NCBI GenBank assembly: GCA_963971285.1
Contig: OZ020250.1
Location: forward strand, 16,228,499 to 16,292,498
From: Astropecten irregularis
Lineage: Eukaryota; Echinodermata; Asteroidea; Paxillosida; Astropectinidae
Direction of reading: 5' to 3'
Length of the DNA stretch: 64,000 bases
Shown here: positions 1 to 64,000 of the stretch, one piece after another
Layout of the letters: every line of letters begins with the position of its first letter
How positions within the stretch are numbered: the stretch's first letter is position 1
Made by a program: the position numbers and the translations under genes
Notes under the pieces: generated by a model
The model's input: the letters and a program-made list of their open reading frames with translations, nothing else
What the model was told of the DNA's origin: nothing
Database searches by the model: none

Positions 1-1298
1 CTTTATCATTTTCATTTTTAGACAAATTGACCTTTATAATGCTTGATTATGAATCCTTTAACCCTAACCCACCTGTATACAGTGGAATGCCAATATAACG
101 AACACAGCTTCACTGAACATTTGGCTATACCAAACATCATCCTTAGCTCCCAATTTGTGTGTACAATACATACCCAATATGGTTCTTTAAATCACTATAA
201 TGAACAATCACAATAACAGACAAAATCTGTGCATCCCCCCATGTTAGTTATAGCGGTGTTCCACTGTACCACACATGGTGTTTTTTCCAATGCTAAGTGT
301 GGTATCCTGAAATACCACAATACCCCAGTGTGGTTTGTGTGGTAATGCATGGTTTATGATCCAGTTCTCCCTGTGGAGACTGTGGTAATGTGTGGTAAGC
401 AGCACTTGTTTTGTGTGGTAAACTTGTGTAGAGGGTTAGGCCTATATTATTCATGGTTGTTTCATTCAGATAAGAATGAAACTGATGCCTGCATCTCAAA
501 AAGTGGAGAACAGAGTTCATTGGGAGAACTAATGAAGTATAATAGAATGGCATAAGTTTGTTAAAATGCCAAACATTGTCAACCTCCATATACAGTTACA
601 GACCACACCCAGCCGGGTGGAATGACCCACATTAATGGTTCCTCCAACAAAACCGTTGCCATGCTTACCAATTCATGTACAAAATATGAAAATCCCCACA
701 GATGCATTTACCCCCTGGGGGATGTATGCTACTTTGATAAGGTTGATTCAAGAAAAGGGGGGCGGGGGTACAACTGTCGGTTTTGCTTTTCAGGATTTTG
801 AGCGAAAGTGATCTCCGTATAAAGCCCCGACTCAAATAATACGCACTTTATAAATGTGCAGGGTTTGTTGCCCTTTTTGTGTCCGGAAAGGGGGGTGGCT
901 CAGGGGGTATTGAGTTTTCAGTCGCTCTGGGTGTGTCTGAAAAGCTGTCAGACAGGATGGTGGCACCAAAAGGGGCGAGAGTCTGTCATCCCTGATTGTC
1001 TTTCCTCGTCTCGTCAAATTGAGACTGGTTTTTCTCCTTTGGCCTTGGGATTACTGTACAGTCAAAGACCCTTAACCCTGCAATCCAACAACCAATATAA
1101 CGCTCGGAATTAGACCCTAATTCCTGCTGTGTAACTCGAACCGAACGTTTGGCCCCACTGCTCAAACATGACTGTGAGAAAAAAATCCAAACCCGGCAAA
1201 ATTGCCACTGTGAATATTTTTGTTTAACCTGTGGGCACAGTGTTTAATAAATCGCAGTCAAAAAGATTTCAAGGCCTACAAATGTTCCTAACGTGACC
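1..1298. other. Non-coding: downstream intron of the semaphorin-like gene
   Basis: Lies after the donor at 1989 on the minus strand. A TGTGGTA-rich stretch occupies 250-420. The next semaphorin exon was looked for and not found. Short ORFs here have no recognisable product. Confidence 0.5.
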
Positions 1299-1450
1299 TG
1301 GGGTCAAATTTCACCAAACTCTTCTTAACTAACTATCAATGGTAGGACTTTTGATGCATTGCATTCATGCGTGGGATAGGCCCCCTACAATGCGTTATCC
1401 TTCGTAACTCGAATTACGATCAATCGCAGGGCTTCTTAAAATCGACCCCA
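1299..1450. mobile_element. TGGGGTCAAATTTCACCAAA inverted-repeat element, copy 1 (152 bp)
   Basis: Ends TGGGGTCAAATTTC and, inverted, TGGGGTCGATTTTAAGAAG. The interior shares ACCAAACTC..CTAAC, ATGCATTGCAT and ACGATC.ATCGCAGGGC with the copy at 50.9 kb. Lies in intron 3 or downstream of the third semaphorin exon. Confidence 0.55.
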
Positions 1451-1989
1451 GAACTGGACTTTCCCTATTGGCTGCAGACGTTGACCAATCACAAGGCTCT
1501 GGATGATTCTCTATTTGATTTGAATTTCGTTATCTGCAATAGGGGTTAGGAGGGCCCGACATTTCAATTTCGGCAGCACCATTCTCCAGGGTCATATATA
1601 CTCATATTTAAGAAAAATAAATTCCCCTGACGAATTTTTCAGGGAGCTAAGAAATCACTAACCGTAAAGGAACTTGAACCTAAATCCACTGAAATACTAA
1701 ACCTGAGAACTACGACAGTCAACTAGATCAAATTTATTACATTTTCTGTTGCCATGGAGCTTTGTAAATGTTTGCGACTAAAAAACAATGTGCTCCGAAA
1801 CCCTGGGAAATGTTAGGTGCCCAGCCTGGGCATTAGGCCCCCTATATACAACAAAACTTTTACAACAGTGTCAAACCCAACCACCCAACACATACATGTA
1901 CAGAAATGAAAAAAAAAAAAAACAGAGATGGTATCTATTGGCGACGACCCCGACAGTGACCCCAAGTAATCCAAGTCCTATTCACTTAC

Positions 1990-2035
1990 CTGGATTATAG
2001 AGAGATTGGCCAGGCTTAATCTCACCAGCAAATCT
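1990..2035 (-). CDS. Semaphorin (class 5-like), third coding exon (46 nt): sema domain strand
   Basis: A 46-nt exon on the minus strand between a CTTTCCCCGCAG acceptor (AG at plus 2036-2037) and a CAG|GTAAGT donor at 1990/1989. Its first base completes Arg71 of the VGAR motif. The remaining 15 codons read DLLVRLSLANLSIIQ and end in phase 0. VGAR-DLLVRLSLANLSIIQ matches the class 5 pattern VGAR-(N)YLFRL.L..LSLIQ in length and in nearly all hydrophobic positions. The neighbouring AG two bases further on would break the frame, which fixes the acceptor. The next exon, expected to encode the A.EW...C...GK...C.NY segment, was not found in positions 1-1989, so the gene runs off the left edge. The 86 residues visible are only the N-terminus of a protein that is about 1,000 residues long in this class. 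Confidence 0.85.
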
Positions 2036-5000
2036 CTGCGGGGAAAGAAGAGAAGGGTACCAGTGAAATACATTAAAATCTGAATGAACCCGTTTATGAG
2101 AGGAGTACCAGTGAAATACATTAAAATCTGAATGAACCCCGTTTTTGAGTTCAACAAAAACGTCTGCCATTGCCTTGAACTCCACATAAAAAACACACAC
2201 AATTTTGGTATTGATTTTTGTTTTAGGGATTTTGGAGAAAAGTATGGAAATTGTTCTAAAAGCTTGCTGATTTTTTTAAAAGCTTCATTTTTAGCAGTAA
2301 TTTTTGGCAAACATATGGATGTGGGTGCTGCTATGTAAGTTAAAATAAACCTGTGGCAATACCAACCTAAGGGCAGATTTCACAGTGCTGTTTAAAACAT
2401 ACGATTTAATGCTTATTGCAGGCACTGGATGCAAGCCCTCAATGGAAGTGCAAAACATAAACTTCTTGCAAAGCTACAAAATAATTTTATAGGTCCCCCC
2501 ATACTCAAACTTTATATGGACACTTTATTTTAACCAAAATAGGCACAGAAAACTGCTAACTGTAAGCAGGGTTATAAAACTGCACTCCTCACAACATTTC
2601 TTAACTTAGCCTTCTGATTATGCAGGAAATATTGCTTGTCAAATTATTATGAAGCCAAAATGAACATTTTTTAATTAAATAAATTTGATAAAATTCACAA
2701 AATTTGGGGTTGTTAACTTGTGTCCGATGCAGTGAATTTCTCTTTTACTAGGGGGTAAGGCACATTGAAATACCATTTGAAGCAGCTTTACAAAAATTAG
2801 ACCAACGCATGAGAAATGACAAGAAAAACCAATAGTAAATAATTATGTCACAAAGTACAGCTGTTGATTCTTCAAAATGTGTCAAGAAAAAGTACAAGTG
2901 AAAAGTAAACATGCAGTCCATAGTTTGTTTTGTTGTTTTATTTTTTTTTTTCACTTCTAACAAACATGAAAAAAAAAAAAAAAAAATTATAACAGTTTGA
3001 ACTGAGTTTGTTTGTGACAACGGAAAGCATGTTTTCCCCTGGAGTGTTCTAATAGTGCAATCCACTTTTTTGACTGGGGGCAGACGTTGTGGAGTCGTTA
3101 CATGCGTCAGTCAATTAATTACACCTGTCAAAGTTTCAGGAACCCCTAGTTAGCCCACGTTAAATGGCAATATTGCAACCCCCCTTTTAAAGACATGCTT
3201 TTCTTTGATCGTTAATTGTCGTTGATTTTTTTGCGGCCGACCCGGGGGATCCGTTGAACAAAGGATGCTTCCTCGCTACAGTAATCTTGTGCAAGAGGAA
3301 AGGAAATGGCCAATATTTATTCGTAGGAGTCAAAAAGAAAATTAATTTATAGGCTTTTTTTTTCTTCGATCAAAAGCCTATATACTATGGTAATTGTTGA
3401 CAGTGAATGGTGGTTATAGCATACAAAAAACAGAAATAAGAGTGACGGATGTTGTTTGGAAGGCAAAAATAAATGAAGGTTTAGTTTTGAGCAATAAGCA
3501 CAGAGGTAATGAAGAGGATTTTAATGGATTTTGTACAATGTAGACAGGTTTCATTAATGGGAGATTGATGTATATTAAAGGTCCCACCGGTACATTGTGT
3601 GCCGGGCGTGTCGTCTGGCAAAGTACACAAGTGATTGTGAAGCACATAATTATCCCTGGACAATATTCAACAAGACAAAAACATGTATAGGCCCATAACT
3701 AATAACGCTGCGTCTCTGGCAAATTTGGGGGGTAAAAAAGGAAATTATGAGAATAAATTGGACTTATTGTAGGAATTGCAGCTTGCAATATCTCATTCTG
3801 ACAATCATAAGGTTAAACAACAACAGTGAGTAGACCCAGCAACTTCTTTGTGATCAAAATTGCTGAACTCCAATCTGAATTTGTTTGTCATTTATTAATT
3901 GTATCAGATATTGAACACATTTCCATAAAGGTCACAGGACTGTACTCATACTTTGTCTGATCAAACATGTACATGAAATAATAAACCTGAGGAAATTTGA
4001 GCTCAATCGTACATCTGAGTCACAAGAAGGCAAAAACCTGACTCGATTTTTCTTATAAAACATGAAGAATAGTTTACTTAATGTTTGTTCCAAAAATCGT
4101 TCGGACGAACGATCTTTGGAAAAGACACTAAATCTTGATTTGCTTGAAAACCCCAGCATCTGATGATCCAAGATTTCCCATGGTAACTGTTTGCGCTGGT
4201 TATGAACTGTTGAGTCCATTTTCTGTCTCAAACTCAATAATTTTGAGGTTTTTTTAAATTCAATATAGGATTTTTGCAAATCCTATATGCTCCCTAGTTT
4301 AAGCTTCAGACTGCACTTTTGAACCAGACATTTTTCAGAGTAAACGCTAAAACATTGGCATCATTTCCAGAGCAACCTAACCAGACTCTTGTGGGCGCTG
4401 ACCACTTTTTTTGGACTGTGTGGCATTCTTTGAAAAGAATTTGAAATTGCCTCTTAAAAACGTCCATCAAAATTAGAGCAATGCCGTCCTAGTCCTGATT
4501 ACCTCATAATCTAACATGTACAGTGGGTCCAGTGTTTGGAATTTCCACGCAGTGATCTAGACTTCAAAAACCAGTTTGTATGTTTTGGCCCATAATCCTA
4601 AAACAAAATTGCTCTAAGCCGTATTTTTGTGAGCGTCCACGTTGGTGGTGAGTGAAACTTTGAACAAAAAGTTCATTGTGTATTGTGCAAAAGCCAGCAA
4701 ACCAGGATTAGCTGTTAAAATGGCCATAAATACTACTTCATATAATTTCTGACTGTGTACTGCCAAATTGTGGCTGACCACAGAAGTGCGGTCAGACGGT
4801 CAAATTGTAAGGATCTATGTTTTGACCGTTTATAGTTCTCCGGCCCTCAACACCTTGGCAGCTGACCATTAGATGCGGGTACCAAGTCTCAGATCTTGGG
4901 CAACTTTAATCTCGCATTAAATTCCAAAATGGCATTGCCTCCAACCTTTCCCTCTTGCGACTCGCACAAAATGAACAAAACAACTATTACACAAGCACTT

Positions 5001-6154
5001 TAAGATTCAAACTTTCACACAAACACTTGAAAGGTTCAAACCACAGACAATAATCAGCCTGACATTTGTGTATATAAAGATTTTGACTGTTTTGTACAAG
5101 AGAATTCTTCAAGAGTTAAGGTCATAACTCGTTAAGGTCGGTAGGATTTGTATTCCTTACACATTTTCAGGATTTCATTCCTTGCTTATTTACCCATTGC
5201 TTGTCATCCCACACCTTGCCAAGAATATGTCATAACAAAACGTCCCACCAAGGAACAAATGAGGTCGTGAAGCCATGACAGGTGCACTGCACACATATCT
5301 GCCACACCCCTCACCACTCAACCCCAGGGTAAGCCAAACAGGATTTTTCAAACAAACTTCCCCCTGGCCTTTTGGTCTAATACAACCAGATGATTTCCTC
5401 ATAAACTCCCATGGAATGTCTGTTTTATACATACATACTTCTAAAATCCGAGCAATATCTGTTTATTTCTCAAATCTGCCGACAGATTATTAAAGAAGTT
5501 TCCTACGCAGCCAGAAGACTGCGATGGAGCTAGAAATTGTTTTCTGTATTTTAATTGGATTGGCAGAATCTAAGAAAGTAATCATCAAATTTATTTCCAT
5601 TTGTCCCAGTTAAAATGCAAAGCCAGGAATTGTGGGGAAATTACTGGTTCCTTCAAAAATAATTCCAACCCTTAAAATGAACTTTTCTGTTATAATTTCA
5701 TCTCTTTTTATTTCTAATCACTGAAATGACAGACTTGAAAAGAATTCAAAAAGACTTAAAACACCTTCCTCAACTTGAAGAAATTCAAACTCAATTTATT
5801 TTCATGATTAAAATTTGATCACAAAGCCTTCAAAACCACTGAAGTTGAAACTCGTCAAGGTTGCATATAAAAAATATTTTTACAGACTACCCGACTGTAA
5901 AGTGCTGCTTTTGAAAAAGCTGGAATTTGTCAATTCTATATAATAGGGGAAAAAATCTATTGTGCCCCAAAATGCTTAACTTCCACAAATCCATGAAAAA
6001 AGGGCATGCGCTAAAGTTCTGACATCTTTGTTCATTAGATGAATACTTATGTGTATACAAACCAGTTGGGGGCTTATTTTGTACCTCCAAAAGCTAAATG
6101 TGGTTTTATTTAACCCCTCAAAAAGGACAGAACGAAAGAAATGAGGACACTTAC
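2036..6154 (-). other. Intron 2 of the semaphorin-like gene (about 4.1 kb)
   Basis: Phase-2 intron between exons at 6257-6155 and 2035-1990. It has no recognised gene. Contents seen: an imperfect direct duplication with period 48 bp at 2059-2140, and a T-rich run (2937-2951) facing an A run (2970-2986) that could fold into a hairpin. The rest is AT-rich unique-looking sequence. Confidence 0.75.
2059..2140. repeat. Direct duplication with 48-bp period
   Basis: ACCAGTGAAATACATTAAAA followed by TCTGAATGAACCC occurs at 2059 and again at 2107, just upstream of the third semaphorin exon on the minus strand. Confidence 0.7.
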
Positions 6155-6257
6155 CTGGCGCCAACGATGAGTTCATTAGAGTTACTGTCAATAACTAGCT
6201 GGGAATAGTCAGAAACACCTTTCATGCTGAACAAATGCAGACTGGACTTCTGTAACT
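6155..6257 (-). CDS. Semaphorin (class 5-like), second coding exon: start of sema domain
   Basis: A 103-nt internal exon on the minus strand. It is bounded by a polypyrimidine/CACAG acceptor (AG at plus 6258-6259) and a CAG|GTAAGT donor at 6155/6154. It completes codon 37 (Glu), encodes residues 38-70, and starts codon 71, with no in-frame stop. The product reads LQKSSLHLFSMKGVSDYSQL followed by VIDSNSNELIVGA. The D-Y/F-S-Q-L ... D ... E-L-I-V-G-A-R pattern is the first blade of the sema beta-propeller; the spacing between DYSQL and the VGAR motif matches class 5 semaphorins as I know them. It lies about 44.9 kb downstream of the first coding exon and 4.1 kb upstream of the next. The splice sites and phase agreement on both sides make this very likely a real exon. 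Confidence 0.85.
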
Positions 6258-6259
6258 CT

Positions 6260-8088
6260 GTGGAAAAAAAAAAAGAATCGACAATGAAAACCAAATTAAT
6301 ACAAAACGATATAACCCACCGATGAAATATGCCTATTATAGCTACTCACTAGTTTGAACTGAACTGTCCCAGTTATGACATTAAATCATAATACCGGAAT
6401 GTGGAATCACTAGATTAAACAACTTGAGATTTCAAAAAAACTGCATTGGAAGTTTCTGAACCATTTTGGCCCAAAATTTAGGGTTGGGGGGGGGGGGGGG
6501 AGTGGGGTTTGTGCTAACTGCTAAACTCCCTGAGATTCTGTAATGTAACAGGTTTTTTTTAAATACCACAATAAAATGAGTCAATTGCACAATACAGCAG
6601 GTGGTTGACGTGCATGCACCGTAGAGAACAAGACGTATTAACGCCGTTTCTTTCTAGCCTAAATACCCCGAGTTATTCAGTAGGTATGGGGCTCCAGAAT
6701 TGAGCCCTCCATTGTTGCCTTGTTGCCTTGTTCAAGCTCGTCGGCGGTGCCTTCCATCATCCTCTTGTGGGCCGTTTGACCACAGTTAACCCCCAGACTG
6801 ACCCTATAGTCTAAAGGAATAACCAACCCTTAGGCATACGAGCCCGATGGTATATGATGGAACGAAACAGGGAGAATCCATTCTCATTGTAGGATCATGA
6901 ACTAACCAACACTCCAACAAGCCTAAGTGTCAAATCCATTATTACCTGCCATCCATAGGCTACACACACAAAACTCCAGCAGAAAACACCAATTCCGCAA
7001 TATCTCGCCAACAATGAGAAGGAAAACAAAAGGAAACAAAAAAACCACTTCCAGACAATCACTTTAGTCAATAAAATTTGCAAATTGAAGAGAGGGGATG
7101 GTGGGATTAAAAAAATTCCACGTGCGGCTGAAAGAGACGGGTCTTATTGAGCGTGGAGCCGACAATGAAACAAAATCAAATTTGCTCAGTGATCAAAATT
7201 CCAACCTCTTAAAGACTTTTGTGTGTGTGTGTTATTTTCCAGAATGCCCGTGGTGTAATCTGCAGCCGTACGCTCCAGGCAGGATCCAGCGAAGTAGACC
7301 CTTCGTCTGATGGATAATGACAGATCAAGAATACCCAACGCCGACAATCAAAATTCCTTTCCCGATTGTTCGCGACAATCGGTTTCGGAAAAATAAATCA
7401 GGAATTTAAAAGAAAAATTCAAACCACTGTCCTTTCCCACCCTCCCCCTCTCGCATTCCCACATATATCTCCGATTACATCACTGGAGTTTAAATTTAGA
7501 TTCGTACGAAAAACAAAATTTCCATTTAACCGAAGAGCGATGAATAATGCTCAATAAATGTTTTCAGACTGAATTTGAGCAATCGATCAATCGATGTAGA
7601 AACTATATTTTCTGTACAGCTTGGTAAGCATGTGTTTGTGTTCAAGTTCAAGTATAGATGTGGGTATTAAACTTATCATTCTAAATTGCAGTGGATTTTT
7701 TCTATTTCAACATTTTTCAAGTATACTGCAACAAAAAGGAAAACAACTTTTCAAGCAAATTATACAGCTGGTAATGAAACAAAACTCTGATTCCTTTCAG
7801 AAACAGCTGAGTAATTTGACAGTGAGCACAGAACAGTTTTGTGACTTCTAGTGGGGTTCTACTGTAGTTACTTAAATCCCCTCAAGACAAAGTGAAGTCC
7901 GCTAAGGTTTTATAAACAATTTCAATAGTATCGGTGCATGGTAGAAAATTGTTCTTAATACCATTAATAATTATGTGGGTTTTTTTTTTTAATTGTATCT
8001 CAATATCAACCCAAATCTGGTCAAAATCTATTCAAAAAATGAAATATCGGTAAGCAAAATAATTTTTTTAAATGACACTTCTTCTGAC
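6260..8088. other. Intron 1 sequence without recognised features
   Basis: AT-rich, with a G15 tract at 6486-6500. Short ORFs at 6895-7851 show no domain or motif. Confidence 0.5.
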
Positions 8089-8354
8089 CTGAGCCAATTT
8101 CATGGTTCTGTCTGCTTACTGTAAGTGTAGAATCTGTGCTTACGTAAGCAGACAAATCAATGCTTATGAGATCATATCTCATGGATTAGCAAGGAATTTT
8201 CAGTTCTGCGTGTGCATGCTGCATAGTTTGTGTAACTAAGAATAAGTCTCTTACTCGGCTAGCATAGAATCGACGCTAACCCTATACAAAGCACAGAATG
8301 AGGATTATAAGTGCATAATTCACCGGTAAGCATAACCATGAAATTGGGCCCAGG
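8089..8354. mobile_element. CCAATTTCATGGTT inverted-repeat element with GCTTAC arms
   Basis: Left end CTGAGCCAATTTCATGGTTC, right end reverse complement CCTGGGCCCAATTTCATGGTT, each followed by a TGCTTAC word. About 266 bp. Part of its left half recurs at 62251-62340. Confidence 0.55.
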
Positions 8355-8932
8355 TCAAATAGTTCTGCAAGTCTACCGTATCAGCATTTTAAAAATTTCT
8401 CTTTTAACAATTCTGACGACTAAAATTGAGATGAACCTTGACACAATTTCAAAACAGTTTGATGAATTTAATTATTCTCTGCAAATTGGAGTCAACCCCT
8501 TGCCTTTTGTGGTCTGCCATATTGGACTATTACAGATAATATGGCCGGAGTTTATAGGTGTGGCAATATCCCACGCACAAATTGACGAGAAATAACAGAA
8601 TTACGTGAACCAAGGGCACGTTTGTGAACCAAGGGCACGTTTGTTTAACACTCAAGATCACAAATCCTACTGATCCGGATCCCATTTTAGCGTACCCAGC
8701 ATGGGACGTGGATCCATACATCTGGGATCCTGTGCATTAAACAAACAGGCCCCAAGCATAAATTCAATAGCACATCAAATCACAAGCAGGTTTCCCATTT
8801 CAAAATATTTTTATGAAAACCGCCAAAAACAACAACAAAATGCTTGTCTGACATTTTGATACCCAACCCTAAGCATGTCTTAAAGAGGCACTGATTGATT
8901 GATGTTAGACAGATTTTGATAGAAAAAATATT

Positions 8933-9055
8933 ATAACTCAGTTGGTAAGAGTGGTGGTCTGGTATTTCAGAGGTTGTTGGTTCGAATCCTGCTCCAGTCA
9001 ATTTTTCTTTGTACTCTTTACAATGACTTTAACCAGTCAGTTTCCCTTGTGGTTA
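8933..9055 (+). mobile_element. tRNA-derived SINE, copy 1
   Basis: The head has a D-arm/box A remnant (CAGTTGGTAAGAGTGG) and a T-arm/box B (GGTTCGAATCC) with the acceptor remnant CTCCAGTCA. After the head the sequence CAATTTTTCTTTGT...TGACTTTAA...CAGTTTCCCTTGTGGTT matches the copy at 18093, so the repeat includes a shared non-tRNA body. The 5' end of the head is degraded compared with the other copy. Confidence 0.7.
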
Positions 9056-10458
9056 TTGGATGGGTAAAACTATAAAGTTCAAAACCTCAAATTGAGCCTT
9101 CATTTGATTCTTCATTGACAAAATGGTACATAATTAATTCATCAAAAACAAATTGAACCCTTGACCTATACTATAGCCTTTCAATTCAGACGGCAATAAA
9201 ACCAAATTTCATACGAATGAAAGTGCTCAAAAATGTAAAAAAATCTGCCCTTTTTTATAATTTGTGATTACCTGTACTCAAACATACCACTTTGAAATTT
9301 GATAAATTTAAGGGAAAAAATCACTTTCCCCAAGAGGCAATGCATCTTTACGTACATGTATTGCAATCACTTAATATCGACAAAAGATGAAAATATTTGG
9401 CAAATTTTCAGCAATAACATGTTTTCCAAGAGATTTGCAGAATTATTTCTTGACGACATCCATTCCTGGGATTCCTGTCATTGTTTTGCCATGTTTGTTT
9501 GTACATGATTGTTACCACGGCCTACCAAAAACATGCAATGCACAAATTTATTTCTCAAAGCCCAGGACTCATATTTGTATAAATTGTAAGCTTGGAAATG
9601 GGTGTGGATACATTCAAACGCAGACTAAATCGGAATTTGCGTCACCAGGTGGAGTGACGCTAAACCGATGTGACACGAATTGAATCCATTCCTTTCAGTC
9701 ACCGTATATCTCCAATCTGACACGGACTAGAGGTATTTCTACTAATAATAGGTCCAGCCAGAGCACTTTTGATAGAAACCGTAGCGGGCGAAACGTCGCA
9801 AACTACCAATGGAATGTATATAATGCATGCTTTTCACTGTATACGTCTATTTTTCTCATTTAGTAAATCTATTTGTATATATGCACAGATTTTTTTCTTC
9901 TGATAAACTCAGTCAATGGGTATTAAATCTATTTTTTTTTCAAAAAGATGAAAATTTGTTTTTGCATTAGAGAAGCCTTGGACCAACATTCAGCAACGAC
10001 ATGTTTACACAATTAAGATGCCATAAGCACAGGAGGAAAATGTAACTGAATCATGCACCATATTACAGCATCTAGGTCTTTTTCAAAGCCAATTTGTCAA
10101 AACAAACATTGCCGAGGACAATCAATGATTTTACCATCTGATGATAGTCACCCGGAAGTTTTCCCGCTGAATATGTAAGGAATGTTTGTAATCAAATTTG
10201 ATACAAAAAGCCAGTATACTGCACTGCACGCAAACACAAAATACACCCACTCGTAAACATCAATTCTTAAATTCAATTGGAGATTCAAACACAGAGATAA
10301 AGCCGACAGGAAATTCTGTTTCCGCATTCATTTTGGGAGTTATTTTTGGGGAGTGATATAATCCTGTTCGCTGCGAATTTTTACCACGCATTTTTTTTAT
10401 GATTGGAATGAATGCTCTTATCAAGACTAAAATCTACCTTGAAGTAGCACACAACTGT
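9056..10458. other. Intron 1 sequence without recognised features
   Basis: AT-rich. Only short unrelated ORFs; a GGGCGAAACGTCGC word at 9785-9798 is reminiscent of the GATCGAAACGT repeat but too short to assign. Confidence 0.5.
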
Positions 10459-10700
10459 GACCAATTTCATGGAGCTGATTAAGCACAAAAATTTGCTTAA
10501 GCACCCAAAACCTTGGTAAATAAAACAGTTTGCCAGCGAAAACTCCTTGTGAATGTTGTGCTCAGCATACTATCTTTACATTTGCAAGTCAAAAGCAGTA
10601 AACATCACATGAAAATTCGGTTGGTAATCTAGTTTGATCAAGGAAGACTTATTCATACTTAAGCAAATGTTGTGCTTTAGCAGCTCTGTGAAATTTGCCT
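10459..10700. mobile_element. GGGGCCAATTTCATAGAGCTG inverted-repeat element, copy A
   Basis: The repeat opens CCAATTTCATGGAGCTGATT followed by AAGCACAAAAATTTGCTTAAG, and closes with the inverted counterpart AGCAGCTCTGTGAAATTTG. It matches copy B at 17.1 kb in the reverse orientation along its length. Confidence 0.65.
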
Positions 10701-10775
10701 TGGTAACATGGTTCTGGTCAAGCAAGAAATGACCAGTTTTCAATGGACTGACCAACTGGATCTTGTTTTTAATAA

Positions 10776-10850
10776 TGACTAATAGGAGGTCGTGGGTTCG
10801 AATCCCACCTGAGCCAGCACATGATATTATTCATGTGCACTCAAAAAGTA
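10776..10850 (+). repeat. SINE-like fragment with a tRNA T-arm
   Basis: The segment holds a perfect T-arm, GTGGG-TTCGAAT-CCCAC at 10792-10808, followed by CTGAGCCAGC. No D-arm is recognisable upstream and the body differs from the SINE at 8933. It is probably the 3' part of a tRNA head from another SINE family. Confidence 0.35.
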
Positions 10851-11574
10851 TGCAGTGCTGAACGTTGATGAATAATTTGTGTATAATTTGCACAATTTGA
10901 TCTTCGAGTACTGCAACTCCTAGATCCTGAAATTAGCCACACTCATGTCTGTTTCTGCTATGGAAAAGATGTACATTGGCCACACAAAATAGATGGAAAA
11001 CAAATTCTAAACCCAAACATTTTACATACAAATTATGGCTAATACTGCAAAAACAAATTCTTTTGTGACACAATAACAAAGCAACAAAGCACTAATAGGC
11101 CTACTTTGATGAATATTACAATAGAAATACAATATACAGAAACATAAAGATGCAGAACCAATAAATAACGATAGTTGTAGCCAAAATGGATCAAGTCCCT
11201 TCATCTGCCAATGAGCAGTAGGTCAATTGGAATGAATTTGAATTAATATGGGACAGTCCCTCAAAAGACAGGAATGCACTGCACCAAGGAGGAAGGACAT
11301 GTCCTCGATCGTCTGTGACTAGACTGGAGTGTGCCTGATCACAGAAGGCTTGCACTGAGGCATGCGTGAACAGTTCTGCACCACTGGTAGACTTTCCCAA
11401 AAGTCCGGGATCCGGTGCACACACCCATTGCCCTTCACAAAACACCACAAATCCCAGCTTTGGGCTCTAGTAGGTCTGTGAAAAGACAAGCATCGGCGAG
11501 CCCACTGTCAAGTTGTGGCATCCTTTTTGAAGACAGCACAAAGTATTATTTGTCATTGGTTCAGAATGTGAAGA

Positions 11575-11785
11575 TGATTCTGTTAGAAGCATGGTTCTTT
11601 TGGAAGCATGGTTCTTTTTAAGCATGGTTCTTTTAGAAGCATGGTTCTTTTATAGAAGCGCAATGTGGTTCTTTTAGAAGCATGGTTCTTTTATAGAAGC
11701 ACAAACGTGGTTCATTTTATAGAAGCACATTCTTTTATAGAAGTGCAATGTGGTTCTTTTAGAAGCATGGTTCTGTTAGAATCAT
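11575..11785. repeat. Tandem repeat of GAAGCATGGTTCTTTTA
   Basis: About ten irregular units of 17-36 bp with variants such as TTTTATAGAAGCGCAATGTG. Longer units combine the 17-mer with an added TATAGAAGCACAA block. Confidence 0.65.
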
Positions 11786-11965
11786 CTCTCAGATAAGTTA
11801 TTCACATTCATTCACATGGCAACATAAACCTCATTTAGTTATCAAACTTTGTATATTTCCATTGTTCCAAAAGACAACATGTGTCATGTCAATTTTTCAA
11901 CTTCATACCATCCAAATCACCTAAGTTGTCTCCGGTTTTTTTAAAGAATAAAGGGCTCCCTAAGT

Positions 11966-12080
11966 GTGCATTAATCCTAATTGCTAGGCAAAGCGTGATG
12001 TCACAATGCAAATTGCTATAAAAGTGATACCCACAACTCATCTTAAGATTAATCTTTGTGTTTGTTGAATTCCAGCCCCA
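11966..12080. repeat. Partial copy of the CAGGGGCCGATTTCACAAAGC element
   Basis: AATTGCTAGGCAAAGCGTGA, GTCACAATGCAAATTGCTAT and AACTCATCTTAAGATTAATC match the interior and right arm of the element at 12128; the left arm is missing. The two copies lie 48 bp apart in the same orientation. Confidence 0.5.
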
Positions 12081-12127
12081 AAGTCATAAATTGTTGAAAA
12101 TTCTGGGGGTTTTTTCTCTCCAGAGTC

Positions 12128-12282
12128 CAGGGGCCGATTTCACAAAGCAGTAAGATTGATCTTAACTGTGAATTCATCTTAATTGCTAAGCAACATGTGA
12201 TGTCACAATACAAATCACTATATGGTGATACTGAACAACTCATCTTAAGATTAATCTTAGTGCTTTGAGAAATCCAGTCCAG
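12128..12282. mobile_element. CAGGGGCCGATTTCACAAAGC inverted-repeat element (155 bp)
   Basis: Arms of about 38 bp: CAGGGGCCGATTTCACAAAG ... TAAGATTGATCTTAA, and at the other end the inverse with TAAGATTAATCTTAAG. A 5'-incomplete relative lies just upstream. Confidence 0.55.
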
Positions 12283-13278
12283 ATCATTTAAATGAAGATA
12301 ATATCTTAAGTTTGGACTTAACTGACCTGCCTAGTCCCTACACACTTTGTACTTCAAAGTCAGGCATACAGCTATCTTAGCATCTCTCTACCTTGGTGCT
12401 ATGCGGACTCATTAAGAACTGCTTTCACAAGTCCAAATCTCCATTATTAACTTTAGGCGGCAATTTTCTGTCTTTTCTCCCCCAACTTTAATTTGCAAGA
12501 ACACCAGGCTTTTTACCTCTGGGTTCACACAAGTACAACGCCGGAGCAGTGAACTACAGGATAAAGGCCCATGGCCTGTGGGCAAGGGTGGAAGGGTGGG
12601 ATTCTAGAAGCGGGGAGGTGGTTAGGTTCATAAGCAAGTCCGACAAGGCTAGTTAAGCCAACGTTAAGCGCAGTAAATCCCCCTCAATGGAAAGCACACT
12701 GCCTCGCTGTGTTATAACTTCTAATGCCACTGATGTATTTAAGCTTTGCGGCAAGCTAAACACGTCAAGATCATGTAGATCTCTGGTCGTGTGACAAAAA
12801 CCACATAATAAAGGAATATTGTATATCAATATCACCACTCTAATGCTTACTGGCTTTTCTTCATTGCCAATCCCACCATCACAGCTGTTCCAGAGGTGTT
12901 TTCCTTTTTAAAATCTATTACAGCTTTCTATGCTAATTAAAAGTTCCGTGTTTACAGTTCCTTGTGCAATTTTCCATATTCATCATTTGATTCATTAGTA
13001 AATTGCAGTTGTCTTTTTATTTTAAGTCATATTCCCTATGTAATCTTAAATTTCTCCTCATTTTATAACTGTAATTGGACCGCAATTTGGCCCTCGAGAG
13101 TGAAAAAAATACCGGTAAACCAAAATCTATCTATCTACAGGAAAAATGTGACACCATTGAAGTACCAGTTAACAAACCCAAAAATATGTGTGCACAAAAG
13201 CTGCCAAACTTTTATGGATTTTTGTGGAAAATCTTGAACTCATTTTATTTTGAGTACAAAATCAGTAGACTAACAAAT
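12283..13278. other. Intron 1 sequence between small elements and the LINE tail
   Basis: Nothing recognised. Composition shifts to AT-rich towards the LINE 3' end. Confidence 0.5.
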
Positions 13279-15495
13279 ATTTATTATTATTTCTTATTTT
13301 ACCCTGGGTGATCCATTCAGTTACAAGGAAAAAGTTACTGATCTCCCATGGATCCCAGCTTACAAAACTACAAAATGTGATAAAAAATACCAATACAAAA
13401 ATACAGGTAAGAAAAAGCATACATTAAAAATTACACAAACCACAGAACTAAAACAACAACAATGAAGACACAATTAATTGAGCTGTTTGAGTTGGTTGAC
13501 AAAGGTATTTAGGCTTACAGTTTGACATGTTTTTGTGTTAATTGGTAAAATATTCCATGCTTGAGCACCCCTGAAACTAAATGTTCTTCTTCCACTTTCA
13601 GTTCTGGGATGTGGGAGGACGACATTACCAACAGTGCTATTCCTTGTTTGATATTTATGTGATTCACTGACTGGAGTAAAAACATTAAGATACATAGGAG
13701 CTTTACCAGTTAGACATTTAAAAACCATGGTATTTATATGGATATCTCGTCTTGCCTGCAGAGTCTTCCATCCTAATCTATTCCTGATAACAGAAGCTGA
13801 TGTTCTAGTTTGAGCCTTAAGAATTGTCCGTCCAGCTCTATTCAAAACTACATCAAGCCGTTGCGTTAGTGATTTTGAAGCATTACTCCAAACAAGATCA
13901 CAATAATCAAATTGGGGAAAGATAAGGCTTTTGACGAGAAAGTTAAGGGTAGACACAGGTAAAATATTTTTTAGTCTATTCAGGACACCTATTCTCTTAG
14001 AAACAGCTTTTTCAATATGCTCAATATGCTCAGTCCATTTCATTTTACTGTCAATATGAACACCAAGATATTTATAAGTGGTGATTTGATCCAGGCAGTT
14101 ACCGTCAACAAAAATATCAATATTAGGATTTAAGCACCTAGCAAGCTTCTGGGCAGAACCAATTAACATGCTTTTTGACTTGGAAATGTTTAGTTGAAGT
14201 CTGTTGTCAGTGAGCCAAGTAGAAATTTTCTGCAAGTCATGATTTAAAAAGAGATTTATCTGCTGAACATCTTTACTAGGATAAAACAATGCAGTATCGT
14301 CAGCATAAAGTGCAATTTTAGTATGATCAATCACAGTCGTAATATCATTGATAAAAATGGTAAATAATAAAGGGCCCAGTATAGTTCCCTGAGGAACTCC
14401 AAAGTTGATGTAGGTTTTGCTAGATAAAGAATTTCCTATTTTAGTCATTTGGGTCCTCCCATTAAGATAAGACCGGAACCAGTCGAGCTCCAGACCTCTA
14501 ACACCCAAGGTATGTAATTTCCGAATCAAAATATTGTGATTAACTGTGTCAAATGCTTTGCGAAGATCCAAAAATGCTACTCCAACAAATTGACCAATAT
14601 CCAGCTGTTTGAGCAAATAATCAGAAACATCAAGTAAAGCCGTATGTGTGGAGTGAAGAGGTCTGAAACCCGACTGCTCCCGGGCAAGGCAATCATTCTC
14701 TGTTAAGAAATGGAATAATTGTTGGTAGATGATACGCTCAAAAATTTTCATAACAATTGAAATAACAGAAATGGGCCTATATTGATTAGGATCATGAACA
14801 TCTCCCCCTTTATGAATTGGGGTTACCTTGGCCAATTTCCAATCGTTAGGAACAATACCAGTCATTAAGCTTAGTTGAAAAATTACAGCTAGCGGTTTGG
14901 CAAGAACGCTGGCACCAGATTTTAAGAAACGACCATTAATCCCATCCATGCCAAAAGCTTTTCCAACTGGCAATTTCTTCAGGAGCTTCAATACCTCAAT
15001 GTGAGTGACTGGACAAAATTTAAAAATATGTTTATCATTACCACTCAAACTGTTACCATCCAGGACCAATCCAGTTTCAGACATTGTATCAAACTGAGCA
15101 TCATGATTCACTCCAACACTAGCAAAGTGATCGTTAAAGTTATTAGCAGCCTCATGATTCCTTTCATCATCTCCAAAATGGGTATAAGCTGATTTCTTAC
15201 TTGGAAGCATACTTTTAAGAAAGGTCCAAATTTGTTTAGTATTTCCAACATTATTGTGCAAAACTTTTGTAACATACTGCCTTTTAAGTTTAACGCCCAG
15301 AGTATTCAGTTTATTTCGCAGGACCTTGGCTGCTCGATAATACCCATCATTTCTTACAACATTAGCTAGGTGTTTGGCCCTCATAGATTTACGCCGAAGT
15401 TCTAAGTATTCATCATTAATCCATTCCGCTTTCTTGGTACAAACTCTCAAGCTTCTGACTGGGCTATGGATATCACAAACATTCATTAACATATG
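13279..15495 (-). mobile_element. 5'-truncated LINE with a TAA-rich tail
   Basis: The element spans the reverse transcriptase ORF plus about 190 bp of 3' untranslated sequence. On the minus strand its 3' end reads GGTAAAATAAGAAATAATAA then continues as AATAATAA-type repeats, ending near 13279. That is a typical simple-repeat tail of APE-type LINEs. Upstream of about 15495 the frame closes and no endonuclease similarity is seen, so 5' truncation is near 15490-15520. I did not find a convincing target-site duplication. Confidence 0.8.
13474..15492 (-). CDS. Non-LTR retrotransposon ORF2 fragment: reverse transcriptase, endonuclease missing
   Basis: An uninterrupted 672-codon minus-strand ORF. 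Residues 1-130 look like the linker after an APE-type endonuclease, which is itself absent. The reverse transcriptase domain runs from about 195 to 450. It shows NDWK..KVTPIHKGG (216-230), the fingers motif QYRPISV (237-243), catalytic Asp309 in FLDLRKAFD, GVPQGT (365-370), and YADD (396-399) with catalytic Asp398 and Asp399, followed by LNISKSKSM and the thumb motif YKYLGV (473-478). The C-terminal part (about 585-672) has the FKCLTGKAP and RGAQAWNILP motifs of Jockey/CR1/I-type elements. All polymerase residues expected for activity are present, which suggests a recent insertion. Without the endonuclease it is not a complete element. It sits in intron 1, in the same orientation as the host gene. 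I cannot settle the clade. Confidence 0.93.
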   Translation of the reverse strand: MLMNVCDIHSPVRSLRVCTKKAEWINDEYLELRRKSMRAKHLANVVRNDGYYRAAKVLRNKLNTLGVKLKRQYVTKVLHNNVGNTKQIWTFLKSMLPSKKSAYTHFGDDERNHEAANNFNDHFASVGVNHDAQFDTMSETGLVLDGNSLSGNDKHIFKFCPVTHIEVLKLLKKLPVGKAFGMDGINGRFLKSGASVLAKPLAVIFQLSLMTGIVPNDWKLAKVTPIHKGGDVHDPNQYRPISVISIVMKIFERIIYQQLFHFLTENDCLAREQSGFRPLHSTHTALLDVSDYLLKQLDIGQFVGVAFLDLRKAFDTVNHNILIRKLHTLGVRGLELDWFRSYLNGRTQMTKIGNSLSSKTYINFGVPQGTILGPLLFTIFINDITTVIDHTKIALYADDTALFYPSKDVQQINLFLNHDLQKISTWLTDNRLQLNISKSKSMLIGSAQKLARCLNPNIDIFVDGNCLDQITTYKYLGVHIDSKMKWTEHIEHIEKAVSKRIGVLNRLKNILPVSTLNFLVKSLIFPQFDYCDLVWSNASKSLTQRLDVVLNRAGRTILKAQTRTSASVIRNRLGWKTLQARRDIHINTMVFKCLTGKAPMYLNVFTPVSESHKYQTRNSTVGNVVLPHPRTESGRRTFSFRGAQAWNILPINTKTCQTVSLNTFVNQLKQLN

Positions 15496-15529
15496 AATTC
15501 GCTGAGTGATCTCTGCATGTCAAACTTGA

Positions 15530-17136
15530 ACTGTAGTGGAAGCTGAATAAAGCATGTTTAGGTAGCAAAGATGATTTAAAAACAATAAAAAGACAAACCT
15601 GTGTTGATTTTAAAGCCATGTCATAATGACACAATCGTAACAGGCAACTTTGAGGCAACCAACCAGTGCATGCAAAAGAGAATCTTTTTTAATCATAAGT
15701 AATGCCAATTGATAGTGCGGACAACTCACATATTACATATTATTTTTTGATCCGTGAAGGAGGGGAGGGTACTAGGTGGTACCTAATAAGCGAAGCGTTG
15801 CCGCTGCGATTGAAAAACAGCAATAGCACAATCGAATCAGGTGTTAAAGGCCGGAGTTGCAGCGTCACGTGTCGGTCAGTTTCAATGGGATCAATGGGTT
15901 TTTTCAATTTACCTACCACCAACAATGACCAGCAAAACTGCAGCAAGGCCACCCCGGACCCCGATCAGGACAGAAGGGTCAACGATACCTGGTCTGAATG
16001 ACAGTGACATCAGTGCAATACCGAGTTGAAAAGGTTTTTTTGGACAGCACCGCGTAATTAATAGCCTTCTTTGAAGCTGCCCGGTTCTCAAAAGAGAGAA
16101 ATGAAGGTTAACTCCACGTTTTGGCCAGTCCTGCTTTTAGACAGGCTTTGATAAATTTTCCTCAAAAAATACAGACAGTTAGACGACGCAACCACTGTAT
16201 TGTTAAAACATATTCACGTAATGAGAGCGCAACAAGGATGTTTATTAAAAGCATATTACTCTAATGACTTTGTCCCGGTTTCACTGGAATGGGTCATTAT
16301 TTGTGTGCATCCTTCAAACCCTGGAAAATTGTTACGTGTACCCACTTCGGGGCAAGTGTCCAAACCTGGTGTGAGTGGTGGCCCTGAGTACAGTTCTTAA
16401 GTTCTTAAGGGATGATTTTGTTTTTAATACCAGAATGTACTGTATGTATTTAGTACAGGCTCTATGGATGAACAGAGCTATAAAATGGTCCACCTGTTCC
16501 ATGGGCGGGGCTAGGGGCTCGGGAGAGAGGGGGGAGTGGCTATGGGAAGTGGAAATGCATCACGGCTATATCGGTAAACTAGTTAGGATCAATAATCTAC
16601 CGGGACCATAAACGGTAGCCCAAACGCCACTGATTATAGAGGTTATAGAGACCCAAACGCAACTGATTATAGAGGCCCCTGAACTGACCCTTCAGCATTA
16701 TCTACCTGGCCCTATCCTGATTGAATTATACTGGGCCTTGTCAATGCCAGGGTGGGTTTTTCCTAACTTGATTTTTCACACTGAGGACAGCTGGTCCGAG
16801 CTGGCTGTTTTATTTCATGCCCTTCCCTCTGAGTACTTGGAAATGTTCCATCTGCTGTTGTTTTCCCCTGCAAAATCCATCCTTGATGATGCAAACGTAA
16901 CAGTGAGACATGGGAGGAGCTCCCGAGGAGGAGGTCAAAATTTCTCTGTGCTCTCTCAACTCCCAAGACAGAACTCTCATTTGCTGGTCACATAACCCAC
17001 ATTGCCAGTCAGTCTGTATACATCTGAACCTTTGAGGCCCAATCGGTATGATGTCCAAGTAGCAAGTTTGCACCTTCCTCTGAATGTTTTAATGTAACTC
17101 TGAACACTGCTGTGTTGGCCTAAAGACGCATATGTA
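15530..17136. other. Intron 1 sequence upstream of the truncated LINE
   Basis: I looked here for the missing endonuclease in all minus frames and did not see it. Contains the 33-bp duplication at 16619. Several overlapping short ORFs on both strands have no recognisable motif. Confidence 0.5.
16619..16680 (+). repeat. 33-bp tandem duplication
   Basis: CCCAAACGCCACTGATTATA and CCCAAACGCAACTGATTATA follow each other with AGAGG spacers. Confidence 0.6.
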
Positions 17137-17390
17137 CAGGGGCCAATTTCATAGAGCTGCTTAAGCACAAAATTTGCTTTTAAGCATGAAAAGTCTTCCT
17201 TGATCATACAGGATTAACCAACCAAATTTTCATGTGATGTTTACTGCTTTTCACTTGTATTCGGCCATTGTTTGCTGAGCATAACATTCACAAGAAGTTT
17301 TGGCTGGCATACTGATTTTATTTACCAAGATTTTTGGTGCTTAAGCAAAAGTTTGTGCTTTTAACAAGCAGCTCGATGAAATTGGCCCCT
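17137..17390. mobile_element. GGGGCCAATTTCATAGAGCTG inverted-repeat element, copy B
   Basis: Best-preserved member: starts CAGGGGCCAATTTCATAGAG, ends CTCGATGAAATTGGCCCCT. Arms of roughly 45 bp include AAGCACAAAATTTGCTT. Non-coding. Confidence 0.7.
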
Positions 17391-18092
17391 TAATTTCACT
17401 AAAAATGAAACATTTTAGATGAAGTTTCATAGAATGGTACCGTGTACACCGTACCAGTCGGCTATACTGTGGCACAGACACAACATGAAACTGCAATGTA
17501 CCCTGTTCAACGGATCACTCTTTACATAATGCAGTTTACAGTCTCCGTCCTTTTTACGCGGTTCACATGTTTGGGCAAGACTTCAACTTCCGCATTCAAA
17601 CACTAAACAGAATGGACAGGTTTCCAAGTACATGGAAAAGCAAAACTAAAAACATCCACTCTTCTTGATTCGAAATTTCCTTCGGTGCTGCTGTGTGTGA
17701 GACGGGACATATCACGTGTATAATGTAGGTAGGTGTTTCCGCTGTGTACATGCTTCTATGCATGAACTGAACCAGTCTGCCATCTAATGCAAGTGCAACA
17801 GTGTGTCCTCTTGTGTAACTAGCTCTGTTGGCTTCTGTTTCTGAAGTACATGTACATGCATTCTGCAGTAGGCTATAGGGCCTACTCATTTCCTACCAGG
17901 GCTACTGATATATAAAAAATATAATTTCATTCCAACCTCTTTGAGTGATCCCCATGTACTGTTCTCAGGTTGCAGCACTGCTGCATGTATAGATAAAATG
18001 ATCTTTGGGATATAGCGGTTTGTGCGTGGTTTCATGGCCTCTGACTGCCAAACGAACAAAGATAATTGACTATTAGGGACACCACCAACGTA

Positions 18093-18232
18093 GGGCTGGG
18101 TAGCTCAGTTGGTAAGAGCGCCTGTATGTATGGTATTCAGGAGGTCGCCCGGTTCAAATCCCGCTCCAGTCAATTTTTCTTTGTTCACTTTTCATTGACT
18201 TTAAAAATTCATTCAGTTTCCCTTGTGGTTTG
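18093..18232 (+). mobile_element. tRNA-derived SINE, copy 2 (better preserved head)
   Basis: The head starts GGGCTGGGTAGCTCAGTTGG, has a D-stem GCTC...GAGC, an anticodon-like stem CCTG...CAGG closing an unusually long loop, and a T-arm with GGTTCAAATCC. The end CCAGTCA pairs at six of seven positions with GGGCTGG. The body after 18172 matches the copy at 8933. The oversized anticodon loop, the extra base after the acceptor stem and the shared body argue for a SINE and against a functional tRNA gene. Confidence 0.7.
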
Positions 18233-19198
18233 ATGTATTAAATTTCATTTTACCTTTATTGGTCTTGAAGGTTCCAAGCCAAAATAGACTACATGTATCT
18301 TGCGGTAAAAACTCTAGGGGCTTAGGGAATTTGGGTTAGAGATTCTTGGCAGGGGAAACTGCATGGATATTACAGAATGAACTGCATGAATAGGAATACA
18401 ATTGTGTCCTTTCTGTCCAGCTAATCTTGCGGTTATTTTTAAAGGCCTTTGGGCAGTCGGTCTCCAGGATGCAACAGGTGACACGTAGAGGTTGCGTCCG
18501 ATTTCTTACAGTCAAAGTCAAGCCGAGGTAGTCAGCACCGGTCAGAGAGCTGAATGGAACGAGGATGTGGGCAATTTGATGAGATTTGAGTTACGTGTGT
18601 ACTAATAGATGAAGCCACGATTATAGGGAACAGAGGGAGGGGTGGGCAGTGCATGCAGCAATGGGGGATTCCTTCTACACATTTTGGCAGATACATGTAG
18701 GTAGAAAATAGCACTTCTATTCTTGGGGGTTGTTAGAATCAAATTGATGCTCAAAGACCCACCACAATACAAAGTATACATCATTCCTTGCTTCATTTCT
18801 TGCATCAGAAGGATGGATATGTTTTCCACTGCAAGAAGCTAATAAGCTCAGAGTTGCAGGCAAAGACGTTTACCTTATAAAGCTCACTACATTTACACCA
18901 AGCCATTTCATGAGACTTCAACCAATGGCTTACATTTGAATAGTTCCACGTGTGCTTCAATTTATTACGCAAATTGTGCCGCATTACAATAACTTAAGAC
19001 AGGGAAAATCAGTGATGAGGAAAACATAGCTCTATCAATGCCATTTTTGGAGCATTAAGTAGTCCCTGAAATATCTAAATATTGCAACAATTTCATAAAA
19101 ACATACTTGAATTGATTTTGGATTGGATTCAATTTGTCAAATTTACTTCATTGAATATCTGTACAAGTACCGGTAATAAACTGTTTAGACTTTGAAAG

Positions 19199-19237
19199 AG
19201 ATCCTGCTAGGATCGAAAAGTTGGGCCCTCCTAATTC
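19199..19237. repeat. GATCCTGCTAGGATC repeat, short copy
   Basis: GATCCTGCTAGGATCGAAAA followed by GGGCCCTCCTAATTC; the reverse complement has the same order as the fuller copy at 48771. Confidence 0.45.
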
Positions 19238-20034
19238 AAATTTATTTTATTATGAAAAGCGTAATCATAGAATTTCTTCATAGGCTGTTTATCCCAAAGG
19301 TGACATATGACGGGACACCCTCACTGAACCAGCAAAAAAGCCTGTAGGCCGACTATGCATTTGAACAGCAGTAAGATGCAAGTATTGTGCCTCGCTGGGT
19401 GGACAGTATAAGCACCAAAAATACGCTAAGGTCTTAACCCTACCTCATCTGCAGACCTGCGATAAGGGACCTCCTGTAAGCACGCATAATTTGGGTTCGT
19501 CAAATCGTTAAGAACGATCTATTTATTATCTCGTTAATTTCCTGGCGGAGACAGGGGAGGGAGTGACTCCCATTGTCGCGACAAGATCAAGCTGCCGCAG
19601 CCGATACCCACCGAGTGTGACTAATGGGCGCAATATGCCGCAACGGTGTTTAACGTGTACCAGATAGACTCTTCCTCAATGAGGACAGGGGCGATGGTGT
19701 GATGATGGAGTGTTTGGTCTCAATCAAACTTTTCTGGGCCGTGCTTCGGGCCATTTTTCTGTAAATCCATCCCTTTTAGTTTTTTTTAATAGCGTATGAC
19801 ACATGTTCTGCTTTGCCTGTTACATCCATGTTTCCATATGTTCAATCATATACATGTACTCTGCATGCTGCTCAACCGAATGTAAAAAATAATGTTAGGA
19901 ACTTTGTTAATACTCATGGGGCTGGTCAATATTCTTTTCACAATCAGTGCCCTTAAAGGGCACTTCTCTGAGGGCAAGTGTAATTTAAATAGTCATGAGA
20001 ACATTCAATGAGGCACCAAGACAATGAATAGGTG

Positions 20035-20185
20035 CAGCAAGGCAGTGACCAGGGGCACTGAGGAAATGACCAGGGGCACCGTGGCAGTGACCTGGGACAC
20101 TGACCTAGGGCACAGAGGCAATGGCCAGGGAAACAGAGGCAATGACCAGGGATGCCCAGGCAATGGCTAGGGGCACTCTGGCACT
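20035..20185. repeat. Degenerate minisatellite (GAGGCAATGACCAGGGGCAC)n
   Basis: Six or seven units of 18-27 bp with alternating GACCAGGGGCACTGAGG and GGCAATGACCAGGG words. The short ORF across it is a by-product. Confidence 0.55.
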
Positions 20186-20705
20186 CACCATCATTGCTTC
20201 CTTGACGCTCCTAAACGTTCCTGCTCTGCACTTATTGTCTTTGCAACATTTGCGACAAACAAAAATCCAGACAACACTTGATTGGAAAGGTGTCAGATGT
20301 CATCAGCCTGTACAAGCTTCTGACTGGCAGAAATCTGTTGACTTGTCCCAATAAAAACCTCTTGAACAATCTCAGGTTTCAGCCAGCAAACCTTCGATCT
20401 TGGATGCAGGACGAAAAGCTCACACCAAACTAAAGCCCCCATATATCCCCCTTTCAAACTCCAGTTCACTTTCTGGGCTGATGCTTTTCATGTGGATACT
20501 ACAAAGTATTAAGCCTTAAGGCTCAGCATCAAGTAGAGTAATCTTACCAAGACTACACAACCTCTACCAAGACTATACCACTAAAAAAAGGTCTCTCTTC
20601 GGTTCATTCCTGTAACACACCTGTAATTCTACCTCAGCTTGTGGATTTATGTATATGGGTCATTCCGGTAGGTTGGGCCAAGATTTGCAAGAGTGCTACA
20701 TCAAT

Positions 20706-21084
20706 TTAAAGGTAATATAAATATCATATATTGTACTTTGGTTTTTATCAAAGAAATACAGATTCATGAGGAAAAATATCAAGACAGATACAATAACATT
20801 CATATGTGAAAATTTCAGTCCCATACGTTGCCCACTTTTTGGGAAAACAGTGAAAAACAGCCACAGTATTTCTTAAGTCTTTTCTGTGTTATTTTTGATC
20901 TTTTAAAAGATCAAAAAGATTTTCGGTAGTTGTTTTACTAATTTCTGGATAAATACACCATTTCAGGCGAAACAATTTTAACGGTATGTTTCTACCACCA
21001 CCATCTTCATACCCTGTAAGTTATACGTAAATCTGTGAACATTTCTGTTTTGGTTTCTTACCAAAGTATGATAACTACCTTTAA
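20706..21084. mobile_element. AAAGGTA/TATCATACTTTGG inverted-repeat element, copy 1 (about 379 bp)
   Basis: The left end starts TTAAAGGTA and reaches TGTACTTTGG; the right end reads CAAAGTATGATAACTACC then TTTAA. The interior carries the palindrome TGATCTTTTAAAAGATCA and a conserved block around TAAATACACCATTTCAGG. No coding potential. Confidence 0.65.
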
Positions 21085-24000
21085 GTATGTAATCTGCTTA
21101 TGTGTTAGTACAGGACAATGTCATTCAACATGGACAAACCTGTTGGACTGACAGCAACATGGATCTTACAACCAATACTACAAAGTCACCCATCACATCA
21201 CATCTGCCATGCTGGCAATGAGCACAACACATACAAGCTGTGAATTCTCCATAAAATGCTGACAGGCCCAAAATATGACAGCATCAGACTTCAGAGTGTA
21301 CAATGAATGTACAGCATGCATGCAGGCTTTCTTTCCTGCACTATAAAGCCGGTTTCAGGAGGGAACAAAAAAAATCAGGAGGGTAAATTGAGGGATGGGA
21401 CCCAGGGGTGACATTGACATAGTACTGCAGCATGGTTAGTCAGGGAAGAAAAATACACAAAAAACTCATAATGTCAAGGGTTGAATTTTTTCCAATCCTC
21501 TAGAGTGTAATTACAAATGAAAAAAAAAAAATGGAAAAAAAAAAATAATAACCTGAACCCTGTCATGGTAAGAAATGAAACAATTTGTAGACTTTGGACA
21601 GACTGGACTCCCTATGGTGCCTCAAGACTTGATCTGTATGATTGGCATTGGGTATATAGTACAGAGCCAATTATTTGAAGATCCTGATGGCCTACATATG
21701 TAAATGCAGTTCATGGACTTCAATTATGCTGATATATTGTACATGTGGGAATTGAACAAACCTCTGATATGAACTTCTGCCCTTTGTATTAAGTTAATGG
21801 AATGTCATACATGTAACTGAATGCAAAAGACAACCAGTTGGGAAGGTTCTGTACTATCTATCTGCTAAAGTGCTATGGCTATATTATATGCAGGTTTTCA
21901 CATCATCCATTCTTTCTGATTCCGTGATATAGCACAATAGTGCTCTGCACTTGCGCTAAAAATAGCACCCGAACTCAGACAAACATTGCAACCATGCAAA
22001 TGTGTGGTGGATGTGCTTGTGTGCGCGTGCATGTCCACTACGTGCGTGAGACATCTTTGTCCGACATCCAGGGATTTTGTGACGTCATTAGTGCGGAGCG
22101 TTATTGAGACTGAAACTTGATTGCACTTGTATAAATCAGAAGGCATAAAGAATATTTCAAAATTTATCTACCCAGTTAAGTTATAGCTAAGCCTGATTTG
22201 CTGACTGGCTATTAAACAAGCAAGTCTGTGGATAAGTTTGCGGAAACACCATGTAAGAATCGTTTGTACTTTTGCACTATTTCGTTCGCACTTCTCGTAA
22301 AGTCTCAACGTTTTGACTAGCCTGCTTAGCTTGCAAGTCCTTAGAAAAAACTGGAGATCTTGTACAATTTCACATACAAGTTCACCCAACATTGGTTTGG
22401 TTTGCTTTTGTACATCAAAAATCTGAATGCTGTTTCTCTATTGTAATAAAACATTCCAAGACACATAATTAGAAAGATCAATAACCCTCAAGGTACACAA
22501 TCACTGATGAAAAATGTGCTGAGGTAGCCCAAAACATGTAAACCAGTGAAATTGTGTCAGACTCGTTCAAAATCAGAATTAATACCAGTCAACCCAGCCA
22601 GTTAAAACACACAAAAAATGGTAAGGGAAAACCCTTATACAGAAGCTGTCGCAAATTGGAAACCTTATTGGCCTGTAAAAACACAGCTATCTTCTTGGGA
22701 CAAATCCCGGTATACCGTGGGGATCGAGGCAGCCAGAGTTCAAGATGAACTCTCGGCTGAGGCATGGTGAGAATATGTCTGAATGTAGTTTCACCTGTCA
22801 GCTTTCATTTCATTACGGGATTGATCTCGCCAATCCCCAGCCACCGTTTCAAAAAAATGTTCCGTTATACACTGCAAAAACAAACTTGAACAGGTCCTCC
22901 CCCCCTTCTCTCTCAGTCTCAGACTCGATGTCTGGGACCCGGCTCACTTATGAGTTTCGACACTCTCGTGGAGTGTTTCTCACCGCCGCAACCCAGAGGC
23001 CCAGATTATACCCAGGACCATGTTTTCCCAGAGTCAACTTCCAATTATGCGGCATGTTGTATGTTGTTTTTTGTGATGTCTTTCATATTTCTTTCTTCAA
23101 ACTTCATCTGACAATCCCGCCAAAAGCAATCTTTTTTTCATTCTTTCTATTTCCTACTTCCCGTTCCTGGTTGTGAAGGGGGGAATTGCAAAATGTACAA
23201 TCGTTAAAAGTTTTTGGCCGGAAGGGAGGATTATCTGGTGTTTTTGTAGACAAGCGGCCAATTACCGCTACATAATGGCAACTCCTTGGGTTGTATTACG
23301 ACCAAAAAAATTTGCAATGTGTGATTTCTTTGTAGTAAATTTTGGCAATTTACCTCTTTTTCTGAAAGCGGGGGTCCCTTCAATGCGATTACAACATGTT
23401 CATGGGATTATTATACTAACTGCACAACAAGTGAACGGGGTTAAAGCCTCAATTTGAATTTGTTGTGCATGGTCTCGGTTTCACAAATGCAAAATGGATC
23501 AATCTGCTTTAATCCACTGATAATGATCTCATACATGTATTCCACAAGCGTTTCTTTGCAGTTGTTTGTCGTCATATAACATGGACAAAACATTGCATCG
23601 CTCGCATGGCAGTTTGTGTAAATTCGCTTTTCACACAGTCAATGAGAAATTGATTGAAAAAATTCTTGTAGGGACAAATGAAAAAGAATTGCCCTTTAAG
23701 AAGGAAAATACATCAGACTTGAAGTCTAATTGGAGTCAGGGATGTAGCAAACATGTAGAGCCTTTCCGGTTTGCACTTAATATTTTGTAGAATCATGAAA
23801 AATTGATAAATTTGGCCACAAAATAAATTGAATATCCTCTGACCAGTGGTCAGCCAAATGGATGCTAGTCAGAAGCAAACAGAAAAAAACAAACAAATTA
23901 GATATCCTCTTCATTGGATACTAAATTGACCAACTTGTGGTTATTTTAAGGGGTGGGGCCAGGGGGGGAAGGCACTCCGTTGACCAACTGAAAGTTCACT

Positions 24001-25122
24001 AAATTTAGCGCATCAGTTTCAATTGGAGCCGATATGCCGTAGCTTTGGCAGAAATCTAAGAAAGTCAATTGATTGCAGGGGTTTGGAGCGTCGTCGAGCG
24101 CGAGCAAACCCCTGACCCTACCAATAGAATTAACCTCATACACAGATCTAATAAAGTCTGTAAGTCGATCTAATTCGGTCCAAATTACCTGGACAGCCAG
24201 TCCTGACTTTCCTTGCTAAATCAGACAAATTGAAACAAATATATATCTTTTGGCAGTTTTGGTATTTCTTACAGGAATCCCAGCCTCATCTGGGTGTCTG
24301 TGTAACTTCTCAGAGTCGACTGCGTATCAAATATCTTCCCCCCTGCTCGGAAATTTGATGGGAATTGTTAGTCCCACGCCTTAAGAATTGAAAATTTGAA
24401 CAAATTGAGAAAAAAAAAAGAAGAAGAAAGAAATCTGCTATTATTACTCCAGAGCTAACACAAGAGCAACCTGTTACTTTTTTTATTGCTATTTGATCCT
24501 CTCTGAACATACAAGCACAGGTGTTACGTCTAAAATATCAATTTAATGACTCTGTTGATTTTGTTTTATTTCCCTGTTTTTTACTGCCTGAGGAGAAAAA
24601 AATAAAGAAAAGAAATGACAACTCAAAAAAAACCGCCTTGTTTCAAGGTTTTTCCTGAATGATAAGCCAATTACATCAGTAATATGTGGTACAGCCCAAG
24701 TGTCTGCTAGCAAGGATTTCATGGGGGAGACAGGTGTGGAATAATCCCTCAAATAGATTTACTGACTCTCTGAGTAGTAGGGGGTTGACTACACAAGACA
24801 GGTGAAATATCTTTCCATTCCCCCTCTTCGGACCCCCCTTCCCCCCAAACCCAACGCACCCTAAAAGTCAAAGTTTCAGGCAAATTTGTACTAGATTTCT
24901 TCATTCGCATTCAATATTGGCTGTTTTAGACTACACATATCATGCCTGCAAGACAGCGCAGAATTTAAACGGTTTCTTTTGTATGCAAAAGTTGAGACGA
25001 CAATAAACTGAATTGAACGGAACTTTGCCGCAAGTTCAAAACTGTTTTAGAGTGAACATTTCTGAAGTGAATCAAAATCAGAAAGGGTTACCAGCCTACA
25101 TACATTTTAGCAAAGGCTAAAA

Positions 25123-25168
25123 GATCCTGCTAGGATCGAAATACTTCAGGCCTTCCTATTAACTCCAA
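25123..25168. repeat. GATCCTGCTAGGATC repeat, short copy
   Basis: GATCCTGCTAGGATCGAAAT then CTTCAGGCCTTCCTATTAAC; same arrangement as the copy at 19199. Confidence 0.45.
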
Positions 25169-25255
25169 GCATTTTGGCTGAGCAGGTTGCAGCAGTTTAT
25201 TAAGCCCCTACTTGTAATTTATTTTAGTTCATAAACTTCATTTATTAATTTTTTC

Positions 25256-25278
25256 GGGGGGGGGGGGGGGGGGGGGGG
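25256..25278 (+). repeat. Homopolymer of 23 G
   Basis: Uninterrupted G tract, G-quadruplex prone. Shorter tracts lie at 6486-6500 (G15) and 48004-48019 (C16). Tract length may be a sequencing artefact. Confidence 0.8.
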
Positions 25279-27283
25279 TCTGCAATCTTGCAATCTCTGT
25301 CCATTTGTTTTTAAGTTAAGTGCAAAATTCCTTCACACGGCAGAATTTCTCAGGACCAGTCAAGGCAGCTAACATGCAATGTACACCACCAACATTTCGC
25401 GAAGAACTTTCTCGCTAAGCAAGTTTCCATTCGCTAAGTACATTGTGAACTAGAAAAAAAAATTTTATTTTAAACCCTCTAAATCCTGAGATAGGCAAGC
25501 AGGTGGTCCTTGGTCCCCTGGCCCTACTGATTGAATTTTGATATGTCATATTTGATTTTTTCATCCGGCATAAAGCAATTCTCGGACACGAAAAAGTCCC
25601 TCAAAACCTACATCAGAATTCGGCCACATGGACTAACACTCTAGGGACATGTAATTCAATTAGTATGAATTATAATAACTTCCCTCCACCCAAAAAAAAA
25701 AATCCCTAGTCCTGGGTCTAAAAAAGTATTCTTGGATACCTTCAAGAGGTTGAAAGGTAGTCCCAGCTTTGCCTTACAGGGGTAATCGTGATTACAATGG
25801 TACAATTTACTCCTGATTACTAAACCACATTCGGATATAATCTACCTTCCCACGCACAGTCACAGTCAGAGGAAAAAAGCCACAAATGCACACTCATATC
25901 AAGAGAGAGAGAGAGGGGAAACTCAGGATTTGGGGGGGACAAAAAGACAGCTTGACTGAAGTTTTTTGAGGGACAGCCACCCAAGAAGGAGAAGGGGCTC
26001 AGACTTTAGAGGAGAGTTTGAGGACAACGTGGGGTAACAAAATAAAAAGCCACCCAAACAAACCAACCAAGCGACAGCCTCACCATGATTTGCACTTTTT
26101 TGTCATGGGAAAGAAAGTGACCCTCCCCCCAGTCCCCACACACCCTCAAAGCACTTAGAGCACCATTATCGCCACTTTTAGAGTGGTGGTGGGGGGATGG
26201 TTGGAGGAGTATTTTCTAATCGACCAATTCTGAGCTGGGATTCTAAAGTACAGGAAAAGGATTCTGCAACTCACAAAAGACCGAAATAAAAAAGAGGGGA
26301 AACGATTGTCCAAAGAATACACTTCGCTGCCTGGGGGAGGGAAGGATTTTAAACTTTTTAGTGGGAATGACAATTTTTGTTTAAAATACAAAGCCAGTAC
26401 GTTTCAAGGATAATGCACTGCAAGATGACTTTGTGGCTGCAGGCCGACTAAATGTTATATAAAGGTTGTAGGCCCTATGCCCTGACAATTTCAATTGCTG
26501 TAATGGACAGGATGGTATTGCATGTGTATCTACGTGTGCATGCAAACAGATCACAAAGTTCGGATAGTTGTTGGCAATTGGGTCATTTTTGTAAATTTCG
26601 GGCCCCAACGCGGGACATATTAATGCCACCTGTTACATCTGAACCTGTAATCTAACATCACAGAAATTTACTTCAACTTATTACTTCTGTTGCAAGTAAT
26701 CCAACTTAATCACTTGGAAATTACAAAATGCGTTCTCGCCCACACGAAAAATCATACATACATCGGAAACCGATGCAAGTATGCGGCAGGCATGGCCCAC
26801 ACAGAAAAATTGGACCCTACATTGATAAAAACTGTATGCTCCAACAGTATGCTCTCTGTAAAAACGAAATGACTTCAAGAGGTTCGAAAAACAGAAGTCC
26901 CAAAGTCAGTGACCGATATTGAGTAGGGAAACAGGGGCATATCCAACTTTTTAATTAGTTTTCTGCCCTGAAAAGTCTTGAAAAAACAGCTTTCAAAAAG
27001 GAAAAAAAAGCGTATGAAACACCGAAATGGTACAATACATCTGCATCTGAGTACAAGACCAACATTTTGTTCAAGGCATGCCCTCATACACAACTACAGG
27101 TGTTCTGTATACCAATCACAATGTACTTCAAACTAGAAGCGGTGTCTTTTCTTTTTCGGTCCGACATCAAACGACAATCCCTCATCCGTGGCCGGGGCCA
27201 AATGGCCCATACACAAATGTTTGCAAATGTGCAATTTCTTTTTTTGTTGCACGTTCACAATTAATGGGCCTTAATTAATCTAT

Positions 27284-27512
27284 GGGCCTTTTCGAAATGG
27301 AGGCTCAGGCTCCGGCACTGTATTTCATTGAATCCATTCTAAAATAACAGGTATCAAAATGGAGGATTTTGGTTGCGGTTCGGAAGTAGATTCTCTGGTT
27401 TAAAAAGTGAAAACAGAGCTTCAGCTTCAATGAAAAACCACAACCTATATTTTCAGCATATGGATGAGCCTGAGCCTACGCCTAAGCCTAAGCCTCCGTT
27501 TTGAAAAGGCCC
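27284..27512. mobile_element. GGGCCTTTTCGAAA inverted-repeat element, copy 1 (229 bp)
   Basis: Ends GGGCCTTTTCGAAATGGAGG and, inverted, GGGCCTTTTCAAAACGGAGG. TAT flanks both sides (27281-27283, 27513-27515), which would fit a 3-bp target duplication. It contains GCTTCAGCTTCAATGAAAAA, shared in reverse orientation with 43.5 kb. Confidence 0.6.
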
Positions 27513-27748
27513 TATAATGTTGGTTTTTCTTTTCCTATTTGGGTGCTCAATGAAAAGCCCCCACCCCCATGTTTGTGGACTGAAATATACTAGTTTTCAA
27601 GTCAATGTATTAAACAAGGATATGCCTCCCATTTGAACAAATATTACTAGCTTTTTGGGCACAATACTTCATATTTTGATATATAAGTGAGGGACTTTAC
27701 ATCAGTTTGACCAGACAAAACTGTAAAATAATTCAATGCAATGGTATA

Positions 27749-27911
27749 CAAATAATGAATGTTTATGAGTGGAATGGTAAAAATAATTTCATGAGGTGAC
27801 AGATGGACTGTTCCATTACACGAGGCGAAGCTGAGTGGAATGGAACAGTCCATCTGTCACCGAATGAAATTATTTTTTCCATTCTACGAATGTGAAACAT
27901 TCATTATTTGT
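27749..27911. repeat. Long near-perfect hairpin (arms about 70 bp)
   Basis: Left arm 27749-27817 and right arm 27840-27911 are inverted copies; the inner 22 bp around GTGACAGATGGACTGTTCC are perfect. The loop contains ACACGAGGCGAAGCTGAGTG. It abuts the TTATATAAC-ended element to the right. Confidence 0.7.
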
Positions 27912-27912
27912 T

Positions 27913-28274
27913 TTATATAACATCTAAGTAGATCTTTGTCATTTGATTTTGATTGGAGGATAACATTTTAAGAGTTAGCGAGACAAAAAAAGCTTAAAAT
28001 CTTGGCAAACTATATTGCTCTTATTACAGTAACGCGCGTTGCACACCAACGCATACGCGCGCACGCAGTGACAAATAAATGGAACGCCGCTTGACCAATC
28101 ACGTATAAGAGTCCCTGGCGTGCAATGGTACAAATCGGATGGCACCAAAAATGCACGGTGGATGGTACACATTTCAACGGTTGTGACGTAAGCCATGAAT
28201 TGGTCTATTTATCACATATCACGTGACATACAATCCTCCAATCAAATGACAAGGATCTACTAAGGTGTTATATA
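27913..28274. mobile_element. TTATATAACA inverted-repeat element (about 362 bp)
   Basis: Arms of about 45 bp: TTATATAACATCTAAGTAGA with TTGTCATTTGATT..GATTGGAGGA on the left, and the inverse TTATATAACACCTTAGTAGA with TTGTCATTTGATTGGAGGA on the right. The interior is CpG-rich (GCGCGTTGCACACC, ACGCGCGCACGC). One copy in the window. Confidence 0.55.
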
Positions 28275-29565
28275 ATATGCCATGTATGTATGCAAGATTG
28301 CAACAACTTCTGTGCATGCTTTTGATGCAAGCATGCACAGAGTTTTCAGACAGTTTTTGCGTGGGTACATCGCTTCAATCACTCCATAGCACACACAGCA
28401 ATCAATTCTAATGTTACAAACCAATTTCATGGCTCCGTAGTTGTGACACAAAAAATTGTTATCCCAACCTAATCTAAAAAATCCTTGTCTCACAATGTAT
28501 ACAACTAACACTATGTACTGGTGCACAAATCCTTAACAAAATAAGCTTACAACTTGTAAGCAGAAAATTGATTGAAATGTTGTACTGTCAATTATGGAAT
28601 TCTTGCTGAGGCCCCTTGCAAAAATAGCGGATTGTTGATTCATTGAGCAAAACCAACGGATCTGGAACAGTTGGAGGAAATATTGAAAAGGAGTAGTTAC
28701 ATGTATTATAAGGAGTAGTGATTGATGGTACAAAGGTTTCAACCCTATCAAACTCCAGTAATTTCTCCCCATGTTTATCTATCTGTCCTTAATTTCAATT
28801 CACTGGATGTGATAATATTCTCTGAAGGCCAACTGGATTAACCAATTAACTGGTAGCCGAGCCCAGAGTGTCTAACATGCCAGTGGAGTTTGTGTGTGAT
28901 GTACCGACAGGATAGTTAGAAAGTGCGGGAAAATTCAGCACAGAGTTGAAAGTCCATCTGGAAAGTTGCCATCTAGTCGAAGCAAGCTGACCGATCCGAC
29001 TGGCTCTGACCGATCCAACTGGCTCGGTCATTGGTCGGCCAGGCTGGAGGAATCTCAACCCTTAACCCCTGCAAGCATTTTTTTTGTAATGCTGGGGGAG
29101 AAAGAATTAATAAAATGTGGTTAATACCCCGGTCTAGTCTTCCAACGCCTGTCTGAAAGTGACAGACGAAGGACCTTGCAATTAGCAGGAAAGCTACATT
29201 GGCACAAGTGGACAGCTTAGTCCGATATATACCTCAGGCGTGCTGCTCAAGTTTTAAATGAAACACTGTGCATATTAACTTGCCACATGACACATGTTCC
29301 AGTGTGGACAAACTAATACGTGCATCAAAAGCAGACGAACATTCACTTTCTTAGCTGAAAGAACTTTGGTGTTCATGAGCCCTTCTCATGTTTTCTTCCA
29401 TTTTCTGAGATTTCTGAGATTGAAAAGGTATCACAAGCTTGTCTCCACTTCTTCTTTTCTTCATAGAGGCTTTATGAAGGCATTGGTTGTGTTCTTTATG
29501 CACTGAGTGTACATTTGCCAAATGGTGGGAGACAAATGAAGGCCAAATCAACAACAGAACCTGAC

Positions 29566-29905
29566 TAAAGGCCTTTTCAGTCACACTATCTAAAATCTCG
29601 GGGTTGGAACTGGATCGAACCCCAAGATTTTTTCAACCCTTTTCCAATTGAACATTTTCATCCCCAAGCCAACCCGGGTAGGACAGTGTAGCCGGATCCG
29701 AATCAACCCTAGTAGGGAGCAGGGTTGAAAATCTCAACCCGGTTCCAAACTGCATTTTGCGCCATGTGACGCGTGATCTGCGTTGCATGAACCGGTTCAC
29801 CATAAACATAGTGTGAATGTTGCATATCTTTGATCCGGTTCAAAAACATGCAGGGCTGAACCGGGGTGGATCCGGGTTAGCATCAACAGGGATCGAAAAG
29901 GAGAT
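29566..29905. mobile_element. Second copy of the CCTTTTCACAC-ended element, without the nested insertion
   Basis: It begins AAGGCCTTTTCAGTCACACT and runs through blocks shared with 42.0-43.1 kb, such as TTGAAAATCTCAACCCGGTT and ACATAGTGTGAATGTTGCAT. The terminal 20 bp on the right are missing. Position 29739-29742 is the unoccupied CCGG that corresponds to the nested insertion site in the other copy. Confidence 0.65.
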
Positions 29906-30486
29906 CCAATGTGTACTGCACAGATATCCAGAAAAAAAATTGTTTCACTATCAAACAAAACCGAAGAAATTTCAAGGCAATTGTACTTTAAATATTATTA
30001 CACAGGATGGTCTTGCCAAAAGAGACAGAAAGCGTAGAGAGCGAGGGGAAAAAATTCCTGTATGAAAAAGAAAAAGAATGTATAAAAAGAAACCTTCACA
30101 TAGTGCAGTGCATTTTACGTGAACCCTAAAAAAATTTAGCAATTGACAACTCTTCCTCAATACAAACGCCCACCTAAATGGAAACAAAAAAAATGAAAAG
30201 AAAGAAAATATCAAATAAATGGATAAAAAAAAAATCTGAGAGGGATAAAAAGGCTGAAGGCCGCAAAGGGGTACGTCTCAATTGAAGAATTGAAGCCTAG
30301 TACAATTGCTTTATGATTTTTCGGGGTAGGAATTCATCATAATTCTGGCAATTTTTGACAGCTTGCGAGTTTGTGATGGAAACTGGGAGCACTGTGACCC
30401 ACAGTGCCTCCTCTTTGTGGTACATTTGGCATTTCACACATTTTTCCCTCCATTTTTTTTTTAAATAAAGGTTACAACATCATTGG

Positions 30487-30545
30487 TTGTATATATATAT
30501 ATATATGTTTGTTTGTTGGGGTGTTTGTTTGTTTGTGTGTTTGTA
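30487..30545 (+). repeat. (TA)n followed by (GTTT)n microsatellite
   Basis: About ten TA units then GTTTGTTTGTTGGGGTGTTT-type repeats, running directly into the 6-bp duplication of the CAGGGATGAG element. Confidence 0.7.
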
Positions 30546-30550
30546 TCAAT

Positions 30551-30724
30551 CAGGGATGAGATTGACCAATGATAAAAATGTCTGAAAACAGCTGACAGAG
30601 AGCATAACAAGTCTGAAATCTGAAAATCTCCTATACTTTTGTACACAGCCTGTGAGGGAAAAAGTCTGAAATCCAAAACACAAAAGTCTGAAATCAGACG
30701 TTAATCTGAGAAATCTCATCCCTG
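30551..30724. mobile_element. CAGGGATGAG inverted-repeat element, copy 1 (174 bp, 6-bp duplication)
   Basis: The ends are perfect 13-bp inverted repeats (CAGGGATGAGATT / AATCTCATCCCTG). ATCAAT flanks both sides (30545-30550 and 30725-30730). The inside repeats the word GTCTGAAATC several times. It is non-coding. Confidence 0.7.
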
Positions 30725-31139
30725 ATCAATTTATTTTGTCCTTCTTCTTCTTTCATGTTCACTAGCTTGTCACATGCAACTTGCTAGTGGTGGTGATAGG
30801 ATTAGCAGTATCTTGTTGATTTAGTTGATTTAGTTGATCTCGTCAATCTCGTTGATACTTCCAGATCTGCGGAGTGGACGCTTCTATCATGACTTATATC
30901 ATAATTACCTAACATTTCATGACACAATTGGTCTTACTGTATGTACACCTACTACCATTTTATTAATGGGTTTAAATTCACAAATTTACTTCCAATTAGA
31001 AATGGAAAACTGCATGTTAACAAGGATGATACATTGATCAATGTATTAGTTGGAGAGTGGTAAACGTATAATCGATCATTAGATCAGCATGTGTATTGTG
31101 CCCTGATATGGATGGGGTACATGACCCTTCATCGCACCC

Positions 31140-31205
31140 TTATCCACATGGTGCTCTCAAAGGGATTCGAACCTGCAGATGCTATAGAGATAGAAGGTGG
31201 AGGTT
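31140..31205 (-). repeat. SINE-like fragment with box B on the minus strand
   Basis: The minus strand has GCAGGTTCGAATCCC (box B at plus 31163-31173), preceded by CTCTATAGCATCT. It resembles the T-arm of a tRNA-headed SINE. No second copy occurs in this window, so the family is not established. Confidence 0.3.
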
Positions 31206-31913
31206 TTTATAGTTCTAAAACTTTTCTGCTCAACCTGTTAGGAGACAACACAGCAAGGAATACTCATTACATCATGCATTTGAGGCGAGGCCTGACACAT
31301 TGTGGTTGCCTGAAGTTTTATCGGGCCCACCACACCTTTTAATATCAAAAACCACATCCCCCTGTGAGTTTTGTCTCTCAATTTCTAGAAAATAACCATT
31401 AAAAACCTCAAGGTGTGAGTATAATGGACAAAGTGCAGACTTTGTATCCCCCGCAGACATCAGACCTTACAAAAGCTTGATTGTCTCTCACGATTTCTCA
31501 TTATTGGAGGGGGTGAAGGAAATAATACTGAAAAAATAAATAAAATCTCAGTGAAAAAAAAATTAATCAATTTGATTCTTTTGGATGGAGTGGAGGAAAA
31601 GGATGAATGAAGTTGGGATTTCGTGCTTTGGCTCATTGACATTGTGTTTCAAATTCGAGAATATTTTGATTGAAAAAAACTAGTTACGGAATAAGTGAAA
31701 TCAAAACACCATTGTCAACGTTTTGTTTTGCTGTGTATGCGTCATGGTGTTCACACCTATGTGTGTCACAGATGGACCGCCTACGTGTATACAAACAATT
31801 ATACTCTAGATTGATGTTGTCATTCTTGATTAAAATGCATGGGCGTCAAATGTTCTACCCCTCAATGTCAAGCTCAAGAGCCGTACTGTATTACTACTAC
31901 AATGTAGGTTCAT

Positions 31914-32161
31914 CAGGGGCCAATTTCATAAAACTGTTAAGCACAAAAATTTGCTAAACACAAAAATGTCTCGCCCAATAAAACAAACCACTATTAAAAA
32001 TTCCACTTGATATTCATGGTCAGCAAACAACAGCCAAAGAACAATCACAAGTGATACGCAACACGTGATGGAAATTTGGTTGTTGACCCTGTTTTTATTA
32101 AGACAGAAATGTCGTGCTTAGCAAATTATTGTGCTTAACAGTTTTATGAAATTGGACCCAG
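31914..32161. mobile_element. GGGGCCAATTTCAT inverted-repeat element, copy C (second subfamily)
   Basis: Starts CAGGGGCCAATTTCATAAAA, ends AACAGTTTTATGAAATTGGACC then CAGG. The interior (GCCCAATAAAACAAACCACT..., GGTCAGCAAACAACAGCC) is shared with copy D but not with A and B, so this is a distinct subfamily. Confidence 0.65.
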
Positions 32162-32329
32162 GTGTATAGCCCATAGACCAAACTGCAGTTGTATGCAGAA
32201 CAGGTCTATATGGGCAGCTGGCCTACACATATATCATACGTACATGTACAACTTGACCCAACATAAAACAATTGGCATGATTATTAAGATTTAAGAGCGA
32301 CTTTGAAATGTACTACACTAGTACTACTT

Positions 32330-32692
32330 GAAAAGGTACAGTATCATACTTTGGTATAGTTGATATAGTAGCTGTGGTCTGGCCATAATTTGATTTGTCG
32401 TGAAATAAAAACAAACCTGTACAATTTCCAGCTCAATTGATCATTGGAAACAGTAGGAAACAGAATAAAACCATTTTTACGCAAATTGTAGTTAGGCCTA
32501 AAGTCTTGATCTCGGAAATCAAAACCGTTTTCGGTCTTTTGTTTTACATATTTCTGGATAAACACAGCATTTCAGGCCGAAATATTGTAACAATATGTTT
32601 GTACCATCACCATCTTTATACCCTGTAAGTTATATGTAAATCTGTGAAGATTTCTGTTTTGGTATGCTACCAAAGTATGATAGTACCTTTAA
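32330..32692. mobile_element. AAAGGTA/TATCATACTTTGG inverted-repeat element, copy 2, rearranged interior
   Basis: Left end AAAAGGTACAGTATCATACT, right end CAAAGTATGATAGTACCTTT. The right 150 bp match the other copies (TTTCTGGATAAACACAGCAT...), while much of the left interior is replaced by unrelated sequence. Confidence 0.6.
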
Positions 32693-35612
32693 TGAGACAT
32701 GTGGGGTCGCCTTGTTTGTGAGCAAACAAGAGAATTAACACTTTCTTTGCGTGTTGCACACATTTTTAGATGCCCACACATGTTCCAATTTGTTATGTAC
32801 ACAATTAAATCCCTGCCACAATTTCACAAAGGCTACATGTAGGTGTAAATTTGTCACATTGTCTGAAATCAGACTTTGACATTTCGATTTTCTATTTTTA
32901 GCATTCATGCTGATCGCTGCAGATTCAACAAGACTAGTGTTTTCAAATGCATGATTCTGTCAATTCTTTTCATTTTCCCCCTGTTTTTCTTTAAACTTTT
33001 GTCTTTTTTTTTTCCTGCCAGAAAATCGGTCAGCTTTACATGTTACTTAAGCTTCCCCTGTGTTTTTTTCCACCCAGGTTACTTTTTAAAAACGATTATC
33101 CACTTGTCCTCTCTCTCTGAAAAAAAAAGAGGAAACCTTCAGACCAAAGCTTCCTTAAAACCCCTGTAACAATGTAACTGCATCCTATTATGACAAAAGT
33201 ACAATAATGACAAAAAACCCTTTTTTGGGTGAGGATACTGCACAGGAGACAGGGGATAATTTCTCTGTCAGACTGGAACCGAGTCCTGGTCAGCGAGTGG
33301 ACAGTTAATACAAAGATTAGACAGGATGATGAAGTACTTGTGCAGTGGTGTGTATGCTACGCCGTACTGCCCACAACCGCTTTGTGTGGTACTGGCAGTT
33401 TCATTCTGTGCCTGTCCGGTTGACTAAATCGCACAGCGCCATGTAGGCTGCATACCCAGCCAGCAATTATAACGAAGATGATACATACAGGTACATGTAC
33501 TCTGCTGATACAAAAACTTCATCTCTGCTTAATACGGCACTAGCCTGGCTATTCCGTTAAGCCAAGAATACTTTCCATTAAGCCCGAGAACTGTAAACCA
33601 CAATTTCCTTGCTAAAAGCCATAAACCCCCCAAAAAAGGCTTGCAGTAAAAGCAGAAAAATGTCAGCAACAGTAAGCACGGAATTTCTTGTTAAAAAAAA
33701 GAAAGGTTAACCACAAAAAATTAATTTTGTGCCCCGTACTTCAGCAGGGGAGGGGGGAGGGCACTGTGAAACAAAATACAACTGACCACAGGAAAAAAAT
33801 GACTTTCAACAATCCACAAGCATGAGAAGTGTATCACTATCAATGTCTGCTCGGAAATTCTTTCACTCGTCGCCTTCCAATATGACTGAGGGAGATTTTC
33901 TCTCAAATCTTGATTATTTTCTGCTCTTCCGGCCAAATTCATTTTCAAAGAAGGGTCACTGGGTTCTTCCATTTCACGCTCACATTCCCTGTTTTTTTTT
34001 TTTAACTGAGTGACAGTTTTCTGCTTGACAAATATGGCTGGTTTTTTTTTGCGAAAAAAAAAAAAAATTCACCACAATGCGTACATTTACTGGCAAACCG
34101 TTCTGCAAGTCTACACGCACTGAAAGCAAATGGCGTGAAAATATCCAAAATTCATTAGACCCAATCTGTTAAAAGTTGTTTTAAGCTCCACCTAAAAAAA
34201 AAAAAATTCACAAGGACAATCGTAAAATTTTGCAAAAACGGCTTCCAGACGATTTTGCCAATTTAGAATTTCACCTGGGAGGTGTGAGGTTCAAGGTATT
34301 TCTTTGTTTCTTTGGAATCGTGCCAGATTACGAGACATGTGGGAAGTGGTGGTTGTCAACAGGGTCGCCACTGTTGTTTACTTGAATCACAACGTGTTGT
34401 CATGGTATTTGCAAAAGGAAAAAAAAGGTGCGGAAAGTTCACATTTTAACTTGAAAGAATATTGAACAATGGGGTGGCTCTTTTGCAATAAGGCGTCGAC
34501 TATTACGCAAGAGAGGTTTTCAAAAGCCGCAAGGACGTGTGTACTGTTGGCATGCTGAGAATGATTCGGTCTTTCAAGCTCGAACTCTCCCCGATTCATC
34601 AGAAAACTGTGTCTAACGGACTCCGATCCAGGCACCATGAAGTGAGCTTGTTACGGTCTACGCAAGTCCAAAGAAATACACTGTATGCACCAAAGGGATA
34701 CCGACAGCAAACTAAGTGTCAGGATTTGAGCTGATTCAGGAAGGTTTAGGAGTTAGGACTTGAGGAGAGATACCTCAACTCATACAGTGATTTCATCATC
34801 CAGGGCCGACTATCTGCAAGTCCACTCAGGAAAATAACTGAAATTCTGCCCATCCACTCAGACTCCCAAACAAATTTGGCAAACCAAATACCGTTATTCT
34901 CTGCATTTCATAAACCAATTGCTGCCATCTCACAAGGATTGTGCATGCAGTGCAATGAGTGCAGCCTTGTATTAACACATTCATGAACACCCAACGTCCC
35001 AAACTGGTTCCTTCTTCAAGGAAACCTTGAGTTACCTCTTTATACACACCCCTAGGGGGGAGGGGGTGGCCAAGAAATGATACCAACACCAGAGCTTAAG
35101 AAACCAAAATGTGAAACCGCAACACTAGTGTACAAAGCCAGTTTAGGAAGTCCCCAATGCCTATGTACAATACCTGTGTTATTTTTTTGCACAGTGATGT
35201 GACTCATGAGAAAAGCCACAGACCGCAATACCCCAGATTATGATGCCAGCAAATATGGATACACATCTAATCTGGTAATCTTGATCTGTTTCACACACGT
35301 ACACACACACGTCATTTTCAATATCACCGTTGCTCGGTGTCCATTATACAGTCCTAAGATACCACGCACATTGGCCAAACTTTTCCGGTGGGGAGTGAAA
35401 ATGGATTGAACGAATGCAAACACATGATGCGATGCTGATTATTACGCTGGATTGTAGCGCAGCCTTCGTCTCTGTTGCTAAGAAATGAAAACTGGAAGAG
35501 TTGACCGGACGACTAGGGTATTCCACCTTGGGGACTATTTGGCATGAATCTACCACTGGGAAGATTATCAACTTACGGAGTAATTATAGGATGGATAAAT
35601 GGTTTATTGTTT

Positions 35613-35651
35613 GTTGTCCTGACAACAATTTGGTTAGGTTGTCCTGACAAC
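35613..35651 (+). promoter_or_regulatory. Pair of X-box-like palindromes GTTGTCCTGACAAC
   Basis: The 14-mer GTTGTC-CT-GACAAC occurs at 35613-35626 and 35638-35651. It resembles the RFX X-box (GTTNCC-AT-GGNAAC type) in half-sites and spacing. Function is inferred; the pair may simply be a short tandem duplication. Confidence 0.25.
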
Positions 35652-36235
35652 AAATATCATCAGGACTTTTTGGGGAGAGAGAGGGGATGGGTTCAACTCA
35701 ACACAAAAATCAAGATCCAAACAGTCTTTTGAAAATGAATTCTAACAAAAAAAAACAGTGAAGAACAAATTGGGATATTTCACACTGCTTTTCCCACATC
35801 ACCCCCAAGAGAGGATTGCTATAAAAGTCCACTTTATAGGACTTTCAATGAGGTGACATCTAGGCACTCTCTAAGCATAATGGGGCAATTTTCGCACAAT
35901 GGTCGCAAAAATGGCTTTTGTGGGGAGGCAAGTGAAATGCCTGTTTTTCAATTTGCATGGTCCAACGGACGTTCATGTCTCCATACAACTGGAAAAAGCC
36001 CGAAAATGATGAAAGAAGAAAGTGACCAGTGTGATTTGTGGGAGGATGCCCAATTTCAGTTTTTCTGTCAATTTCAGATCTCCATTTAATCGGTAAGCAC
36101 TTCCGAAAAGAAAGATGATAAATAATTTACAATCACCTACGGTATATCAAAGAGCCGAGCATTGCAATATTCACAAAAAAATACCACCAACATTGCAACT
36201 TGATCATTGGAAAGAAGACAGAAAATACTGAACCC

Positions 36236-36330
36236 TTTGTTTGTTTGTTTGTCTATTTTATTGTTTTGTTTGTTTGTCTATTGGGTGCTTTCTTGCTTGT
36301 TTGTTTATTTACGGTATTTGTTTATTTTCA
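36236..36330 (+). repeat. (GTTT)n-rich microsatellite
   Basis: TTTGTTTGTTTGTTTGTCTA and related words repeat for about 95 bp, interrupted by CTATTGGGTGCTTTC. Confidence 0.6.
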
Positions 36331-37783
36331 TTCTCCTCTGGGAATTCTCCTCTGACACGTGGGTTACGAAACGTGCCGTTCGGTACACCGGAGGGCTTGC
36401 AATAGTGACAACCAGATCCGCAAACACAGAAAGGGGGGGGGATTTGAAATATGGTTCTTAGTTCAGACCAACAAAGCATCAAAGCCAAGCCGCCAAGAGT
36501 GGTCCTGAATCTGGGAAAGTGGTGGGCTGTGAATAGCAAACGGGCTGGCACATCAAAGTCCCGATCCTGTCCTTCACCATGCCAGTCGATCAATGAAAAA
36601 TAAAGAACAAGAAAAAAAAAAAGCTACACAGCATGATAGTTTTTAACTCCATTTTAACTACAAAGGGAGCCATTCACCACCATACCTTTTGGGTATATAA
36701 TATGCAGTTGGGCAGGAGTAAGTACGTATTTCAGCACCAGAAATAGTTGCTTTCACGTACCTAAGCTCCTAAACAAGCTACAAATTGAAAAATATTTTCA
36801 AAGACAGAAATGATGGACTACCTATTTCTTTAAAACTTTGATCTTTACATTCCCACGTCACTATATCTGTCATTGGTAGAATTTGTATAATTTTTTTTTT
36901 TGGGGGGGGGGATATGAAACCCACTGTACATGATATAAAACTGCTACAGTACCCATAGAGGATTTTCCTTTTTCAAATACAGGTTAAAATTTCTGAACGA
37001 AAATAAATGCATCAATTGCGTTTTTCTTTTCTCGCTTTGAAATTTTGATAAGATAAGTTGAGGAATTCAGTTTCTGGTATGTCCATAATCAACCTACTTT
37101 CCACTGGTATTAAATAAAGTGCAACAGTCCTGTATCAACACTTGCGTCATAAAATCAATATTATTGAAAGTTATGGTGCAACAAAAAAAACAAAAAAAAC
37201 AGATAAAAGACGATATCCGTGGAGGGAGGGACTTCGCTTACGCCCCCTTACCCCGCGAACAGTATCACTGCAAAGCTTATTGTCGGTTATTTTGTGTACC
37301 TCTTTCTATGCCGCGACGATTTCCGATCAGATTAATGCTGAGCGTTAGTGACACGCGCACAAAAGCTGCAGGTAACGACAACACGTTCGCTGTGTGTCGA
37401 CAACATTCCACCTGGGCCATAAACTGCTATATTGAGAGTTTCCGACGGGGAAAAAAAAATTTAGAAAGAAATGGTAGACTGTTTTGCACCTGGAACAGAT
37501 TGCAAATATATGAATGTGCTGTGTGCTATGTCTTCACAATACCAATCGGACTTCCTATCCAGCCCCACCTACATGTACGTAGGCGGTGTCCCAAAATGCC
37601 AATTATGTTTGTTCATTTGGCAGTCAAAAGTCATGAAACCACTCATATACCGCCACATCCCAAGGATCATTTAAGTACAATGCTGCAAACATGAAAGCCT
37701 ACAAACCTTATTTTAAAACTGGCAAATCTATGCACAAAGTGTACATGCATAACCGATGCCTTATACAGGTTTTTATGTTTTCT

Positions 37784-37808
37784 GCTAGGAGTTAGGAGGG
37801 CCTGACAT
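37784..37808. repeat. GGAGTTAGGAGGGCCTGAC repeat, partial copy
   Basis: CTAGGAGTTAGGAGGGCCTG; only the GGAGTTAGGAGGGCC half of the motif is present. A similar half, GGGGTTAGGAGGGCCCGAC, is at 1542-1560. Confidence 0.4.
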
Positions 37809-40800
37809 TAGGCTTTGTATTGGGCAATATAGTCAATCATATTGATGTTTATGGAAAGTCAACAACGTTCAAACATGCTTGGAAGGACAAAACTACTAAA
37901 AATATCACCTCACACCAAACACAAATCAAAACATTCATTGAATATTTCTCCGGTTTTCTTTGACAAGTCAAATCCAGCTTCAATGCGCCTACCACCCCCC
38001 ACAGCCACCCAACCCCCCAACAAAACACCGTCAACTGAACAAAAAAAATGTAATCTTTCACCATTTTCAGAAACATTCCTGTTTCTATAAGCGATTGTTG
38101 TCACAAAGCCATGGAGTGGGCGGACGAAAAGAGTCCCCGCAGAGAGTTTCCGCGGCAAAGTCACCAAACTTTTCTTTCTGACACACTCTGCAAATAATAC
38201 CCACAATGTTTACATCGGACCACAAAACTGTATATAATGATAAATGGCAACGTTGGAAACTGCACATAAAAAGGCCATGTTTATCTGTTTGCACAAATCT
38301 GTCAAGACTAAACGGATGCGGTATTAATAATAATAATCTCCTTTTCTGTAAAAAAACCTTTTTTTTTCTCATTTTCACATAACACCAAACCACTGAAGGA
38401 TGGTTCCGGCGCGGACCGCAAGACAAGTTCTAAACAAGTCGTGGTTGAAAATCATTATTGCTTCAGAACTTGGCAATTCTGTCTTTACGTCCCCAACTCC
38501 CTTAAAGATCTATTTACTAAATGCACATGTTCTTATTGACTGTAACATGTGTATGTTGGATTGGCAGAAGCATGAAGTGGATGTGCACTCTATGAAATGA
38601 ACTTTGGAGCTGCGGAACTTCACCATAATCAAACACAGAGGGCCGCTTCAAGCCCCTCAAGTCTACTGGAAGGAACATTCATTCCCAAATAGGAAATGTT
38701 GTGCACTGTTACTGCACTGTGGACAGTCCCCACACCAGGTGTAACAATTTCAGCATGAACTTGTCAGATCGGACTGAAGAATTTGACCCAGATTTGCTGA
38801 GGCTTTTCTTTGCCCCCTGACACATTATAGTAGACAACTAGAAATTGGTTTAAGGAATGCCTCTCTCACAATAAAAGACACCTAACACCTAATAAAGGCC
38901 TCTGAAAAGCAGAAGAAAAGGAGAAAAAAAGGACAAGGTCTCTATTCGGAATTCCTGTTCTCCTCTTTCACCGAGCGGGTAATAAAACCCCTCGCGTTTT
39001 TGTCCGCTAAAATGTCGAGTCAAAAATGGGGTGGGAAAACCGTTGGTAAACATTATGGTTAAGATGTGGCTATTAATTTCTTTTTTTTTCCAGAGGGAGC
39101 AGGGACAATCCATAGAGTAGGCTATATAGTCAACGTGCTTTGAATGAAAACTGCCGGTTCTCAAAAGGGAGCTTCAGGCCTTCAAGTACCAGTGAAAAGA
39201 AAACTTTTCAGGCATTTTGATCACAGGAAAAGCTCATGTTACTCAACAAAACAATCTCTTTCCCACACAACTACAAAGCCAAGTTGTTTCTGTTCGCAGC
39301 AACAAGTGCTACAACCTTTTTTTTTGATTGTCCAAACTCCAAAGCTAGTAGGCATACTATAATGTGTCTCAATATTAAACCAGCCAGGCTACAAGACCTG
39401 TGAACCTTGTTAAATCGACTTTCTTTTGTCGGGGGGGAGAGAAAGAAAAGAATCCCGCGCAGGATTTCAATCAAAATATTTGTATCGAGGGGGTCCTTTT
39501 ATCTTCAGTCACACACACAAAATGAATCAGAAAGAAATTCCATTTTCAGAGAATTCCACTTTGGTGTAATCCGGCTTTAATAGTCAAATATGCATCTCGC
39601 AGAATGCAGAAAAGTGGCTTCATAGAATGTTGAATTTATAACCAACGTTTTGCCTGAATAAAGAAGGTCCCCAAGTATCTTGATCATGTACAGGATGCCT
39701 CAGAGCTTATCAATAGTTTACTCCATCCCTTGTAATAATACCGGCAATAAAAAAAAGAGGAAAAAAACCAAGTCTAAATGGCAATCAATATAATTTTCCT
39801 CACTCTACAAGTCCCTCCTAGCGCTCCCATCCCTTCCCCCAAAAAGGCTGGAAAATTGAACAAGCTGAAAGCCTTCTCTGACTCATGTGCCAAACAGGTT
39901 TCCAGGCTTTGCTTGGTGGAAGAACTACTTCCAAGGGTTGTGGAGAAAGGAACCCCTGGTGATGATGACCAGAGCACAGAGTTCTCCAAACATCAACTAA
40001 TAAAACACACTAGGAGTTCCTTTAAAAAAAACCCAAGATTCACTGACTAAGCCTACATGATGCTATCACTGCAGACATAACCACATCATTCCGCAGACAG
40101 ACATAACCGCATCATTCCATTCTGTCTTAGATGGGGGGAATTATATGAAACTCTCTTGGGCCCGGAGTGCCCGGGTAAATCAAGGAGCCTTGCTCTACAG
40201 TCTACAGGGTTCAATCCCACTACCACAGTGCTCACCCATATCAGATTGGCCAATAAGCATGATAAGAGGAAATGTGATTCCATTAGCAGCGTCTAATGTG
40301 ATATAATGCCGCACAGCTAGTGCTCTGCTACACTCAGACTGCTTGTACTACTACATCAAGCTCCACATGGCAAGTTCTTAGGATCCAGTTGCACTGGAGG
40401 ACCCGGGCTTATTGCAGTCTCCTCAGAGAGGCCGCTAGATCATGTTATTTCATCACTGCCATCATACTGGGCAGACTAGTGTACAATTACATTGTAACTA
40501 CCTCCCTCCCTTAAAGAAAATCATACTTGAACAATTATATACTTTTGCACTTGACGTTAATATCTAAGTAAGCACAAATTCACAGTAGTTTACACTTTAA
40601 TTTGGTTGATCAAGCAGCATTACTATGTCAATGACACTAGGAGTGCACCTGGACCATATGGTAAGAGGTTGATCATTCAAGGGAGGTAGAAAATCCTAGT
40701 GACTTAAAATCATGAGTTAACAATACCTTTGCACAATTTCCCTCCAATTCCACCCCCACATGTCCTTTTACAGCAAAACACTCTTCACTGAGATCTTTTT

Positions 40801-42029
40801 TCTCTCCTTTTTCCACCCTACGTTCTTCCTCCCTTTGCAACCAAGCCACCCATGAAAAAGAGCTTTTAAAAAAAAGTTGGGTGCATGCTGGGCCGACAAT
40901 ACTTAATGGATTCTTGAGCACTTTTTTCCTTTTCTGGGAAAAAGGGGGGAATGGATCCCCAGGACTGGATAACAAGAGATTACTGGAAGTTAAAGCACCT
41001 TCTTGCTTTCAATCTCAGACAAAAGTATCACCCGAGGGATTCAGGACTTGCAGCTTGCGCTATCAATTACTAATACCACTCCTAGACCTTCTTGTCACAT
41101 GTTACTCAGGAATACATTTTTCTCTTTTGGTAAAAGAATTCATTTCATGATGCTTGTCTACAGGTGGAGTCTCAAGAATTAAAAGTTTTCTTTAAGAAGA
41201 AAAAGCGCTTGGGGCGCACGAAATCCGACTCCTGCCTGCACGTAAGCAAACGTTCCTTCCACTTGACAGGTTGCGTAGTGCAGTGGCCCCAGCCCTGCCA
41301 GCCACTGGGAAATATCTTCAGCTGATTATTTGCCAACACACTTGTCAAGACCTCTGGGCAAATCAAATTCGGTTAATTAAACACGTCCTGGAGTGCAGGG
41401 GTTAGGGAGTGCCTACACCCGGGCAACTGACTATACCCTCTCTTTCCCTTCACCTCAAGTACAACCATGGAGGGTACAACCAAGAGGGTTCCTTCCTCAA
41501 TGGTACAGCAAACTGGAACCGCATTACTCCGAGGGCATAGGGGAGGTGAGGAAGGTGTTTAGAACACTCCACTGGAAATGCAAACACTGCAGGAGGAGAT
41601 GGCTCGATGTTTCAATCAAATAGTATGGTCTGCTCGTTATCTGGAGACACAAAGAAAGAACCTTTCGGTTCTGTTCAGAACCACACTTGCTCACAGGAAA
41701 GATTTGGTTCCTTGACAAACCTTCTCCTTATTGCTGTCCCCACCACAAGCCTTATTTGCGAGTTACACTTGGAAATTTAGAATACCTCTCCTTCTACCTC
41801 GGTGACCAAACAGCATCAAGAGCTAGGTATACAATCTCACACATTTCATGTTGAGTTCCTTTTCTATGCTGATACATTTTCTGTGGTTCATGAAAGTACA
41901 GGCCTCCATGTGTCTCTTTTGCTGGCTGGAGTGCAACCCTATGAAAATCCATGACCAGATGAAACAATTAAGGCCCATGGCATTGGTTCAAACAACACAA
42001 TCCATGATGAATATGGCTAGTACATCTAT

Positions 42030-43131
42030 AGGCCTTTTCACACTCCTTTTCCATCCGTGTTGAAACCAACCCGGTTCCGCCCCGGTTCAGCCCGGCAAGT
42101 TTTTGAACCGGATCAAAGAGATGCAACATTCACACTATGTTTATGGTGAATCAGTTCATACAACACAGATCATGGCGCAAAATGCAGTTTGGAACCGGTG
42201 TCATGCCAAAAGGTGTCCGTTGCCAAATAGTGTCCGCGGAGCATGCGCAGTGAACACTGGACACTTTTTGGCATGTATATACATGCCAAATAGTGTCCGC
42301 TGCCAAATAGTGTCCGAGCACAGCCCATGCGTACGCACGTATAATGGTGCATTTGAAGAAGGCCACGCGTACGTACAAGTACTATTCTCGATCCTTTGTA
42401 AGTGTTTGTCAAGGTACCGTATATTGCAGGGAGCATATAGAGAGGTGTAATGAATAATACATATTTTGCAGGAAGTTAAAACAGTACAATACGCATGCTA
42501 TGAACAAATAAAAACATACAAGGCACTTTCATTTACGATAAAAAAATAACACGACATTGCGTGACTTTGATCACCGTTTTTTTTCCTTGTACCTACCGCG
42601 ATCTAACCCTTTCCTTTCTATTAAAAATAACGTCATTGGAACACTATTCTTAAACTATCTGCCAAGTTTGATGTCAGCCCGATCATTCTTAACTGCCCTT
42701 AGTAGATTTCACATGATGATTTTCGTCGATATAAATTATAAGCCACAACCTTGTCTTTTTTTTTTTTACAAACTTTGAATGAAAAACTCTGACACGTCTT
42801 GCTAGGTGAAGAGTCAGCCTGACTCCATAGGACGCACGTTAAGTGCGGACACTATTTAGCAAGCTTGCATAATTATATGACGTCAACGGTGCATAGCCAA
42901 TCAAATCCCAGTATGCTAATTAGCGGACACTATTTGGCAACGGACACCTTTTGGCATGACACCGGGTTGAGATTTTCAACCCTGTTCCCTACCAGCGTTG
43001 ATTTCGATCCGGCTAGACTGTCCTTCCCGGGTTGACTGGGGGTTGAAAATGTTCAAGTGTGAAAAGGGTTGAACAAATCTTGGGGTTCGATCTGGTTCCA
43101 ACTCCGAGATTTAGGATAGTGTGAAAAGCCC
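42030..43131. mobile_element. Inverted-repeat element with CCTTTTCACAC ends, split by the Ginger1-like insertion
   Basis: The outer element consists of 42030-42198 and 42962-43131. Its ends read GGCCTTTTCACACT and, in reverse complement, GGGCTTTTCACACTATCC. It is rich in AACCCGG/CCGGTTC words, which supply CCGG targets. Joined across the nested insertion it matches the repeat at 29566-29905 in reverse orientation. Its own target duplication is unclear. No ORF of interest is present. Confidence 0.65.
42199..42961. mobile_element. Non-autonomous Ginger1-type DNA transposon, 763 bp, with CCGG target duplications
   Basis: Perfect 39-bp terminal inverted repeats lie at 42199-42237 and 42923-42961, beginning TGTCATGCCAAAAGG. 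CCGG directly flanks both ends (42195-42198 and 42962-42965). Removing the element and one CCGG restores the surrounding repeat, whose other copy keeps a single CCGG at 29739-29742. TGT termini, TIRs of about 40 bp or more and CCGG-specific 4-bp duplications are the published hallmarks of Ginger1 elements, which encode a Gypsy-integrase-like transposase. This copy has no integrase ORF, so it would depend on a full element elsewhere. The inner sequence contains further TGCCAAATAGTGTCCG units and a 20-bp palindrome. Confidence 0.8.
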
Positions 43132-43498
43132 TTATGACTCTTGCACATTGTGTGGGGGCTGGATGTCACTGATAGTCGGTTAATGCAGAGAGGATACTCC
43201 TTTCATGGTTGATGGCTTCATGATACACAGTCAGTCATTAGGTTGGATGCACTCATTTGAACATCAATGGCTGTCATCCACAGGAATCACCGACACATTA
43301 ATTGTACAAAAAACCTTTGATGTGTACATCCGTCGATCAAAGGTTTTGGAAACTTGCCCCATGTCAACAACTTATCCATTTAATGATGTTATGTAAATGG
43401 ACGTACGTGTACAGTGATGGAAACTGGAAACGGATTTGACAAAAACTGGGTGTGAGCAAATGACCTAAAAACTTCCCATTGTACATAGTGATAACTGA

Positions 43499-43714
43499 GG
43501 CCTTTCTCAAAAGCTAGGCTCCGGCTCAGGCTTTGACTTCGTCTCTGTAATCCATTAGATGAAAATATAGGTTGTGGTTTTTCATTGAAGCTGAAGCTCC
43601 GTTTTCTTTTTCAAACCAGAGAATCTACTTCTGAACCGCAAACAAAAGTCTCTATTTTGATACCCGTAATTTTAGAAGCTGCAGCTTGAACGGGAGCCGA
43701 GCTTTGAGGAAGGC
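43499..43714. mobile_element. GGGCCTTTTCGAAA inverted-repeat element, copy 2 (reverse orientation)
   Basis: Ends GGCCTTTCTCAAAAGCTAGG and GAGGAAGGCC. Interior TTTTTCATTGAAGCTGAAGC and CAGAGAATCTACTTCTGAAC are the reverse complement of copy 1. Termini are mutated. Confidence 0.55.
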
Positions 43715-46700
43715 CTACTGTTTAAAAAGGCTGCCCTCAGGTCAGAAGTCAAAAGAGACTAGCTCTTACGCTTTGTACTTTTTACAGATTTACAAGATGA
43801 CAATTGATGACAATTGATGATTTCTAAGATGACAATGGATGACACCAATGCTTCTGGTCTAATGGACCGTTCCGGCTTTGCTCTTAAGCCCCGCTCACAT
43901 GTGTGTTTTACATACAGCATGTAACCGAGTTTAACCCAGGCTTTCGTGGTCACCTGATTAAAAGGCGTCCAGCAATTGGTCAATGTGCACAGTTTGATTG
44001 ACAGGCCTGAAGGGTCCATTGCCAACATGCAACATTGTTGTTTTAAAATAGCCATAGTTATGTACATTGTGTAGTCAACACGTAAAACATGTCTATAGCC
44101 TCTCACTTTGAAGATATACACTGACTGAATTACAATGATGACCTTAATAGTAATAGACAGAGCTATTGGATCCGTGCACATGAATAACACTGATAAATCC
44201 TTTGTTTTCCTCTCCACTGTTTTTTAATTCATTCATCTGCCCTAACACGTCAAAAAGTAAAATCTCGACCTTGGGCTCTGGCAGAAGATCCTGAGCTAAC
44301 AATCTGAATCCTGCTGCATTCCATCAAACTGCAACATAGATTGAACCCCTCACTCACTCCATTCTGCATTTTGACATTGTGATTATTCATAATGATAATG
44401 ATTTTTTTCTAAAGACAAGAAAAATGTTGTGTCATTGCTCCACAAAATTTTGATAAGTCATCCAACGGAAGAACACGAACAATGTTTCTGTCTTGAACAC
44501 AATAATAAGAGGCTATATGCACTGCTCAAATGTTCAATCTAAAAATACCCATGTAATGTACATGTAGATACTTGACGTTGACCCTCTGGGTACTTTGGGT
44601 AGAAACTAAGTCCATCCAACAAATTCTGAATGATGTAGCAGTACAATGATTCATAATTCCTTTGGACATCTTGTCAGGCTCAGACATCAGGCCCATGCAA
44701 TTTCAACCTTGGCACCATAATTCCATTCCAGGCGTTGTGCCCAAAATAATTTTGCCCAAAAGTCACATACAATAGGACATCTTGTAATGTACAGTAAAAA
44801 GTAAATCCCAGTAGGCATAATGTGTTTCTAACTTGTACAAATCTCAGCAAATTTAGTTCCAGCACCATTTTTAACTCTCTCCAATCACATTTTACTCTTT
44901 AATAGGCAAAAGGAGAAAGAAAAACCTCATGTACGTTGTTAAATCTGTACCTAATAAGATTATGCACTGGGAAAGACCTACATTTCGAGGCAACTTGCTA
45001 TATATCCCCAAAAGACCGAGCTTGAAGTTTGATAACTTCTCTGGTTCAGGGCAAAGATTGGTTCAATGCAAACTTGCTAGTATATAAAGTACCCGGAGTC
45101 TGAACGTTTCGCAACTAGGCCATCTACCTCTGTGTCAATGACACTAATATTTCAAAAAAGGAAGGGCAAACAGGGGGGGGGGTGCAGATTCTGTCATTTC
45201 TTATAATGACGCAAATAGTTCAAAAGTTAAATCGTCATTGCTTAAGTAGGCTGGTGGTTTTATCTAGATGGAAGCTTCTCAAGGGTATGTACAACATTCA
45301 GTAAGTAATCTTCCTTCATTTGCCGACAATCTTGCCTTGGACTTTGGAGTTGTTGGATCCCTTATAATGCAATAAAGGTTAATGACCCCTGGCCAGTATG
45401 TCTCCACTCATTCCAGTGAACTACCAAGGTCATACTTGTCCCATTTGCAGATGTATGCACTTGGTCATTCCTTGCCATGATTTAAGGTCTGTTCCTTCCT
45501 CCATGCTCTTACCTGTTTGTAGCTCTATGCTCTTACTTACAAGTGGGTCACTCCACTGGCTGTGTAGGGTCACTAACTATACTGGCAGTAGGGTCACCCC
45601 CACCAGGTTAGGGGTCCCAATTTGTCACAGTATTTGGGATAAAAAGCTCTCCCTTCGTCACACTGTTTCTTCTTGGAAAGTACTCATTAACTAAGTGCAT
45701 GTTTGCATTCAACCTACAATCCAGCCAGTTTAAGAAGGAATATTGGTTCCTATCGTTTGCATTCCATAACTCTGTCCTCCACATAGCCTCTGGTCTCCAT
45801 TTGAATAAGTAGCCTCATTTGGGGCAGATAAACCAAAAACAGGATACATACGTACCTATAATATTACATTGCTAAATGCACTAAGAACTCTATCGTTGTT
45901 TACAACAATCCCTTATTAACATTGCATGTCGTTGGTTCATAATTAAGATAGTGAGATTAGTCATAATTTAGTATTTTAAGGGCACCTGCGAAACTGGGTG
46001 CATTCACTTATGTTACATGGACAAAAATCCACCCAAAAGCTGGTGGGATGCATTAAATATTCCATACATTCATCCATAGGCATGTACCGGGAATGAGATT
46101 GACCAATGATAAAAATGTCTGAAAAACAGCTGACAGGGAGCATAACAAGTCTGAAATCTGAAAATCTCCTATACTTTTGTACACAGCCTGTCAGGAAAAA
46201 AAAAATCTGAAATCCAAAACAAAAAAATCTGAAATCAGATTTTAATCTAAAAAATCTCATCCCTGATGTACATACAACATTGTTACTGAGCCAAAAAAAA
46301 CACTTCCTTGAATCACAGAGAAAGCCACCAAATCAGGTTTGAATTAATACACTCAGAACATCCCACACTGAGGCATTTCCCCAAAGGTACATTGAACCTC
46401 CTGAACCTCTGTTGAACCTCCTGGTCCCCCAAAACCACAAAACTGTCACGGCAACCTCAACTACCTGAACACCTCACCATACAATCATCTTTTTCCTGAC
46501 CCAAATCCAACGGCGAAATATTTTTAAAATATTAAACAAAAAGCCAAACCTAAAAAAATGCCAAGTGGATTAACACTGGAATTTTTTTTAGACTTCCAAA
46601 CTTCAGTTTGATGTTTTTAGGGGGGAAGAGAGGGAGCAACAATCCATACAAACATTTTGATGGCTACTGATTAATAACTATAAAAGTCTCTATTCTCCAG

Positions 46701-48770
46701 GGGAAATGGCTTACACAAATATCCCCTGGCACTTTTAAGCTGAATCTTTTTTGAAAATGTGAAAGTGGGAAAAGAATAGATCTAGTGAACTGATAGGATT
46801 GAATCCTACCAAAAAACGTAATGCAAACAAACCATTGACTTTAATAGCAACCTTATCACCGAACAAAATTTCTCCCTCAAAAAAAAAAGAAAGAAAAAGA
46901 AAGAAGGGCAAACAAAATTTGCTTGTGTGTACTGAAAGAAGTACGGTACAAGAGTTACCAAACATGTGCATTCCTGCCGGGGCCAAAAGCTGGCCAGATC
47001 CCATGGAAACGAGCAGAAATGATTTATCTGTGGCATGTGCATGTATTACAGTTGGCCAACAATAACTGTCTATTCTCCCCAGTTTGTAACAGGTCAATAG
47101 TGTACATGCATGATAAATATAATATTTCTGATACAGTTACATGTTCGGCCTGTGCATGATGGCGCAGCAAGTTGTATTAAAGCACACTGCTAAGGGCTAA
47201 ATGCATTACTAAGTGCATTATGTGTACATATCTGCACAAATCACCTACAGTGTAAGCATGGAGGTATGGTGTAAGCATGGGGGTCATGTGGTTTTATAGC
47301 AGCTTATTACACATACAAGGTTTTTCTAGTATCAGGACAACTTCAGAATATAGGCCTACAGGGAATTATAAACTATTAAGGTCAAGTTTTCAACTATTAA
47401 AAGACAAAGTTTAGGGCCTGTATTTCAATTTCAAATGGCAAGAAACACTTGGCTTGAAATGGGCTTTATAGGAGGAAGATTTACAACTTCTGTAAATGTC
47501 CAAACTTAAAGATTTGTGCAGTTAATTACCGGTGCGTGTATAGTGATACTAAAGTGGCCAAGAGCACATTGACATTACAGCCGTGATCCTGGGTAATACT
47601 GAGATTGAACACCGCTTAATAACAATAAGACTAAGAGACGCTTCTGTTCTTCAAATGACATTTACGACAACGCCCTCGTCTCGTTTTATAGGAAAAACAA
47701 AAGATTCTATTTTTAGGTAACATCCAGGCTGTCATTTTCCTATCATGGATGTCCTCTGTAATTAATTGAAAGCTAGTTGTTAAAATTGGAGATACAGGCC
47801 TTGGGTTGGGATACATATGTATCCTGAAAGCTGAAAGATTATAATCTTGTCATCTTTTTCCCCGCCCCGGGTAAAACTCCTCAAAACAACCCCACACCCA
47901 AAACTACCCGGGGACTGGGGGAATATTTCTATTAGAGAATTCTGGCAACAATTTGGTTTTCAACAGTTACACAGGTGTAGGAAAAAAAAGAGACACCCAC
48001 ATGCCCCCCCCCCCCCCCCTAAAAAAAAGGGAAGAAAATCTGCCCTTGCGGGATTTTTTTTTGAAAGCGGGTTATGCCCGGAAACACTTCTCCTGTCCTG
48101 AGGGGAATTTTCAGGGCTAAAAATGGAAGGCGATATGGCCGTCGATTAGACATCTGCTTCAAGGTTTTGGGTGTGGTTAACTCTCGAACCTGAGCGTTGT
48201 CGAGGCACTGTCAGCACACTAACATCTGCAACACTGATTCCTCGGTGTACCATGTCTGTGTGCTCAATTTGTACACAAGGTGCACCTGAAATTACACTAG
48301 TCACAAGGTCCTCTGACCAATATTACTTCCTATTTCTATTTTCTGCTCTTTTTTTTGGCCTGGACAAAGTGATCTGGATTGAGGTTGTTGCGGTGGGGAA
48401 AAAGAAGCAAAGGATACAAATTAAGAAGGACGGCTGATTATGGACCGGAATGGACGCAGCATTTCGCAGTGTGGCCATCAAATTGTGGTTGTACAAAATG
48501 TGTCACAGGCATTATACATACATGTATGTACAGTTGTACATGTACAACTTTACATATATCTACATGTTCACATTGCATTCAATTTTCCGTATTAACTTGA
48601 ATGTAGACTCCATGTCATATCTTTAGATTCATGTCAATTGTAAATAATTATTGTAAATTGCCTCATAAAAACAAAAATTAACGTCAACGTAATACAAGTA
48701 AAAATACCAGTACCAAGCTGCTGCAAACTGCTCATCAGCCAAAATAATGACCTGAAAATTAATAAAATGC
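43715..48770. other. Intron 1 sequence with one small element
   Basis: Holds the second CAGGGATGAG element and a C16 tract at 48004. The 152-codon minus ORF at 43759-44217 is unrecognised and probably chance. Confidence 0.45.
46088..46265. mobile_element. CAGGGATGAG inverted-repeat element, copy 2 (178 bp, 6-bp duplication)
   Basis: Nearly identical to the copy at 30551 and in the same orientation. It is flanked by exact ATGTAC duplications (46082-46087 and 46266-46271). Different 6-bp duplications in two copies fix both boundaries. The left end is mutated to CGGGAATGAG. Confidence 0.7.
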
Positions 48771-48834
48771 TTGGAGTTAGGAGGGCCTGACACGTTTCGA
48801 TCCTCGATAAAGAATCCTGCTAGGATCGAAACGT
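48771..48834. repeat. GGAGTTAGGAGGGCCTGAC + GATCCTGCTAGGATC stem-loop repeat, fullest copy
   Basis: TTGGAGTTAGGAGGGCCTGA is followed by a perfect inverted repeat: ACGTTTCGATCCT at 48792-48804 and AGGATCGAAACGT at 48822-48834. Shorter relatives are at 1541-1560, 19199-19237, 25123-25168 and 37784-37808. Confidence 0.5.
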
Positions 48835-49059
48835 AAACCGTAAACGTTAAAAAGTTAAAACGTAACAGTGTTAAACAGGTTAAACATGCCTACTGCTAAG
48901 GCCTGTTAAAACCAAGCTTCTCACCCAGTGCTTTTAAAAACCCTGAAATGACTTTACTGCATGAAAATTCTGCCTCTTCCTTCAGCGACTCATTAAACTG
49001 CACATCCTTTTTTCCTAAGTGGTAAAAAACCACAAAAAAAGCCTCCCTTAGTCGGTGTA

Positions 49060-49450
49060 GCCACGAGCAATTTCATTCCACTTAGGAGTGTCTTCCTTCG
49101 TGGGTTTTTGGATCTATCAACCGGAGGGTGAAACTAATGACCGCCATCTGTCAGTGATAGCCAGCAAACATGGAACACGAGCCCGGCGACTTTTCCAAAG
49201 ACGTTTCTTCCAGTTATAAGGTGAGGCCTGGAGCAGGGTGGCAGAGGCGATCCCTCCGAACCCTGCGGTCTTTTGTCAGTGTCTGATTTTTTTTTGAGTT
49301 TTTAAATGATTGATTAATGCCAGATATAACCCTGGGATGATTAATAATTTGGCCTCTTGATGACCAAAATGTCTACTCAGTCAACACGTTCCGCACCTTC
49401 CCCCTCGAGATGTGCCATCTTCAAGTGACATTTAATGAGTAAAAATGCCC
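49060..49450. promoter_or_regulatory. Candidate intronic regulatory block with TAAT-type sites
   Basis: About 390 bp without recognised repeats, 1.7 kb inside intron 1. It combines a GC-rich part with a cluster of homeodomain-like sites near 49300-49360 (ATTGATTAATGCC, GGGATGATTAATAATTTGG). No conservation data are available, so this is only a suggestion. Confidence 0.15.
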
Positions 49451-50885
49451 CCACCGTCAAATTCCATACATAAGCTGCACATAGTGCACAGTCTGACTTT
49501 CTGGGCCAGACTAAAATGTCTCCTTTTTTTAAATCAACTGACGAAACTCAATTATTTTTTATCCAGGATTAGGACTGTGGAATCTGGATTTCACTCTCAA
49601 GATGTTTGTTTTTAAGATGAGCCAGAAAGGATCAACAAGCATGATCAATTATTTAATTATCAAACACTGGTACACCCAACACAATAGCATTTAATAGGCA
49701 AGACAAACAGCATCATCAATCCTATGTGTGAAATACTTGTAACATGTAAAATGCAAACAATTAAGTCCTCCATTTATACCTCAGTTTAATCTGAACATTA
49801 GGCCTATATATTAATTGCCATAAGGCCTAATCCTTGACAGATTTTTTCACCCAAGGTATCAAATGAAAGCTTATGACCTATTGTACATCAAAAGATAAAA
49901 GTATATGTATGCAATGCCATTGCTGTTCATTGAATTACCTTCATGGTATTAAAAGTAATAGGACTACATGTTACATAAACCGCCAAAGAATCTAAAAAAA
50001 CAAGGAGGATGCAGTGTTATACATCCGAAGTCTAACTCCAAACAATGCAGCCTTTTTAGTAGCAATACACTAGCAATGACATGGACAAGATGAAATTGTT
50101 TAATACACTGTTGGGAACCCTTTGGCGCCCTCTATTGATTCAAGTGCCCTCGTCAAGGTGTTCCCATGGGCATTTTAGTAGTCCAGGGGAAAGAGCCCCT
50201 TGCAGTTGCAATGAAAATTGGCCTCGCCTCTTGCAAAACCCAAATTTTGGCTGGGAACATCGTTGCAAATGTAAGTACCTGATATACATACATGATTGTA
50301 TCAACTGCTGATCATTTCACTGAGCAAATATGCTGACATCTCTTGTGTACTGTCAATTGATAAACATATCCTACAGTATGAGTCAGTGCTCCCAAAAAAG
50401 GAAAGCAAAGGAGACCTGGTTAGGGGAGGGGGGAGGGGGGGTTAGGTTTTGTGTTTAGTTGCCTTCAGTATCGGAAACTGACAAACAACTTCCTCACTAA
50501 TGGGGGGCCGGGAAGTTCAGTTTGTCAACTTGCAATTCCTCAAGGAATCTGCCTATCGCCCTTGCCTACATCAATCTGGAATTGCATGGTATGAGAGAAA
50601 CAAGCTTTTTGAGAGGTAAGAGAGGGGAGTCCAACTTGCCATCCTAGAGGGAGGCATAAGTGGGGGCCATCCTACTCCATAACTCCATCCCAAAGGAGAT
50701 CATATCAGGGGGCCATCCAATGCCAACCTTATCTACCCATGGAGCTAGGAAGGGATGGTCTACCCTAGTCCAGGTGATTGATTGCAATGGTAGAAGAAAG
50801 GAGTGTTTAAGCATTTTATGATGGCACCCTGCTATGTCAGCTCCTGTGTTAAGACCTGTTCAGCATCCTCAAGGACTCTATAGTC

Positions 50886-51020
50886 CAGGGGTGATTTCAC
50901 CAAACTCATCCTAACTTACTAATGCATTGCATGCTGCCCTATGTAGGATACTCCCCCTAAAAAGGGTTATCCTTCATAGCTTCAGTTACGATCGATCGCA
51001 GGGCCTTATGAAATCGGCCC
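50886..51020. mobile_element. TGGGGTCAAATTTCACCAAA inverted-repeat element, copy 2
   Basis: Starts CAGGGGTGATTTCACCAAAC and ends CCTTATGAAATCGGCCC. Colinear with the copy at 1299. Sits about 100 bp inside intron 1 from the first coding exon. Confidence 0.55.
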
Positions 51021-51122
51021 AATGACAGAAATTTATCTACTACAAGCCAAGTTTCTACAACTGTATCATTAACTGTGTTTATTACATCCAAGGAGAAAAA
51101 GAAAGATTGGGTTTTTTTTTAC

Positions 51123-51231
51123 CTTGATGCTTGATAAGCCTCGTCACAGGATGAGAGCAGATGTCCTTAGTGTCCATTGCTGCTGCCATGGCCACCACAA
51201 AAAATCCTAGAAATCCGAGTTTGACGGCCAT
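51123..51231 (-). CDS. Semaphorin (class 5-like), first coding exon: signal peptide and N-terminal segment
   Basis: This exon encodes residues 1-36 plus the first base of codon 37. Residue 1 (A of ATG at 51231) has a good initiation context (A at -3, G at +4). Residues 2-19 form a signal peptide: Lys4, then a hydrophobic run LGFLGFFVVAMAAA. A short mature segment follows, with Cys25 and the triplet His27-Pro28-Val29, the position where class 5 semaphorins carry a Cys...HPV stretch before the sema domain. The exon ends in a G|GTAAAA donor at 51123/51122 and leaves phase 1. It joins in frame to the exon at 6257-6155, giving HQ-E-LQ across the junction. An upstream in-frame ATG at 51294 would add 21 polar residues ahead of the signal peptide and is less likely. 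The semaphorin call rests mainly on the next two exons; class 5 is a best guess. Semaphorins are secreted or membrane guidance ligands for plexins. Confidence 0.75.
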
Positions 51232-51480
51232 GGTTCTCGAAATATATGCTGACTGGCGTAACAGTGCAAATATGGAAGGGGGCTCCCTCTTCAAAACAGT
51301 TTATCTTCAGGTTTACGGTCTTATCTTCGTTTCTTCTGACGTCAGTCGGTTGATGCTTCCTGTTAAGGTTAACGAGAAAGACAGAATAAAAACATAAGTT
51401 CATTGCTGACATTTTTGAAGCTGGTTTGTGCCAGCCGCTTTTGGCCACTTGTTACTTGCGTCCACCGTTTCAACAGAAAA
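51232..51480 (-). promoter_or_regulatory. Proximal 5' region of the semaphorin-like gene with CRE-like and GATA-like sites
   Basis: Immediately upstream of the ATG the minus strand carries a perfect palindromic TGACGTCA at 51337-51344, the consensus CREB/ATF site, and two AGATAA (GATA-type) motifs at 51301-51306 and 51321-51326. No clear TATA box or CpG island is visible. If the leader exon at 56280 is real, this stretch is intron rather than promoter. The sites are sequence matches only; function is inferred. Confidence 0.3.
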
Positions 51481-51639
51481 TACTTGGAATTCTCGCAAAC
51501 AAATTCAAGGCCGATGCGACTAGTCACTAGTGCGATTATTTTTAGATAGGCTAGAAGGTATAAACAAGAAACGGGTGTTAAAAACATCTAGAAATGACAA
51601 ACAGGAATACCACTAGATACATGTACCGGGTATATAAAA

Positions 51640-52215
51640 ATAGATTCAAACAGTTCAGTAAACTAATTCTTGAACCAGTTCGATCAGTCAAATCAGTTCA
51701 ACTGATCGAATCAGCTTAATCAGTTGTAATTCAAACATTCAACCAGTTCAATTAGTCAAATCAGTTCAACTACCTCAGTCAGCTTAATCAGTTGTCAGTT
51801 CTCAACGATTAACATTCAAGTTTTTCAACCAGTCCAATTAGTTCAAGCATTTGGATCTATTCAACCAGTTGAATCCGGTCTAAACTAGTTGAATCAGTTG
51901 AATCAGTTCAACCAAAGAGCTACTACGTCTGTAGCTCTATGGTTCAACTATAATTCAAACAGTCAAAACCAGTTCACTCAGCTTAATCAGTTCAACTAGC
52001 ATTCAACCAGATCAAATATTTTAAGCATTCTGATCTATTCAACCAGTTTAATCAGTCTAATCAGTTATTAAACTAATCGAATCAGCTTAATCAGTTGAAC
52101 TTATTCCAACATTCAAACAGTTCAACCAATTCAATCGGTCTAATCAGTTCATCCAGTTCAACTTGTTCATTTAGTTGAACCTGTGTAATGAGTTTAACAA
52201 ATTCAATCAGTTGAG
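51640..52215. repeat. Degenerate tandem array of CAGTTCAA/CAGTTGAA words
   Basis: About 575 bp built from loosely repeated 8-10-bp words such as AATCAGTTCAACCAGTTCAA and AATCAGCTTAATCAGTTG. A small hairpin (AGAGCTAC...GTAGCTCT) is embedded at 51916-51938. It lies 0.4-1.0 kb upstream of the semaphorin-like start codon. Confidence 0.65.
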
Positions 52216-52498
52216 TCAGCTAAAATGATTTTTGTCTAAGACTGGATTAAATCTAAAGTGGTTGCAGGATAATGAATCCAATCGCAGCTTTCAAATAGGC
52301 GGCATACCAAGACAGACAGACCAAAACCACACCCCTCCAACAACTAGTTGCAATTTCTCAAGACGCCAACAACTCAATCCACAGTTCCACACACCACCCT
52401 CTCTGATCATGATGGAATGGAACAGGGTCAATCTGCTGGACCTTTTCCCTAAATCTGATGACAGGATACTGTTGCAAGAACACTCCCTCGGAATCTGT

Positions 52499-52519
52499 CG
52501 GCGGCGGCGGCGGCGGCGG
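52499..52519 (+). repeat. (CGG)7 triplet repeat
   Basis: Seven uninterrupted CGG units, followed shortly by GAGAGAGAGAGA at 52560-52571. Located 1.3 kb upstream of the semaphorin-like first coding exon, in an otherwise GC-balanced stretch. Confidence 0.85.
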
Positions 52520-52599
52520 GAAGCCCAGTAAAAGATCATCCCGTCCTCTCCCACATTTGAGAGAGAGAGAGATAGAAAGCAAGAGATTTCTGCCTACTG

Positions 52600-54360
52600 A
52601 GTTTGCTTAAGAGTCTGCTGATGGATGGAGCGGGAGTTGTGTGTAGATTCTTCATGGGGAAGATCGCTGGGGAAGGGTCTTAGAGTGCACCTCCTAGCTA
52701 GGTTTGATGACGGGAGAATGCATCTCTCAGATGAAACCGGTCCTCTTGATTTAGTAATTACCGTCAGGGGGCAAGATTGCGAGGAAGGACAGGAACCTTT
52801 TCACTCCGAAAAATTTAATCAAAGTCACACGAGAAGCCAACAAAATAAATGAGAACTGATGCAAGAGCTGGGGAAAGCTTAATGTCATCCCCTTAAAAAA
52901 AGTACTGTGATGAAAACGGGCTCAAGCAAAATAAAATGGAACAAGTAAATGTCTACAATTATTAATACAAGAATGACTAACATAATCTTTCCTGTACAAT
53001 ATTATCATTGTCCAAACTCAAGATTGTTCAAGACAAACAATGCAAGGTCTCCAAATGTGTTGGTTTTGTGCAAAGTGCTCAAAACTTGCTGGAAGACAAT
53101 TTTTATTGGCAATTTAAGAAAACATTCAGGGGACTTTCCTCAATTCCCAAAAGCATTTTGGACCCCACAATGAGTATGTGTGTGTGATAGTGGTTACATA
53201 TGAGGACAAATGCCCCAGCAAAGATGGCATGGGCAATGTACCAGTACATGACATAGTATAGGGCCTTATGTGTGAAAATTATAATGTCATCAACCATGGG
53301 TGCCCCAGACAAGGAATGTGCAACACAGTGACATGGTGTTCTATCATTGCACAATGTTACGAGGACGACATCAGTTCCCAGTCGTACAATCTGGACAACA
53401 ATATAGCTTCCGAGCATTCAGACATTTTTTTAACTCATTCTTTTGAATTAATAGGGGGTAGTATGATTGATTGGTTTGTACAGAACATCAGCGGATCAGA
53501 GAAGAAAAAAAAGCACAAGACAAAAAAGGGGAGCAGGAGAATAACCCAGGGGGAAACCACAATAAAGAAACAAGGCATACAATACCCGCAACAGTCGCCC
53601 CAGAGCGATTGCGCTTGGGTAATACTAGGCCTGGAGCGGTATATTTATGCTTTACCCCTTACACAATCAGATGGTCTACATAAGGGAAAGAGCATCATCA
53701 TAGGTCCTGTAGAACTTTATGAAATCCCTTAATATGATACATTAACCACGAAAGGGTACACAAAGTTCATTGGTATTTGTGACGAGCAAAAGGAGGAAGA
53801 AAAACCCAGCGTGTGGTTTCTCTGCGGAGGCTTGATCTATTCTTTTTCCTCCTCGTTGTTGTTTTTTTCCCCTCAAATATTTGTTGTTGTTCAGTTGAAT
53901 ATATTTTTACAAATATTTCCGGCACTTATTGAGTAATGACTTTGAGAGGAAAAAAAATGAAAAACTAACAGACAAACAACCAAAAAAAGTATCATGAATT
54001 GTTCCGATACGTCCACAAAATTTTGAGTTTATGATTGATGGCAAGTTCAAACAAGCCTGACTTTAACGAAGATTTAGAGCTTTTCACGGTGTATAGTGCA
54101 TGGTGTGAACAATCTGTTTAAGGGGGATATAGAAACTTTTGAAAAGAGAATTCAGGTTAATAAGTGGGCGACAATTTGGCCGAGGGTATTATCATGCCAT
54201 GGATTTTAATACTGGCAGCTTGCTGTAATTCTGCTGCGTGCATTGTAACATGCACTGCCTTGGTACATGGTAGGCCCCCCTAGTGGTTCAGTATACTATG
54301 TACCAGAAATCACGGACTTAATTTAATGGGTCTGCTCACTGTAAGCATTGGAACCAGTGC
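52600..54360. other. 5' flank or leader intron without recognised genes
   Basis: The 154-codon plus ORF at 53268-53732 includes a lysine-rich run and no known domain. If the leader exon at 56280 is real, this is its intron. Confidence 0.4.
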
Positions 54361-54729
54361 TAAAAGGTAGAATCATACTTTGGTTTTTGTCAAAGAAGTA
54401 CAGATTCATGGGAAAAAATATTAAGGCAGATATGTCAGTTACAGAACTTACAGTCATCTGTGAAAATTTAAGTCCCGTGCGGTGCCCACTTTTTGAGAAA
54501 ATTGTGAAAAACGGCCACAGTATTTCTGAAGTCTTTTCTCTTTTATTTTTGATCTTTTAAAAGATCAAAAAGTCGTTGTTTTACTAATTTCTGGATAAAT
54601 ACACCATTACAGGCGGAAAAATTGTAACGGTAGGTTTCTACCAGCACCATTTTCATATCCTGAAAGTTATATGTAAATCTGTGAACATTTCTGTTTTGGT
54701 TTCTTACAAAAGTATGATACTACCTTTAA
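54361..54729. mobile_element. AAAGGTA/TATCATACTTTGG inverted-repeat element, copy 3
   Basis: Left end TAAAAGGTAGAATCATACTT, right end AAAGTATGATACTACCTTTA. The full interior is colinear with copy 1 at 20.7 kb. It lies 146 bp from copy 4 in the same orientation. Confidence 0.65.
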
Positions 54730-54875
54730 CACAGAGCAGGCTGAAAGTTTCTTGTGACGTACAAGATGCTGTGTCGTGGTTTTTTTTGTCCCAAACAAAA
54801 AATGCAAACATTGACCAAATGAATGGAACTTTCCTGAGGAAATTCGGCCTTAAAATGATTTGTGAGCTATATTAT

Positions 54876-55257
54876 TGAAGGTAATAATATCATACTTTGG
54901 TTTTTGTCAAAGAAATGCAGATTTGTGGGCAAAAATATCGTGGAAGATACAGTAACAGTCATCTGTGAAAATTTCAGTCCCGTACGGTGCCAACTTTTTG
55001 AGAAAACAGTGAAAAACGCCCACAGTATTTTTTAAAATCATTTCACCATTATTTTTGTATCTTTAAAAGATCAAAATTGTTTTTGGTAATTGGTTTTACT
55101 CCTTTCTGTATAAATACAGCATTTCAGGCACTCCAGGCAGACAAATTTTAACGTTATGTCTCTACCATCAACCTCATTATAGGCTACCCTGTAAGTTACA
55201 TGTATATAATTAAATCTGTAAAGATTTCTGTTTCGGTATGCTAACAAAGTATGATAG
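54876..55257. mobile_element. AAAGGTA/TATCATACTTTGG inverted-repeat element, copy 4
   Basis: Left end TGAAGGTAATAATATCATAC; right end CAAAGTATGATAG, after which the terminal ACCTTTAA is lost. Interior colinear with copies 1 and 3 but more diverged. Confidence 0.6.
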
Positions 55258-55695
55258 AGAAACAATACAACAGTTAAGAAGGGGCAAAATTCTTGCAAAA
55301 GTAATCTATTAAGTTATTAATCAATTTCAACATTTTCTTTTTCAAGTTTTCATTTTAGTAGTGTCTGCTGCATCCCTATGCAAAGTTTGTTAACACAATC
55401 ATGTAGTCATTTTTTGTAATGTGGTATGACACATATTAGATATTAGGCCTCTAAATCTTGTTTTAACCCTTTTTGATGGATGCAAGGGAATTCATTACTT
55501 TCGTTAAACTGTTTTTTCCTCCATCAATAATAATTATTTCCTGTCCTCAATAATGTGCCGCTTTGAAATCTAAATCTCAATTAAAAAGGATTATTTCACT
55601 ACTTCCTTTTTTTTTCTTCTAAAAGGCTGGTTAAATGTCAGTGTTGCCTCATTGAGTCACATTTCTCAATCTGTTGGTATAAAGCTTAAGTTAAG

Positions 55696-55880
55696 TCCTT
55701 TTCACACTACCACAATCTGCGGATTGTACAACCGGTCGGACCCAAGTAGAAAGTGACCAACCTGTTCACACTAGGATTTTTTTAACACATCATGGACCCA
55801 TGTAAAGTGTTAGAACCAAGTTACAACTAACCATACTTTAACTTGGGTTGAGAAGAGCAGTCAACCCATGTTGAAATTTG
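55696..55880. repeat. Possible third, diverged CCTTTTCACAC-ended repeat
   Basis: It starts AAGTCCTTTTCACACTACC and contains ACCGGTCGGACCC and paired words around AACTTGGGTTGA. The similarity to the elements at 29.6 and 42.0 kb is limited to the terminus and general word style, so membership is uncertain. Confidence 0.3.
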
Positions 55881-56279
55881 GATAAACTGACACATCATAC
55901 ATAGAGAAAATTTAGTTAATCTACAGTGTATCTATTTTTGTTTTTTGTAAAGCCAAAACAATTCTGAATTTAAGCCTGTGACAATTTTAATTGTAGTATT
56001 TCTCCTATCAAATAATGAGGATTTGACTTTTGAGGATGTTGCAAAGATGTTTTCCCCTAACAAATAGGCAGTGTATATTTTTGCCAGCACTACCATTTGT
56101 CGTGCAAATGGTATTTTGCTGTTCCCTTACTGCGATTGACAAATTTGCCGTATAAGAACGTACTTCCAGCAAAATAACATTTAGAGAAAGAAGGCAGGCA
56201 TGATGAATTGAGAATTAGCCAATCAAAATAACAAAAGTGCTGTCAGAATATAAACTTCCTAACAACTACAACAACTTAC

Positions 56280-56520
56280 CTGCTGACTGTGTAACTTCAC
56301 TTCCAGTTGGGGTTTTGGGGGTTATAATTCCACAAGGTACATGTACTTTCAATCCAGGCAAGAGCAGATGGAATCTCAGCTTTCAAAAATAGCTCGCATT
56401 TGCCAGTTTCCCTAAGGTTCTGCGCATGCAGCAAGGTTATACATCCCTTGTGTGCAGAAGGCAGCAAGACAGATTTGCCAGGGTCCCTTCTAATACAAAT
56501 AATTCTCAAAATAACCGTCT
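56280..56520 (-). other. Possible 5' non-coding leader exon of the semaphorin-like gene
   Basis: On the minus strand a perfect CAG|GTAAGT donor sits at 56280/56279, the same nine-base pattern used by the two internal semaphorin exons. The upstream minus-strand sequence has no reading frame that runs to the donor, so a coding role is unlikely. A plausible partner acceptor, preceded by a pyrimidine-rich run and ending CGCCAG, lies at 51253-51254, just ahead of the ATG at 51231. The upper limit given here is arbitrary; the transcription start is not visible. This could equally be a chance donor or belong to another transcript. Confidence 0.4.
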
Positions 56521-59150
56521 AGATGGCTTGAAAGAGTAGACAAAAATCACATTCAGAACATTCAGATCCTCCACCGGAAACCAATAGAATAAAAATTGTG
56601 GAATCATCCGCCAGATTTGAAGAATCCTCGTTTGACGCTTAAAAGTCCACGAACGAAGAGACTGATTCAGAACAGCATGGAAAGTTCCTCTTCTTTGGGT
56701 CCGATCTGCGATCTGTGTTGGGTCACAGACACTCTGATACTGATGAAACTCCGGGTAGCAGTGACAGGTTTTCTACTCATGGAGATTGGTTTATGCATGT
56801 GTGTATATTGGAGAGGGGGGACTGGTTAATAAGCGTGCTACTGGATGCTGGCTACTGCTATGTACTGGTTACGGCCCAGCAGATTGCTGGCACGCTGTCA
56901 GAGATTGGCTGGTTTGATAGCATGCAGTGATACTACTGCCTGTGATCACATGTACTGTACTCACTAGCACTGTAGGAACAGATTCAGTACTGTACATGTA
57001 CATGTACAGGCACTGGCTATGCATGACTGAACGGACATCCACATTACTTGAGAAGGGGGGGGGGTTCAGATAACAGTCACTGCAAAGTTATGGACTGTTC
57101 TAAAGTTACAGAGGGTAGGGAAGGTTGGATTTTTTTTTTTTTCGGAGGGGATCAAGAGAGTGTCAAACAGTTATTGGTGTTGGCTCAGTCCTGTTTCTTT
57201 CCAAACTGGATGCTAGGAGTAGGACTACAATGGAGCTATAAAACAGTAACTCTGCAGTGGATTGGGGAATCAATATTTCCAGTTCTAACAGTTAATAATG
57301 TCAAAAAATCTCATGTATCAACCCAAAAATTAAGGATAATAGACAAAATCTCAATCAAGTGATGATTCAATGATTTTTTTCTCTCATTATTCAGTTCATT
57401 ATTTGTATGGATAGACATTTATACCTTGTAATGTAAAAACTGGTGGTTCAGAAATGGTATTTTGAAATGGTATCAGAAATGCTGTCATCATTGAGAAAAC
57501 TGTGGGCCCCTAAATGTATACATGTCCATTACAGTAATTGAAACACACAATTTGTATCCTTTTGGAGACAATGTATTTTGTACTAAATGAACATTGACTC
57601 TCCGAAGAGCAGAATTGAAATCACTCCCATTTGAACCAAAATCTCCTTTCCAGGGTTGAAATTTCTAATGAACATCCAATATGTAAAATAATTCTCTTTA
57701 TGAATTCCTCTTTTTATATTAAATTCTAAATATCAATTTTTTGAAAAATTTTTGGAGACCTGTAGGCCTACACCTTTAGAATTTCCCTGTGGAGTGTAGA
57801 TGGTGGAGACATATTCAACGTACAAGATAATGTGCCCAATATGTACATGTACGTGTACACACTTATGTACAACAAACAAACCCAGAAATCATTACTTGTT
57901 GTTTTGTAAGACCAATGTTAAGACCAATCCTGATGAAATTGGCAAAAGTTGAAAACGGGGGGATTGCCCTCTAAATCACCCTGAACAAAATTTCCAATGA
58001 TGTTATTATATCTTAAATCTCTCACAGCTTTAAGGATGATAACAAATTTACAATCCCCTTTTTAAAATTCTTTCAAAGTTTGCTTCAAATTCCTAATGGG
58101 ATCAAATGTTTTACGCGCATCCATGATCACCGGAAGTGTTTCAATTTAGTTCTGGTCATCCGCAAATTTGTCGAACAAAAATTCAATCAAAAGAAAGGGA
58201 TTTGTTCAGCGGTAAAAGTCAATTTGTTCTGTTGACAAGGCCAAGTTTATTCCCAGCGGGGGAGATTTTGTGTAAGCGACGTAAATACACAAAGGACTTT
58301 AAGTGTCCAACTTTGGTCAAAAGGTACCGACACAGAACAAGTGCCAACAAAAATATCGCTGACTCGTCTCCAACCAACATACTGAAAGAGACAAAAAAGA
58401 AACACAGTAGGGGGTTGAGAGTGGATTTAACGTCAATTATGTCTAATTTGAACCAAAACAGGCTATTTTTTTCTTTACAAACATGACGCTGCTGTAATAT
58501 TGAGCCATCAAAGGGGGGCAATTGGACAACAACGTACACAGCTGAAAGCATCCAACGAACGTTACCCCCTGACAAAAAAAACAATGGACATTTATGGGAA
58601 TCAGCGAAGCATGTTTATGGCGACACAGAGTGAGACGAATGAATTCACCAACATGGAGACTTCCACATGCCAAGACAGACTCAATTGTTTTCTGCCCCTA
58701 CCCGGGGGCCAATGATTCCAACTGAACTCAAAGTCAAATTCATAAATTTTCCCCCTTTTTTTCAAATGGTTTGTTGTGACGATTTAACGACAAACACGTC
58801 AGGTTTTTTTAAAAATTCTCACTGGCTACAGCGCAAACATAGATCACATGTATCATCTTCTCTTAAACACAAACCACACCCAGATGAAACAGAATCTTCT
58901 TTGCTGACAAAACAAGATAGAGGTTTTTCTTAAAATCTCAGAAGATATTCATTTGTGTGCAGTTCTTGTCTAATTTACTACTAGCCTGATCTCCAATTGG
59001 AAAGTGCTAATTGACACAAAATTTCATTTTATAATATGCATCCAATGCTGAAAGATCAATCTTTCAGCGAAGAGACTTCCAGATTTTTAGAATTGGGGAT
59101 TACTGAAGAGTGCATGGTAAACAAATCCACACTTTTTCTTTGGAACAATT
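56521..59150. other. 5' flank without recognised genes
   Basis: Contains ACATGTAC-rich words around 56990-57010 and 57840-57860, a short G tract at 57054-57063, and a perfect small hairpin GCTGAAAGAT-CA-ATCTTTCAGC at 59047-59068, just ahead of the minisatellite. Confidence 0.4.
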
Positions 59151-59660
59151 TCCCTTGGGTCAAGACTCATCTCCCTTGGGTCAAGACTCGTGCCCCTTGG
59201 GTCATGACTCATACCCCTTGGGTCAAGACTCTTGCCACTTGGATCAAGACTTATGCCCTCTGGGTCAAGACTCATACCCCTTGGGTCCAGACTCATGCCC
59301 TTTGGGTCAAGACTCAAGGCCCTTGGGTCAAGACTCATGCACCTTGGGTCAAGACTCATGCACCTCAGGTAAAGACTCATGCCTCTTGGGTCAAGACTCA
59401 CTGCCCCTTGGGTCAAGACTCGTGCCCTTGGGTCAAGGCTCATGCCCCTTGGGTCAAGACTAAGATGCCCCTTGGGTCAAGACTCATGCCCCTCAGGTCA
59501 AGACTCATGCCCCTCGGGTCAAGACTCATGCCCCTTGGGTCAAGACGCAAGTCCCTTTGTAGGTCAAGTCTCAAGACCCTTCAGTCAAGTCTCACATTTC
59601 TTCAGGTCTAAGACTCAAGTCCTATGGATCATGTCTCAAGTCCCCTTGAGTAAAGATTCA
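59151..59660. repeat. 21-bp minisatellite (CTTGGGTCAAGACTCATGCCC)n, about 20 units
   Basis: Near-perfect 21-bp units from 59151 to about 59560 decay into degenerate units to about 59660. Because 21 is a multiple of three and the unit has no stop in several frames, long ORFs appear on both strands (PWVKTHA-, PLGQDSC- and MSLDPRG-type heptads). These are not taken as genes. Confidence 0.8.
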
Positions 59661-61737
59661 GTTTCAAGATCAGTCTGTCCATCCAAACTCCAGGTTTTAC
59701 TTAATATAGATTCACAAAGCTCCAGGTGTGAGGCAAGAATTTCAAGCTCCAGTTCTAATTGAAGTCTTGGATCAATAAGGTTGACAAGGTTGTCTGACAG
59801 AAGTCAAAGTTTTCTCAGCTTAAGCATCAAGCCCCAGATGCTTCTATGCACACCATACCAACATTTCTGCTCCCAAAATCTGGAATTCTACTGAGAATCT
59901 CTTTATTTTTTGTTGCATGGTGCTTAGACAACTGCATTGTCGAGTGGAATCCGATTTTTACCTCCCACAAGCAAAATTCAAATGATGTTCAACATTCCAA
60001 CACACATGTAATTACGATATACACACAGTGAATTCAAGCTGGAACTTTCTGTAAGTCAACACCATCCTTTGTTAGATTTTGGAGCTATTTTTATTGTGAG
60101 GGCTTTTAAGTCCTCAATGCACCACTGCCCACAAACAAATTGAACCCTTTTCTCTCCTACAGAAAACACATGGGGGGATGGGACATGACTGAACAAATTG
60201 GTAGTTTCCTGAAATCTGTTGCACGTGCCCATGTGGGAGATTCCTCTACCAAGCTTGATCGGTTCTCTTTGGCGAGGAATTTGGTCACGCTCGGTTAGGA
60301 GAGAAATAAAAAAATCAGGGGGGAAAACGGGACGAAAAAGAGTGGAATAACAGGTTTGCTATTATAGTGAATGGCTGGAATGCAAATTTTACCCGGAAGC
60401 CTGCATCTTAGTGTAACAATCTGACACCTGGTGTTTTAAAAGTGCATAGTATGGAAAAACAGCCTTCAGAAACCTATCCTAAAACAGTTATGTTTATGTG
60501 CTAGGATTCTAAATCTTATACTGCCCGCAAAACAAGTCAATCCTGCCAAATTGGGGCAAGATTTGTTGCATGTGTCCTCCAGCACAAAAGGTTAATGTAC
60601 CTATTTTGTATCCTTCAATAAGAGTTTACAGTAGTAACTCCTCTTCAAGTACTAAGAACAGAATCAGAATCATCAATCCCCTCCGTGTCGTTAAAGAAAC
60701 AAGCATAAGTCTTAATGAACATCATAAGATGGGACTTAATTACAACCTGACCTGGTCACAAATTTGGACAAAACTGACCTACGGCTTGAGGTTGTCATTC
60801 CAGTGTAACTAAGCAAAGAGCCCAATCTCTCTGACCATTGTGTGCCTAAGGGCCAATAAATAGCTCCATCACTGATATTTTGAAGGTTTTCATGGTGGGT
60901 TCAAGATGTAGATATTTGCGGCTCTGAGAATCGTCAGGAGGCCAGCAGACTAGCAGAGCACACACAAAACATTGAGTTTACCAGCTCTCAGAGCTGCACT
61001 CAGTCTCAAATGAGTCTACACCACACCACAAATGTCCTGACACCAGCTCCATCCCACTCTCTTCCTTCGAGGGCAGGAAGAGCTACATACTCCACTAGAC
61101 TCTCAGCTCAGATCCTTCATAAGGCCATCTAGTATCTACACTGATCAGTGTCCTATGAGTCAAGTGATCTTCAAATTCAACAACCAGGCAAACAAATAAG
61201 CACTAACAAATACCTGTCCAAATATACATGGTTGGCGGAAGCACTAAAAAGTATCCTTGTTTACTCAATGAACTTTGTTTGTGTGGGGGAAGTGTTCTCT
61301 TTTAATATACATCTGTATGTTTTCTGTTTGGTGAGTGAGTGGGTATTTAGGCCTCAACTGTGCTATTAAAGGGGGATTGATTTGTATTGTTAGGAAAAGC
61401 CATTGACTTTCTTCTGTCTTCACAGAAATTCCAGCCCCACATTGCTTGTAAGTTGTGTGCAGTTGTGATTTATGGGGACAATTGTCCTCTTTATTTTGTT
61501 GCTATACAATATTGACACTTAAGCCTACTGTATCAACAACAGATACATGTAATGAATCACAAATTGAAACTAAGCTGGTGACTGCATTATCAGTTGTAAT
61601 GTTCAGAGGGGGACGTCTGAGATATCGCTACTAGATGTTTCAGAGAGCTGGAGGAGGGAAGGCAAGGGGACCCGACGAAAGGAGGTCGGGATGAGGCTGG
61701 GGAGGGGAGGGAGGTTTATCATTGAGAGAGACACAAA
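59661..61737. other. Intergenic-looking sequence
   Basis: No gene, exon or element recognised on either strand. Confidence 0.4.
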
Positions 61738-61920
61738 GGCTGCGTTCGAGCGAGCTACTCGTGTTAACACGAGTATACTCCTGAGCGCTCGAACGGCTGG
61801 AGTACGACACTCGGGTCAGCGAGAGTATACTCTCCATCGTTGGGGAGTATACTCCTGCACCGGAGAGTATTGCGCGCGCATCACACTCGTGTTACCGGGA
61901 GTAACCGCTCGAACGCAGCC
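61738..61920. mobile_element. GGCTGCGTTCGAGCG inverted-repeat element (183 bp)
   Basis: Ends GGCTGCGTTCGAGCG and CGCTCGAACGCAGCC, with AAA on both sides as a possible 3-bp duplication. The interior is filled with ACACGAGTATACTCC-like palindromic words. Overlapping ORFs on both strands are consequences of the palindromes. Confidence 0.6.
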
Positions 61921-62250
61921 AAAATGCCCGGTGCTGGACTTCAACCCTTGCCTGAGTGATAGTGACTGATAGGCACCTTCCTGAATCCACCAAAGTCCAA
62001 CAGTAAACAGTATCCCAATGGCACATCCTCTTGGGCCATGCTGTGGCAGCAAGCCCAGTACCAATTGCCCTAATTCTGTCTATACATGCTTTACGGTACA
62101 GTATCCAACCTTCATATCCCAACAATGAAGGAGATTATGAATTTTGTTGGGTTTGGAATGGTTGAGGTTATACAACTACAAGTGCATGAATACCACATTT
62201 GCTTTTATCCTTGACGCTTTCTACATGCATGCTCCCTTTGAATTCACCAT

Positions 62251-62340
62251 CAGGGTGCAATTTCATGCCTTTGCTTTACTGTAAGCATGGAATATGTGCT
62301 TACAGAAGCAGAAAATACCATGCTTGTGACATTCTATTGT
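62251..62340. repeat. Half copy of the CCAATTTCATGGTT element
   Basis: CAGGGTGCAATTTCATGCCT, CTTTACTGTAAGCATGGAA and GTGCTTACAGAAGCAGA line up with the left half of the element at 8089. The right arm is missing. Confidence 0.45.
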
Positions 62341-63098
62341 ATTATGATTAAGGCCTACTTCATCATTCATGAAAGTTTTCTCACTTGAAATAGGTTGGCA
62401 AAAACGTAGAATTTCAATCCAAAATCCAGACAGAGGAATTATTCACTATGCAGCAGCAATATTGGGCCAAAATTGGGTTCACTTACTGCTGGGGCAAATT
62501 CACTGGACAAATTCCTCAGAGAACCAAACTAATTACAAGGAACAAGCTTTCCCTCATTGACCCCACCACAAACAAATAAATTTTCCACTGTCAGGTTCCT
62601 TGACTTCTGCAAGGCTTTTTAGGACCTTGTAACAACAGGCCTGGGCAATTTGTAAGTTACAGGCAACCTAGAGGCAGGCAAATGCATAGTATGCTGAAGC
62701 AGTAACAGCAGTATGACACCAAATACATTTTTTCCCTGACAATGCATACATTCTGTCCCCAAGAAAAATTATGTGAAAACTGGAAAGTGAATTATAAGTT
62801 TTTTCGTTTTTTTTTTCCTGTTTGAAGAGTGCCTGAAACTTATTGCCTGTAAAATACCTCATTTGACAAGGTGAAACATTTTACAGTGACCTTCCGTGAA
62901 CTGGTGTGACCCTGAAGCACATGTAAGGTCAAGAACAAAAGAATAACTCTGGAGGTTGATTAGCTTTGAGTGTTGTTCTTGTAACCGTAATGTAAACATA
63001 GCAGTAGGGTAATGGCAGCTTTGAGATGTTCCAGGGCAACGTTTTTGTGAGGGCTGGAGGCATGGGCATGAGTTATCACACTTTTAGGTGATACAAAC

Positions 63099-63342
63099 AG
63101 GGGCCACTTTCACTTGAGCTGCTAAGCACAAAAAACTGCTTAGCACAAAACTGTATTGCCCAATAAAAAACAAACCTCCATTTGATTATATATGGTCAGC
63201 GAACAACAGCTGACAAACAGTCACAAGTGATACACAACCAATGGAAATTTGGTTGTTAATCCTGTTTTCATTACCGGTAAGTAAGACAGAAATTTCATGC
63301 TTAGCAAATGTTTATGCTAAGCAGGGCCGTGAAATGTGCAAG
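63099..63342. mobile_element. GGGGCCACTTTCA inverted-repeat element, copy D (second subfamily)
   Basis: Starts CAGGGGCCACTTTCACTTGA, and the right end GCAGGGCCGTGAAATGTGC is its degraded inverse. The interior GCCCAATAAAAAACAAACC and GTGATACACAACCAATGG match copy C. A 156-codon plus-strand ORF that begins inside it is considered spurious. Confidence 0.6.
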
Positions 63343-64000
63343 GGGGGGTCACTTTTTACTGTTAAATATGGAAATGTGGACCTCATTCTGTCTAGGACTT
63401 TCTTTGGTCCCCCAGTAACTTTGTGTGACATTGGTTATGGAGACAATAATTGTAAAAACATTAATTGCAAATTAAGACTCTGGGTACAGTATAGAATTGG
63501 ATATGTTGATTTAAACCATGGAGGTGAAGGAAGGACCTTCGTCCATGTTCTGTTCAACCACAGCCACCAACTTGAACCTTCACAGATATTAAGCTGTTTT
63601 TCTCCTGGACGGAAAGAGGCAATTAGCAATAAAGCAACTTGCGCAAGGGCACAAGCAACTAAACAAAGTCAACTAAAATGCATGCTGCTGAATGATGTTG
63701 GAGGATTGTAATGGTGGTGGGGGGCTTGGTGGGTGCTGGGGGAAGGCGCTGGAGGAGGAGTACCCACAGGAATGTAAGCTTGCTTGTCTCACTTGATCCC
63801 GAGGTCAGGAAAGCAACCTAACAGGGATTCTGCTGCTTCATAAAGATTTGCTGTGCAAGTTAGGGTTTATATGTTATCATTCATTTACCTCACAAACTCA
63901 AAGAAAAAGGGAAGCCTGATGAATTGAAGAATTCTCTCAATCCTGATCTCTGACAGTGTCTCATGCCCTTTCCCCCTTCCCTAGCTTGCAACTTGCTCAC
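63343..64000. other. Intergenic-looking sequence at the right edge
   Basis: Nothing recognised. The plus ORF extending to 63711 starts inside a transposon remnant and is not supported. Confidence 0.4.

Follow-up and report, generated by a model that had tools for sequence, protein, structure and literature searches.

The window, that is, the whole stretch of 64,000 nucleotides analysed here, carries at 42030..43132 a repeat whose own imperfect inverted ends (15 bp) mark it as an element, and nested in this host repeat lies a complete non-autonomous Ginger1-type element of 763 bp (42199..42961, CCGG duplication not counted), delimited by its terminal inverted repeats (TIRs) and its genomic copies. 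The region 42195-42965 has the layout CCGG, TGTCATGCC...GGCATGACA, CCGG. The left 39-bp TIR begins TGTCATGCCAAAAGG (42199..42237, plus strand) and is matched by the right TIR on the minus strand (42923..42961); the two inverted arms (42195-42237 and 42923-42965) extend over 43 nt, i.e., the 39-bp TIR plus the palindromic CCGG, and are 100% complementary, in agreement with the initial annotation, which had described perfect 39-bp TIRs starting with TGT and CCGG on both sides. A 16-bp motif, TGCCAAAWRGTGTCCG, occurs in eight copies (at most two mismatches) near both element ends, while 0.10 copies are expected in the whole window. Five copies form a left cluster (42204..42316; 42204, 42221, 42284, and 42301 on the plus strand, 42258 on the minus strand) and three a right cluster (42846..42956; 42846, 42924, and 42941, all on the minus strand), and both clusters are putative transposase-binding sites. 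The left subterminal region additionally contains a palindrome of 20 + 20 bp (42259..42298, 95% complementary). The motif copies and the palindrome were absent from the initial annotation.

A paralogue of the host repeat without the element is located at 29581..29903 on the minus strand (87% identity across the junction). Alignment of the joined flanks of the element with the reverse complement of 29400-30100 gave a clean empty site with 86-87% identity through the junction, in which the unoccupied target reads CCGG once (29739..29742). Because the empty paralogue has a single CCGG, the target duplications at 42195..42198 (left) and 42962..42965 (right) are exactly 4 bp long and the insert is 763 bp, so the proposal that this empty site fixes the duplication to the base was borne out. 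A distant copy of the host repeat also adjoins a Ginger1-type copy elsewhere (L088, 63-245), and CCGG-rich repeats may be frequent targets of Ginger1-type copies.

We searched the same genome (475.7 Mb, 168 contigs) with the 771-bp sequence including both duplications; 40 of the 381 candidates were scored, and full-length or nearly full-length copies with 79-94% identity were recovered. The 37-bp terminus (at most three mismatches) matched 89 + 81 = 170 genomic places, both ends counted, and a reversed control matched 0 + 0. Individual reading drew on the approximately 100 places listed per search, a part of the genomic set. Of the 47 copies read at both ends, 42 are short (600-1100 bp), and their median divergence from the majority sequence is 6.0%; the window copy lies nearest to that sequence (3.7%) and L071 is an outlier (40.9%). 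The window element is one of dozens of short copies and ordinary in itself. Both flanks were read for 47 distinct copies and were CCGG/CCGG (n = 34), CCGG/CCTG (n = 5), CAGG/CCGG (n = 3), CCGT/CCGT (n = 2), TAGG/CCTG (n = 1), GCGG/CCGG (n = 1), and CCCC/CCGG (n = 1). The genome search with the TIR that the initial annotation had proposed as a check thus returned mostly CCGG (34/47) or CCGT (2/47) flanks, while the deviating flanks that it had named as contrary evidence were encountered in part: 36 of the 47 copies conform and 11 are mismatched, eight combining a CCGG side with a CAGG side (read inward) and three being mismatched in other ways. Among the mismatched copies, L054 has empty paralogues that read CCGG, and the odd flanks therefore add a feature to the family and do not refute its assignment to Ginger1. 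L018, L033, and L036 share a flank of the TTTA-CCGG-CACAATGAAG type; the element in L036 is opposite in orientation to that in L033, and the same kind of site was therefore struck more than once. L007 and L019 have the odd right flanks GGGGACAG and GGGGGAACAG, respectively, in place of CCGG.

One of the copies read, L040 on contig C1, is 8565 bp long, has CCGG on both sides, and looks like a candidate helper encoding a Ginger1 transposase, as judged from its predicted gene. Its 39-bp TIRs are 100% identical to those of the window element. The minus strand of L040 contains 15 exons with GT-AG borders at all 14 introns and an uninterrupted frame of 808 amino acids. The first 440 amino acids matched the Pfam families Integrase_H2C2 (9.1e-19) and rve (1.6e-14) and, among PDB sequences, Ty3 Gag-Pol (9.4e-28) and the PFV integrase (1.7e-22), and the C-terminal exon matched Ulp1 (Peptidase_C48, 5.1e-5) and PHD (1.5e-5). 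The DD35E core spacing was counted by eye, the GPY motif was read by eye as NWLGPYR, and YP and FY, which may represent the YPYY motif before the zinc finger, were seen at plausible places (also by eye); a Pfam search with only the piece holding NWLGPYR gave no match. The H2C2/DDE integrase and the C-terminal Ulp1 domain are present in L040 and absent from the window element. L040 is the longer element that had been predicted, with the same TIRs, an integrase, a GPY/F motif, and an OTU or Ulp1 domain, and it encodes a Gypsy-type integrase instead of the unrelated transposase that had been named as contrary evidence. L040 was the one candidate helper among the copies read: a scan of their loci for a second Ginger1 gene found none outside L040, and the sole other match was a 32% match in L034 to an integrase-like stretch beside a Ginger1-type copy. 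Further helper copies may exist in the genome. Within the transposase gene of L040 (4474-3881, minus strand), a 69-bp exon and its intron occur four times in tandem in near-identical form, an exon amplification.

The window element corresponds to L040 in three parts. Its left subterminal region (42199..42353) is 86% homologous to L040, its right region (42764..42961) is 83% homologous to the L040 stretch on the promoter or 5' leader side, which stops approximately 10 bp before the first ATG, and its non-coding middle (42354..42763) has a clear match of 34 bp only. The 16-bp motifs have like order and orientation in both elements. Given the shared ends, the motifs, and the promoter-side homology, the short element is most readily explained as a relative of an L040-type 8565-bp element that has undergone internal deletion or replacement, although most of its middle 410 bp, without a clear match to L040, counts against this reading. 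L040 is not the direct parent of the window element, because the end regions (83-86% identical) differ by approximately 15%.

With high confidence we classify the window element as a non-autonomous Ginger1 transposon and assign it the corresponding general mode of movement, as the initial annotation had suggested; the TIRs, the CCGG targets, and the L040 integrase with GPY and Ulp1 all support this reading. It belongs to a non-autonomous Ginger1 family that we regard as new, although Repbase may already list it, and that has a candidate helper. According to Bao, Kapitonov and Jurka 2010 (PMC2836005), the defining parts of Ginger1 include a Gypsy-type integrase with H2C2, DDE, and GPY and a Ulp1 domain, the termini are TGTNR, and target duplications are CCGG (75%) or CCGT/ACGG (24%). 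The family described here shares the TGTNR ends (TGTCA at both ends of the window element) and the 4-bp CCGG or CCGT/ACGG duplication (CCGG at the window copy, 34 + 2 of the 47 copies), and its 39-bp TIR lies at the lower edge of the Ginger1 range of approximately 40-270 bp. L040 shares the Gypsy-type H2C2/DDE/GPY integrase with C-terminal Ulp1, and its PHD domain has a counterpart in Ginger1-9_HM; non-autonomous copies likewise accompany Ginger1-1_BF (PMC2836005). L040 differs in having 14 introns, compared with 0-4 in Table 1 of that paper, and a length of 8565 bp, compared with approximately 2.6-7 kb, and the recurrent one-sided CAGG flanks are not among the duplication classes given there. 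Ginger2/Tdd elements resemble the family in their TGTNR ends and 4-bp duplication but differ in their RTATAY targets and in having no GPY/F motif (PMC2836005); the AT-rich RTATAY target was not encountered in the flanks of the 47 copies. Membership in a different superfamily with 4-bp duplications, such as Ginger2, or an origin as a pair of solo LTRs is extremely improbable: TGT...ACA ends are common to LTRs, Ginger1, and Ginger2 (PMC2836005), yet the termini here are inverted and not direct, the targets are CCGG and not RTATAY, and the full-length copy L040 encodes GPY and Ulp1.

This family shows identical ends, a 4-bp duplication, CCGG as the empty target, and, in a copy whose ends match those of the window element, an open transposase gene. 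We infer a cut-and-paste mode for the short element, which would be mobilised in trans by an L040-type protein. In such a process, the transposase of an autonomous copy would bind the motifs clustered at the ends, cleave each end 3' of its terminal CA, and insert the two ends into a CCGG target at positions staggered by 4 bp; filling of the gaps would then produce the CCGG duplication.

The one-sided CAGG flank, hereafter the scar, was analysed at the level of single termini. The end count started from 159 candidate ends, of which 138 were kept and 135 remained after removal of duplicates; internal ATACATGCC motifs and ends without TGTCA-like first bases were excluded. Read inward, the flanks of the 135 unique termini were CCGG (n = 105), CAGG (n = 13), ACGG (n = 4), CCGT, CTGG, and CCCC (n = 2 each), and seven others found once each. 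The CAGG ends comprised five left, five right, and three unassigned ends, and CAGG at one end with CCGG at the other occurred in 8 of the 47 copies, approximately one insertion in six. If a CAGG target underwent a plain 4-bp duplication, one end would read CAGG and the opposite end, also read inward, would read CCTG; CCTG read inward was present at 1 of the 135 termini. Of the 18 ends that depart from CCGG by one base, 13 were CAGG, against an expectation of 4.7%; with ACGG and CCGT counted in, the proportion is 13 of 24.

A tree of 48 copies, from which copies longer than 1300 bp (including L042) or shorter than 600 bp and L071 were excluded, requires 11 changes for the 11 copies with mismatched flanks; the starred branches force at least eight, and the shuffled mean was 10.0. 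The scar is therefore not inherited in clades. Origin of the scars by ordinary point mutation after insertion is highly improbable and was rejected. Such decay would suit the modest overall amount of flank change and the age of some copies, but with the observed C-to-A rate scaled to terminal branches (L088 additionally excluded) 0.32 CAGG ends were expected and 10 of 94 were observed. Within the elements, moreover, C to A accounts for 100 changes and C to T for 321, yet the flanks have CAGG 10 times and CTGG twice. The scarred copy L057 has a terminal branch of zero and is 99.6% identical (0.4% difference) to the CCGG/CCGG copy L030; scarred L031 differs from L032 by 0.6%.

The target sequence at scarred insertions was read from empty paralogues. 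For L054 (CCGG-element-CCTG), a junction search with four free positions gave CCGG in 68 of 72 empty paralogues and TCGG, CAGG, CTGG, and CCGA in one each; CCTG occurred in none. On this evidence, the target of L054 was CCGG and its scar was made at insertion. L006 (CAGG-element-CCGG) sits in tRNA-like sequence with 115 paralogous places; among the 100 listed, CCGG was found in 94, TCGG in four, CCAG and GCGG in one each, and CAGG in none, so that its target was probably CCGG too, with the scar made at insertion. The L006 flank reads GAC-GA-CAGG, compared with GAC-TT in 98 of the 100 listed paralogues (115 in total) and GA in none of those listed, and each of the three bases by which it differs (-6, -5, and -3) brings it closer to GACAGG, although two of these positions lie beyond the 4-bp gap. 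The L006 paralogues resemble tRNA genes (by eye) and none has fewer than two mismatches, L006 being a diverged tRNA-like copy, and the GA before CAGG may be specific to its own tRNA-like family. At C12:1553018-1588772 of G000, tRNA-like sequence recurs every ~2.2 kb, as a tRNA gene array or tRNA-bearing repeats. L005 has a single empty paralogue, which reads CCGG with poor alignment near the junction (17/24), and the paralogues of L042 are ambiguous (CCGG, CCTG, CCTA, CCTT, and TCAA). Junction-spanning paralogues for L006, L013, L027, L031, and L057 were sought in the loci of the copies read and none was found; the flank of L027 is coding-like. Among unscarred copies, the paralogues of the window copy, L002, L056, and L075 read CCGG, the best paralogue of L043 reads CCAT (23/24 local bases), and those of L052 are not CCGG; given L043 and L052, paralogues are imperfect stand-ins for the true empty site. 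Together, the excess over decay, the scatter over the tree, and the CCGG empty sites of L054 argue that the scar was made at insertion.

How it was made is open to several explanations. GA precedes CAGG at 6 of the 13 scarred ends and at 7 of the 105 CCGG ends (Fisher 6e-4, post hoc and uncorrected), and GACA is the element's own 3' terminus, such that GACAGG-TGTC equals this end joined via GG to the TGTC start. We tentatively suggest, from these bases, that the scar derives from a 5' flap, (GA)CAGG, composed of the element's GACA end plus GG and built into the gap at one side. The intermediate, GACA-GG-TGTC, would be either an end hairpin with a 2-nt GG loop or an end-to-end (circle) junction with a 2-bp spacer, and its off-register opening would leave (GA)CAGG as palindromic nucleotides, which would then be incorporated at one side of the CCGG target. 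An error of host gap repair, e.g., pairing of A with a damaged G in the second position of the CCGG gap while it is single-stranded, needs neither hairpin nor junction nor any other special intermediate, which weighs against the flap; it agrees with the uniformity of the change, one base at one position in 13 of 18 singly changed ends, and with a CCGG target at L054. Such an error is possible but somewhat doubtful, as approximately one end in ten would be a very high rate of misincorporation, and it leaves GA at -6 and -5 and the L006 differences outside the gap unexplained.

If the 5' flap were instead the old flank of the donor copy, CAGG would pass from parent to daughter. L013 and L027 would fit, since both have a CAGG left end, lie together in a small clade, and are 98% identical, yet the 11 changes for 11 mismatched copies leave no overall clustering and the nearest relatives of L031, L054, and L057 are CCGG/CCGG; we consider inheritance unlikely. 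A further explanation places the insertions at CAGG/CCTG targets, where a donor-carried 2-nt GG overhang would overwrite the two bases next to the element. Bases -1 and -2 are GG at 126 of the 135 ends, L059, scarred at both ends, would have inserted into CATG, CCTG occurs in one L042 paralogue, and XMRV provides a precedent of a one-sided duplication error (PMC2857682). The paralogues nonetheless make this explanation quite unlikely, with CCTG in none of the 72 for L054 (68 CCGG) and CAGG in none of the 100 of 115 listed for L006 (94 CCGG), and it predicts no GA before CAGG. This explanation, the first model considered, was rejected on those L054 empty sites.

The piggyBac transposase is unrelated to the Ginger1 type, although piggyBac resembles the family in having a palindromic 4-bp target of strict specificity. 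The piggyBac hairpin end intermediate described in PMC7351741 resembles the mode hypothesised above for Ginger1, in mode only, and differs in its TTAA target and 4-nt hairpin loop. Retroviral integration of XMRV shares the 4-bp stagger and the CA 3' ends with the family; a one-sided duplication mismatch in 1 of 15 XMRV clones was ascribed to misincorporation or a 5' dinucleotide flap (PMC2857682), a single clone, whereas the scar here is recurrent and of one base type. Unlike in retroviral integration, an RNA stage is neither known nor expected for this family. No report of one-sided CAGG flanks was found in the available portions of PMC2836005, PMC12863088, and PMC10045372.

The enzymatic mechanism of Ginger1 excision is stated as unknown by Bao et al. 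(PMC2836005). Ginger1 stands between cut-and-paste transposons and LTR integrases, and whether its intermediate is a hairpin, a circle, or linear bears on the kinship of integrases and transposases. If the flap proposal is true, the scar is a genomic record of the Ginger1 excision mechanism that sets Ginger1 apart from simple retrovirus-like integration. With a candidate helper, many short derivatives, repeated empty sites, and a datable scar, this family opens Ginger1 excision to tests by comparative genomics and in vitro.

Some Ginger1-type copies are structurally unusual. L039 (C1:7222878-7231123) and L041 (C15:17059937-17067706) are split by an insert with a Penelope-like reverse transcriptase (by eye; RVT_1 5.8e-9, ORF of 718 amino acids in L039), the two inserts being 99.2% identical over 2525 bp; in L041 the insert is flanked by two identical 420-bp stretches of the short element. 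That both represent one cargo element with a Penelope-like retroelement was rejected, as the inserts lie at different points of the short element, and independent insertions are likelier. L042 (C27:2031721-2037073) is a 4353-bp copy expanded by a minisatellite with units of approximately 51 bp. Elsewhere in the window, an ORF of 681 amino acids on the minus strand (13474-15519) has the look of a non-LTR reverse transcriptase (by eye), and an ORF at 59015-59611 consists of imperfect short repeats of the PWVKTHA type, a coding-like minisatellite.
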